Source: Adineta ricciae
Lineage: Eukaryota; Rotifera; Eurotatoria; Adinetida; Adinetidae
Direction: 5' to 3'
Assembly: GCA_905250025.1 (NCBI GenBank)
Contig: CAJNOJ010000002.1
Coordinates: 434,001-498,000, forward strand
Length of the DNA stretch: 64,000 nucleotides
Part shown: in pieces, positions 1 to 64,000 of the stretch
Position numbering within the stretch: the first letter of the stretch is position 1
Layout of the letters: each line of letters starts with the position of its first letter
Made by a program: the position numbers and the translations under genes
The notes under the pieces: generated by a model
What the model saw: the letters and a program-made list of their open reading frames with translations, nothing else
Database searches by the model: none
What the model was told of the DNA's origin: nothing

Positions 1-2568
1 ACTTTATTTTGAGTTTTACACAGGTATAAGATGCCAGTTGTTGTTTAATAATTGTTTCGCAGCTGTCAAACGTTGAGGACCATTGCAATTGGCTGATACG
101 TAATGCTGTTTACTAAGCAAAATCAATTCTAGTAGACATACGCCAAAATACTGTAAATCACGTTGACATGCATTGAGAAATGCCGATTTAAACTTCGCTG
201 CCTAAATATTCAACAACTAAACGAACGAATTCAAAAGGTTTTCTTCCAATTACTCGATGATTAACACTTGGAGTTGGTAATCGGCTAAAAGATATCGAAG
301 TTAACATAAGCAGTTGTTCGATTGCATCCAAATGTGAAAATGTTTCGTGTAATTCGTTAGCTAAGGAGATCGATTCACTCAATCGACTACTGCTTCCACT
401 GGATTGTGTTCTACTCAAATCGATTCTTCAAAGAGCAAATGAAACTTTCCAGAGAAATTAAACCTTAATTTTCTGGTTTGTTCGTCGTCGAGTATTGTCG
501 CATGACGCGTGGATGGCGACGAAGGAGAATTATCAGTCATTTGACGAGTCGACGAAAGAAAACGCGGCGGATCTGAATGAATAGAACAATTGTTTAGAAA
601 AAGTTTTGGCTTCGAATTGTGAAAATTTTTATTACGAGGCTTGAGAAATAGTTGAACAATTCCACCACTACGTAAATCTTCGTGATGGTCAACTAATGGC
701 AGACAAACGTTTTTCGCTCCAACTGCACTTTCACCAGTTAACTAGAACGAATTATGAGACGACGAAAGTGCTGAGAAAACTCAACGAACTTTGTGACCAA
801 AGATTAAATCGATCCAAAGGTGAAGATTTTCTGATATTTCACGACTTTCTAATAATTGCCGATGTTTTTCAACGAATTCCTCTAGATAGGAGAGTCGCAC
901 GAATTGCATAAATGCTTCTCTCGTGAAGAAATGCTTACCTGGACTTGAACACCAGTCAGGCACCAGTAAATCCGGCAAATCTTCATGAATTGATTGAAAC
1001 AACGAAGAATCATAGAAGAATTCCGGTATACACTCTTCAGGGGTCCAAAAATACAATCGTCCAATGGATGATGGATATTCATTTGGTACCCAAATCGAAC
1101 GAACATTCTTAAAGCAACAAAAAAAAACACTAACTTGCAGACAAAAACACAGAACTTGCCATATCTTACTTCACATAAAACACGTTTTTCTGTTCGTCGT
1201 GATTTGTAAACATAATATGTAATAGATGAAAGGTGTTCACTTAAATGATGTGGTACAATATTTGTTGCGGTTGATATTGATGTCGAATAGTAATTATAAG
1301 TTAAATCAAGTTGAGCGTCACCTTGATACAAGAAAAAAAGAGAACAATGAAACATCTAAAGACAACAAGCAAGTTTTGCAACCTTTATTCAATCGATATT
1401 TGGATTGTGATAAATCTCGAAGATTACATGTTGCACTCGTAAAATCGTTGATCCAAGGAAATATTAGATGGTGATTAGGATCATGAAATTTTCTTCCTGC
1501 TAGTGCATTCAATATCAGTAGATAATCAAAGTTCGATACATGACCAAGTTGCCATTGTTTGATCAATTCAACAATATCAATATGTGTTCGGCAATAAGTT
1601 TCATAACGATGTTCGACATGATAAACAGGTGAATGAGATATCGCACTTGCTGTTGTTGATGGGGATACAGATGTGGTCGTCCATGTTGTTACTACTGATG
1701 GTTCGTCATGATGACTAGATGCATGAGGCTTTTGTTTCGAGGTTGATGGATGTGACATACTATTCGTTCGTGACGTCGGCTTTGATGATGGATAACCATG
1801 ATGATCTTCCTCGAGATGATTTGTTCCACTTCCAGAAGCGAAATCAATCGTTGCTAAACAAGAGTGAAAACGAGGTTTTAGCTGTATCCAATAGCGTTCG
1901 TTAATATGAATATCTGTTAATTGAATGGGACCACAACTGAGACCACATTGATGTATAAACGAGATAGTTTTAAGTAGTTGGTATGTAATAAACAAAAGAC
2001 GTAAATGGCAACCGTCGATAGCGTACGAAGAGTAAGTCGAAAGATCTCGAAGTGTATGCGACCACGATTCATAAGTTAACAAAAGAGTCTGCTGATTCAA
2101 AGTATAATTTTCTAAAGCAATAGAATGTGAACACAGGCAAACGATGATCTTTGCGCGACATACTCAAAGGAAATAAGTTCGCTGTTTGTGATAGGTATAC
2201 ATTCGTATTTGGTTGATCAACATTGTATAGAAGTTCAATAGCTGCTAATAACGCATCTGCATGAGACTAAAGAACAAGAAATTGAAATATGTTTCTTTAC
2301 TGAATGAAACGAATACGAACGCATTTTATTGTTGTGTCCGTTTCATTTTGAAAGAGTGGAAGGTATAAATTTCTGTAAATATGTCGCTCATACCACTGTA
2401 AAATTGTCCGTAAAGATGCATTTTCGCTCAATTGTTCCTCCGCGATATCATCCGCAAGTTTGCTAGAAGTACAAATCGCATGACAATCATATAGTCTTTC
2501 ATTTCTATCATTGCTTACATGAGAAACGGCCCATCTTGAAGAGAAATTCTCTCCGTGACATTCGACAT
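1..2568 (-). CDS. WDR81: WDR81 homologue, BEACH-domain protein (3' partial)
   Basis: Endosomal BEACH/WD40 protein; in animals WDR81 with WDR91 controls endosomal PI3P and aggrephagy. Reading leftward from the ATG at 2566-2568, joined exons give an N-terminal part ([19 protein letters not shown]), then a stretch that aligns with vertebrate WDR81 ([20 protein letters not shown]), the BEACH core ([44 protein letters not shown]), [20 protein letters not shown], and the signature [20 protein letters not shown] followed by [17 protein letters not shown]. After BEACH come [11 protein letters not shown] and GGIVQLF, also WDR81-like, and a linker. Introns are about 50 nt. The C-terminal WD40 repeats must lie left of position 1. 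A Ser/His-rich insert sits inside the BEACH-preceding segment. Identification is firm; the first two exon joins are less sure. Confidence 0.88.
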
Positions 2569-2644
2569 TCAGTTATTTAATTCTATGTTGAGAAACAGAA
2601 AAAGAAGTTAGAAAATATCTCGAAAAAGAATATCTGATTGAATA

Positions 2645-2650
2645 TTTATT
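2645..2650 (-). terminator. Candidate poly(A) signal of TDP1
   Basis: AATAAA on the minus strand about 65 nt past the TDP1 stop codon. Confidence 0.4.
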
Positions 2651-2713
2651 AATCTGGTTTAATTGAATACAAAAAAAAGGGAAACGAATTCACAAGAGAT
2701 TGAGTGCACAAAG

Positions 2714-5015
2714 TTAGCCACTGGGATCCCACATATTTCCATGAGAATCCGGTTGATTTTTGTAGGCGACATCAACTATCCATGGTTTGTCTAAACAAAA
2801 AGTCAAATGTTGAGTGTCTGGAAACATCTGATTAAACATACCTGTTGATTGATACTTCACAGGGGGTAAATCGTAAGGAATAGGAAATGCTGGTGAGTCT
2901 GATATAGAAAATACTGATTGCGAAAATTGTTTGGGTATGAATAAAACGCCGATTTCATATCTAGGAAGTTGTAATCAATGACAATTTGACTTTTTTTCTT
3001 CGAAACAACTACTTACGATCGGATCATCAATTGTGTATTATTCTTCTCTAACACACCCCACGCTAAATGAGATTAATTTTTCAAAGTTAATCTGCTGATT
3101 TAAGTAAGAAAGTGCAGACCAGCTTTCGATAGATTTGCGCTTGTAACTAAAAACCATAGAAGTTGTTTGTATTGGTCATTTGCAGCTCGTAAATATGTTT
3201 TGATATGTGGAGAAGCTCGACTACGTTGACGATGATCCGCTTTCCACTGACTAAAGATATCCTTGCACAAAATTTCTTCGCTGAACATGGACTCACTGAA
3301 GAAAATTGACCAGCCAACCTTGTTTCATTGCATTTTGTATGTTCTAATCGAAAGATAAGCTTCTCGATGTCGATGAAACACGAATAACTTACATAAGGCA
3401 AACTTCCACCAGCCATGTAACCTTCGAGTGACGTACGAACATTTTCAACCGATGGATAGATCAATTTTAATTCAGGAGATTCTAAAGCCGATGAACTGAG
3501 CTGTTTAAGTGAAGTGAGAAATTCTTTCGTTAGCCAAGAATTGGCAGTTGCGCCCAATGATCCGATACTGGAAAACTTCAATAAATAAACAAAATTTTTA
3601 CTCATGTCGAAAATCAGGTAAAACAGACTTGTCCAACAATCGGTGCTAATGAATACTGTGCGTCGTTTTCTAGACCACTATATGTTTTCAAAGTCTAGAG
3701 AAATCATGATGAATGCTGGTGTTTACTTTCGAAATCAATGATTTATACCTGTCGGAGCTTTAAATGACCAAATTTATTCATATCGGGACCGGTATGACGA
3801 CCAGGTACAGAACCAATCAGATGTACACTGATGAAATATTGCTTCTATTTCTATTCGACGATATGCTTTGTTTGACTTACTTAATATTACTAAAATCGTG
3901 TTCTGTGATGGTTTTTAACCAAAATTGCAATTGCTTAGCACGATATCGTTCAACATATTGAATTAGATCCTTCTTAAAATTTGTTTTGCATTCTTCTGTC
4001 CTATCATTTAGCTTCGGACAAATAGGACTTATCCAAATGCTATATGAAAAATAACGAATAATCACATATTGACATGATTCTTACGAATTACCCTTGAGTT
4101 TTTTGTTTCCAATCTTGTTCAATAAGGTTCGCTGTATGGATAACAATGCGTAGACCAGTTTCATACAATAAAAACATCATTTTCGTATGATGTGTTCCAT
4201 ATGGTATATCGAGACGAGCTGGGCACAATTCAATTTGTGGATACGGTGATGATTGAAGTTTCATCGAATGATTATCATGTCGTGAATCGCCATAAACAAT
4301 CAATAATGGTTTAAGTCTGGAATCGTACAAAATATTTAACCAAAAAAAAACAAGAACAGGCGAATTCTTACCGAAATTCGGATGGATATTGTTCGAGAAT
4401 GAACTCAATATCGAACATGTAATTAAATTGTGCCGAACGCACAAGTTGTCCATGTTGTGTGGAAAGAATTTCTATAAAAAAAAACGAAACTTGGCTTTAC
4501 GCGAAGATATCTTCGATAATTATGATCTACCTTTGAAACTCATCGCGTTCGCTTGATTGTGTATGTTCGGGATACCATGAACCGTTGTCAGGAAAAAGCG
4601 AAAAGGCTCACTTTGTTCAAGCTTTTCAATAGGAGATAAATTTTTACTGGTCGATGCTTTTTCACGGGCAGCTAAAAAATAAACTGAGCAATAAGAACAA
4701 GAATCTCAAGTACAAATGAATGCTTATAGACGTGTTAAGTGTGTCATAAAACAAGCGCACGATTCTCAAAAGATGTCAAGGTAGCAAAGACAATTTACGG
4801 GGATGATCGTATTCAGCTGTATGTAATGGGTTCTTCTGTCGATAGCATGCTTCGCCGTATTCACAAAGCTTTTTGGCTGGACGATTTTCATTAAGAAAAA
4901 TTGGAGTTGCGTCTTTACTTGTTGTAGATGATGATGCAGCGTCGTCTTTTTTCTGCTTTTTCGTTTCATTATCATCATTCAAAACTGTAGACGATGTTCG
5001 TTTATTCGTCGTCAT
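2714..5015 (-). CDS. TDP1: Tyrosyl-DNA phosphodiesterase 1 with N-terminal PBZ zinc finger
   Basis: Repairs DNA 3' ends blocked by a trapped topoisomerase I tyrosine, in the nucleus. Both phospholipase-D-like HKN motifs are present: first [13 protein letters not shown] with [17 protein letters not shown], second SPHIKTYLR with VTSANLSKA. Other family blocks: [31 protein letters not shown], and the C-terminus [11 protein letters not shown]. The first exon encodes a lysine-rich, probably nuclear-localising stretch (ETKKQKKDD) and then [22 protein letters not shown]-type residues (4806-4880), the C-x5-C-x6-H-x5-H pattern of a PBZ finger that binds poly(ADP-ribose). I chose the ATG at 5013-5015 (MTTNKRTSS); an in-frame ATG at 5049-5051 would add twelve residues. 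About eight short introns. Confidence 0.92.
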
Positions 5016-5077
5016 TTTCGAAATCTGAAAATTCGCCAACTTAATGATCAAACAACAAAAAGAGGAGTATTTGTCAA

Positions 5078-5370
5078 TTATTGTAAATAAGATAACAATA
5101 AAAATGAACGTATTGAAAAAGTAAATTTCTTTGTTATGAAACTTAGTTCATAGTGCGACCGATCATCTGCCGACCAAATTTGTTGTAAATACCAGAATGT
5201 CGTGCCAATATATACAAGTAGCAACACGCTGACAAATAAATGGTAGAAAATGAGAACGAGAATTTTCACGAAAGATATCTTCGATGTTTTTTCATGATGA
5301 TCTTTCTAAATACGAAAGAAAGATTTGTCATGATCGAGAAAGAACTCTGCTTTACTTGTTCGAGGTCCAT
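5078..5370 (-). CDS. Small single-pass membrane protein, unknown
   Basis: Not recognised. A first exon of five codons (ATG at 5368-5370, MDLEQ) joins in frame across a roughly 54-nt intron with donor GTAAAG and acceptor TATTTAG to a second exon reading KDHHEKTSKISFVKILVLIF, then HLFVSVLLLVYIGTTFWYLQ and a polar tail ending LLLSYLQ before a stop at 5078. About 79 residues: charged short N-terminus, one transmembrane helix, short C-terminal part. The topology faintly recalls the start of Na/K-ATPase beta subunits, but nothing else supports that. Transcribed the same way as TDP1, 62 bp upstream of it. The clean splice signals are the only evidence that it is real. Confidence 0.42.
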
Positions 5371-7161
5371 GAGATTCCGATTTTTAACCGATTACGATGT
5401 TGTTTAGGCAATTTCAACAATTTCTCGACGCTTGTTTGCAGAAACACTTCTACCAAGGAACATTCATTTTGAATTGGTAAACAAAAGCACACGCATTTTT
5501 CTTCCAACGACAATCTCTCACCGTCTCGTTCTTTCTCTCGTTTTTCTCTTCTATGAAATACCCTGATTTATTTTCTCTAGTACGTATAATAGAAGTAAAG
5601 GACATGTACCTCAGGGCGTATGAGGTGAGAATAGCTCAATTCAGAAACATGCACAAATATACGGCCGATTAGGCAAAAGACGACCCAACATCAACGAAGG
5701 GATTTCAAGCAAAATAATTCATACCTATCGAAAATGTTTGTTTAAGGTGCATAGAAAAATCATTCGCAGTAAAGTCTATAAATAACGCAAATGAAGTAAA
5801 AAAAATTGATTATTTCTACTGTAAGTCAAGCAAGCAAAATAGATTTTTGATCGGTGACAGAGACATATGCAAACCTTACACTTATCGAAGTGAGTATCGA
5901 AAGATCCTTTATTTAAACAGTACTACTGACTTCGAGAAAAATGTTTTTCTTTTCATACATAAAAAAATCATACGTAATATAGAAATTTTGAGACAGATAC
6001 TCGATACTGCACGATAAATATTCCCACGGTTTGCTTTCTGTACACGTAGACATACAAAGCACATTTTATTTGAAAGATTGTTAAACTGAATATTTTTCCT
6101 TCACTAGGTAATCTTTCTTTCGAGTACATTACTTTTTCTTTCATCCACGAAAAGCAGAGCTCTTTCTGGAAGTCAACAGTCGTCTTAAAAAGGATGTGTC
6201 AAGACATATACTCTTAAATGTAAAGTGTTTATAGACATCCCTACGATCGGTAGGAAAACGACTTTGTTTGCCCAATTCTTAATGGAAGCATTCACTTCCT
6301 TCTTCTTCGCCTGCATTCAATCTGTACATGGACATTGAAAACGTACATATTTAAAGAACTGGAGTCAATTTTCATATGTTCTCAAAATGGAAGGTTATTA
6401 CAGAACGGATCTCATAACCTAAATGTAAGTAAATCTTGTCAAGAGAAGTGAGTAAAAACGCATGCTGAGACACAATAATCCATGTTTTTTTATTGACATT
6501 CTTTCATACACAATTCAATTCATCAAAATCGATTTATTTTAATGGAAGAAAGTTGCCATAGACTATTAAATACGTCACTATGCGCACATTGCTCTCAGGA
6601 AGAGTTCGAATATAAAAGTACATAGCGAAGCCTACGCGACTTCCACCTGGTCAACTTCGCCCATTCTCTAATTGAGAATATAATAACAGACTTGCATGAC
6701 GCCATTTTTGAAAAGAAAACCTCTAAATCTCTGTCTAATGGTGGCGAGATGTCAAACTAAACTACAACTATCAAACATACATCCATGCAAATTTCTATTG
6801 GAATCCTATAAAAGTATACTTTACTTTTAAAAAGTACTTACGTTTTTGTGTTGCATTTTTGTTTCGTAATTGCAGAGAAATTATGATCTAACCTTGACAG
6901 AAAATAAATACGATATAAGTGAGAAATGTTCTATTTCAAGTGATCTAAAGATAAAATATGTTCATTTATTATTGCAAGAAAAAATTATTGTTAATCACAA
7001 AAATTAGTTCGTATCAAGTTCAAAGAGAAAGACAATTGCAATGACAATCACAGTTTACAGACGATATGCGTTGAGAATCACTAACTAAGAGACGAGACTA
7101 GAGCTGAGAAAAATAATCAAAATGAGATTGACAAATCAACGGACGAAAACGAGATTTTGTT
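5371..7161. other. Gene-free interval, 1.8 kb
   Basis: AT-rich sequence with stops in all frames. The part near 5500-5600 is pyrimidine-rich. I see no coding exon, RNA gene or repeat array; the promoter of the small gene at 5078-5370 is expected at its left end and the MESD 3' UTR at its right end. Confidence 0.5.
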
Positions 7162-7910
7162 TCACAGTTCCTTCTTTTTCAGTTTATCATCTTCCTATTT
7201 AAAAAAAAAGGAACTATAAATATAGACGTTTCATCAATAAGTTTCGACATACCGTAGCACCTTTGCCATAATAGGGACGGTTATCAATGGTGACTTCCTT
7301 ACAACGTTCTTGTTGTACAAGAAAATCTTTGATTTCGAATGCTTGAGATCCATCGTTCAAGACAAGTAAAATCCGATTATCATCAATGACATGTCTAGAA
7401 CAGAATGGCAGGTTGTTGGTGTTTTATATTGAATATCAATTTACCGAGTAACATCATATAACGCATTTTTCAAACCCCACCACCAGATTTGAGTGATTTC
7501 TTCTGTTTCGCGACGTGTTGGTGAGCCTGAAACGGTTGCAAACATCATTAATGTTTGTCCTTGTTTGGAAACTTTCATGATGTGTTCAGGTTGTTTGCCA
7601 ACGAGATCTTCTGGACGAATCATTGGACGAGGTTTTCGAAGGAAATAATCATGTCGTTCATCATCGGGCAAAACATCTTCATCGTTATCCTGTGCAATGA
7701 AGAACGTGGAAACTTCGTTTGGTCATTGTACAACAGAATTCGACTTACCTCCCATTCTTCGAACAAACTATCTACATCTCGGTCAGTATAGTCACGCGGA
7801 TCTTTTTTCATGTGTGTTTTTTCGCGTTTAAATCCATCATCACCCGCATGAATACGAGCAAATGTATAAAATAATACGAAAATCGTAAGGAAAAAGTAGG
7901 AGTAATTCAT
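7162..7910 (-). CDS. MESD: LRP chaperone MESD (Boca)
   Basis: ER chaperone that folds the beta-propeller/EGF modules of LDL-receptor-family proteins, including the Wnt co-receptor LRP5/6. Signal peptide MNYSYFFLTIFVLFYTFARI, then KKDPRDYTDRDVDSLFEEWE, a short acidic linker, PDDERHDYFLRKP, and the core QGQTLMMFATVSGSPTRRET followed by EEITQIWWWGLKNA and NDGSQAFEIKDFLVQQERCK. All these are diagnostic of MESD. The last exon encodes EDDKLKKKEL, so the protein ends in KKEL where human MESD ends in REDL; a C-terminal ER-retention-type tetrapeptide is plausible. Three short introns. Start set by the signal peptide and in-frame ATG at 7908-7910. Confidence 0.95.
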
Positions 7911-8513
7911 TTGACGTTTGTTATTTTGATATGGTATGTCTTGTTCAGAAGAAAATATTTTGTGTTATTACTCCTGTCTAAGGTAAGGACACATCATGAC
8001 ACGCGACGCTATTCAATAGGATGAGAGGAGTCTTGATTGAAGTAAAATTTTGTCCAATGAAAAAATATTTTTCAGCAAGTGTTCATGTGCAGCAATGACA
8101 TCTAGATTGAGCAAAGAAAAACGATACATCATGTATTTTTGTGCGTATGGTTTCGAATATGAAAAAGAATTTGATAATAAGTCAATATGCGCGTATTATT
8201 GTAATGTATTTCAATGATAGTGCAGAGATGGAATCTCGTACTCAAGAGATTAGGCAAATTTGTTCATCCTATATGTATGTAAAGTAACGAAGGGTAGGTG
8301 TGAACCAATACGTGAGAATGGAAATTACTAGAATTCATTGTTTTTACGAAACAAGGAACTAGATGTGTTTTGATAATGTTGCTTTACTGTTAAATTACAG
8401 AAGGAGAGAGACTTTGTCTGATAACAAAAGATATGCGTAGTGTAAAATGATGACGAAATCAAACATTTACTCTTATTCTTTATACGACTACGTAGGTTTT
8501 CTTGTCGATCGAA
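7911..8513. promoter_or_regulatory. Divergent intergenic region
   Basis: About 600 bp between the MESD start (minus) and the proline-rich repeat gene (plus), so it should hold both promoters. AT-rich; no TATA box or repeat stands out. Confidence 0.4.
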
Positions 8514-9401
8514 ATGGCCGATGCATCTAGTGTAGCAGAAATTAAAAAGAAATTCGATGGAAAGCGTGTAATGGTAATAGGTTCACCGAAAATGCCAATT
8601 GTTCGTAAGGAACCATCAGTGGATTCGTCGGATTCTGAAAGATTGACACAGTCGAGATCAAACGATTTACGTCGAACGTCTGGTACGTTCTCTTGTCTAC
8701 GATATGACGAAGTAATTGATTCCTCTTTTTATCTAGAAGACATAAATGCACCAGCATTCGAACCAACTAATAATGAAGCAACATTCGCCCGAGTTCTGCC
8801 CCAAGGACCAAATACTCTCAGGCATGCAAACAAACAAGATATTCCACTGCCAGCTTCGGCTAACCGAAATCGAAATGAAGATGAACATTGTCAATCATCA
8901 GCTGACTCAGTTCATGCAATTACTTCTCAAAATGCAAACCATAGCACTGGCTTTAAAAAAGCGCCTGTTCCTTTGCCGCCCAGAGCTAATCGTAATTGTA
9001 CCGGAAATACACAGGATTCTATTACAGATCCACTTATGTCCGATAACGCACAACCTTCGACTATTCTAAAGAAGCCAATCGTTCCTTTACCTGCCTCTAG
9101 TCATCAAGGGATCAATGACGAAATGTCAAGTTCAACAATGCCTTCTGTAGCAAAAAAACCTCCTGTTCCTCTGCCAGGTCTTGCCGACCAAATTCAAACA
9201 AACAATATTCATTGTCAATCATTAAGTGTCACTCTAGATTCTTTATTACCGTCGAGATGTATGTTCTACGAATTGGACAATACAATTGACGATTATCAAC
9301 GAACAGATGCTCGAACAATAGTTTTTTCAAAGCAAAAACCACCTATGCCGAAAATGACGAAAGATGAAGTTCATAGTCTTCAACGATATTTAAATACATA
9401 A
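8514..9401 (+). CDS. Proline-rich tandem-repeat adaptor-like protein
   Basis: Not assigned to a family. A single exon of 295 codons from ATG 8514 (MADASSVAEIKKKFDGKRVM); the open frame extends 12 bases further upstream without an ATG. Hydrophilic, no signal peptide or membrane helix. The middle holds four imperfect repeats spaced about 35-40 residues apart, each ending in a proline block: QDIPLPASANRN, KKAPVPLPPRANRN, KKPIVPLPASSHQ, KKPPVPLPGLADQ. Such PxPxP blocks after paired lysines suggest docking of SH3-like or other proline-binding domains, but they are not classical PxxP motifs. The C-terminal 70 residues are non-repetitive (CMFYELDNTIDDYQ), with a last KQKPPMPKMTK block. A poly(A) signal follows within 30 bases. 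Probably a cytoplasmic adaptor; function unknown. Confidence 0.75.
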   Translation: MADASSVAEIKKKFDGKRVMVIGSPKMPIVRKEPSVDSSDSERLTQSRSNDLRRTSGTFSCLRYDEVIDSSFYLEDINAPAFEPTNNEATFARVLPQGPNTLRHANKQDIPLPASANRNRNEDEHCQSSADSVHAITSQNANHSTGFKKAPVPLPPRANRNCTGNTQDSITDPLMSDNAQPSTILKKPIVPLPASSHQGINDEMSSSTMPSVAKKPPVPLPGLADQIQTNNIHCQSLSVTLDSLLPSRCMFYELDNTIDDYQRTDARTIVFSKQKPPMPKMTKDEVHSLQRYLNT

Positions 9402-9423
9402 CAAAACGAACAAAGATGTGCGT

Positions 9424-9431
9424 ATAAATAA
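9424..9431 (+). terminator. Poly(A) signal of proline-rich gene
   Basis: AATAAA overlapping ATAAATAAAA, roughly 25 nt after the stop codon. Confidence 0.5.
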
Positions 9432-9712
9432 AAGGAAAAAAAGACGACAAATGTTCTTTTTTTCTCGGTATACATACGAGTGCAGTGATCTACCCTATTG
9501 AAATGAAAAAGAATAAAGAAAAGAGACGCTTGATAGAAGAGGCAAAGGAAAAAAATCGAACGGAGATATAAAAGAAAAATGAATTTCTAAGATACGGATA
9601 TTTTAAAAAGCATTGCATACTTTTTTTCTGCATTTCAATATTGTCTTCCGGATATAACGTTCTGTGTTAATTGTGCAATTAATGGGAATGTTGATGGATA
9701 TTAAATATATGT

Positions 9713-9729
9713 TTTATATATATATATAT
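9713..9729. repeat. (TA)n microsatellite
   Basis: Short alternating TA tract in the 3' region between convergent genes. Confidence 0.8.
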
Positions 9730-10052
9730 TTGTTTTAATGAACATTATCCCTGAGTTGACTAAATGACGAGAATGTGAAAGGAACATACGCGTGTCATCC
9801 ATCCGTAATTGTTCCCATACGCGAGAAGGTCAGCGATAGTTACCGTTTGTAGTTCTTCATCTATATGTTGTGATGGGTATGTTCCATTTATGTAAACATA
9901 GCTGTTCATCAGTAATGCAATTATGTAAAGGAGAAGACGAAGAAACCGAGATAGTTCCTTTTCTTGTGTTCACCGGCTAAGTTTTCAAACGCAAGAAGGG
10001 GAAGGAGAAGGGTAGAAAGAGAGAAGAAATGAAAGTTTTGTGTTTTAGTTTC

Positions 10053-10083
10053 TTTGTTTGTTTGTTTGTTTAGTTTTTTTTTT
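10053..10083. repeat. (TTTG)n tract followed by T run
   Basis: About five TTTG units and then a run of about ten T, just past the 3' end of the leucine-rich gene. Confidence 0.8.
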
Positions 10084-10123
10084 GCATTGAAAGACTTGTA
10101 ACAAGATTAGAAAGCGACGAAAT

Positions 10124-11976
10124 CTAAACATTTGAGTTATTTGGTTGAACTACTTGGAATCCAGCTTTGTTGTAACGTTGCGACGGACGAAAATGAAAAA
10201 ACCAAATGATTATGCCAACGATAAGTAAAACAAGAATTGTAATACATATCAGCGACAATGCTATCCATTTTAACGTTTCATTTCTTAATATTAATCGCCG
10301 TTCTTCGTAAGTTTTGCCTCCGACAGTTGAAGGATTCCCATTATCATCGTAATCGTCTGTCGGTATTGCATTTGGATCGATTGGTTTATTCGCTTTCAAT
10401 GCTGATGTTTGAGAGTCCTTGGAGAGAAAAAAAAGAGACAGACAAAGAAATGCACACGCACAGTCGTTAAATTCAATTATTACTCGTATATGTGAATGAG
10501 GTAATTCACTTTGATCATGTTTATCATTTGTTTGTGATGGATGTCGATGAACATAAGATGGCATTGGATGCGTTGAGAACAATCCATCATTATCATCATC
10601 TGTTGTCTTTTCTCTCGGCGGTATACGGAAATTCTTCACAATGTTACATTCACTTAATTGACAACGTTCTTGTTGATTATCTGAACATAGATCTGTGTAC
10701 GTTTGATCAGGTTTCTTATCTAAGATTGTTAATATGAAATCGTGTATACAATCACAATATTCGGCTTGGGGTGGCAGAATTGTCATTGTTGGATTTGCTT
10801 TTTGTTGTTTGGCAATATACCGTGCGAGAACGCATCGCGATGATGGATATAATTGGTCGAGGATTACTTTTGATGCATCGAAACGTGTCAAATAGTTCAA
10901 CTCGTCCAGTGAATGTTCGGTGAGATGACGTGTATTCGGACCAAGAGTAAACGATTGTATACGAGATGCATGTTGAAATGTATGATCTAATGAGGAAAGA
11001 TAAATAAAGAAACAGATGTTAGTTGAATACCTTTAAGTGTTTCAGCATCAAGTTCAATTGTTTCAAGGCCGGTCAAGTATTGAAAACCATCAAATGAACG
11101 GTTATCGAAGAAGAATTTCGGACGAACTAAATGCAATCCGTACAAATTCCGATAGTTGGTAAACGATGAAGCATTCAGCTTTCGCGCTTCATGCGCTTCG
11201 ATAATCATTGAACGCACGGGATAATCAGGAAATTCTTCACTGGACACTGTCTCGACCATTTTGGTGAATTTCGCTAGACGAATTTTACCATTGAAATTCA
11301 TTTTCGCTGTCTCATTACTTCGCGGTGTGCAACCTGGAAAAAGCAACAAAAATACATTCGCTGTTCGAGTTGTTTTCTTTGTTTTACCTTCAATTGTCAA
11401 ATCATTAATATTTGTGTTATTAAATATTTCCTCGAACGAATACGGTTCGACTGATGAACTATGCAGAAACATCTGATCAACCTTTATGTGATGAAATGCC
11501 ATGGGTGAGAAGGTAATTCGACCATTGGATGTTAATTCTAATGTGAATGTGGTTTTAAGATCGGATTTATCGCCAAATAATTCATAGAAAGAATAGTCTT
11601 CGAATTGTAATTGAAGAAAATTATGAAACGATAAGGTGATTTTGATCGATGATTTCGGTTTATTTCCTGTTAAAGAAGTTGTTCGAGGAAACAGATGAGA
11701 TAATTCATTAATAAACATTGATCTAACGATGAATTCTTTATCATAAAATGTTAAATGAATCGAGTCGAACGAGCGAGTCGTTTGTCTGATCGCATTCGTT
11801 AATTTTATTGTTGAATTTATTGTTTTATTGAAATTATTACATATCAAATGTTCACTTTCACCATGGAAAGATGTATGACATTCACATAACATATTCTCGA
11901 GAATATCGCACGGTGTACATTGAACATATGTAACAAATAGAAGAAGACAAAGCGATATCGAGATTTGATGAGTCAT
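10124..11976 (-). CDS. Leucine-rich type I membrane glycoprotein, uncharacterised
   Basis: Signal peptide (MTHQISISLCLLLFVTYVQC), then a cysteine cluster CTPCDILENMLCECHT that looks like an LRR N-terminal cap, a long LRR-like ectodomain with several N-glycosylation sequons, and a second cysteine cluster (YCDCIHDF, QERCQLSEC) like a C-terminal cap. One membrane helix (WIALSLICITILVLLIVGII) precedes a short cytoplasmic tail ending QPNNSNV. Introns of about 50-70 nt lie near 10400-10470, 10985-11030 and 11335-11385. All three stay open when read through, so raw reading frames overstate the protein there. The repeats are too divergent to name a family; a cell-surface adhesion or receptor role is inference. 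Confidence 0.75.
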
Positions 11977-14900
11977 GTTCGATGAATATTGACTAGACGA
12001 AAGGTTGCTCTAAAAATATTCAAAGAAGATAGTTCATGTGGTTGAGAGCGAACGACGTGATGATATGGTGGGACTAAGTTTTGGTTTGTTATCAAGATAT
12101 TTCGAACGTACACTCCCTACTTACGTGTTTTCAAGGCAAAAAAAAGAAAGAAAAAAATTATGAGGTATCTACATATTTCTTTCAATTATTTTTTTTCTCC
12201 CTCTCTGCGAAATATTCGAATGTCTTGATGATATCATTTTTTACTTTTATTATACGATGTAATGCAATGATTAGGTATCAATCATCGACTAGGCTATAGT
12301 AATCAACACACTTTGGTTTGTAATCGAATACGGATATACATAGGAATCTACACAATAGTGCAATACTCGATCGTACACTGAAGAAGAGAGGGAGAGGAAA
12401 AGAAATGCTGTACACTATTTCTACTGTGTACATACAAAAGATTGTCTCAGTAGAACACAAGCGAACATTGAATTTCTATTATTCTTGTTCTCTTCTCTGT
12501 AAAAAAAACTTTTTTTTTGTTTAAATGCCAGCAGTTGCCAACTGATCGTGTTTATTCTCCTTTTATACGCATTTTCTATCTATCGAGATGAATCTATCTA
12601 AAAATCTAGTCGAATGTATTACATACAATAAAGAAAAGAAGAAGAGAAGAAATGAGAATTACGTAATCAACAGGAAGAGTCAAACAACCTTGTCCTACAA
12701 GGATAATACAGTTATCGTTTTAGCAGAATGATAAAAAAAACTACGAAGATCAACGTTGTTCTCTTTTTCTTTGTTAACCAACATTACGTCATGGCCCATT
12801 GTGAATTATCTCATATATGAAAAAATTGAAATCGAACTATATGGCATTTCTTATGTATATCTGCACATATAAATTGGTACTTAGAAAAAAATGCATAACA
12901 AACGTCTTTTAATCAATCGTTTAATCAGTTTAGAAGATGGAAGTGGTCGAGCAGAGTAATGGCATAATAATGAATTCTCTGTCAACGTCAAAGTCATCGT
13001 CAATGTTTCCACAGTCCGAAAACAACTGTTATGTTATCCACCTGACGAAGGACATGAGTGTAATATGAGATCAGTCGATCGGTTTGATCCTACTAAAATT
13101 ACACTAATTTTCTTATCGAAAAGCAACGAAATCGAAGAGGAAAAAAAGGCAAAGTTAAGCCAATTCCCTAAACATTAATCATTCTGTTTGTCTAACTCTG
13201 TAAATCTTCAGCCTTGACAGTGATATCATTCATTACTGACTTCTGATACAAACCATCGAAGGAATACCAGTTTTTTCATGTCTTGTCAGTGCTATTCGAC
13301 CTTGAAAGTAAAAAGGAAAGAAATGTCTTCTATTTTCATTCTATCGTAAAAGGCTACTCTGCATGCTTACTTTACAAAGTATTTTTCGAACTGTAAAAAC
13401 GACGAAATTTGCTGTTTCGAGGCGTTTTTCCTCCTCCTATAGCAAACATCAATTTGTAACGACAAAAGAAAGAAAGAATGAGGATCTTCGGGTGTGTTTT
13501 TTATCTGACATCAAGCTGGTTTTCTTAAGTAAAGTCAAACTCACTTGGAATTATAAAGAAGATTACTTCTGATTAATAATTTGTCCTGATTCATCTGAAT
13601 TAAATGGCAAAGAAAAGAATGGTCCCGCTTTCTTTCGTTACTACTTGGTAAGTATAACGACGAAGCCTTGTATGCAAGCGAATACATGACAAAACTGTAC
13701 TTGAAATAAAAATAACCTTGTCAACGTTCGCGAGTTACAAAGAGCGTATAAACAAATCTTGTCTTTCTAGTTTTTATCTATTAGTTCAATTGGATGGTAC
13801 ATTAGAGAGATACAGTCTTATACACGCTTCATTTAGTTCGATTTATATAGTCATTTTCACTCGTTTCAGGCATACATATCGAGAAAATAATCGAATAAAA
13901 AAGTGATCGATCAACTTACCTAAGCAGTTTTGTATAAGATCACTCAATGAGATCATTTCTTTCTCTTTTCTCCTACTGCTTATTGATTACTAATTAGAAA
14001 ATCCTTTTTTGTATGCAATCGTATTCTTTTGTATCTCATTATCTCCTATGGGAAATCCTAGGGGTGAAACAATGATGTGCAAAAGTACTGCGAGAAGACA
14101 AAAGTAACCGATTTCTATGCAACTTGCTAAACATATCAAAGTAAGGTCTTTCTTTCCACAGAACCGAAAAACTGCATGTGGCTTTTTTTTTGCTCGCACG
14201 ACTTTTTTTTGTCCTATTCTCCAATATAGAGAGCACGAGAGTCGAAGCTAATGGAAAAATAAATGCGACTATACAATCTGAAGATAAAAGAGGGCAAGTA
14301 TGTGTACTTCGTCTTTATAAACAATCCATTGTAACTCGTTTGTTTCTGCTTGCGTCAAAGTCATCAGATCATTTAATTACAAACGATTAATTGGAAATAG
14401 AAAGAAATATCAATGATCCATAGATAGATATTTCTAAGAACGAGAAAGCTTCTGCAGCGAATTCTTCGTTGAGTAAATAAGAATAATAACACTTACCGAT
14501 CGTCGGAAAAGAAAGAATAAAAATATGGCAAGTAAATATGATGTTGTTTTTTTTATTTACGCTTCGTTCCTTTCGAACTAAATAGATGGCAGGAGACAGG
14601 TAGAGTCAACTCAGTTGGCTGAAAAACCATGTCGAACTTGCGGTCGGATTGCAAATAGGGAATGAGTTTTTCTCGTGCAAGAGTTCCGAAAAGAGAAAAT
14701 CGTCGAAAATCCATCATAGATAATTTCATCAATGTTTTATTAGATCTGCTTGAAGAGTACTGCCAAAAAACGAGCATTTGCAAGATAAGAACAAGCAAAC
14801 ATGAGGAGATCGTTCCAGCACAAACTGCGGTTAGATTCATGATAAATGCAAAACGTGATAAAAGATTCTTTCGTTCTAAAGCATTTTACGACATAGATTT

Positions 14901-15254
14901 CATCGTTGTAAATTGCATATTTTCGAGTAGCATCAAACAATGCTCGTCTTGCAAAAGAAATGACAATTGATCTGGATAATGTCGAAGCATGAGCTATAAT
15001 TTATTCAGAAGACGAAGAGAAACATTCACTATGCAACAGAAAGCAAACAAGAAGATCACGTTATGTTCTTATTTCTATCGTTGGAAAAGCAACAACACCA
15101 AAGAAATATGGGCTTCTGCATTTCATTAAGTAGTAAGAGAAAGTTAACAGTTGAATGAGTTTGAAAACAAGGGAAAAATAAATGTCAGTGTAGGAAACTT
15201 TGAATTGAATACGATGACCACGCTTTATCAATGATATTTATCACACAAACAGTA
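11977..15254. other. Gene-poor interval, 3.3 kb
   Basis: AT-rich. The left end should hold the promoter of the leucine-rich gene and the right end the MAGT1 3' UTR. Short open frames exist (for example plus 14662-14970 and minus 14553-14840) but their translations show no domain, no splice-supported extension and overlap each other on opposite strands. I see no RNA gene or transposon ends. Confidence 0.5.
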
Positions 15255-17298
15255 TTATTTGAGCAAAAAACTACAAACATAGGATAACGAATTTGGTTGG
15301 AGATCACTGATAGAAGATACAAAATCAGACCTGTATGGATAACCGTGATATTTTGATCGAAAAACAGAAAGAATATAACTGAATAACGAGATGACAATAA
15401 TAAGACCAATAAACGCCATAACGCCTTGAAAAGAGCAACATAAGGTTGTTTATGACGTGGAAAATGTTTCAATTACTTCTGCGTTTTCCTTTTTTCGATT
15501 GTATTTTCGGTGCTTCATTTAACAGGATCATGCCAACACTAACTCCGAAATGTGAAAAAGAAAACGAAAAACGAAGTTAAGGAAAATAAACAAAGATGTC
15601 GTTTCATTCTCTTCTAAAAATCAATTAATTAAAAAAGGATATAGAGTAAGAAGACCTAAAACGACAAAAAGAAACATTGTTATATTCAAAGATCAAATAT
15701 TCGCGAAAACAATCATAACAAAAGCAATAGTAATCAGAAGGAAATCATGGCAATTCAGAAGTCAATTGAGTACACAACACAAATCTTACGATATAAGTCT
15801 CCATGATATACTGATGACCTGAATTGCGGCTGATATATTCCTGCAAATGAGAAACAATGGTTGTCAAGTATTGAAGAGAACCAAGACGAAAATTTTCTTC
15901 GTGGAAAGAATTACATGCGTGTATGAACATCTGAATTGCCTATGAATGACTTTTCATCTGATAACTATTGTTCATGCTAGACTTAACGCTTGATTTTCAT
16001 CTACAAACTACGTATGTTTCGGCAACATATTGCATTTGTGAATCATTGGCAAAGAATTCCTGAAAATAATACGTTTCCACCAATTGTCGCTGCATACACG
16101 CATGTAATTACTTTACCGTAGCATCTTTTCGTGTATTCATAAATGGAGGTCCATTTATATGATTCCAGGTTTGTCCGGATATGAAATAGCACACAACACC
16201 CTAAATAGAAAAGCGAACGGCACTTACAGTGTGTCCTGTTTTTTGGTCGTGATTAGCAAATGTTGAACCATGAATATTGTTCCACATTTGTCCCGAGACA
16301 AAAGTTAAAATAGCGAGCTAAAAGCATATCATGACGCAAAATCTTCTCTGCTGCTCATTTCAACAATAAGAAGTTCGTTTTTCGATGGAAAATCTTCAAT
16401 GCTTACAATAACGAATACTCCCCAAATGAGGTTGTTATACAAAAATGTGAGACTATCTCGTTTAAGATAGAGTAAAGCAGCGATCATTGCCAAAGCGAAG
16501 CCGCTGATGAGAATTCCCGAGTAATCCGGTGGACGATAGATTTCAATCTAGAGAGGAAATACTTTTGATCAGCAAATATTGTAAAGGAACATACTCGAAT
16601 TTCGGTACGATCTTGAACCCATTTTGTTAAGTGCTCAGCAGAAAATCCACGCCTAAAATTTGCTTGAATTCAACCGAAATTTTATCAAATTAGACTCACG
16701 CACCGGTTCAAGTCCAACTGATCGCCTTTTTTTGGTTTGGTTTTCGGCGGGAAATGAATAAAGACTGGTGCCGAGTTGAGTTTCAACTAAAACAACTCGA
16801 ATAAACTTTTCCACAGAGAAAATCAATCACTTACATATTGAAAAACTTCTGCACCTTCATCGAAATCAACCATTGCAAAGAAGAGTTTGTTTGAAAATGC
16901 CTTTGAATAGCGGTAGCTTTGTGCCACAACTTGAAATTCATCATGTGCATGTCTATATATCGAATGAAACGTAAAAAGAAAACAACGAAGTACCTATCAT
17001 ACTTGCACACTCCGCATTGTCGTTGTGGTGATAACGCTGTCAACATGATAATCATCGAATAGTTTTTCGGCGGTGTTCGAACGAAATGTTTGAACCGTTC
17101 ACTATTCAAACGAATCAACGAGTTCTTCGATGACCAATCAGTTAACTGTTGAACTTTATCAGCTAAATTGTTCTATAAAAAATTGAAATGAACGAATCTG
17201 ATTGTTTGAAAATCTTGAATCGATCAGCTAACCTCAGCATGGAGAACATTGACGACGGTACAAGTCCAAAGAAAACATAACCACAGTCGGTGATGCAT
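15255..17298 (-). CDS. MAGT1: Oligosaccharyltransferase subunit MAGT1/TUSC3 (OST3/6 family), with duplicated exons
   Basis: Thioredoxin-fold subunit of the STT3B-type N-glycosylation complex in the ER; it holds acceptor cysteines by mixed disulfides. Signal peptide [20 protein letters not shown] from ATG 17296-17298, then [20 protein letters not shown], the redox motif CGVC in [23 protein letters not shown], and PVFIHFPPK. Membrane part: [19 protein letters not shown], then alternative exons for the lumenal loop (listed separately), [19 protein letters not shown], and the conserved end [12 protein letters not shown]. The exon linking the loop to GMILLNEA and the last codons after YPY are uncertain; I placed the stop at 15255. 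Vertebrates have two paralogues and I cannot say which is closer, so the symbol stands for the pair. Confidence 0.88.
15790..15840 (-). other. MAGT1 alternative exon B2
   Basis: A 51-nt exon encoding [17 protein letters not shown] (acceptor TTTGCAG, donor GTAAGA), a second version of B1 about 170 nt further on. B1 and B2 share the E...NS..QY..ETY pattern. Confidence 0.68.
16012..16059 (-). other. MAGT1 alternative exon B1
   Basis: A 48-nt exon encoding [16 protein letters not shown], with acceptor TTTCAG and donor GTAGTT. It matches the vertebrate loop just before the third membrane helix (HGSSQAQFVAESH). Confidence 0.7.
16117..16200 (-). other. MAGT1 alternative exon A2
   Basis: An 84-nt phase-0 exon (acceptor TATTTAG, donor GTAAAG) encoding [20 protein letters not shown] and a short tail, a second version of exon A1. 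Only 27 nt (16201-16227) separate the two, carrying a complete donor and acceptor but too short for normal splicing. That is the hallmark of mutually exclusive exons kept apart by steric hindrance. Confidence 0.78.
16228..16317 (-). other. MAGT1 alternative exon A1
   Basis: A 90-nt phase-0 exon (acceptor TTTTAG, donor GTAAGT) encoding [20 protein letters not shown] and a short tail. It matches the vertebrate SGQMWNHIRGPPYAHKNP segment. The next exon encodes the same segment again. Confidence 0.8.
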
Positions 17299-17879
17299 GT
17301 GAATAGTTTAATGCAATGTTGCTGTTTTTTTGACAAATAAATTAAACTGGCGTTTCAATTGCAATTGAGTCCGTTGCAACTTTTCATTGGATTTCACAAT
17401 AAATCAAATGGGAAATGAATACAATGGAAATGTCAGAAATGTTGTCAATTTCTTGAGAAATTCATTCTAAATGCTAAAAACTTCAGTTTTTTTTCAAATT
17501 TAAACCAATGTTTCTTTTCAAATAGATGTCATTGTCAGTCAGGATCATTAAAACATTCGATTTTCTCTGAAATTGACTACATTTCTCAAGATTCGATCTA
17601 TCCAGACAAAGGGCAAAGTTCATTTTTATTACGCAGTTGATATATTGCCAAGGACAAGATTTTCTCTTCTCTCTATTTTTCTCTCAACGTTTACATGTAC
17701 TATTCATGAACGTGTTTTCCATTCGATTTCAACTACACACGCACGTTGTTTTTCACTTGTAGAAAAGTCATTCTATCTTCTCTGTTTACAAATAAAAACA
17801 ACGACGATCACCAGTCGAAGTCATTCAGTCTGTTGTTCTATTCGCGTTCGTTTCTACTTTCTTCGTTCTATACATAGAC
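17299..17879. promoter_or_regulatory. Divergent intergenic region
   Basis: About 580 bp between the MAGT1 start (minus) and the first formin (plus). Contains an open frame at 17573-17896 on the plus strand that runs into the formin start, more likely 5' UTR than coding: it has no family features. Confidence 0.4.
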
Positions 17880-19475
17880 ATGCCGAATTACTCTAGCTCT
17901 TCGGTCAACACGGTCGACTGGGCGATGGGTTATGAGGGTAAACATCTTTCCTACATGTATTTTCTCTCTTACAATTCATTTCTTTGTCTTTCAGGCAGTT
18001 GTACAGTCAAACAACGAAATCTTTTAGAAGGCCTACACGTTTCATCAACGCCAATACCGCCGCCATTCCAAGATTTTATCTCACTTGTTCATACAAAGAA
18101 ACGAACTCATACAAGTCTAAGTCTTAGCAGTAACAGTAGTGATGGTAGTTGTTATCTTCCACATCAGACTCCATCACCATTACTCGATCATACCAATTAC
18201 AAATATGCGAAAATTCGTGCACGACCACTTTATAACTTTAATTACAATGAATCAAGTATTTGGACACATTCATCCACATCTACGATGGATACTTTATCGA
18301 ATACATTACCATTCGATATGGATGTTGTAAATAAATTTTTTGTGAAAGAAAATAAAATCATTCAGCAAAGCCCACGAACATCATTCTCAACAACATCAAT
18401 GACCCGATCATTTCAAATACTCGATAAATCGTCTCAAATCACGTATGATGTCACCATGCGACATTTAATTCAATTATTATCGAAAACACACTCAACAATT
18501 GATGATGTTCTTCGCGGAATCGATACAGGCGATATCAACAGTGAATGGTAAGATGGATTTCGATCGTCTTCTCTATTGTTTATTCCACCTAGGCTTCAAT
18601 GTGTCCAACGCTTAAATAAACAGTTTCAAAAGCATTGCAAAAACAAACTCCAATTCGAAACTTTTAATCTCGAACATTTACACGAACTCAATACTGTCGA
18701 ACAGTTCTTCGTACAACTCCTTCGTATACCAAATTACAATTTTAAACTGAAATGTTATCAATATCGCGATGAATCTCATTCCCAATTACTCTTATTACAT
18801 CAAACTATCGATCAGCTATTGCATGGAATCAATCGCGTTCTTAATCACGAACATTTACCGCAAATCTTTCAAATCTTATGTCTTTTATACAACATTGTCT
18901 CGAATAAGTGTGTGCCCGGTCTGGATTTTATTTCGTTAATCGATGCATTGAATTCGCCGACAAATCAGTCGAATAAAACAGTTGCACATGCTTTAGTCGA
19001 AATTCTCGATAAATACTATCAAAATACGTTGCTTCATACGATTAATGATGAAACACTGATTGAATTGAAGAAAGTCCATGCGATTAAATATGATAAAATC
19101 TGTGCAGAGATACGCGAAATCTACGAACAATATCAGCAAATGGCATATGAATACTCTCTGTTAAAAAATAATTACGATTTACCATTATTTATCTCGTCGA
19201 TGCTCTCGGAGAGCAAAATTCAATTCGAAAACTTCTTTGAAAAAGAAAGTCTGCTGAGAAAAGGTGAACGAGACCTCGCTGCATATTTCTGCTCGAACGA
19301 TTTATCAGTTGATTGTTGTTTATCAATGATTGGTCAGTTTATCGATAAACTTCGGTTAGCAAATCTGGAAAACACGAAGGAACAACAACGAAGGTTGTCG
19401 GGCAAAGCAAATGAACGTCAACGTTCAACGTCATTGTTGGTAAACACCGCCGCTTCGTTTTTATCGTGTGTTTGA
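17880..19475 (+). CDS. Formin paralogue 1, short, FH2 domain without polyproline FH1
   Basis: Actin nucleator/elongator family. Three exons: MPNYSSSSVNTVDWAMGYEG, a second exon ending GDINSEW, and a third starting LQCVQRLNKQF; both introns are about 50 nt. The lasso tryptophan is probably in SSIWTHSS; the knob lies around ITYDVTMRHLIQLLSKTHST; the core is EQFFVQLLRIPNYNFKL, ILCLLYNIVSN, and AALYFC-like AAYFCSNDLS with GQFIDKLRLANLE at the end. About 500 residues, shorter than most formins: no GTPase-binding or DID region and only a brief PIPPPF instead of an FH1 polyproline run. This resembles FHDC1/INF2-like FH2 domains but is divergent. Its closest visible relative is the gene at 19705-24484, which faces it tail to tail and shares the intron after NSEW. 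Confidence 0.78.
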
Positions 19476-19704
19476 ATGGAATTTGATGGTTTTATAGTTG
19501 TTATTATTGTTTCTCTGTTTTAAACTACCAGTTTAGTTTCATTGTTCGATGTTATATACGTTTATTTAAAAGAGAAAGAGAGAGAGAAAAAATATATGTA
19601 TAGAGAAAATCAAAAAAAAATGAAGACGAAAGGTGACATTATTGATTTTGTCATTAAAATAGATTCGAATCATTGATGAACAAGAAAGATCAATTTTGCA
19701 CATA
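19476..19704. other. Convergent intergenic region between the two formins
   Basis: Only about 230 bp, AT-rich with GA and A runs; holds both 3' UTRs. Confidence 0.5.
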
Positions 19705-22700
19705 TTACAATCGTTTCGACGAAGTTAGACGTTGAAAAACACTGTTGTTGATCGGAGTTGTTCGACGTAGATCAGTTGTACTTGTTGATTTCTTTCGGTT
19801 GTTCGGTAAACTAGTTGACGGAAGGACATTGGTGAGTGTTGTTTTAGTTGCCGATTTCTGATGGTGATAGGAAGTTGGAGGCTTTCGAATGGATTTCGGC
19901 GATGAGACAGAATTGGAGTCGAGATCACTACTTGAACTGAATAAACGTCGGGTTCGCGGCGAGGGACGTTTGAGTGCGGATGAGTCTTGATTGGCTGCAG
20001 TGGACGTTTGAAAAGCACGAAGAGGCTTTTCAGTTGGTCGGGTGAAGGTCGAGCGAAGAAGTTGACTACTGTTCAAGAAAAAGTTCGGCGGTGAACGTGT
20101 TTTAGTGACGACGGAAGGTTTGGAATGATTGTTAGTGGTAGTGGTGGTGGTTGATGATGAGACGTTTTGACAAGAACTAGCATGGCTAAGACGTGAAGAC
20201 ATCTTGCGAATTTTTGGAGAATTAGGCCTGGATGAGACGTTGGCGACAGGTTGAATAGTACGAGTTTTGCTTTTGGGCTTGGAACTTGTTGTGCGACGAT
20301 TAGAAACTGCCGAACTAGCAGAAGTGGCTGTCTTTGCTACGGCCGTCGTTGTCGTTAAAGTAGACGCTGATGAGACTTCATCCGGTTCTGCGGCAGTTGG
20401 TACCGACGGTAGTGAGGGCGGTGGAGAAATTGCTGGAGTTTTGGATGGCTCATCAGCATCTTTTTCCGTCCATATTCGTCGAGACACAGCACAACGTTGA
20501 ATATGTCGACTCGATCGAATCGAGATAGCTGTAGTGTTGTTATTATTATTACTTGTATATCGCACACTCTCAGCAGACGGTGTACGTTTTGCCATTAGAT
20601 TCTTCACTTGACTCTGGAGTCCATTCGAATTGAACGTTGGATAACTATACGCGGAAGCCGATGTTCGCAGTAAACTTGTTGGTCGACTACTAGACACCGT
20701 TGTTCGTTTATTAATGTTATTACGCATACCACTGTCATGACTCAATCGACGAGTCGAGTTGAATGTTAAACGTCGAGTAAGATCATCTGCCAGAGTTTCT
20801 TCTAACGTGATCGATTTCGTTTCATTTACATTTGTTTCCAATGGACATGATCGCGGAGTGATTTCTACAGGTTCACTCACGTTAGATTGTGTTTCGAAAC
20901 CTTCATCAAGTGTTTCAGAATCAGATAGTAAGAATGCTACGATAGGTAAACTAGGATTCTCCTCATTAGAATGATCAACAGGTACTGACGAACTGGAAGA
21001 TTGTGGATTATCATCTTCACCTGAATTTGTCAACTAAAACAAATTGATTCTTTTCAATAAAACAATCTTCGCTTGAATTGACATCATCAATAGCAGATTC
21101 TGCATGTGTGTACTTACCTCGGTTTGTTAGTGTCTACACGTAAAGCAATGAATGTCTACTTTGAAAAGTTACAACTACGAAGCTAATGCTAGTAATTATA
21201 GAAGAGATCAAACATGCATGTTTTTGTGTTGATGTTATATTAATCTATACTAATGTTTTTCTTTTCTTTTGTTCCTCAGCAGAATATCAATCATTCATAC
21301 AAAACACAGTGTCATATCAATTAGTAGATGCAAAGAACGAAACAAATCATGAATAAAGTTAACAATAAATCAAAAGCGAAACTGAAACCAGATGAAGGAA
21401 AAAACAAAACACGAAAATAGAACTAGAATGAAAAAGATCTTTTTTTTACTAACCATAAAGATAAACCATCACTGTTTCGCAAAGAAAAAAAAACAAATCA
21501 AATCAATATGAAAATGAAAGAGAGAGAGAAAAAAAAGATATAAAGAAGAAGATCAGTCTAATTCACACGCAGTTCCAGGATATGAATGTCTTTCATCGAA
21601 AATTGTTCTTTATATCGGATGTATGCCGTGAAAATTTGCTATCTTCTTAGGTCTAACGAACAGAGTACAAATGGTGTCAAACAAACGAATATGAAAAATC
21701 TTATGTGGCTGTTTTTTTTCTCTTTTAATCAATACCATCCTTTCGAGGACACGGTCATGATCGTTGGTCGGCAAACTTGATGAACTAAACTTGTATACCA
21801 AGGTGTTAACTACAAAAGTAGCAGAAACAAAAAAGAACCAAAGCAAATAAACAACATAACACAACACAACAAAAGGAATGTAATGAGAAAGAAAAAAAAC
21901 TAGAACGGTCAACGAAAGAATTAATTTGGCAAAAAAAAGAAGAAATATGTGTTAGTAAACTACAGACTAATCATAGGTGGGATATTTAAGAATCAGCTTG
22001 TATATACTAGATTTCTTTACCTCAGGTGGATTTGAAATATCGGTTGATGTAACTGGTGTTAGCGTAGATGGATATGTGGAATTCTCTTTATTGTTGTCAT
22101 CGTCGTTATCGGAATATTGAAAATGTTGATAATCAGTGAATGAAGGTGTTAATGATGCGTTGGTTTTGTATTCATTCGAGGAGATTGAATCATTTGGTGT
22201 TGATTGATCAGTGGAAGGATCAAATAGACGTCGGATGGGTGTTGTTAAGTAAAACGACGGTCGAATTTCACAAACAGATATAACACGAGCTGCTGTTGTT
22301 GATGGTTCATTCGATGGTAACGAATGATCATCATTCATATCTGTATCCGTTGAATTCATTTCTTCACTTGTTGTTGTCGCAGTTGAACAATCCATTTGAT
22401 TATCTTGATCGATGTCTTTTTCCTTATTAGTTATCGGAGAAATAAATACATCGTCACACGTTTGTTCTTGTTTCGGTGTGCAAATCGGTAGAGCGTTGAA
22501 TGGTCGTTTAGGGAACACGGTCTTCGCTGTGGGTGAATGGCCACGTTTGCGCGGTATTGCATTTGATAGAAGATTTTGGGTACGTATTGCGGTTGGGACT
22601 GGAGGTGCGGTTGTTGCTGTGGCTACTGCTGATTCCATTTGTTCTTGTTGTTGTTCATCATTGATATACGAAACATCACGTGATGATGCACAAAAGCGCT

Positions 22701-24484
22701 CTCGAGATGTTTTATTGACTTTTACACGTTGTCGAGCCGTGGTTGGTGTTAATGGAACGTTCAGATGATCACGGAATATATTTGTATCTGAACCATATTG
22801 ATTTTGAGAGCTTCGTAATAGGCGCGACGTTGTCGGGGTTTGAAGAATTCGGTTTTCATACGCTCGCTGTTGTTGAAGTTGTTGTTTGAGTAACAGGTCA
22901 TTTCGACGACGTTGTTCAACATTTTGCATATGAGCTAAACGAAGTTTATCAATAAACTGCCCTAACGTTGATAAACAGGTTTCCAATGACAAATCCCAAA
23001 TACAGAAATAACTTGCTAAATCTTTTTCACACTTTTTTATCTTGTTTTCATCGTCAAACAATCGCGTGAATACACCTTGCATATCATTTAAACTTGTCTT
23101 GATATGTTCCGGTAGAAGGATTAATTGTTGTTGTAATTCCCTTAATGTACTATTCAATTGCTTGTAACGCGTGTATAATAAACGTATATCAATATAGATT
23201 GGTATATACTTTAGTGCAGATAAATCTTTCAGTTTTAATAATATTTGATTATCAAATATATTCAACAAGTTGGGATATTGTTCTTCTAATAGATGGCAAA
23301 GAACATGTGCGATGGTGATATTTTGTTTCGGTGTGCGAGTGGACAGGACAGAAAGAAGTGAATCGAAATGAAGACCAGGAATTGTTTTACCCGTTATACT
23401 GTTATAAAGTAAACAGAGTAAATGAAGTGTACCTGGTAGTTGTTCGTTGTTTAAGATAACTTGGACACTTTCAAGAAGATCATGAATGTGTTTAGTCATA
23501 CGTTCAAGTTGAGTTGGCGCTTCTTCGAGAAATTTCAAGTAAATTAGTTTAAACTCGTAGGCTGGTACACGAACAAGTTTAACGAAAAATTGTTCAATGA
23601 GTACTAAGCCATGTGTCGAACCTTTGTGTGCTAAGACTCGAGCTTTGTCTTCAGGTCGTTTATCAAATTGTTTGTTCAGAGCAGTAACAGCGTCAAGCCT
23701 AGAACAATAAAGAATCTCCTTAGTTTCACGAAATCTACCGACTCTGTTTGCTTAATTTGAAGCTTTAGAAATGTGTTTACCGAGAAAATAAATTTAGCGT
23801 CTGATAATAACACTTACCATTCCGAATTCATATGTGTTTCATCAATAGCTCGAATAACATGATCAATACTTGCATCGTCATCGTGATCTTTCTTAACCAA
23901 TTGAAGTAAATGACGCATAGGTACATCATAAAGCATTTTAGATGTAGCATCAAGTAAAACAAATGATAGTGGTCCATCATCAGTCATATTGCCAAGACCT
24001 CCTCCTCCTCCTCCGATAAATGATGTTGTAAGACTTGATCGTCGATAATGACCTGTCATTGACGAGTTTGATTCACCATAATGTTGATCAAAAACAGTTT
24101 GTTGTATTCGAAGATTTGGTAAAACACGTCGTGTCCAAATATTGTTGCCAGCCATGAGCATTGTTGGAACAGAACGTGCTTGAATTTCGGTAACATTCGC
24201 ACGATTAACAACGAGATTAACTTCTTGATGTGGAAGTAATACTTTACATGAGTTATTAGTGTTGTTGTTAAACACAGGTGGTGCAGGGGGTGGAGGAGGA
24301 GGAGGCGGTAATCCAACGAAACCATCAGAAGGCGACTGGCTTGATGTCATGTTTGCTGTAAGTAGAGAAAACAATGTGCAATACTTATGTAAAACAACAA
24401 AATCTGTCGAATGAACGAACCAATTTTAAAAACATCATCAGTAGGTGAAGAATATTGAAGAGTCGTCGTCGGAGTGGTCAACAT
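19705..24484 (-). CDS. Formin paralogue 2 with FH1-FH2 and long basic Ser/Thr-rich tail
   Basis: Starts at ATG 24482-24484 (MLTTPTTTLQYSS), spliced in frame to NMTSSQSPSDGF. FH1 is a short polyproline run (24278-24310), followed by the lasso NNIWTRRVLPNLRIQQ, the knob MLYDVPMRHLLQLVKK, an exon end at HMNSEW, then EQFFVKLVRVPAYEFKL, LLCLLYNSITGKTIPGLHFD and GQFIDKLRLAHMQNVEQRRR. The rest is a low-complexity, Ser/Thr-rich tail. At ISNPPE a GTAAAG donor can join across about 990 bp to an acceptor TTTTAG at 21034, giving LTNSGEDDNPQ in frame and a further 440 residues rich in Ser, Thr and Arg that end SKRL at 19705. Without that splice the protein stops at 21967. Basic tails of this sort bind microtubules in FHDC1; that role here is inference. 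Confidence 0.78.
21034..22020 (-). other. Long intron or alternative 3' end of formin 2
   Basis: Unusually long for this window (about 990 bp against the usual 50). The first 54 bases continue the open frame to a stop at 21967 (KKSSIYKLILKYPTYD), so an unspliced transcript would end the protein there. A minus-strand GTAAGT donor near 21115 could mark an internal exon or an alternative first exon for the tail; joining it between the flanking exons breaks the frame. Confidence 0.55.
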
Positions 24485-25596
24485 CAGACTTCACCGTCTC
24501 TCTCGCTCAAGACAAACTAGGGTGTTTTATATTGTCTAAAACGAAATCCCGAAATCATTTTCTTAATCGAACCGTTATTTGCTTCGATTGAACGAAAATT
24601 GGATATTTTATATATGCACATATAGATATATCGACATCCTACTGATGAAATCGATATGTACAGTGAGATATAGTCGATGAATCATCGAGTATTTATATTT
24701 CGCGAGGAACGAACGAGTGAAGACATCATTCGAAATAAACAAAGATCATCTATATATGTATCTATTCTCGTTTAACAGAGACAACAACGAACAAAATGAT
24801 ACGAAATAGTTAGATAGATACATATATGGACGATCTACAGTACTGGATAGAAATCATCCAGTCAATGACGAGGAAAAGAAAAGATGAATGAAAGATATTT
24901 AACGATGATCCCTTGAAAAGATTAACGTTTTGATTAGAACCTTTCGACAAGTTAATCAATATGTGTGTTTATATTCAAAACACATCACATATATCAAAAA
25001 ATTTATTCTTACTTTGTCGTTTATGTGTGTCTATATTTACTTATACTTTTTTCAAGTATGTTCGACCTCATTCTATGTCTATTCTCTATCACTTTATTGT
25101 TTTTCATCTCGATGTTCATTGATTCCTTCTCTTTCTCCGTTTCTATTCTTTCTTACCTGGCACCCTAATCGAAAATGTTACATGCAGACAGTTTGATGAT
25201 CTAATGTCATCAGATGATAGACAAGCAGTCAGTCATAACATCAAATTGAACTGATAATAGAGTGCGGAGTGCAATGCGTTGTACGTCTGCCATTTTCGTT
25301 TCGTATCTATCTCTCGATATACCAATCTACACATATGCAACAACAAACATCTAGATGTAATTGTTTCATCTGTCGTTCTTCCCTTTCCTCCCCTTCTTCT
25401 TCTATTGTTCAATAGTAATAATGCTTACAAAAAAAACGCGATAAACTTCGCGTACAAAAAAATCTCGCAATGGGTCTTCAATATAAAAAGGGAAAAAACC
25501 GTTGTTCAAAATTGTGTAATACGTACGCGATGTGCGAGAATACTGAGTGGCTATTAATAAGGAGAAGAAGAAGAAAAAAGGACGGTGAGAGAAAGG

Positions 25597-25612
25597 GAGA
25601 GAGAGAGAGAGA
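25597..25612. repeat. (GA)n microsatellite
   Basis: Run of eight GA units within a purine-rich block. Confidence 0.8.
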
Positions 25613-27080
25613 TGACATTGTACCTTCTGGATACTTATCTCTCATGTAAGCATATGCGCTTGTATGCTTAACGAATATCGATAGAATGAACATATGAAAT
25701 GAAAAAGAAGATCAATTATCAGTTATTACTGATCTTCTTCACAATACTCAAGGCTTCTGTTCATTTGCTCTCAGGCCAATCGATACGAACAGTATGAGTA
25801 TTTAAGCAGAGAAGAGGAAAAGTAAGAGAAGTATGAAAAGGCACGATTCTGAGTTTGTCTATGTCAATTTACACACGGCAAATTCATTGAAATGATCGAA
25901 ATAGCATACAATGGCTTCTGAATAATAAAGACGAATAACATCGAGAAAAAATCACGTCGAGACACGATCCGCTCTCACTATTGTATACATGGATAAATAT
26001 ACATGGAGATGTTTGCATGGAATACAACAAATCAATAAACAGAACAACTAATTTATTTCTTGTTGTTCAAGGTTAATTTCTATTTTTTTTCAATAAAGTC
26101 AATCAATGCAAACATAATACATCCTTCAAGTCGATCAGATCTCGACTTGAAAGTGTTTAGCATATCAAACATGAATGAACGAAAGAAGAAGGCGTCATTC
26201 GAGAAGAGGAATCAACATTGATAACATTCTCATCTTTTCCTTGTCTTATTTGATCTAAAGACATTTACTCACACGTATAGTCATACATATGTATATTATC
26301 TGAGGACACTATCACAAAATGGACTGTCTCAATTGCCATTTCAAGTGAAATCGAATAGTAAATTCTTATGATCTAACAAAGCCCTAAGACATACTCATAT
26401 ATGTATATATGGAGTGTGAGAGCTACATCTGTATGTTAATAAGCTTCTTTCATCTTATTCTTCCTCTTCGTTTTCTTTCATTTAGCTTACATCTCAAGTC
26501 TCTTTCTCATTCACTTTTACTTTCATTCTCCTCGATTTCGACACTCCCAATGTCCATATTCACGCAATGTATATACGTTTTGCTAGCCAATATACGCAAT
26601 TCTTTGCCTTTAAACTATACAGTTGTAGTAACGATTGTGACATATTCGAACGTTATCGTCGATGATCATGTACAATTGATTGTTCGATGTTTAATTGTAT
26701 TGCGCTCTATGATGACCACTACCGTCCTCATACGGTCTTCATAGTTTTTCTTTTTTCTTTCCCTCTCTCTCTCCTTTTCTTCTTTGTATTGAATAGAACA
26801 CGCAAGAAGCTACATAAGTTGATGATCGATCGTTTATGATGGGAAGAGATGGGGACAAGAAAGTCGAAAGAGAAAAAGAAAGCAACTGATTTCAACATTT
26901 GTCACCTCTATTTTCTTTTTGACAGTAACATTCAATCGTTTAAATATTCGTTTACAAAACACACGTTTGATGTCCATTTTCAAACTATGGTATACATTAT
27001 ATCTCCATATACATAACAAATAAAACAAAAATGAATGAAAACCATCTGGATGTATATGTGGTCACCTTCGAGGTTCATGT

Positions 27081-27102
27081 ATACACACACATATATATAT
27101 AT
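27081..27102. repeat. (AC)n-(AT)n microsatellite
   Basis: Short AC run merging into an AT run. Confidence 0.8.
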
Positions 27103-28394
27103 AGAAGCAAAGACAAGATAAAGTTTGACGTAATCAAAAGAATTAACGTATATAATATACATATATCAAACTTCATTGAAAGTAGGATGTTGTGTATATG
27201 ATGAAACAAAAGAAGTATCTTAACTTAATGATCAAAGATGACATTTATTCTCTTTACTTAGAAAATTTTATCTACTTAAGTTTTATACATTCACCTTCAA
27301 ATGTCGGTAAAGATGCGAAAATCTCTCTTTCACAAAGATGACTAGTTTGATAATCTGTACGAGAAAGTGAGAAGATTTAGAGAGAATAGAACGAATCTCT
27401 TCTCACATATACATATCATCGATGTTGTACATTTACGATTGATTTAAATCAACAGAATATTGAAGGTGAGGGACAGTTATATCGTTTGTCTTTCTCATCA
27501 ACTAAATAACCTTTCTATGGGTCATCATTAAGATGAATGAAGATTGTTAAATGAAGTGCAAAGAAGTTTTCATCGACTTACCTGTTCTTTACGTGTTATG
27601 TTATGTTTATTTATCGAAGACTATTAGCAATATCATCGAAGACAAACGACAAGCACGTCGGTTTTTTCGCTCGTTTGTCTAACTTTGTTCTTCCCAAGAA
27701 TACAACTGGCCAGAGCGATTCTGATGATACTAACCTACTGTAATAACAATCATATGATGTAATCAAGTCGAAAAAAAAACGAAGATGACCGTTAGTTGTC
27801 GTTTTTTTACTCCTATGCATCGCTTGGATGGACGTATTTATCCATCCATGATCAATCTAAGCCTCAAGGTTCAATAGCATTTGGACTGTCATCGATTCAG
27901 AGGGGAGAAAGAGAAAGTGAATCAGATCTTCGATATTCTTCATCGTTTAGAAATAAATGCATAAAACTGGTGATAAGCTTTTATTTCTCTTCTCGTCGTT
28001 GTCAGTATTTGTTTGCTCTTGACCAACAATTATCAATAGTGAAATGATACAACAAGGACAAGGAAATCTTTTGTTACAAATACGAGCAGATGACCATGAG
28101 ATAAAAATTTAAATCGAAAGAAAAAATATACACTAAGTCTTAGACTATTTACTTGTGCAGATTTCGACAGATTAATTTAATCATCTGATATTTTATTAAT
28201 TCCATTCGAAGAGAAAATCGAGCAAAACAAAACAAAAATCACGTCTATGTATAGAAGTTTATGTTTTTTTTTCGTCCTTTGATACAATGAAAAACACGAA
28301 TTACAAAAAAAGCAAAGATACGCGAAGAAGTATATGAAATATTGGTTTTAACCGTTGTAACATCGAGTAAAAACAATATAAACACGATTTTTCA

Positions 28395-30601
<2,207 letters not shown>

Positions 30602-30681
30602 ACGCGTGTAAAACAAATGAATAATATATATTTATTCGTCTGTCTTACTTCTCATTGGTTTGTTTCGTTCTCTCAAATTGA
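30602..30681. promoter_or_regulatory. Compact divergent promoter
   Basis: Only 80 bp separate the presenilin ATG (minus) from the ATG of the 102-codon frame (plus). If the latter is a gene, both must share this region. Confidence 0.35.
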
Positions 30682-30990
30682 ATGCAACTAGCGACATTAG
30701 AAATAGAATTTTCTGTAAGAGATAAAGGAACGATTCTTGACTGTTTACACCAATGGGAATGTGTGTTTTGTTCGTCCGTTGATTCAAATTTAGTCATTCG
30801 ATATGAGCGGAGCATCGGCATTAGCCACCCTCAAGATGGTTTGAGTTCTCTCGATCAACTTTCGTCTTCATTTGTTCGTGATTGTTTTTCCGACTGTGCA
30901 CAAGAAGTTTTCAGTCATGAAGTAAGAAAGTTGAAAAATAGCCAAGTCTTTCAGCGTTTTATCGCTCGAGAATTGGTTCACCAAAAATAA
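30682..30990 (+). CDS. Small unknown protein divergent from presenilin
   Basis: Not recognised. 102 codons from a true ATG (MQLATLEIEFSVRDKGTILD) with a balanced amino-acid make-up, four cysteines, no signal peptide or membrane helix, and a lysine-rich end (FIARELVHQK). A GTAAGA...TTTCAG stretch of 33 nt inside (after CAQEVFSHE) is a multiple of three and would remove eleven residues if spliced, but it is shorter than the other introns here. Reality rests on the length of the frame in AT-rich DNA and its tidy position opposite presenilin. Confidence 0.42.
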   Translation: MQLATLEIEFSVRDKGTILDCLHQWECVFCSSVDSNLVIRYERSIGISHPQDGLSSLDQLSSSFVRDCFSDCAQEVFSHEVRKLKNSQVFQRFIARELVHQK

Positions 30991-33900
30991 CTTTGCACAG
31001 ACAACTCCCTCATCGAATCTTCTTCTACTAATCTTTCCATTCGATGTCTTGTCTCTACAAACAATTGGAGAATTCTTTATCTCTCTGATCTACCTATGTG
31101 GATAGTTATTAGGGAAGTAAAGTTCCGAGACACGGAAAGAGATTTTGATCAGAAATTGAAAAAACTCCGTTTGATTTGGCGTAGCTGCGAGGTTGCTTGT
31201 CAATTTCGGTTTTTGGCTGCTGAATTTTGGAGTGAATGATCAAATGGGAGAAGCGATCTGATCGCGAAAATTAAAAGCGCAATATATGACGACAATCAAA
31301 CCAGATTATTTGATTGATACAACGGCATAGAAAGCGCGACAGATTTTTTCGATGAATAACAATCTTTTCTTTCTAATGAAACTAAACAAGTCGAATTGCG
31401 TTACGATGTTTTCAATTAATTCGAACGTTTTCTGCGGGTTAAAGGTACTGGCATGCCTTCCGGCAAAAATAGAATACTGCAATGAGAAAAACTTAATTGG
31501 TATGGTGATCATTCAAGAAAGAAATCCAGATACGCTTATTTTCGAATGTCATGTGAATAATATGAAGTTCACTCTGGGATAAAAGGAGGAATTCATTCAA
31601 TAGCTTAGGCAAAAGAAAATTATTTTCACTAATGTCATGAAGAATCCAGTGCTACATGTCATATATCGAATTATTTTTATCGACGAATCTTCCTCGTCGT
31701 TATAAATACCCAAGTAGAACTGTTATTATCATCTAGATGTGTTGATCAACCTTTCGATTTGAATCGTATTTCTGAAGATCAGTCTTTTGTCGTTAGGAAA
31801 ATAGCGATCACATCTGTCTCAGTCGGAAGTAAATCTGGTTAATGAGGAAAGGAATAAACATGATCTACTTGCTACAATTGTTTTTTCCCATTGTGTTTAT
31901 GCATCCTAACAATCATACCTTTCTCATGGGCAAAAGGCAAATTTAATCGGTCAAACAATCATGAAATATTCTCGATATCCAGTAACATTTATGTCCAAAT
32001 ATTTCAAACCTACCAAAAGGAAATTCTTTTGCTTCATAGAAATTGTTGGCAAGAATGTTTATCCGTTATATTAATGTAAATATTCCTGCCTCGCCTATTG
32101 AGTCGATTTTTGTTTATATAGGAGAAAGTTGTCATGAGTTCAAACGGTTCTTCGAGCAAGTACATGTACTCTTCGAAGAACTACTTTGTAATAACAATCG
32201 ATGTGTAGTTTGAAGTTCATGGGAAACGAATAATCATAAAGAGAACCTGAAGTTTCTCTTCAATAGACCTCTAATTAAATCGTGTTACATAAAACATGAT
32301 GTTTTGCTTCCAAAGAAAAGAAATAAAATGCGTCGAAGGAAATACTCTCAATAGAAAAAAATATATATTATGGGTAAAATTAATTGCTGATGAAAAGACA
32401 AACTACGCCATTGTTTTTATGCTCAGCGAATTAAGTGACATTGATGAGATGAATCTACGGCGAAGAAGTGTTTTCTTGAGAACTGAAGAGCATACTTAGA
32501 GCATGAAATGAGATTGTTTCATTAAATAAATACTTTTTCAAGCAAAAACTATTGTCTAAGTTCAAATTATACTCATATTTCGATTCCCGAAAAGGAAGAG
32601 TCTCTTCGCATTTGAGAAGCGAACGCAGTAATCCCATATTCACCATTATTCTGTTCAACAATTCTATTTTAAGCATAACTAAAGTACAACAAATGTTCTT
32701 AAGGGGTGAGTTTTAATCATTTTGACACGCTATTTTTAGACCAAAGCCATTTCTTTCTCATGTAAGTACTATCATTGTGCGCATTCTCTTCCTTTCACAT
32801 CCTTATTACTCGTTGGTAACGTTGACGATATATATGTCTATGTGCGCCCTCTGCCTTGCGCTTCTCTTTTTTTCTTTTCTCTTTGTACTAGCCAAAAAAC
32901 TGCATTTTCTTCACTTGCATCTAACATGTCACTCTGATCTATATTTCCGGATCTTTAATTTTTGAGTTCTCTATTAATACTAGTACACCATGCCGAGTGA
33001 AATGGTTAAGATAACAACCGGTTGTGTATATTTTATGTAAAAATATGTCGTGTTTTTTTATTCAAACACGATGTCAATGCCGAACTACAAGAAAGTACCT
33101 GGTGACACTTTCGCCGTTCGATAGATATAAAGACAGAAATTTTTCTTGTGAATATATTTATGCGTGCATATATATATATATATAGGTCTTCGAACGTCTG
33201 ATCGTTCTGTTATTGTTGTTGCGTCACTTAATTTTCTAGATAAATCGAAATTTTCTCCAACGATACTTTTTATTCTATCTAAAAAGTACGTTGAGTGAAA
33301 TGATTATTGTGACTCTATTGACAGAGCGTATTTCTGCGTAGAGGTAAAAATAGTATCGTCTTTTTGAAAATAATCTACAGATCGAATGAATCCTCTCTTC
33401 ATAAATAGGTTCTTCCTGATTATTTGAGTACCCGAGTTTCAAGACGAGATATGTTGCGTCACTCCTCTACCACCCTGAGTAACCTTAAAGTTCTCTGCGC
33501 TGTTCTTTTACATAATTTTTTTCTTTATTCTCTCTAACTGTTATTATCCGTAGTGTCGTCCTTAAAGTAGTTTGTTTTTTTTCTCTTTCTTTCCCCTTTT
33601 TTTTCTTCTTCTCGACGTTTTTTTTGCGCTGCTTGCTTTGCGCGTCGAATAAGGTACTCGCGTTCGGGTGCGAATACGTCCAAACACACACTCACATACA
33701 TCTACAGAGAAACAACATCAACCTTTTACGATGAAGAATAAAGGAGGACACACTCAAGCACAGCTGAAAATAAGTAAAGTCGGCATAGAAAAACCATCGC
33801 TTTTTTGTTGTATTTCCGATCAGATATCCCACAGCAGAAACTTCTTATCCATTCTCTCAACTTTTCATTCGTCATTACCGATGGCGAACAAAAGTTGAAA

Positions 33901-34038
33901 GTTTTGCACGATTTTATCCTAACAAATCTTTTACTGAGTCGTGCCCTTCGTCGTGAAACATTCAGAATTTGTGTTGCGAATATGAACGCCAACTGTTCAA
34001 TGGTTTACTTAAATATGTTTTGTTTCTTGTAGACCTCT
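30991..34038. other. Gene-free interval, 3 kb
   Basis: AT-rich; open frames are short, overlap on both strands and show no domain. It contains a TA microsatellite near 33168 and a long pyrimidine tract at 33570-33630 on the plus strand. The right end is the upstream region of the nuclear receptor; frames at 33668-34032 are probably 5' UTR. Confidence 0.45.
33168..33184. repeat. (TA)n microsatellite
   Basis: Alternating TA tract of about eight units. Confidence 0.8.
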
Positions 34039-36049
34039 ATGAAAACTCATTTGTTTATAATGAACCGTAAACTAGATGATTTGAAGGAATATTATGGCCG
34101 AGAAGATGATGGACTTGAACCGTTATTGAAAAAGGCGAAAAGCCCACCATTGAACATCGACCAGATGGATTTACATGGTAAAATCGAGGACAGTATGCCG
34201 AAGAATAAGAGCCCATCCACAAACACAAATGCTGCCACACAAAACGATCACATGAAACTAGCAACGATATCTAATTTGCCAGCGCAGGTATAAATCTATT
34301 CGACCCTGGCTATTATTGATATTGTTTACCTTTATTTATATGACTCTAGTCATCAAACAAAGTATGTCATAATCGAAAACGACGCCCACGGATGCAGAAA
34401 GATTCACTCGAGTCCAACACATTGACGACAGATTCATCTACTTCTTGCACACCATCAAGTACCAACAATTCCTCTCGGAAAAAATCCGATCTATCCTGTG
34501 TCGGTAAATCCTATTTCTTACTTCCCAAAGTGTTCATTCAATGAGGATTCACCTATCATTTGATATTAGCAATCTGAGGTGATCTTTCACTGAATTCGTT
34601 GATGTGTAATACTATCAAAGAACGCAAAAAACATATCGAGTCATAGGACAAATGTCCTTAAAGTATAAAAAAATCGTCTGTGTTCGCTCTTCATTCCATA
34701 TTCATGACTGAGTTCAAAATATAACTCCGTGAAGAAAAACGAACTTTGAGTAAATTTTATTGATAAGTTATTGATCAATTGTTTTTAATTAATGTAGTTT
34801 GTAGCGGTGTGGCTCATGGATATAACTTTGATGCAATCTCGTGTGAATCTTGTAAAGCATTTTTCCGTCGTAATGCACTTTTTAATACAGTAATCAGCAA
34901 CAACATATACTGATTTGCAAGTTTCTTGTCATGTATTAAGGATCGATTGAAATGTCGACGTGATGGCTGTTGTGATATCACATTGGAAACGCGACGTCGA
35001 TGTAAGTCCTGTCGATTGAAGAAATGTTTCGCAGTTGGCATGCGGAAGGAGTGGATTTTGACCGAAGAAGAAAAACTGAATAAGAAACGACGAATTGAAG
35101 AAAATCGACGATTACGAATGACAAATGACGAAACCAATGTATCAGAAGAAAAAATCAACCCTAGCATACAGTTGAATTCGGACCTGCAAAGTGTTATTCT
35201 AGAAAATAATCAATTAACTACAAAACCAACAATAGAAACGAGAAATTCAACATCGGATAGTAAGAACAACGATGTGATCAATCATGTGACTCGAGCATTT
35301 AATGCTGGATTTCAATTGGACCCTCCAACTTACGGATGGTCATATCATTTAGCAAAAAAAGTGACTGCATTATGTCAGATATTGAACACAAAAAATACAA
35401 CAGCACTTCGTCTCATTAGCTTTTACAAAGGATTACCAGAATTCGATGCTCTGAACGACATTGATAAAGTTTATCTTATTAAAAACAATTTACCTCCTGT
35501 CTTCATATTTCTTGCTTCACTTGGGTAAGCGAATCTCGTTTTTATTTATCGACAATGTCAATAAAACATTCTTTTTTCTTAAGATATGATCCGATTAACG
35601 ATATATATCGTGAGGGAAATCCGCCTCATCAGACGTTCGTGTATGGTGTCGATGTTCGCGAAGCGCATGGAGAAAATATCTACGCTCATTTTACATCGAT
35701 CATGCGCTCCTTACATTCAGTTGCTCAAACAGACCAACGAATCATTCAGTTAATATTAGTTATAATACTCTTTTCGAAAGGCATGTCGGGCGCAGTAAAC
35801 TTCAATGAGCCATCACCAAGTAATTATCGGCAGGTATTTCAAGCACAGAACTTTTACGTCGAACATTTATGGTTATTTATGAGCAAGTTCTATGGTCCAT
35901 TGAAAAGTACAATTCTGCTATCGACATTAGTCACTAAATGCTTACATATCCAAACACTTCTGTGTGATATTCAAAAGGATATTTATGAAAAAATTGATCC
36001 GTACCAAGTGCCGCCAATCATACGGAGTCTCATGCATGTTTCGCACTGA
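34039..36049 (+). CDS. Nuclear receptor, DAF-12/DHR96 (NR1J)-like
   Basis: Ligand-regulated transcription factor. Exons: MKTHLFIMNRKLDDLKEYYG with a Ser/Lys-rich A/B region, then a complete DNA-binding domain. Finger 1 is assembled across a splice (SCVVCSGVAHGYNFD, then ISCESCKAFFRRNALFN); finger 2 is LKCRRDGCCDITLETRRRC followed by KSCRLKKCFAVGMRKEW. The P-box CESCKA and the ending VGMRKEWIL are typical of the DAF-12/DHR96/VDR-like branch. A roughly 51-nt intron splits the fingers. After a hinge of about 90 residues comes a divergent ligand-binding domain (NDIDKVYLIKNNLPPVFIFL; VDVREAHGEN; IQLILVIILFSKGMSG). I see no clear AF-2 helix before the stop, so coactivator-dependent activation is uncertain. 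An acceptor TTTCTTGTAG sits 6 nt before the start ATG, fitting either a 5' UTR intron or spliced-leader trans-splicing. Confidence 0.85.
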
Positions 36050-36496
36050 TTATACATATATTTATAAATATATTTATATACACGTATGAAAATATCCGTG
36101 AAAAATGGTTTCTTTTAACGGACCGGATGATTTGTGCTCCTATTCCTATCCTTATCGTTTTTTCCTTTTTCTTCTTTTATTTTGTTCCAAAAATAAAATG
36201 CTGAAGAACGGTAATGAGCTGCTCCTATTGGATCGGATAGGAGGAGAAACAGTAGATCGTGCACGAAGGTGATTGTGTAGTCACACAACAATGAACTTGA
36301 TGGTCATTCATAGCAAAAACAAGAATAAATACCCATGTTCGTATGCTACTTTATTAATCCAGTCATCGTGTTTTGAGTAATAATATATAACATATCAGAT
36401 TTAACTAATTGTCATTTACACGTCCGCATACATTCTAGCGACAATTAATGTGCTCAATAGTTTGATTTTCTTCTGATCTATTGTAATAGAATATAA
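36050..36496. other. Convergent intergenic region
   Basis: About 450 bp between the nuclear receptor and the METTL24-like gene; a few TA-rich runs and AATAAA at 36192-36197, no coding sequence. Confidence 0.45.
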
Positions 36497-37690
36497 TTAT
36501 GAAAGATTTTCGCGAAAAAATGCTCTATTTAATCTAAGCAGAGCATATTCACAAGCATAGTATGGAAAAAGTTGATTTATATCTTTATGAAAGATCACAT
36601 AGTTTTGCGAATTGAGTAAATGGAATAGCGCATTTGTTTCCAAGATACGATTATTGTCGAGATGAATTTCCTAGAGCAAAAAAGTGAATATTTCCAAGAG
36701 ATGTACAATTCATATCTTTACAACGAGAATTTGTCGAATATAAACAGGCTGCTGCTTTCGATTGAATTCATTATTGGAGAAGAATGCATGGAGAAACGAA
36801 TATTCCCCGTATTCAATGTCGATTTTCAAAATATCAATTTCGGCATTCGTTTGATTCAACTGTGTCATCAATTGTCGTAACGATATGGATCCGTTGTGTC
36901 CATCACCTAATTTTGCTTGTCGAAAATTACACACACCGGCTGGACATGAGTAAGATTTCATGTCGACTGTGTGAATAGAACAATTAGGAAAAAGTTGACG
37001 AGCACTTCGTTCGAAACTGAACTCTCCATGTGAACCAAGTGAATAAATCAGACACGATGCTTTTGATTTCAAATCTTCAATATTACATGCCTATATTAAA
37101 AGAAAACTAATCTCTTCTACGGATATATTCCAAGTTTCGATGTATCAGATGAACTCTTTCCTCAGATATTCTATTCTTAGAAATAAGAATGGTGCATACT
37201 GAATAACCCAGAAAGAGATTAACTTATTACATAAACGTTTGAAGTTCAAGAGGAAGAAAGAAAGTTGATGATGTTCTATTAAAAGACTTAGTTTCTTTTC
37301 CACATGCAAACATGTTGGTACACTTACCCATTTACCACCATCACCATGCCCGATCAATGTCTCTTTCGGGCATTGAAAATCAGGAAGCCAGTTCTTCTGG
37401 AAATAGCCTGAATATTCATTCATCGTATGAATATTCTTCTCATGCTGATTTAAATAGAATTTTCGTCGTGATAACCATTTATCTTCCGATTCACACATAA
37501 ACCGATCACTCTGAATCATTGACGTCTTGCATTGAGAAGAATCTACCATACCGGCTTTTGTCATTTGTTCTTCATTGCGAATTCGAAGAAAATACATATT
37601 CAGCATCATAAACAATATGAATCCAACGATAAACCATTGATATTTATGGTTTCGTATTGATTTAATATCAAACGTTCTGGAGATCAGCAT
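36497..37690 (-). CDS. METTL24-like / FkbM-type methyltransferase, type II membrane protein
   Basis: N-terminal cytoplasmic part (MLISRTFDIKSIRNHKYQ), one signal-anchor helix (WFIVGFILFMMLNMYFL), then a lumenal domain. Family blocks: FQCPKETLIGHGDGGKWVCN, SCLIYSLGSHGEFSFERSA, CSIHTVDMKSYSCPAG, QTNAEIDILKIDIEYGEYSF, then QILVEIHLDNNRILE and a cysteine-containing end ACEYALLRLNRAFFRENLS. The D-x-G-K-W-C and ILKIDIEYGE motifs are those of METTL24-type proteins; their substrate is unknown. Three short introns, two of which (near 36660-36715 and 37080-37320) stay partly open when read through. A Golgi or ER location is inferred from the anchor. Confidence 0.8.
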
Positions 37691-38882
37691 TCTTTTATGG
37701 CATTGATGTGGCCGAATATTATTTCAATCCTTATCGTTATTGGTTAGACAGCAATCTAGAATTAATATTCGAAAATTTAGAATATTTTATCCAATGAACA
37801 ACATCTTGGAATGTGTTCATACGTACCTTTGGTTGATTACTTACACGACCGAAGACATGTCAATCGTGTTGTATGAATTTTTCAGTAGTAAACTTTTAAC
37901 GATTTTCATGTTTACACATTCACTTACGCATAGATAAATATCGAAGATTATTGTATTTAGTTTTATATCGATGAACAGTAATAAAAAAAAATTGTCATAA
38001 ATCTGTAGTTAGGCAATAAAAATGTCGATCAGCAATCATTGACGAATCATTTCTGTTCGTTTGATTGAATATTTGATGTTCGGGGATCTATTCGTTCTTT
38101 TAAATGTCATTGCATCGAAATTCAGAACTATGCTCGAACTTCTCACAAAGAAGATGTGCGAAACTTCGATATACCATCTCCGGCTAGACTTATTCAAGTT
38201 TCGTTCTAATGCGAAAGTCGATTTCTTACTTACTTATCCTTTCAACTGATTAGCGCGAGTATCTTTCTCAAACTGTTCTTTTGATTATCTAAGTGAGATC
38301 AGTCAGATACTGAATGTCTAACAATGACTCGTTAGTATTATACCCCCTCTTTCTCTTAACGCAGAAATATGTTTTTTTTAACTGCTACCTGAGGAATGTA
38401 TTAATAAAAAGAATCGGCGAAATTTTACCAAAAACATAAAACGTGTTTGAATAGCTTTTTCTGGTAAAATGGATTGTCATTTTTACGCTGATTTCATTTG
38501 TTCTTTTCTATTAGGTCGATACAAAACTTCTGTCCTCGCAGGCAATTAGCGCACGTACACTTGTTCGCCGCAGTAAATAAAAACGTGTGAATTTATTCAA
38601 AGAGCACGTCGGCAGATGTTTTAGTTTGAACAGTATCATGTTGTGTATTAGTTGTATTTTCCTCAAGCGCCTTTCATTTATATTTATGCAGCATAAACAG
38701 AGAACAGCAAGTGTCTGTTTGAAATAGCAAACGAGTGGTACATGGATATCCTTTTCAAGTGAGAGGCAACTTAGATATTTATATTCTATGGAGAGAATGG
38801 AAGAAAAGGTGAAATCATACAAAAAAAACCGTGGTTAACGTCTGAAAAATTCGATCGTTTTTGTTTTGTAACATTCTTGAAT
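37691..38882. other. Gene-free interval, 1.2 kb
   Basis: Between the METTL24-like promoter and the MAP1 3' end. Short frames only (for example minus 38511-38822), none with domain features or splice-supported extensions. Confidence 0.45.
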
Positions 38883-41800
38883 TTATTGTTCGTATGCATC
38901 CGAAAATGATCCGAAACGTATGAGTTGCGCTGGCGAACTTTCATTGTCATATTGAACATTGCACCGTGACGATGCAGGAAGAATATTTATATTCAATTCA
39001 GCTAAACGATTCTTATTCACAATAAAAAATTGTCGCAATTGTTCGCTATCGAACGTTGGAACCAGAGTAATCTAAATAGAATACAATTGAAAACTTGCAA
39101 ATACATCAAAGTCGTTTACTTACTAATTCGTGTTCCTTCTTCTTCCATTGATGTACGCCAGCAAGTAACGAGTCCAATGTTTGAGGACTGACTTGTACAG
39201 CATTTAGAATATAATAACGAGCACGTATTCGACGAAAGAATTCACTATCAACGTAATGCTCATTGCCATGATAGGGGATGTACGCGACGTCAACATTAAA
39301 GATTGAACCCGGTAGTGTTGACTGTGATTGATGTCCTGATCTAGATAATCCGTTCGTACTAAATATAGAAAGAATTGACAAATGCTTCACTTCTGTCATG
39401 AAAATTTACTGCTTAGTTCCGTTATTTATCTTTCTAGATGCCAATTGTTTCGATGAATGGTTTGTTTCAATTGGTAACCCTTGTGGTTCGATATCATCTG
39501 TAGACAGTAATGAGTGTCTGGGTGATGATGATGTATCATGATGGATAATCTCCATTTCATCATCAGTTATTTTTCCATTAAATGGATTTTCTGTGTCAGA
39601 GACTCCGTCCATAAAACTTTCTGTCATAGGATCTTGAGGGCTTATCTGCGAAATGGCTTCTTCGTTCACAGGTGACTCTGATTTGCTTTCAACTAACGTT
39701 TCACTTTGATCCGTTGTTAAAGAAATTGAGTCTGGTCTTTGAATATCATCTTCTGTATTATTGGCCTCTGTGTTAGTATCTTCAGTAAAATCATCAGCAG
39801 GATATTGTTGATCATCATTGTCATTCGATGAATGTTGCTCACCGTGGTCATCGAATTGTTGGTCGTAGTCATTGCTTTGACTTTCTAAGACATGCTCGTG
39901 TTCAACTTCAGTTTCTAAATCTTGTGGATGTTCATTTATGGCATCCAGCGTCTGCTCTTCGTTTTCGTTTTGAATTTCTAAGATCGATCGCGGGATATCA
40001 TGTTCAGTTTCAGATTTGCGTTCCTGAACAGGCACGGGATCAGATTTTTTCTGGGGTTTATCTTCAGTTTTTGCCTTTTGCTTTTGATCATTTAGAGGTT
40101 TGACCTTTGAAGGATGAGGTTTTGTTTGTTTTGCTAGATTAGATGCTTTTGAAGTGGTTGCATGAGGTTTAGTTGGTTTTTTCTCTTTACTGATTGACCG
40201 AGTATTGCTATTGGTTTTTGAAGGAACAGGCGTCTATGTAAGCGCGAGAAAAAAAAGTGTATGTAGTAAGAGGTGGTTCGTAAGAGCAGTTACTTTGTTC
40301 ACACTGGATACTGCTGGAGATTTTTTCGCATTTATGGTTGTTGTTGGCAATACTTTTGGTTTCGAAGGAGTAACTCGTGGCGAAGTTTTTTGTGATTTAT
40401 TTTGAACAACGGCTGGCGCCGTCCGATTCATCATAGATGATGGTATTCTCGGCTTTTGCAATGGATGTTTAATACCTGAGCTTACGTGCGTAGATGATAT
40501 TAGTTTACTATGACTTATTGATCTCCTCGGTTGTTGCTGTTGAGACGCATGTAAAAAGTCTAAATGTCTCACTCTGTCTAACGCTTCAAAAACGAGCGTT
40601 TGTGGACAAGCACCTGTAATTAAAATTCGTACTAAACTATCTTTGTTCGATTTAGCAGTGGGCGTCCAAACAAGTAACAAACAAGATGAATACCAATGAT
40701 GATGAGGAATAACCGAAGGCGAGACTTGCTGATTACGAATTGGGATCTGTAAATTCAATGAATAATCTCTTTATGAATGAATACAAATGTTTGAAAATTA
40801 CCCTCTGCAAACTTGCGATAAGTCGTTCGTCTTCCGTCGACGAACTTGTCGGATGTAAAACATACATATCTAATGAACCAAATGCAATTTTCCTATAGAG
40901 ATTAATCGGTTCGAAATTTGATTTGTTCGCTATCATAGGTTTTATTAAATTAAACGTATCAATATTCAATTGTTTCGTTGCATTCATAAATTGATCGATA
41001 TTGTTCGTTAAATTCATTAATAATCTACTACTTGGTGATGACTTCGATTGTAATTTACTACGTTGAATATGATTGAGAAAAATTGCTCCGACATCTGGTT
41101 TACCTAATTGTGTGTCGTGTGAGCCGAAGATCTGCTTACGATGAACGATTGTCTGTAGGCCCGGGAATACGTCGTAATCGAAATGAGTTAAAATACATGC
41201 ATCAATGGTTTGTAAACCTCGAATGAAATTCCAGTACGAAGGTATACGACAGAAACCACTATTGATCAAGACAACGAAACCACGAATACCGAAAAGAGAC
41301 GCTTCACCTTGTTGACTGTAGAATACGTAAAGATTCGGTTCGTCGAATGCAACTAAAAAAGATGTTCGATTTGAGAAAATGAGCTCGTGCTTTGCCTTAC
41401 TCGTTCCGGAATTGTTCCCAGATGCGAGTTTCGAATAGATATCGAAATGGTTGGAGTCATTGCGTATAACTTGAACCAATCTTTCATAAAGACGGTGTCC
41501 AAACGAACTATTTGTCACGACTTCATTGGTTAAATCATGAATTTCAACATGTTCGACATGTTTTTGTAAGTAACTATTCGCCAATTTCATCCACTGATTT
41601 GAAACAAACGGTAAAATGATTTGCAAATTCTCCAAAACATAGTCTCCATCCTCTTGAAATAAACTAGAAAAATTCTCCGGAGTAAATAAAGAATCAGACA
41701 ACATCAAAGCTCCATTGGAATCGACCTGTTGTCCTGAAAATCCTTCGACAAATGAGTTATTCTAGAATCAAAGATCTTTACCACAGAAGACAATACAAAC

Positions 41801-42173
41801 ATGACAACATGTTTGAAACAGATCACGGAGTACATTCAACAATGTATAAAAGCTTGGATGATAGAGAAATCCAGCTGTTGAACCATTTTCCGTATTAGCG
41901 ATTTGTCGATATTGAGAATCTATTTAGAGAAGAAAAGGTTACGTCTGAGGACGTCGTGATGAGTAAACCTATTTGGAATTCATTTTCATGAATTAAATTG
42001 TTGAATAAATCATTGATTTCGTAATATTTGCTGCCGTCGATCTGTTGGAACGCATTTTGAAGGCACAGACATATTTCATCACGTTGTTCACTTGAGATGA
42101 TTTCTCCGACTATTAATAGTAAACCCACAGTTGGGTTTTGATCTCGTCTGTTCCTATCCATTGGTATCGACAT
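38883..42173 (-). CDS. MAP1: Microtubule-associated protein 1 (MAP1/Futsch) homologue
   Basis: Microtubule-binding cytoskeletal protein. The start MSIPMDRNRRDQNPTVGLLL leads into the conserved MAP1 N-terminal domain: GEIISSEQRDEICLCLQNAF, LLNVLRDLFQTCCHVCIVF, and a metallo-beta-lactamase-like fold (FSNRTSFLVAFDEPNLYVFY; YWNFIRGLQTIDACILTHFD; LGKPDVGAIFLNH). A middle region is basic and Lys/Pro/Ser-rich (the expected microtubule-binding zone, KTSPRVTPSKPKVLPTTTIN) and then strongly acidic. The C-terminal light-chain domain is diagnostic: FNVDVAYIPYHGNEHYVDSE, FFRRIRARYYILNAVQVSP, and the end SRCNVQY...SFSDAYEQ. At roughly 950 residues it is far shorter than fly Futsch or vertebrate MAP1A/B and nearer MAP1S. 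About seven short introns. Confidence 0.92.
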
Positions 42174-42537
42174 TCGATCGATGAGTTGGAAGAATAGAGC
42201 CAAGAATAAATGGAGAAAAGTGGAGGGAGAGAAAGAGAGTAGCAGCTGTAATGAATACGATTTTGAAATCATTGTTAATGTATAACGACAAAAGACGAGA
42301 AGAGAAAGGCGGAAGAAGAAATGGAAAAAAATGACCCCTTTTTCTTGTATTTCGGATGTGAACTTTAGAGTATTGATGTAAAAGAATAGGAGAGAGAACA
42401 AAATGGTGCTATGAAATTGTGTAAACGAGACAAATCGAAGCAAGAAAGAATTACGTTCATGAGATTTCTATTGTGATCAAAATGAATTCGAGCAAATATA
42501 TTCAAAGACGATGATGAATAGTTTATAAGATTTTTTT

Positions 42538-42543
42538 GTTTAT
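42538..42543 (-). terminator. Candidate poly(A) signal of the reductase gene
   Basis: AATAAA on the minus strand about 30 nt past the stop codon. Confidence 0.45.
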
Positions 42544-42571
42544 TTGAAAAAGTAGATAAAATACGCAGCTA

Positions 42572-43697
42572 TTAGAAACGATTTCTGTCGTGCGGTAAAT
42601 CGTAATTAATCTCTGGCCCTCGCGCAACGATACCTGTTGGATTGACCATTAAATGGGAAGCAAAATAATGTCGTTTGATTTCATTGAAGTTAACTGTTTC
42701 TTTGACATCTTTCATTTGATAAATTTCCCGTACGAATCCGAATAGATTTGGATAGTCTTTGGAAATCATCTTCTTATTACATTTGAAATGTGTGAAGTAA
42801 ACGGGATCAAATCGTAGCAGTGTTGTCCAGGCACGAACATCGGCTTCAGTGATCTGTTTATTGTCGATAAGATAACGTTGTTTGGAGAGGATGCCTTCAA
42901 GAATGTCTAACATGGAGAAAACATCTTCGAAAGCAGCGTCGTAGGCTTCTTGAGATTTAGCGAAGCCAGCTCGATAAACACCGTTGTTCAATTTCGGATA
43001 AACTTGCTCGTTTAGTTCGTCGATACGTGATCGTAGGGATTCCGGATAAAGATCTAAATCGGGATAACGAGCCAATTTGTTGAATTCAGAATTGAGCATT
43101 CGAATGATTTCAGCCGATTCATTATTGACTATTTTCTGAGTCTAAAATAATTTCAGAATGTTAAAAACGAAAGGATAAGTTTGAACTATTTACTTTAAGG
43201 TCAAAGAGGACAGGCACAGTGACGCGTCCACTGTAATCAGGATCATTTAGTTTATAAACATCTTTTAAATGGGTGAATGTTGGATGATGTGGATCAGGAT
43301 ATTTTTCTCCAAATGCCCATCCGCAACCTTTTTCGAACTCAAGTAAACTATCCACAACGGAATACGAAATGACATGATCGAGGCCTTTTAATTTCAGGAC
43401 AGTCAGAGTTCGATGAGCCTGAAATGAAACGAAACGAGTTTATATCTTTTTTTTCTGTATGAAAATAACACTAAAACGCAGTCTTACCCAAGGACAAGCC
43501 AAAGCGACGTAAATATGATAACGATTTGCTTCTGGTTGATATTCAGCGGATGAATCATCTTTAATCCAATTTCGAAAAGCGGTTACTAGTGAGAAGTACG
43601 GAAAATAGACATTCAATAGCATAAATATATCGACAATCTTACCTCCACGGATAAATTCTCCTTTCACATTCGTTACCGGATTTTTCGTGTCAGCCAT
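42572..43697 (-). CDS. Glutathionyl-hydroquinone reductase (YqjG/ECM4, xi-class GST)
   Basis: Reduces glutathionyl-hydroquinones through an active-site cysteine. From ATG 43695-43697 (MADTKNPVTNVKGEFIRGG), splicing gives FRNWIKDDSSAEYQPEANRY, the catalytic segment HIYVALACPWAHRTL (split by an intron after CPW), LKLKGLDHVISYSVV, GCGWAFGEKYPD, DPDYSGRVTVPVLFDLK, NNESAEIIRMLNSEF, IDELNEQVYPKLNNGVYRAG, FAKSQEAYDAAFEDVF, RFDPVYFTHFKCNKK, and VNFNEIKRHYFASH-MVNPTGIV. These match bacterial YqjG nearly block for block over the whole length. Animals generally lack this enzyme, so a horizontal origin is likely. At least four short introns and conserved flanking animal genes show it is part of the host genome rather than contamination. 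Confidence 0.93.
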
Positions 43698-44034
43698 TGT
43701 ATTGTTTAATATATATATGTTGTTGAGAAAGTAGTAAACATGCCTTATATCTATAAACCCTCGATGCTTTATAACGATGACAAGGCATATTTCTTTTCAT
43801 TCTGTTCTGTCGATGACGTATACGACTCCGCAATCAAGTTTAAAGAAGACAGAAGCATGCTGTAAATATTTTTCAAGTGCATAACCGAAAAACCTCACTG
43901 TTCGATTTTCTCATAAAAAGAATTGATTATATCTGCAGATTTCTTCTGAATTTTCTTCTAAGATTCAAATAGCTTTATTTCACATGTAAAAATCTAAAGC
44001 ACAAAAATATGAAGCATTGTAAGAACTAATTCAT
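43698..44034. promoter_or_regulatory. Upstream region of the reductase gene
   Basis: About 340 bp between the reductase start and the end of the small membrane-protein gene. A short TA run lies just before the ATG; nothing else stands out. Confidence 0.35.
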
Positions 44035-44298
44035 TCATTCTAATGCTGCACAGCTTTCTGCAGCCGGCGTAGGTTTAGGTGAAAGAAATGTATTAACACG
44101 TTGTTTCTTATTCACTTGATTTTTCCGTTGATTCGGATCAGGTCGAGAATAGATGTATAATTCCGAATTGAATAGAAATCGATTGTCCCGAGCTGCAAGT
44201 TTAAATAAAACCATTGAAATAATGATTAATGCCACGAGTCCCAATGATATATAGGATGCGTAAGGGATGATCAAGTCTCCATTTATTCTATCAGCCAT
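44035..44298 (-). CDS. Small single-pass membrane protein, unknown
   Basis: Not recognised. A single-exon frame of 87 codons starting MADRINGDLIIPYASYISLG, one strongly hydrophobic helix (LGLVALIIISMVLFKLAA), then a basic, probably cytosolic tail (NQRKNQVNKKQRVNTFL) ending PAAESCAALE. The short lumenal N-terminus and positively charged C-terminal side suggest a type III topology. Composition differs clearly from random AT-rich frames nearby, which is the main argument that it is real. It could be a small integral membrane protein of the SMIM kind. Confidence 0.6.
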   Translation of the reverse strand: MADRINGDLIIPYASYISLGLVALIIISMVLFKLAARDNRFLFNSELYIYSRPDPNQRKNQVNKKQRVNTFLSPKPTPAAESCAALE

Positions 44299-44948
44299 CT
44301 AGTGTAACTCTTTGTATGTTGAGCAGAAGAAGAAGAGAATAAAAATAAGAACAACAGGTAGAAATGAGAAATAGAAAGAACTTTTTTCTTGTTATTAATA
44401 AAAGAAAAATGACAGGGGATGAATTGATTGTGTTAATATTTTGATTGGGAGGAAACCGAATGTCACAAAGGGTAAATATTACATAGAAACTCGATGTTTC
44501 CAAAGAATTTTTGCTTTTATACTTGTGAATAATTTCGATATTGCCCATTTATGGTAATGATTCGGTCATTTATCTCTTAATGATTTACATGATTTCTATT
44601 CGAAGAGTAGATCACCGATAGGAGTCAACCATGACATCTGTTCTTGTATAAATGCATAAAATTCTCTTTAAAGTACACCATATTTTAACCGGAACGACAG
44701 AAGTATCGCTGCGAGCGAGATAACCAAGATGCTTACGCTGATAAAAAAGTTTGTCACCGGATGACAAACTTAGTCCTCAGGGCTATGAAGTTGCTATTGA
44801 AAACGAAAATGGAAAGCTTTATTCAAAAGAAAAAAAAGACGATGAATCTTTGTGGAGAATAATTTTGCTTAAAAAAAATAGAACAAGGTGTTTTCAGAAA
44901 GCGGGAGTAAAGATAGTGGATAGTCAGTGTGAAATTGAATAAAGGAGA
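44299..44948. other. Interval without a recognised gene
   Basis: About 650 bp upstream of the small membrane protein and downstream of the tetra-arginine gene. A hydrophobic minus-strand frame at 44291-44548 is low-complexity (TTCTT-rich DNA) and I do not call it. Confidence 0.4.
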
Positions 44949-46012
44949 TTAACCAATAGTAGATGTACATTGCGACGGCGGTGGATTCATTGGAGAACTA
45001 ATAAGATTCTGCAGATCAGCTTGTGAACGAATTGAGTCGTACAAACAATCCCCCTCTAAATGACGAACAAAATTGACTTGAGTAAACAAGAAAACGTATC
45101 TCAAACTTACTTAAAAGACCCGAAGGTCGAGTAAGATTGTTTCGAGTATACACCCCTGCATACGCTGTGGTAGCAATGTTATATATTTTGCTAACAGATA
45201 CAGCAGCACATGAAGTATAGTTTGTATAAATAACTTGAGAATACCCAACTGGAAAAGGTAACCATTGATTCGAATTTGTTATGTTATTCGGTGAGCTGAT
45301 AAACGATCGGCAAGCAGTTGCCCGTTGAGCTACGCATGAACTGTTCTGACCATCGATTAATCTCGAGTACCATTTACCCAATGCTCGTCTATTTGAACAT
45401 GTATCGGAAAAGAGAACTAAAAGATCACCAATCTCGTAAAGACTTGTATCATCAAGACCTCGACGCCGACGAAAAGCTGTTAGTGCACTGGTATCGTTGG
45501 ATGGACCGTAAGCGGAAAAATTCATCGCGACACACGACAGAAAGCCATCGATATTCTTCGCACGAAAAATTTGTGTGCACTAAAGAAGATTTTAGAACAG
45601 AAAATCTAAATTTTACTAAGCAAATTTCATCTCTTTAATTACAATATTCGATAATTCAGCAACACTCAAAATATTACCACCTGTAAAATTCACTGTGACG
45701 TTCGTATAGATAGCTTTTATAATCAGCGATGAAATTCGATAGACTAAAAATGAGAACATATGCGTTTAGGTTAAACGGAAAATTCTTATACCATCTCCGT
45801 ATGGTTCTTGGCTCGAATTGGACACGTATATAGGGATCAATGACAAGACTAATACTCCGGCAAGAGCTATACCAATTAAAAAGAAGATACCTGACGTTCC
45901 TAATGCGATAATCATGCCGTACACATTATCTCTAGTTGAAACAAATACATATACACACTGCTCTTCTGCGTCGGAATTCAAATTTCACTCACTTTAATGA
46001 TGTTTCAGCCAT
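44949..46012 (-). CDS. Tetra-arginine membrane protein, paralogue 1
   Basis: Family not recognised. ATG near 46010-46012 (MAETSL), spliced to KDNVYGMIIALGTSGIFFLI and GIALAGVLVLSLIPIYVSNS: a short cytosolic N-terminus and one signal-anchor helix. The lumenal/extracellular part carries sequons (NVTVNFTGG), IDGFLSCVAMNFSAYGPSND, the site AFRRRRGLDD, then LYEIGDLLVLFSDTC, RALGKWYSR, SSCVAQRATACRSF, QWLPFPVGYSQVIYTNY and KIYNIATTAYAGVYTRN. The last exon encodes RSQADLQNLISSPMNPPPSQ and ends STIG. RRRR fits a furin-type cleavage site. It aligns over most of its length with the gene at 48177-49182. About six exons; the joins at 45590-45730 are the least certain. Confidence 0.68.
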
Positions 46013-46350
46013 ACTAGAGAATTAGAGGGAACAAATCTGAACTTCCAATTTACTACTGAATTGGTTGTGTATAGAAGTATTCGACATTTATATACATGTA
46101 AAAATTCGTACTCAGCAGTAAATGAAGCATTTACGAAAGCATAAGAGATAAATGAATATTGATAGTACAGAAAGAAGTACTAGAATTTCATTTAGTCAAG
46201 TATATACGTACCATTTAGTGGGCTTTTATAGGTTTATATTAAGAATGATAAATCACAAGGTCATTTATTTCGACCATGAGAAGAAGGAAAAGAAGAACAC
46301 AGACAAGAGAAAAGAATAAAGATGTGTCTATAAAAAACTCCTTCGTATCA

Positions 46351-46714
46351 TCAAGTTAAGTCAATAGTTAATGATTCACATATAAGTTCAGTGAATACTT
46401 TGAGAAAATGAACTACAATTTTTGCTTCTCCACTTAGATTTAATAAATTAATTTCAAAGCGAATGTATCTGCAATCGAACATAAAACTCTCTTCCTGCAC
46501 TTTCATATTTAAAAAAGGTTTAATTGATCTTGCTAGATCATAAATAGTCATTTCAGGTTCATGTCGTTCAAAGATTTTATCCAAAGGTGCAAATTGTTCC
46601 TGATATTGTGAAGAAAGTAAATATTCGTTGCGAATAGCTTTTTGCTGATAAGATCGATGTTAAAAAGTTAATTATTTTATTTCTCAATTGTCCTGCGACA
46701 TTGCTATTATTCAT
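46351..46714 (-). CDS. Small protein, unknown
   Basis: Not recognised. The main exon reads EQFAPLDKIFERHEPEMTIY, then DLARSIKPFLNMKVQEESFM and ends ICESLTIDLT. Upstream the frame stays open (QKAIRNEYLLSSQYQ) to an acceptor-like TTATCAG, and an ATG at 46712-46714 (MNNSN) can be joined in frame through a weak GTCGCA donor, giving about 100 residues. The composition is that of a soluble globular protein. It sits between the two tetra-arginine paralogues. The 5' end is uncertain, and it could be one exon of a decayed gene. Confidence 0.4.
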
Positions 46715-48176
46715 TTTAACAGCACATGATTTAGTTATTTGTACCAATGTTGCCTATTCTTCAACGACTGCGTCGCAACAGAACATATGGGTGAAGCCAA
46801 AAGACACTCCGACATCACCTTACTTTACTTTTCTAATAAAGATATGTTTTTTTTCCAAATCAATAAAAACTTTTCTCATCGAAACGAGTTGAATCATCTC
46901 GTTGTTCACCGACGATTTCTAGTCAGCTGCTGTCATAATCGTTCAATATTTTATTGAATAACTCTTGCGTTTTTTTAGATTTCAATTCATCGGGATTGTT
47001 TGATCCACCACATTTTCCCCGACCTGCTCTTCTTTTCAAACATAATATCATGCATTTTTCCAAAGGGTAGGTTTGCGTGTAATATGTAACTGAAACTCTT
47101 TGAGAAAAATAAGCTTATAGCATTGCATGAATGATCGCTCAGGAAAATAATGGAATATTGATCATTTCGGATAGATTCAATCGTTTTCTTCAATATAACG
47201 AGTCCAATTTCTTTTTCTTTCTTATCATAGAAAGTGTATTTTGACCAAATGAACTTCGTGTATAGCTTTCAAATAATTGAGAACATAACAAATCTAAACG
47301 TATAAACACGCATTGATAATATTTGCGATAAAAAAACAAAACAGTGCTAAATATCTCAAAGATGTTCTTCTCTGAATATGAAAATCTTCGAAAGTTGTTA
47401 AACTGCATTCTTTTGTTGAATATGATCGAAGAATTCAAAACAGATGGAAAGATATGCTTGAACAACCAAACATATTATTGTTTGGGTATGCGAAACTGAT
47501 TCACATATAGAGTGATGAATCGATGTTTTCAATGATTTGTGTCGTTATTTTCCAGTCTCTGAGTGTTTAATAAATATGCATCACACGATCCGACATTCAA
47601 ATAACTTGTTTTTCTCGATTATTTTGTAATGGTATGAGTCAACTCATTTTCTTTGCAATCGCTATCTCGTTATCATTGCTTTCGTAAACAAACGCCGATT
47701 ATATCAATTATTTGATCGTCAAAAGTATCAAATAGTTTCTTCGAGGATTGTTTCAATTGACATTTGGTTTTCGATATCAAATATCAATTACATATTCGAA
47801 CTCGTTAGACTTCACAATAACACCGAATGACATCAGAGGATATTTGAGCGAAGACAACTATTTATGTGTGGGTACAAATGAGAACCTGTTTCTTTATTAA
47901 TTAGAATGAAGAAGAAAAAGATTGGAGAACGGGAGGTAGTCGTTTGATTCGATAGAAAAAGAGAAAGTGATGTGGAGTGAATGTAAAAAGAAGAACGTAG
48001 GAGATATTGAAGTTTGAAAGTAGCAGAGAGATACTCAATTAATGACACGTTGAGGAAGTGACAGAGAGAGAGAGAGGCTAGAAAAGATTCATATTAAAGA
48101 TAAAAAGTTGAAAGAAAAATGTAAATAGTAGTGGAAATCAGTGTGCGTAGGTCTCTGGTCAGCTATTGTTCTTTGT
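46715..48176. other. Gene-free interval, 1.5 kb
   Basis: AT-rich, only short frames without domains (46701-46957 plus; 46987-47465 minus). The right end is the 3' region of paralogue 2, with a GA run at 48061-48076. Confidence 0.45.
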
Positions 48177-49182
48177 TTAACCGCTGACTGTTGATGATGG
48201 TAAAGTGGTTGTTTCTGTATATTGCGATGAAATGATTGAAGCGATCGCGGATTGGGAAAGTTGTCCTGCATAAGTACAGCCAGCAACTAGAAGAAAAATG
48301 AAGCAACGACCGTTTATTCATTTTCTAAGCACGAAAGTATCATTTCTTACGAAGTTGGCTTTGAGTTGACGAAGGTGCTCCAAGATTACTAGCGTACGCG
48401 GAAGCAACACTAGGACTAATACCAAAAACTCGTTGGACGTTGATCGTAGCGTAGCCAGTATTGAAGGTGTTCACAAGGTTGTAAGTGAATGAACTAGATA
48501 CCGGTGTCCATTCAGTAAGAGCTCCATTTTTCGAGAATATTGAATTAGTGGCTGTTAAACGATCTTTGACACAACTACTAAGTGTAGTCGAGTTCGAATA
48601 TTTGCCTTTATCGCTTTGTTTCGCACATGGAGTGGAGAAGAAGCATCGTACTTGACCAATACTGAGTAATCCACCTGTTGATGATTGTCGACGGCGTCTA
48701 GATGTAGTGCTAGTATTGTATGGGCCATAGCCATACATGGAAGCTACTATACATCCCATAACATTACTTTTGCCCGATATTGATTTCAAAGCCGCTGTGC
48801 TCTAGAAAGATAAAATTGGCAAAATTAAGACTCAGGAAACGATAGTAAATACGTACGAGAGTGGACAAAGCTGGGTTGGTAGCGATACTGGCGTTGGTAA
48901 AGCTAAATGCGGAACCATCTGTTGCCGTGGTTGAATAGAGCGACTTAAGCATAACAGCAGGGCAATTATATTCTAAAACGCAGATTTTTGTTGAAAAGCT
49001 CGAAGATGAATGTCCTAGTTTGATAATTTACCTTCTCCATTAACTGCACTGCTGCCATCAGAAGTGAAAGTTGGAATAATACTCAGAATGACTGTTGCAG
49101 CGATAGCTACAACGGTAATGATGATGCCGCCAAACATCATCGCTATCATTTTGGCTGACATGGCAGCAAGTTGGATCGCCAT
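48177..49182 (-). CDS. Tetra-arginine membrane protein, paralogue 2
   Basis: Same unnamed family as 44949-46012. From ATG 49180-49182: MAIQLAAMSAKMIAMMFGGI, then IITVVAIAATVILSIIPTF as the signal anchor. The outer part reads YNCPAVMLKSLYS, ALKSISGKSNVMGCIVASMY, then YGPYNTSTTSRRRRQSSTGG with the tetra-arginine site, LLSIGQVRCFFSTPC, SSCVKDRLTATNSIF, TEWTPVSSSFTYNLVNTFN and VQRVFGISPSVASAYASN. The last exon gives AGCTYAGQLSQSAIASIISS and a Thr/Ser-rich end TVSG. Five exons with short introns. The pattern R4 - L.IG - C - SC - W.P - Y..N is shared with paralogue 1. The RRRRQ site suggests furin-type processing; the function is unknown. Confidence 0.7.
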
Positions 49183-51269
49183 TTCTGAACAATCGAACGT
49201 TTCGTGAACGCGTTGATTTTCTCTTTATACTCAAATTTTACCTTAATAGTTGCCGGCTACTTCCTTTTCGAAAATATGCGAACGGATCGTTAGAGACACG
49301 TAAATTGGAAAAATAATATGAGCTTGATGTTGTCAAAAAGCACAGTTTTTATATGTCGAACGTATTTTTTTTTCGCGAATATATTTGTCAGGGTTTTCTT
49401 CCTCTCTCGCTATTTTAATTGATATACCAACGATTCTCTTTCACATTTAATTATTTTTTTCCTTACAGTTAATAAATTTTTGCTAGCATCGATTTTTCTC
49501 TCTTGCTCGTTGTAATGAATAACCACATGCGAAAAAAATTTATCCTTGAAAGAAAGAAAAAACCTGACTGATTATCAATGTATGATCTGAGTAGGCGTCT
49601 AGTCACTTCTTCTTCCTCATTAAAGATACTTTCGTTACGCGTTGCTCATCAACAATGACACACGTTGCACCTCCGAAGGAACATCATAATGAGAAAGAAT
49701 ATGAATAACAGTCCCGTGTATCATCGTTGTATTTTAAATCAGTGCAACACTGAATATATCATATCAGAATAACCAACATGCATTGTTGTCGTTTTCTATA
49801 TGGAAAAAACACGAAGTTGAGAATCATCATTCTTGTTCATGTAAGACTAAGACTTACCAGTTGGATGCAATATTTAGTTGTTGAAGTAGACCGAGTGTTT
49901 CCGAATGTTGACAACTTTTTTGAATGAAAGGAGCACTTTGTTGCTTGCATTTCTATTAAATAGGTCTATATTTTAGAGAAAAAACATCTATAACTGTGAA
50001 AATTTCTGTTGATGTCCATCAAAACACAGACACGAACATTGATAGGACCTTTTAATTAATATTTTCCATATGAACTTAGATACAATGGTAAAAGTGGCAA
50101 GAAATGGATGCGGTAATTTCATTTGGCAAGATCTTTCACAAGAGATAGGCATAGGCAAATAGAATGGCGTCATATTCAAGGTGTTGGCATCTATCAAGCA
50201 CCTCTAGTGCTCGTTCACCGGAACATCCCCATGTTGACATGTTTTTTTTCAATTATTTCACAATGATTGCTACGCGTTTGAAAAACTGAATTCTTGTTTC
50301 GTCTTTTCGAAAGTAGTGCTTTTAGAACGAATGCGTTGCTCCTCAGTATCATTCAATAATTCCTGAGATCATTCCCAAACGAAAGGTATTCATTTTGTGT
50401 CGCCAATGTACTTTCGTCCTTTTAGGTGACGATTTAGTGAAAAAAATACTGAAGTAAAAATAGTAGATCAAGCTATTGATTAGATTCACTGATGTCATGT
50501 TTGTCCTTTTACCGATGATGAAAAAATATTTTCTCATTGATCATGGCTTGTCATTCTTAATTAATCACTTGAATCTCTGTGTAATCAATCGCCTTGATTT
50601 TATCAACAAAAGCAATTTCTATGAGAAATGTTCTAGTGGTTAATACGAATTTATTTCAAGGCTGTCTAGGCGATGATCAACGAACCAAATAACATTAATC
50701 AGCGCTTTAATACATCGTCGTACTTGACATGAAGTTTCCTGTCAATGATAGCTCGTAATGTTTCAACGAGATGTTCATCAAAGAGCGTCAATACAGCTCA
50801 TTCTGTCTTTTTTTTACTATGCAGAATATGTGAACGAGCGTCTTTGTCTAATTTACGTCAAAGATGAATAACATTTTTTCTTTTCTATTATTTTTCTTGC
50901 CAGTTGTCCTTGTGTCGTGGTCATGCCTTATTAATGAAAATGTTCCAGAACGTTATTTTCATGGTCATTGACTGAATTTAATATATGTTTTAATAGAAAA
51001 GAAAGAAACCAAGTAACCTACTCATATATCGAAATTATTTCACGCATTTTGTATTTTATTTCCAGTGAACTTCATGCGAAATAATACTAACAGACAATTT
51101 GCCAAGGCGAGCTATTTTCTTTATTTTCCTTCTTCTTCTTCATATTTAGTATTTCACAACTTGTCCATTCACATGTGATAAGAAAAACAACTACGAACTA
51201 AAATTAACGATCTAGAGAATTATTCGTGTTAGTACGTAAATACCGCGAAGGATATAGATGAAAATGTAT
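49183..51269. other. Gene-free interval, 2.1 kb
   Basis: Between the promoter of paralogue 2 and the 3' end of the adhesion GPCR. AT-rich; no exon-like frame, RNA gene or transposon end seen. Confidence 0.45.
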
Positions 51270-54200
51270 TTACACAATACTTTCATGCAATGGCAATTGA
51301 TTTACAATGAAAACGTCATTTTCCGAATCTAATGTTGACGATGACAATATCGTTGTCGAATTGGATTTCTTTGTCGATAGACTATCCACTGATCCTTTCG
51401 AATCGCATATCGATTGTTTCAAAGAGACACTTCCATCATCGACATCGTCGATGTAATCGACTTGTATACATTGATAAGGTGAAACTTTGTCAATAGAAGA
51501 TTTGTCAATAGAAGATTTGTCATCCGAGGTTTCTTGATGAATGGACGAGTCCAATTTGTTCAAAGATGCATATTCATTCTGATGCTCATCATCATCTACA
51601 CACGATGAAGAGATGATGTGAAAAGATCGCCGTTTGATCGTATGATTACTAATGCACGAATTGCGAATGGTCTCGGTAGATGGAAGGATATTTGTAGAAT
51701 TTGATAAGTCGTTTATCGCCTTTAATGTTGAGAGACGAGCAATGGGCAATGGTCGAATAATTGCTTGACATGGAGAGAGTTTGGGATGTGTAAATAATTG
51801 ACAGGATGGGAATGAAGACGATAACTGAAATCGAAAGAGAACAATGAGAAAATTGTTTTCTTCTTATGAGTGTTACAAATCATTTACGTGACTTTTCTTA
51901 TTTTGTAAGATATGAGATGCGATCGGGTCATACGTTGATCGTTTCAACGATCGTTCGTAAAGTGAATTTCGTTGAGGTCGGTACCGAGGTGGATTTCTAA
52001 CAGAAAAAAACAACAACAAAACTTGCCTTTTCCTAACCAAATTTCTTACCGATGTGCAATAACATCTAGTGCATCGAAGAAGGGCTCATGTCCGAGTGAA
52101 CTCCTTGGATTTGCTTTTGATTTATGTCTATGCAAAGCGTGGTGTTCAGAAGTAACTTTGACAATCGGTTTACAATCGTAATTATGCTCGTTGTAAACTG
52201 TCGCCCGTTCAGTTTGTTGCGGTATTTGACAGATATCACGATTTGATATGTAACAGGTATGCGTCGATGGCAACAATGAGACTTGTTCTGTACAAGATGG
52301 AATATGGAAATCCTTTCGTCGCCGAAGATATGTAGGTTGTTCTTGATTGCGATGAAAGTAGAAGCGCTTGATCAGATTCGAGCGTGATAATACATGAAAT
52401 GATAGGATGTAAAATGCGAGAAATAGAACGAAAAATCCATAGAAATGACTATAGATTATATTTTCAAAACGGATTTTAAACGAATGTAGCGGTTGAAGAT
52501 AAATCGTCGAACTTGATAGAAATAGTAAAATCAAAAGGATAAATTGACATAAGATTGAAAGTAATTGATTGATCGATTCGTATTGATAATCTGCGTCAGA
52601 GAGATCGGAATAGGAATGATAGGGATTGAGGTTTGATGATGAATGTTTCGAAGTTCGATTCGATGGAACGAGAATCGGAAGGATTTTCTTTCGTCGACAC
52701 GGCATAAGAAGATTTTCCCTGTGTAAACCCGATTGTTCAGAAAGCCTTCGTACAGATGCGCTCTTTTTCATCAACTGTTTGATATAATGACGGCTGACAA
52801 GCAACAAAATCAGGGAAAAAAGAACAAAGATAAAAATCGGGATGATCAATAGTAAAATTGAATCGAAATGTTTCGAAAAGCATCTAAATGAATTCCAGTT
52901 ATTTTCTCCATCTTATCAAATAATGACCTACATTCTTTTGATGAGAAATTGTTCACGGGACACCATCAGGTCTATACCACAGATAGCAAATGAAATTCCG
53001 TAGACAATCAAATACAAGTGAATGACTGATCGTGGTTTCAGTTTTACAACCGGCAAACTAATATCATCGTAGTCGACCATGATCACAGGCGGTTTTCTTT
53101 GGTATTCATCATTGTTTGTTAATATCGCTTGGAATTTTCTCCAAATTAAACTAAAGTAGAGAAAGTTTTCGCGTGTGAGAGAAAAGATTTCAATCGCTCG
53201 AACTTACAAAGTTAATAATGTTAACCAGAGAATGGTGGTTAAGCAAAGGAAATGAAGACTAATGGCAATTAATTCGCATACGAGTGGATATTGGGTGCTT
53301 TCTATCCCGAATGCGAATAACGGAATGAGAATTGTGAGATTGAGCCAATAATTAATTAAACAATGGAAAAAACGTCGTGGCATTTGATAAACTCTAATGA
53401 GATAATGCAAATTCGACTATTTTCACACAGTAGAAACGTGATTCTTACTTGTAAAAGCAAATATAACAAAGAGTAGAGATGAAAAAACAACTCGAAGCCA
53501 CTATCGATGAAATATATATCGTCAATCGAGAATATTTTGTATTAAAAAACACATGTTCATTTCGATTTCTATCATTAAGGTACGTTAACGCAAGTGAATT
53601 ATTATTGAATAGAACACAATAGCTTGAGATTAGATACGAACTCTAGAATATCGATTAAAAGAACGAAATCGTTCCGAATCCCTTTCTCTCTCTCCCTTAC
53701 CTGTTCATTGGTTTTACAGACTGAAGATTCGAGCTGCCATATGGATTGATTGGAATACCAAATTGCTATTGATGCTTGATGTATCGGATTGTAAAAGGTT
53801 AGTCCGACCGGTGATGAACTGTATCTTGATACTAAATAATACCGTGAAAAAGAGAAGAGACGATGTTCGAAAGATTGGCATACTCGGTCGTATGTAAATA
53901 ACAGGATTGTAAAGAGAAGGTGTCATTTCGTTTGACGTGTACAGCATCGACTGTCGGTAGAAGATAATATAATACAAAGACTTTTGAGTTGTCTTATTTG
54001 AACTCGGCGGGAAATGAATCGTGGCTAATGGGGACTAAAATAAAAGGAAAATAAGTCGATGCTTGTTCTTAATTACGAACAAACTTCGTAATGTTGACGG
54101 TTATCAGGTTCACAGATGATTGTTAATAAAGATCGATTTGGTATCAAACAAAGTGTTGAAAACAACGGTGCTCGTATAGACATTGCTGTTAATTCTTTTC

Positions 54201-55545
54201 CAATGTATAACCATGGTTGATCGGTGAAATCTAATAATCGTTCGATGATTAATCTCAATCTACAATGAAATCGAACTGAAATTAGTCTTGTTTGATAACA
54301 AAAACGCATTTACCTGGTTATCGCCATTCTATACTCTCGGGAATATGTAAAATCTTGTTTAATTTGTAGAATAAAATCGGTCAGATGAAAAACTAGCATA
54401 ACTCGATCTTGATTTCCATATTTTTCCTGTTGTTCATCGATTAAATCAATCAATAAAATCACATCATTCAAATCAAATGATCTTTTATCCAATTTCGACA
54501 AATACTTTATCAAACGCAATAACAAATTCGTCTCTGTCAATGACAACCGATCAAATACTCTCGATATGTTCGAATGAAAAGCACATTGTGCAAGATCTAA
54601 ATTCATCCAATTGCCACTCGATGAACATGTATACCACGCCCGCGCGTATTCGTTGGAATTTCTTAGCCACGCAGCTGATCCGAACGGGCACTTCTTTTCA
54701 ATTTTGTTATTAATTAACGTTCGTGGCCAATGAAATAATCCCTTGGATGTATTCATTCGTATTGATGGACAAAATTGATCGACTGTATTCGGTAAAACTG
54801 TTAATGATACTGACCGATTCGAATTTAAATGATGACATGTCCATAAGCCAGCATGTTTCACTTGCAAATGATCAATGATGATTGTTGAATAGGAAGATGA
54901 TATAATCGTTGATGGATAATGTTTTTTATTTAATGTCCAATAACGTTTGAAATTAGACGAACAATTTAATGCAAATGGTTGGTTTTCATAAGCTATTTGA
55001 GATTGGTGAGGAGTGATTGTGAAGATTTGATCGGTGGGACAAAAGTCGTTTTCGTCGAACGGTTTTTGGTTTTGACAGTGGAGATGCTTGAATTGAGGAT
55101 GTGTTTGATACCATTTCGATTGACATGTACAATGAAATGGATTGTTTGAAAGATCGAGATTGACATTCGACAGACTTTGAAATGTTTTTGGGATTAATCG
55201 TAAAGAATTATTTTGGAGATATAATGCAGTTAAATGAGGGAATCTGGAAGGAAAGTCCGATGGTAGATAATGGATTTTATTGAATGATAGATCGAGTATT
55301 TCTAAGTGGTTCAAATTCAAAAGAAATTCCACAGATGTTAAGATATTCGATGAGAGATTTAAGAGGATTGTCGATCTAGGTAGTTGATTATTGATATTGA
55401 AAAGTAGTTCATTGGTTATTCGTCGATTTGTACACTTGATAATCGTTAAATCAGGTGAACATGTACAATAATCTGACGATGGACATTGATCAGCATAGGA
55501 TAATCGAATTAGAATGAGAATTGGGACTAATTGAATGAAGATCAT
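51270..55545 (-). CDS. ADGRA: Adhesion GPCR of the ADGRA (GPR123/124/125) type
   Basis: Cell-surface receptor. Signal peptide MIFIQLVPILILIRLSYADQ; LRR N-cap CPSSDYCTCSP; leucine-rich repeats (NLNHLEILDLSFNKIHYLP; HLTALYLQNNSLRLIP); C-cap NPFHCTC; an Ig domain (NQPFALNCSSNF ... AGLWTCHHLNSN); a HormR domain (CPSIRMNTSKGLFHWPRT ... ARAWYTCSSSGNW). A GAIN-like region follows (GLTFYNPIHQASIAIWYSNQ). Seven helices include SSIVASSCFFISTLCYICFY, INYWLNLTILIPLFAFGI, CELIAISLHFLCLTTILWL, SVIHLYLIVYGISFAI and IPIFIFVLFSLILLLVSRHY. The long cytosolic tail ends HESIV, a class I PDZ-binding motif as in vertebrate ADGRA2/3. LRR-Ig-HormR-GAIN-7TM is unique to the ADGRA group; there ADGRA2 aids Wnt7 signalling, which need not hold here. 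I see no clear GPS cleavage tripeptide. About twelve exons. Confidence 0.92.
51489..51520. repeat. 15-nt tandem repeat in the GPCR tail
   Basis: Two adjacent copies of GTCAATAGAAGATTT, encoding two SSIDK units in the cytosolic tail; coding-frame-preserving, probably recent. Confidence 0.85.
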
Positions 55546-56404
55546 TTTCTCAGAAGTACACCAAATGACAAAATGGTCAAATCTAATAAATGATATGACC
55601 GCAATGCAAAACTTAATATCAACGAACGAGAGATATTTCGACTTTTTTCTTTCTTTCTTTGATTTGATCGATGCATATATTGATCGATAGATATTGAATG
55701 AAACGATACGAAAGAAGAAGAAAAAAAAACGATTAACTTATTTGTATATGTGTACAATAATATCGGTACGAGAAACTGTATTTTTGCTTTTCGTGAGAAG
55801 TTGATTTGTAATGGAAGAATCTTTTAGATTTGCTGCAGAGAGAGAGAGAGAGAGAGACAAAGCGAAAACAGCGAAAGTTGATTGTGCATCGAACCGTTGA
55901 GGAATTGCAATCAAAAATACAAACGAGGTGAACTATGAACAAAAAAAAGTAGACTGTCAAAAATTGTTAAATCATTCGGAAAGACTCAACATGTTCGTCA
56001 TAGATTTCGTCGTGATATTGACGAGGATGAAAAGTCATACTGTATACATCATTTATAATTGTTATTATTCGTACCGCTTTTGATCAGTTGATGCAGTGTT
56101 ACTTTGAATTGCGGTTTTAATCAATGAAAATAACAATCAAATGAAAGAATTCGTTCGATAATCGAACTAGGGCAGTTAGGGCAGATGCGCATTCTTTGAA
56201 AATTTGCCGCTTATACGGAGGTATTCGACATTTTTGCACGCATTTTTAGCAAAAAGACGGAATTTAGTCTGATAAAATGTGAAATTTTTATTAAGATAGG
56301 ATATTAACTAGGAAAGCAATAAAAAGCACAAAATAATTTTGTTGGTTAAATGATTATCATCTTGATATCCAAATTTTTCTTTATTGCTTGTTTGTGATTA
56401 TCTT
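55546..56404. promoter_or_regulatory. Upstream region of the adhesion GPCR
   Basis: About 860 bp between the GPCR start and the methyltransferase stop, with a GA microsatellite. No coding sequence seen; the short frames at 55542-55960 are low-complexity. Confidence 0.4.
55836..55857. repeat. (AG)n microsatellite
   Basis: About ten AG units upstream of the adhesion GPCR. Confidence 0.85.
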
Positions 56405-58341
56405 TTACTTTCTTGCGTGAAAGACTCCCCAGCGTTGATCACCCTTAGCACATCGTTGGAGTTTACCGTGCCAACCTTCGATTAGATGTTCATAATCTTC
56501 ACTGGAGAATTCCTATTGAAAGAAAAACTGTAAATATTTCCGAAAATGACAACAAAGAAAAGCAACTTGAATGAAGTCTTCTTTATTGGCTTCGATGCGT
56601 TCAAGTTCTACGTTTAAACATTCAACAAATTTCTCTGTTGCATCCTTGGCGTCGACATCTTTGAAACCAACACTTTCCAAGAGCTAATAAAAACAACAGT
56701 TAAGAAGTCAGATGACTTTATCGATCTTAATTTTACTTTGCCATATTCAGGTACGGTTAATAAAGTGTACCGTCTTTGAAGGACGTATTCTTCATACTCT
56801 TTTGACCATTCATTTTTTGGTGCGCAGGTGTAATCGCTAATAAACAATTGACCACCGGGTTTCAACCAACCCTGAATTGAGCCGAAAGAGAAAGATATTG
56901 TTTTTTTTCTAGAATAAATCGTTTCTCTTACGTAGAGACGAGCGAATAAACTCATCTTATCGGAAATATGTAAAATTGTATCACGACTGTAGATAACATC
57001 GAACGAGTTCGGCTCGAATTCATGACTCATCACATCGCCAATTTCAAAAGACACCTAAATTCATATTGAGCGATGACAAAACCAACAACGAACAGTTGAG
57101 CGATTAAATGTACTTTGAGTTTACTTGCTGTCATACCCATCAACCGTTCGTAGGCGATACTGACCATGTTCGTTGACAAATCAACGCCAATTACCGAACA
57201 TCCGTATGTCTTTGAACACACAAACAAATGATTTCAATAAATTCTCGAGAAATGTTTACCTTAGCCATGTAAATATCACCTCCACCGATACCACAACCGA
57301 CGTCCAAAACAAGTTGATCATTTTTAAGATGAAGCGATTCGACAAATTCCTATTGACAATCAATAATGACTCGTTTCAATCGATATGGCGAGGTTTTTGT
57401 CAGCTATGTCAATACAACGTACCTTTGTCGTATCTAGTCCACCTGTTGAAACAAAGCCTGGCCCGAATATTTTCTCATAACGTAAGACACCATTTGTGGA
57501 ATATTGTTGTTGATCAAGAAAATCTTGAAATGTTGAATGATCATTCTGTCTGGCAATTTTCTTGAAAACATAGCACAAATGGAACGATTCGTACTTTTCC
57601 TGGAAGAACAAAATACGAATTTTTAATTTAGAAGAGATTCGAAAGTGTTGGAATTACATCAACAAAACTACGTAATGGTCGAGCGAAAACTAATTCGAAA
57701 CCATATCGTTCTTTATCGGATGTTGTTGCTGAATGAAAATGATGGATCAGATCAACTGGATTGCTTGAATGATTTTCTAACAGAAACGAAAATAGGAGAT
57801 GAAAGGAACAGTTCCAATCAAACCTTTGTCTTTTGGCCATTCGCTTTCGAAAACAAAGACTTGACCATCAGTTTTGAGTGTTAACAAAAGATTTTTCAAC
57901 AATTTTTGCTTATCATTAATATTCAGTTGATTGAATGATCTGATAAGAAGACAAACGTCGAATCTGAAAAAAAAGAACATTCCATGATAACCCTTTGATC
58001 CATTTCATCTCATAGATATACTGACAAATTATTTTGCAATTCGGCATTGTTGAAACTTGCACAGTTCAAAACCGGTGATTTCGATAGATTTTTCACATAT
58101 TCATCCAATTGTTTATAAGTCTCCGGTGATTCAGTGAATAAGATCAATTGCTCCGCATCTGATAACAATTTTACATAAGATTCTTTTGGACTAAAGAGAA
58201 GAGACCGTGCGCGTATATTTTCGTCGACAGATAAACTTACTCTTGAACGTTGTTAACAACAGCTAATACACTTTTACCAGTAGTATTAGGCAGAAGACTT
58301 TTGATTTCTTTGGCAACACGAGTAGAAAATTCGTCGACCAT
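56405..58341 (-). CDS. Phosphoethanolamine N-methyltransferase, PMT-2-like
   Basis: SAM-dependent methylation of phosphoethanolamine towards phosphocholine, in the cytosol. The C-terminal half is a full methyltransferase: [34 protein letters not shown] motif [90 protein letters not shown], and the end [20 protein letters not shown]. The N-terminal half ([19 protein letters not shown] ... [11 protein letters not shown] ... [18 protein letters not shown]) keeps the methyltransferase length but lacks a glycine-rich SAM motif where one is expected. This is the design of nematode PMT-2, whose C-terminal domain does the last two methylations while another protein does the first. About eight short introns. 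Confidence 0.9.
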
Positions 58342-59315
58342 AGTGGATGAAGAATAGCAATCCAAAGTACAAATCTAGGACACACAGAAAGAGAAAAAAT
58401 AAAAGCAACAAATATGTTTTGGCGTATAGAAAGGTAGTTGATGTTCGGTTTTATACTCCCGATATAGCCGTAGAACCGGCCAATTCGCTTTCCTTTAAAA
58501 AAATGAATACATCAGAATACGATGTCGCGCACTATCGGTCTTACGTATTACCCGATCTTATACACGATCGATAACACTGTTATTAAATAGAAAATCATCT
58601 TATCTAACAGAATATTCTCCACGACATCGTAATTAATGATGTATGTTAATGAGAGCGTTACTAGTGTTCGCTCGTGCTAATAGCTTTTCGAAAAACAGTC
58701 TGTTGCGATGTTAATCAGTCTTGTGGCAATCAAGATATCGTATCGATTTTCGTGTATTTACTGATTTGTGTGCTAATGGAGATTTAATTCCTGGCTTAAT
58801 AGTTGACAATAGACCTATTGTAGATACTGAATCATTAGTGAGAAAACTGAATTGTTCTTCGTCATCAGTAGATGATTTCTGTATCAATTAGCATATAATA
58901 ATTAGAAAAAAATCTTGAGGATAAGAACGAAAGAGAATGTCTATGCGGCACTCGTGCCGACATCCTGCAAGACATTTCTTGGATCAACATCAGCCATTTG
59001 ACTTTATTTCTATGGACCTCTTCGGTTTGTTGTTTGAAATTTTAGTATATGATCGTTCATCAAAAATACTATAAAACATTCTATACACAATACATAAAAG
59101 TTCACGTATAGAAAATCACTGAGTCGACTAAGTCACAATCATATATTGATGTAACAACAAACGACTTGATTATATAAACGTAGAAAAGAACAACACTGTT
59201 GACAGTTCATTTACAGTTCTGTGCTGAGCTCTACGTATTGATTTTAGCATTTTGAATTATTTCCCAGATGATTTCTAAAATGACATGAATTTTGTTAAAT
59301 AATCTCTAAACGAGA
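58342..59315. other. Intergenic interval, about 1 kb
   Basis: Between the methyltransferase start and the MAP kinase 3' end. Contains a possible retroelement fragment (separate entry). A 75-codon plus-strand frame at 58347-58574 is basic and featureless; not called. Confidence 0.4.
58935..59035 (+). mobile_element. Possible fossil fragment of a Ty3/gypsy-type integrase
   Basis: A plus-strand stretch translates to residues resembling the junction between the integrase zinc-binding region and the catalytic core of LTR retrotransposons (HQPFDFISMDLFG). It is a tiny, broken remnant at best; no LTRs or other parts are recognisable nearby, so it would be old. The match is short enough to be chance. 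Confidence 0.25.
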
Positions 59316-61221
59316 TCACTTCGAGCAGTGATTATAGCTGGCGAAAGCGTTGCACTTACTTTTCCATGTGTCTACAGGGTAAGTTGCATCTTGATGTTGG
59401 TCAACTATTGTATTTGCAGTCGGTTCACCTGTAGGAAGATGATATCCATCGAAAAATGGGTGAGCTACATAAACACATGTTTTGTGATATGAACTACATT
59501 CGCTGGATGGAAGTATTGAAATAGCTTACCTAATGCTTCCGCTGCAGTTGGACGCTGACGGTGGTCAAAAGACAGAAGCTTATGAAGGAGATCAACACCA
59601 TGAGGTGAAACACCTGATACTGGTTGAAGATTTCCTTCAGCATACTTGTAACCATACAAGGTATTGAAATCTTTGCCAGGCTCCGATGTTAAGCTTAAGA
59701 TAAACGCTGCTACCTCTAAAGAACATTTCAATGGTAACCATGATGCTATTCAATAATTCGAATCCTATTACTATATCGATAGATTTATAAACTACGATTA
59801 GCTAAGAGTCATTCACTCTGACTAATGTTACTCAATATTCGAAATTCCATAATATAAGTCTAATCTGTGCGATATCTACAAACCTGGTGTACAAATTTCG
59901 CGGAGCGTTGTCTCATCAGGTGTACCGATTAATTTCAATATTTTCTTCAGATGATCAACATAATCCTTGCCAGGAACAATCGGCTCACGTACAATCAATT
60001 CTCCCAGTATGCATCCGATAGACCATGTATCCAATTTATCATCATATCTCTCCCAGTTGGCATATACTTCTGGTGCACGCCACCATCTAACAAAAATGAA
60101 TTTGTTACTGCGCGAAATAAATGATGAATAGCATACCTTGTTTGAACGTAACCTGTTTGAATTTCACTAGATGCAACACGAGCTAAGCCGAAATCAAGAA
60201 TCTAACAGAAAAAGATCAGATCTCAGATTGATTTTTTAATATGCAAAGAAAATATCGTGAAAATCCCAAAAATTTCGGTAGAAAGGATTAAAACCAGGCG
60301 AATGATATTAAAAAAAAGTGTCATTACTATTGGTGAGGACTGAAAAATGAGCTGCACTTCTTCTCCTTACCGTGATATACAACGTTTCAGGATCAATTCC
60401 AATATTTGATGGCTTTAAATCCTTTTTGAAGCATATGAAATATATCGTACGTTTTCATATGTACATAATTAAAGTATACTTACACGATGAATAATGTGAG
60501 CCGAATGCGCTAACTACGATCAAAGAATAGTAAACAAAACCATTTCTATTACATCGAAAACTCCTACTTTCAAACCACGAAGTATTGAATAAATGATCTT
60601 TTTAATTTCTGCTTCAGTCAACTGATGTGTTTTGATATAATCACTCAAACTAAGACCGGCATCTTTCATTACCAAATAACTGAAAAATAAATCTCATTAG
60701 GATGCGACAAGATTTCTAATAAACAAACATACAATGTTTGAAACTCTTGTAGGCTTTGATCAGGAGTGAAAACATCGAGTAACTGTGCAATCTATGTTCG
60801 TAAAAGAAAAAGAAAACGTCCATGTTAAAAGAAACTCATCGTTTACATACATGCGCATTAGGATATTTCAATTGCAAGAGTACTATGAGTTCCCGATAAG
60901 CTCGTAATGCATATACCGGCTCTCCTCGAAACGGCTTAATCAACTTTTTGATAGCAACCGTTCTTCCAGTTGTCTAGTTTATTAAACAATAATATATATA
61001 TTGATAATCTTATTGATAATTATTCATACCGTATCTGTCAAACGACTAAACGGAAAACATCATCGTAGAGAATTTAGAGGAGATATTTCAACTTACATAA
61101 CAGCACCAAAAGCACCTTGTCCAATTTTTGTTGGATTTTGATATCGAACAGGTATTTTAAACTCTTGATGGTCATATTGAAATGTGTGCCATTGGGTTTG
61201 AACAGGATTAACAGCTGCCAT
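59316..61221 (-). CDS. p38-type MAP kinase
   Basis: Stress-activated Ser/Thr kinase. From ATG 61219-61221 (MAAVNPVQTQWHTFQYDHQE), glycine loop IGQGAFGAV, the catalytic lysine in TVAIKKLIKPFRGEP, helix C AYRELIVLLQLKYPN, catalytic loop AHIIHRDLKPSNIGID, DFG in ILDFGLARVASS, dual-phosphorylation motif TGY in EIQTGYVQTRWWRAPE, WSIGCILGELIVREPIVPGK, ILKLIGTPDETTLREICTPE, the insert-to-lobe block LSFDHRQRPTAAEALAHPFF, and the end VDTWKSK. TGY marks the p38 subfamily. Variants: WWRAPE instead of WYRAPE and VQTR instead of VATR after TGY. A 16-nt microexon (61030-61045) completes the strand after the glycine loop. The last residues after DTWKS are uncertain because a good GTAAGT donor lies there. 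About ten short introns. Confidence 0.88.
61030..61045 (-). other. 16-nt microexon of the p38 gene
   Basis: Flanked by acceptor GTTTAG and donor GTATGA; supplies RLTDT between IGQGAFGAV and TTGRTVAIKK in frame. Introns on both sides are about 55-70 nt. Confidence 0.75.
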
Positions 61222-62714
61222 GTCTGATTCTGTAGGATTCGATAATACAGAGAAGTAAAGTAGACTAGATGCGTACAATTGGATACTAGAAATAGAAAAG
61301 GAGAAATGTCATCAGTTTATATCGAGTACACGAGTGGGAAAAAACCCTGATAAGAATTTTCTAACAGTTTTGAAGGCAGTATATTGGAACAAACTCAATT
61401 TATATTGGAATTTTCCGCAGGATGAAAATGTTGATTTAAATAAGACTTTACGAAAATTCTTTCTTTTCGTCGAAATATTCTGACGCGTTAATGTAATATG
61501 TCGAGGTAAGATTATGTTCATTCTGTTTTGAAGAAACGGAAGTGCAAAATTATGTCAATTGCTTCTCTCAGAGGGGGGACCTACAGGCTTGACAAATATC
61601 CAGAGTTCTCATGAAACATACAGAATTCTACATGTCAATTTCATCAAAAATGTACGCTGTTTGTGGCGCGTACTCCAAAAATAATCAATGCAATTGTCGG
61701 TGACATCGTCTCGCTCTTCCGTTCTCGTTTTCATCGCTTCTGCGAGTAAACAGCGATTCGTACGTGCGATTATTGCATAAATAATCGTACATACTTACGA
61801 AATCCACGTTGCATTATACGATAAAATATATGACGTATTTGTTTCTAGTTTTTTACTCTCTCCATCGTTTTCGAGTAGACCATGTCATGTGTGTAAAGAA
61901 AAACGAAAGTTTCAATAGCATGCGCAAGTATCTAGATATTCTATCAATAAACAATTTGCATTGTATGTAACTCGCTCAGTTCTAGCGGACTCATGCGCAT
62001 TACTTTTCAAAGGAATGTCGTGAAAAATAAGGGAATTCCTCATGTCAAAACATGGTATCTCTACCTTAACGTTCGAGTATAAGGTGTAGCTGACAGAGAA
62101 TTTCATCAAACATCCGAATGACTAATTATAAAAAAACTTCTATACCTGACATCGTAAAAAACAATGTAAAAGTAGTTCTGATACTTTCGTTAGTAGTACT
62201 TCTCTAACCTTTATCGGTAAGCACGCGTGATTTTTTTTCTCTCCTGTGCCTTGAATAGTTTTTCTCGGTAGGTAGTGATAGGAAGTGAATACAAACATCT
62301 TTTTCACGCTTACAACGGCACTCATACTCCAAATGAAAGATTCATACATTGCGTTGATGTAAGCTGTGTTCTCTATTAGAATGTTTTATTTTGTGAATAC
62401 AGAAAAGATTATGAACAACAACAACAACAAACAAAAAGGAAAAAAAATGACAAAATAGAGATTGATGATCGCAGATAGATTAATACAGACTCGCATATTA
62501 AGCAGAAGAATATGATGGGCTTGTTGTTGAAAGCTGACAACACCGGATGTGAGTAAACGTATGGGAGATGAAGGACGAGAAAAAGAAATGCAGCTCGAGT
62601 AAGCAGTGAAAAATAAAAGGGACAAATGAGACAAGAATAAATTCATTCGATCATAGGAGACAATGTTGAAGAAAATGGAAAAGAAAAGAAAGTTTTAAAA
62701 ACTACAATAGCCTA
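61222..62714. other. Gene-free interval, 1.5 kb
   Basis: Upstream of the p38 gene and downstream of ALIX. AT-rich, with a CAA trinucleotide run at 62413-62431 near the ALIX 3' end. No coding exon seen. Confidence 0.45.
62413..62431. repeat. (CAA)n microsatellite
   Basis: Run of about six ACA units past the ALIX stop codon. Confidence 0.75.
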
Positions 62715-64000
62715 TTATTTCTTTTTACCACCTGCCGATTGAGGTTTCTCAACACCATAACCTAAATGCATAGAAATGTGTTAATTACTGGTACTATTTC
62801 ACAAAATTAACTTATCACCTTGTTGTGGATATTGAGTAGCTCCCGCCATTGGATAGGCTGGCGCCGCTGAAACAATACAAAACAAGTAGAAAAATCATTT
62901 GTTTTTCATCACCGCTTACTCATGTTAAAGAATGGATTATATGGATTGTAACCAGGTGGCATGGGAAAGAATGGTTGCATGTATGCACCTGGGTATGGTA
63001 ATGAAGAACCATCTAAAACAGCAGAAAATGTTCACTGATTCATTTCTCCGTTTTGTCGTCTTACCAGGTGTTGTCGTTGGTGGTGGACCACCAGTTGGTG
63101 GAGCCGATGGCTGTTGGGATTGCGGGTAAGGTGGAGCAGCACTAGCTGCGTATGGATTAGCTCCTGTAGGAGAGAGAGAGAAGAGTGGATTTACACGTAT
63201 TATTCAAAGTAACGAATATTTCGTACCAGCTTGTTGTGTCGATGCTGTTGTCGTCGGTTGGTTTCCTCCAACAATTCCTCGTTGTATGTCTTTCATCAGA
63301 TCTTCTTTTTCCGTTTTACGAGCAAAGACAAAATCAGATACTTTATTTTGAAATTTAAGCAATAATGGTGTCAGATCATTATAGAACTAAATAGAAAGGA
63401 TTCTCAAGTAAGAATACGAAATATCAACAATATCTTGCTTACTTTGGTTCCTTCTCTCAAGTTACTCAATAATTCTTGAAAAGCATCATATGCTCGTGCG
63501 AGATTCTTTAGCATTTCTTCGCGTATGGCTGATGATTCGTTTCCTTGTTTTTCATTTTGAAATTGTTGATGCGCACGACGAATATTTTCAACTAATTGCT
63601 CTTGTTTCGAAACACTTTCCGTTATTTGTTGACGCAATGGCGTATAGATCGATTCGATTTCATGTACAACAATACTGTTTTCATCGTTGTGCGAGCCTTG
63701 ATGAAATGCTGCAACCAAACGTGCACGGACGCCATCAGAATCTGTATTTTTCAATTCGGATTCCATCACTTCACGCTCAGCTTTGATAGCTGCTACAGTT
63801 TCCATTAAACGCTGTAATTCGCGTACACTGAATGAATCACGTAATGCACCAGCAGCCGTTGCTGATGGAAGTTCACCGGCAAGTTCATGCTGAAATGAAC
63901 CGACATTGTTGTTTCAATTGAATTTCATATTGGGAAAGACTTGTACTTACCGTTTGTTTACTAAGTAAAACAATACAATCTCGATTCATACGATATTTTT
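62715..64000 (-). CDS. PDCD6IP: ALIX / PDCD6IP, C-terminal part (5' partial)
   Basis: ESCRT-associated scaffold (multivesicular bodies, cytokinesis, membrane repair). The window holds the end of the V domain and the proline-rich tail: [113 protein letters not shown]. The tail has [51 protein letters not shown] and ends [10 protein letters not shown]. Proline-rich PYP and PSAPP-like blocks are the expected sites for TSG101, CEP55 or endophilin partners, but I see no exact PSAP. The Bro1 domain and the start lie right of 64000. At least five short introns. Confidence 0.92.

Follow-up and report, generated by a model that had tools for sequence, protein, structure and literature searches.

Two pairs of diverged duplicate exons, predicted to be spliced exclusively, and crossing intronic complementarities in an OST3/OST6-family gene

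Two ways of keeping neighbouring exons apart have been described that are relevant to the gene reported here. In the exon 4 cluster of Drosophila srp, bidirectional intronic pairing is described, in which a pseudoknot impedes joint formation (PMC6071210, in the portions of that text available). The other is steric: the available parts of two papers state that a donor and its branch point must be at least about 50 nt apart (PMC7969005, PMC5740500). In the oligosaccharyltransferase (OST), the subunit concerned here exists in alternative versions, and yeast complexes that carry Ost3 differ in turnover from those that carry Ost6, a difference for which the C-terminal transmembrane domain of Ost3/Ost6 has been hypothesised to be the cause (PMC8191290, in the sections available). 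According to excerpts of a review, transmembrane helix 2 (TM2) of Ost3 contributes to a groove that has been proposed as the docking site of the lipid-linked sugar, and TM3-TM4 have been modelled against Sec61 (PMC7226087).

The gene described here lies on the minus strand of the window, by which we mean the whole 64,000-nt stretch of DNA that was analysed. It contains two pairs of duplicate exons, A1/A2 and B1/B2, and the best reading of its sequence is that each pair would be spliced in a mutually exclusive manner to give up to four forms of the protein. The coordinates of all features are collected in Table 1.

Table 1. Features of the OST3/OST6-family gene, with coordinates given in the direction of transcription
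Feature	Coordinates	Strand	Basis or remark
OST3/OST6-family gene	17298-15255	-	spliced model open, Pfam PF04756, 6s7t_H match
Exon E1	17298-17233	-	
Exon E2	17172-17003	-	donor placed by comparison with human MAGT1
Exon E3	16952-16835	-	
Exon E4	16786-16704	-	
Exon E5	16652-16595	-	
Exon E6	16547-16407	-	
Exon A1, 90 nt	16317-16228	-	TM2 end and SGQxWNxIxG loop
A1-A2 gap, 27 nt, donor gtaagt and acceptor ctatttag	16227-16201	-	sequence reading
Exon A2, 84 nt	16200-16117	-	second version of the A1 stretch
Helix 1, 5' arm, A2-B1 intron, 17-nt perfect core	16109-16093	-	repeat search, folding
Exon B1, 51 nt (donor gtttgt) or 48 nt (donor gtagtt)	16059-16009	-	loop end and TM3 start
Helix 2, 5' arm, two pieces, B1-B2 intron	15975-15926	-	repeat search, folding
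Helix 1, 3' arm, B1-B2 intron	15925-15909	-	repeat search, folding
Exon B2, 51 nt	15840-15790	-	second version of the B1 stretch
Helix 2, 3' arm, B2-E7 intron	15763-15720	-	repeat search, folding
Microexon E7, 13 nt	15655-15643	-	frame requires inclusion; restores VFLLYFGVSVGM versus human MAGT1
AT-AC U12-like intron, 91 nt (atatccttt ... ttccttaac ... cac)	15642-15552	-	motif search
Exon E8	15551-15477	-	
Exon E9	15424-15331	-	
Exon E10	15270-15255	-	

The spliced model and its translation gave a complete OST3/OST6 gene of the MAGT1/TUSC3 type, from start codon to stop, built with GT-AG introns and one AT-AC intron. The isoform that carries A1 and B1 matched the Pfam family OST3_OST6 (PF04756) over profile positions 1-294 of 294 (1.1e-91, 307.8 bits), and the A2B2 isoform also matched over the whole profile (6.3e-90, 302 bits); the Pfam scan covered these two isoforms and left out A1B2 and A2B1. 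Human MAGT1 in structure 6s7t (6s7t_H) was matched at 5e-104 by A1B1 and at 5.1e-100 by A2B2, and both isoforms aligned end to end with this MAGT1, a member of a four-TM-helix family, the comparison being one of alignment only. In the same alignment a CGVC redox motif in the thioredoxin-like domain stood opposite the CVVC of MAGT1, and the KYHGYPYSFL end was also present. A preliminary description of this DNA had named the gene as MAGT1/TUSC3, an identification that the Pfam and human MAGT1 matches confirmed. The E2 donor was placed at 16994 in the first model and, after alignment with MAGT1, at 17003 in the final one; with this 9-nt shift an insertion beside the CGVC motif disappears. The longer form of E2 was used in the spliced model and in the Pfam and 6s7t MAGT1 comparisons, and the shorter form in the intron-pair energies, the ungapped intron-pair score and the scans for relatives.

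Duplicate exons were sought by a scan of each strand of the window for similar 22-residue stretches on the same strand, in frame and 66-699 nt apart. Among the 11 places listed for both strands, A1/A2 ranked first (score 59) and B1/B2 second (53), while third place among those listed went to a proline-rich protein repeat (50). A1 and A2 were identical at 11 of 28 aligned residues, SGQxWNxIxG among them, and B1 and B2 at 7 of 17; in 10,000 residue shuffles for each pair, neither observed score was reached. All four exons are in phase 0, so every combination of an A and a B exon stays open, and the four spliced products were open over 326-328 codons including the stop (in the model with the E2 end at 16994). 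The two exon pairs and their common phase, as first proposed, were thus recovered, and no other nearby in-frame similarity listed for the window scored as high as these two pairs.

A different kind of evidence bears on each pair. The gap between A1 and A2 has a full donor and acceptor, and its 27 nt fall below both the other 12 introns of the gene model (47-168 nt) and the steric limit of roughly 50 nt quoted above; the preliminary description had likewise called it too short to be removed. Read in frame, the gap terminates in TAG, so its retention would introduce an in-frame stop. Apart from that of the acceptor AG, its only adenines are two in the A1 donor and a single one 5 nt before the gap ends, so that the branch site of A2 would have to overlap the A1 donor, sit in A1 or be unusual. 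A1 and A2 would be exclusive on this account, as 27 nt leaves too little room for the U1 and U2 snRNPs across the gap. Little weight is given to a home-made intron finder, which passed 15 introns in all, the shortest of 44 nt and none of 40 nt or less, and which missed all but 1 of the 11 GT-AG introns of the gene model (gap excluded). Elsewhere in the window, three introns of about 52, 57 and 69 nt were counted by eye in a GST-like gene at 42.5-43.7 kb. The B1-B2 intron is 168 nt long, and because of this distance the steric limit does not apply to B1/B2.

Around the B exons, two complementary intronic pairs were found, one enclosing B1 (helix 1) and one enclosing B2 (helix 2). The repeat search returned arms at 15886-15925 and 16093-16132, a 78% match over 40 nt, and at 15749-15762 and 15927-15940. 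No perfect inverted repeat in the window whose arms lie within 400 nt of each other is longer than the 17-nt core of helix 1; the next reach 14 nt. The 40-nt arms suggest that helix 1 reaches into exon A2; since the folded model leaves that part unused, pairing is claimed only up to the A2 donor. Of 78 intron pairs, the 42 that lie up to four introns apart were tested, and the most extreme were those that flank B1 (z -5.5) and B2 (z -4.4). The observed pairing energy was reached in 0 of 2500 shuffles for helix 1 and in 0 of 2500 for helix 2, the latter at -63.7 kcal/mol versus -63.6 for the lowest shuffle. The ungapped score, calculated for all 78 intron pairs and not adjusted for length, was 40.5 for the pair flanking B1, 31.0 for the pair flanking B2 and 29.0 for the next. 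The best ungapped piece was matched in 0 of 1000 shuffles for helix 1 and 12 of 1000 for helix 2, which consists of two pieces that this score cannot join. As judged from these sequence comparisons, helix 2 is the weaker of the two.

Read along the RNA, the elements follow one another as helix-1 arm, B1, helix-2 arm, helix-1 arm, B2, helix-2 arm, so that helices 1 and 2 cross as a pseudoknot. Helix 1 would loop out B1, with the result that B2 is used, and helix 2 would loop out B2, with the result that B1 is used; through its pairing with the A2 donor, helix 1 may also disfavour A2 while favouring B2. We consider it reasonably probable that the gene has two exclusive pairs, A by steric exclusion and B by crossing helices, which would diversify the membrane part of the OST3/OST6 protein. 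It is also possible, though we regard it as rather unlikely, that exclusive splicing is real but is decided by the strength of the splice sites together with trans-acting factors and the steric limit, the complementarities being incidental and due, for instance, to chance or to the remnant of an inverted duplication. When real segments of the window were used as one partner, pairing as good as that observed was found for helix 1 in 2 of 1500 and 0 of 1500 cases and for helix 2 in 3 of 1500 and 0 of 1500; the three matches to helix 2 would be expected of incidental pairing, as would a folding outcome that varies with the chosen ends (see below). Against this, the intron pairs that stand out are exactly those around B1 and B2, their arms lie in the crossing order, and no joint shuffle in 2500 reached the summed z of -9.4, the lowest being -5.9. 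A dead third B exon was considered as the source of the pairing and rejected, as the score of B2 versus the B1-B2 intron was matched by 172 of 1000 shuffles. No pairing is claimed for the A cluster (introns E6-A1 and A2-B1), for which z was -2.7 with 2 of 200 shuffles as good, among 42 pairs tested.

The crossing helices were also followed in predicted folds of transcripts of increasing length. With the start at 16330, helix 1 had a mean pair probability of 0.99 for ends from 15905 to 15735, after which mixtures were obtained. Helix 2 reached 0.94-0.99 at ends 15660-15552, but helix 1 returned (0.96) at end 15680, and end 15470 gave a split of 0.34 to 0.66. When folding began from E6, helix 2 was dominant by end 15715. 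In a 691-nt fold the probability of helix 1 was 0.00 and that of helix 2 nearly 1; ensembles in which helix 1 or helix 2 was forced were about 3 kcal/mol apart, and a 631-nt region as a whole folded only modestly better than 20 shuffles (z -1.94). In these models the helix balance switches with transcript growth, which favours control by the helices, but it jumps with length and depends on the ends, which, like the 0.00 for helix 1 in the 691-nt fold and the modest z of the 631-nt region, speaks against it.

In the fold with helix 1, exon A2 is paired at its final base, and its donor at +1 and from +3 to +6. The mean unpaired probability of this donor was 0.10-0.28 where helix 1 was dominant and 0.66-0.76 where helix 2 was at least 0.94, and in terms of these models the masking of the A2 donor by helix 1 is likely. 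Because helix 1 pairs with the A2 donor, the A and B choices may be linked. One proposal, which we put forward as doubtful, is that a single RNA toggle sets both choices, to A1-B2 or mainly A2-B1. As long as helix 1 is held, masking of the A2 donor and looping out of B1 would yield A1-B2; after transcription of the B2-E7 intron, helix 2 could displace helix 1, free the A2 donor and loop out B2, yielding mainly A2-B1. If such a toggle exists, transcription speed or temperature would pick between two linked membrane-core forms of the glycosylation enzyme. The link could also take another form, in which helix 1 would bring the A2 donor near B2 and so favour A2-B2.

Exclusive use of both members of each pair presupposes that neither is a relic. 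Of the 18 residues that the members share over A1/A2 and B1/B2, 10 are coded by different codons. Over 45 codon pairs pS was 0.78 and pN 0.40, with pS not above pN in 2 of 2000 bootstraps, although such a comparison of two copies is not enough to prove that both are constrained. On this sequence evidence A1/A2 and B1/B2 are diverged duplicate exons in which silent changes appear saturated and protein changes constrained. That each pair has one member, for example A2 or B2, which is no longer used and is decaying is compatible with that limit of the codon test and with the donors of A2 (gtaaag) and B1 (gtttgt or gtagtt), which look weaker than gtaagt. This explanation is improbable, however, since all four exons are open, in phase and supplied with donors and acceptors despite the saturation of silent sites, each keeps its own subset of human MAGT1 residues (14 of 30 in A1, 12 of 28 in A2, and 7 of 17 in each of B1 and B2), and the Pfam score of A2B2 is nearly equal to that of A1B1. 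Inclusion of both members together to give a longer loop, through a 27-nt intron or B1-B2 splicing, agrees with exon lengths that are all multiples of three and with a B1-B2 intron of spliceable length, but is very improbable, given that 27 nt is far under the other introns of the gene and the quoted steric limit and that half a helix and a loop would presumably be doubled in the membrane domain.

Downstream of the B exons, removal of the AT-AC intron restores VFLLYFGVSVGM against MAGT1. The U12-type consensus comprises an (A/G)TATCCTT donor and a CCTTAAC branch motif, and both motifs are present, at 15642 and 15584. A search of both strands of the window gave one occurrence of TTCCTTAAC and three of ATATCCTTT; nowhere but in this intron do motifs of the two kinds lie within 1500 nt of each other. 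The U12-like branch motif stops 24 nt short of the 3' end of the intron, whereas such a motif is normally closer to it. The B donors, being of the U2 type, should be unable to splice to a U12-type acceptor, by which microexon E7 would be guarded against skipping. If the window is bdelloid, this U12-like intron would be a survivor. Together with the proposed two-helix mechanism for B1/B2 and the likely masking of the A2 donor, this candidate intron is an addition to the preliminary description. About 800 nt of one small gene would combine steric exclusion and crossing helices with a microexon and a U12-like intron, a span short enough for a single read to phase both exon choices.

Alignment to MAGT1 places the A exons at the end of TM2 and in the loop that follows, and the B exons at the end of that loop and the start of TM3; the TM2-TM3 loop is presumably lumenal, in line with the topology of the family. 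As read from this alignment, the variable exons would alter part of the membrane domain and leave the redox domain unchanged. Beside one constant thioredoxin-like domain, exon swaps would give different versions of the stretch from the lumenal half of TM2 through the TM2-TM3 loop to the beginning of TM3. Most likely, exon choice would tune the hold on STT3 and the lipid-linked sugar, or on the translocon, and the property affected would most likely be turnover or the choice of partner, not redox specificity. An N-D-S sequon for glycosylation is present in B1 but not in B2; it lies in the lumenal loop of a subunit of the glycosylation enzyme itself, close to TM3 and perhaps too near for use. 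The known natural versions of the Ost3/Ost6 type differ over the whole protein. Versions that differ only in the membrane part, if spliced as predicted, would be a natural test of the turnover hypothesis set out in the available sections of PMC8191290.

The collections genome_contigs and viral_contigs were each scanned once, with 51 and 9 pattern matches respectively, and no relative was confirmed among them. In the literature searched, which leaves out most subscription papers, no title among the matches listed concerned exon duplication in the OST3/OST6 family, and no paper contained both 'bdelloid' and 'mutually exclusive exons', both 'MAGT1' and 'minor intron' or both 'oligosaccharyltransferase' and 'tandem exon duplication'. 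MAGT1/TUSC3 is absent from the main texts, as far as these were available, of two human surveys of exclusive exons (PMC5740500, PMC9741552). These results are weak evidence of novelty. Within the window no tRNA was found (bacterial settings) and no Rfam match at the gathering score. Two formin (FH2) genes on opposite strands, at 18552-19472 (+) and 21970-23751 (-), adjoin the OST gene. At 8832-9200 (+), KKPxVPLP-like motifs are repeated inside one open frame. The gene at 42575-43700 (-) has GST C-terminal domains and is possibly of foreign origin; we take it to resemble glutathionyl-hydroquinone reductases, which would be unusual for an animal.

The closest likeness among described systems is to srp. 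As in the portions of that account available (PMC6071210), two alternative exons each lie within their own complementary intronic pair, and the pairings cross. The present case differs in gene and protein, in having a second exon pair with a 27-nt gap directly upstream, and in that one predicted helix would also cover a donor of the upstream pair. The A pair resembles exons 4a and 4b of OGDH and other pairs under steric exclusion (PMC7969005, PMC5740500, as available), duplicates for which the donor and the branch point are too close together, but in OGDH the effect is due to distant branch points within a longer intron, whereas here the whole gap is 27 nt. In common with yeast Ost3/Ost6 and vertebrate MAGT1/TUSC3, as described in the available parts of PMC8191290 and PMC7226087, alternative versions of the same subunit would be used, one per complex; those versions are encoded by separate genes and differ throughout, and the versions predicted here would arise by splicing and differ in the membrane part only. 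Finally, competing long-range intronic pairings near alternative exons recall the docking site and selector arrangement of the Dscam type (PMC6071210, PMC11802352, in the text available). Unlike Dscam, no single docking sequence common to all selectors is evident here, and the B1-B2 intron contains two neighbouring arms that are not identical.
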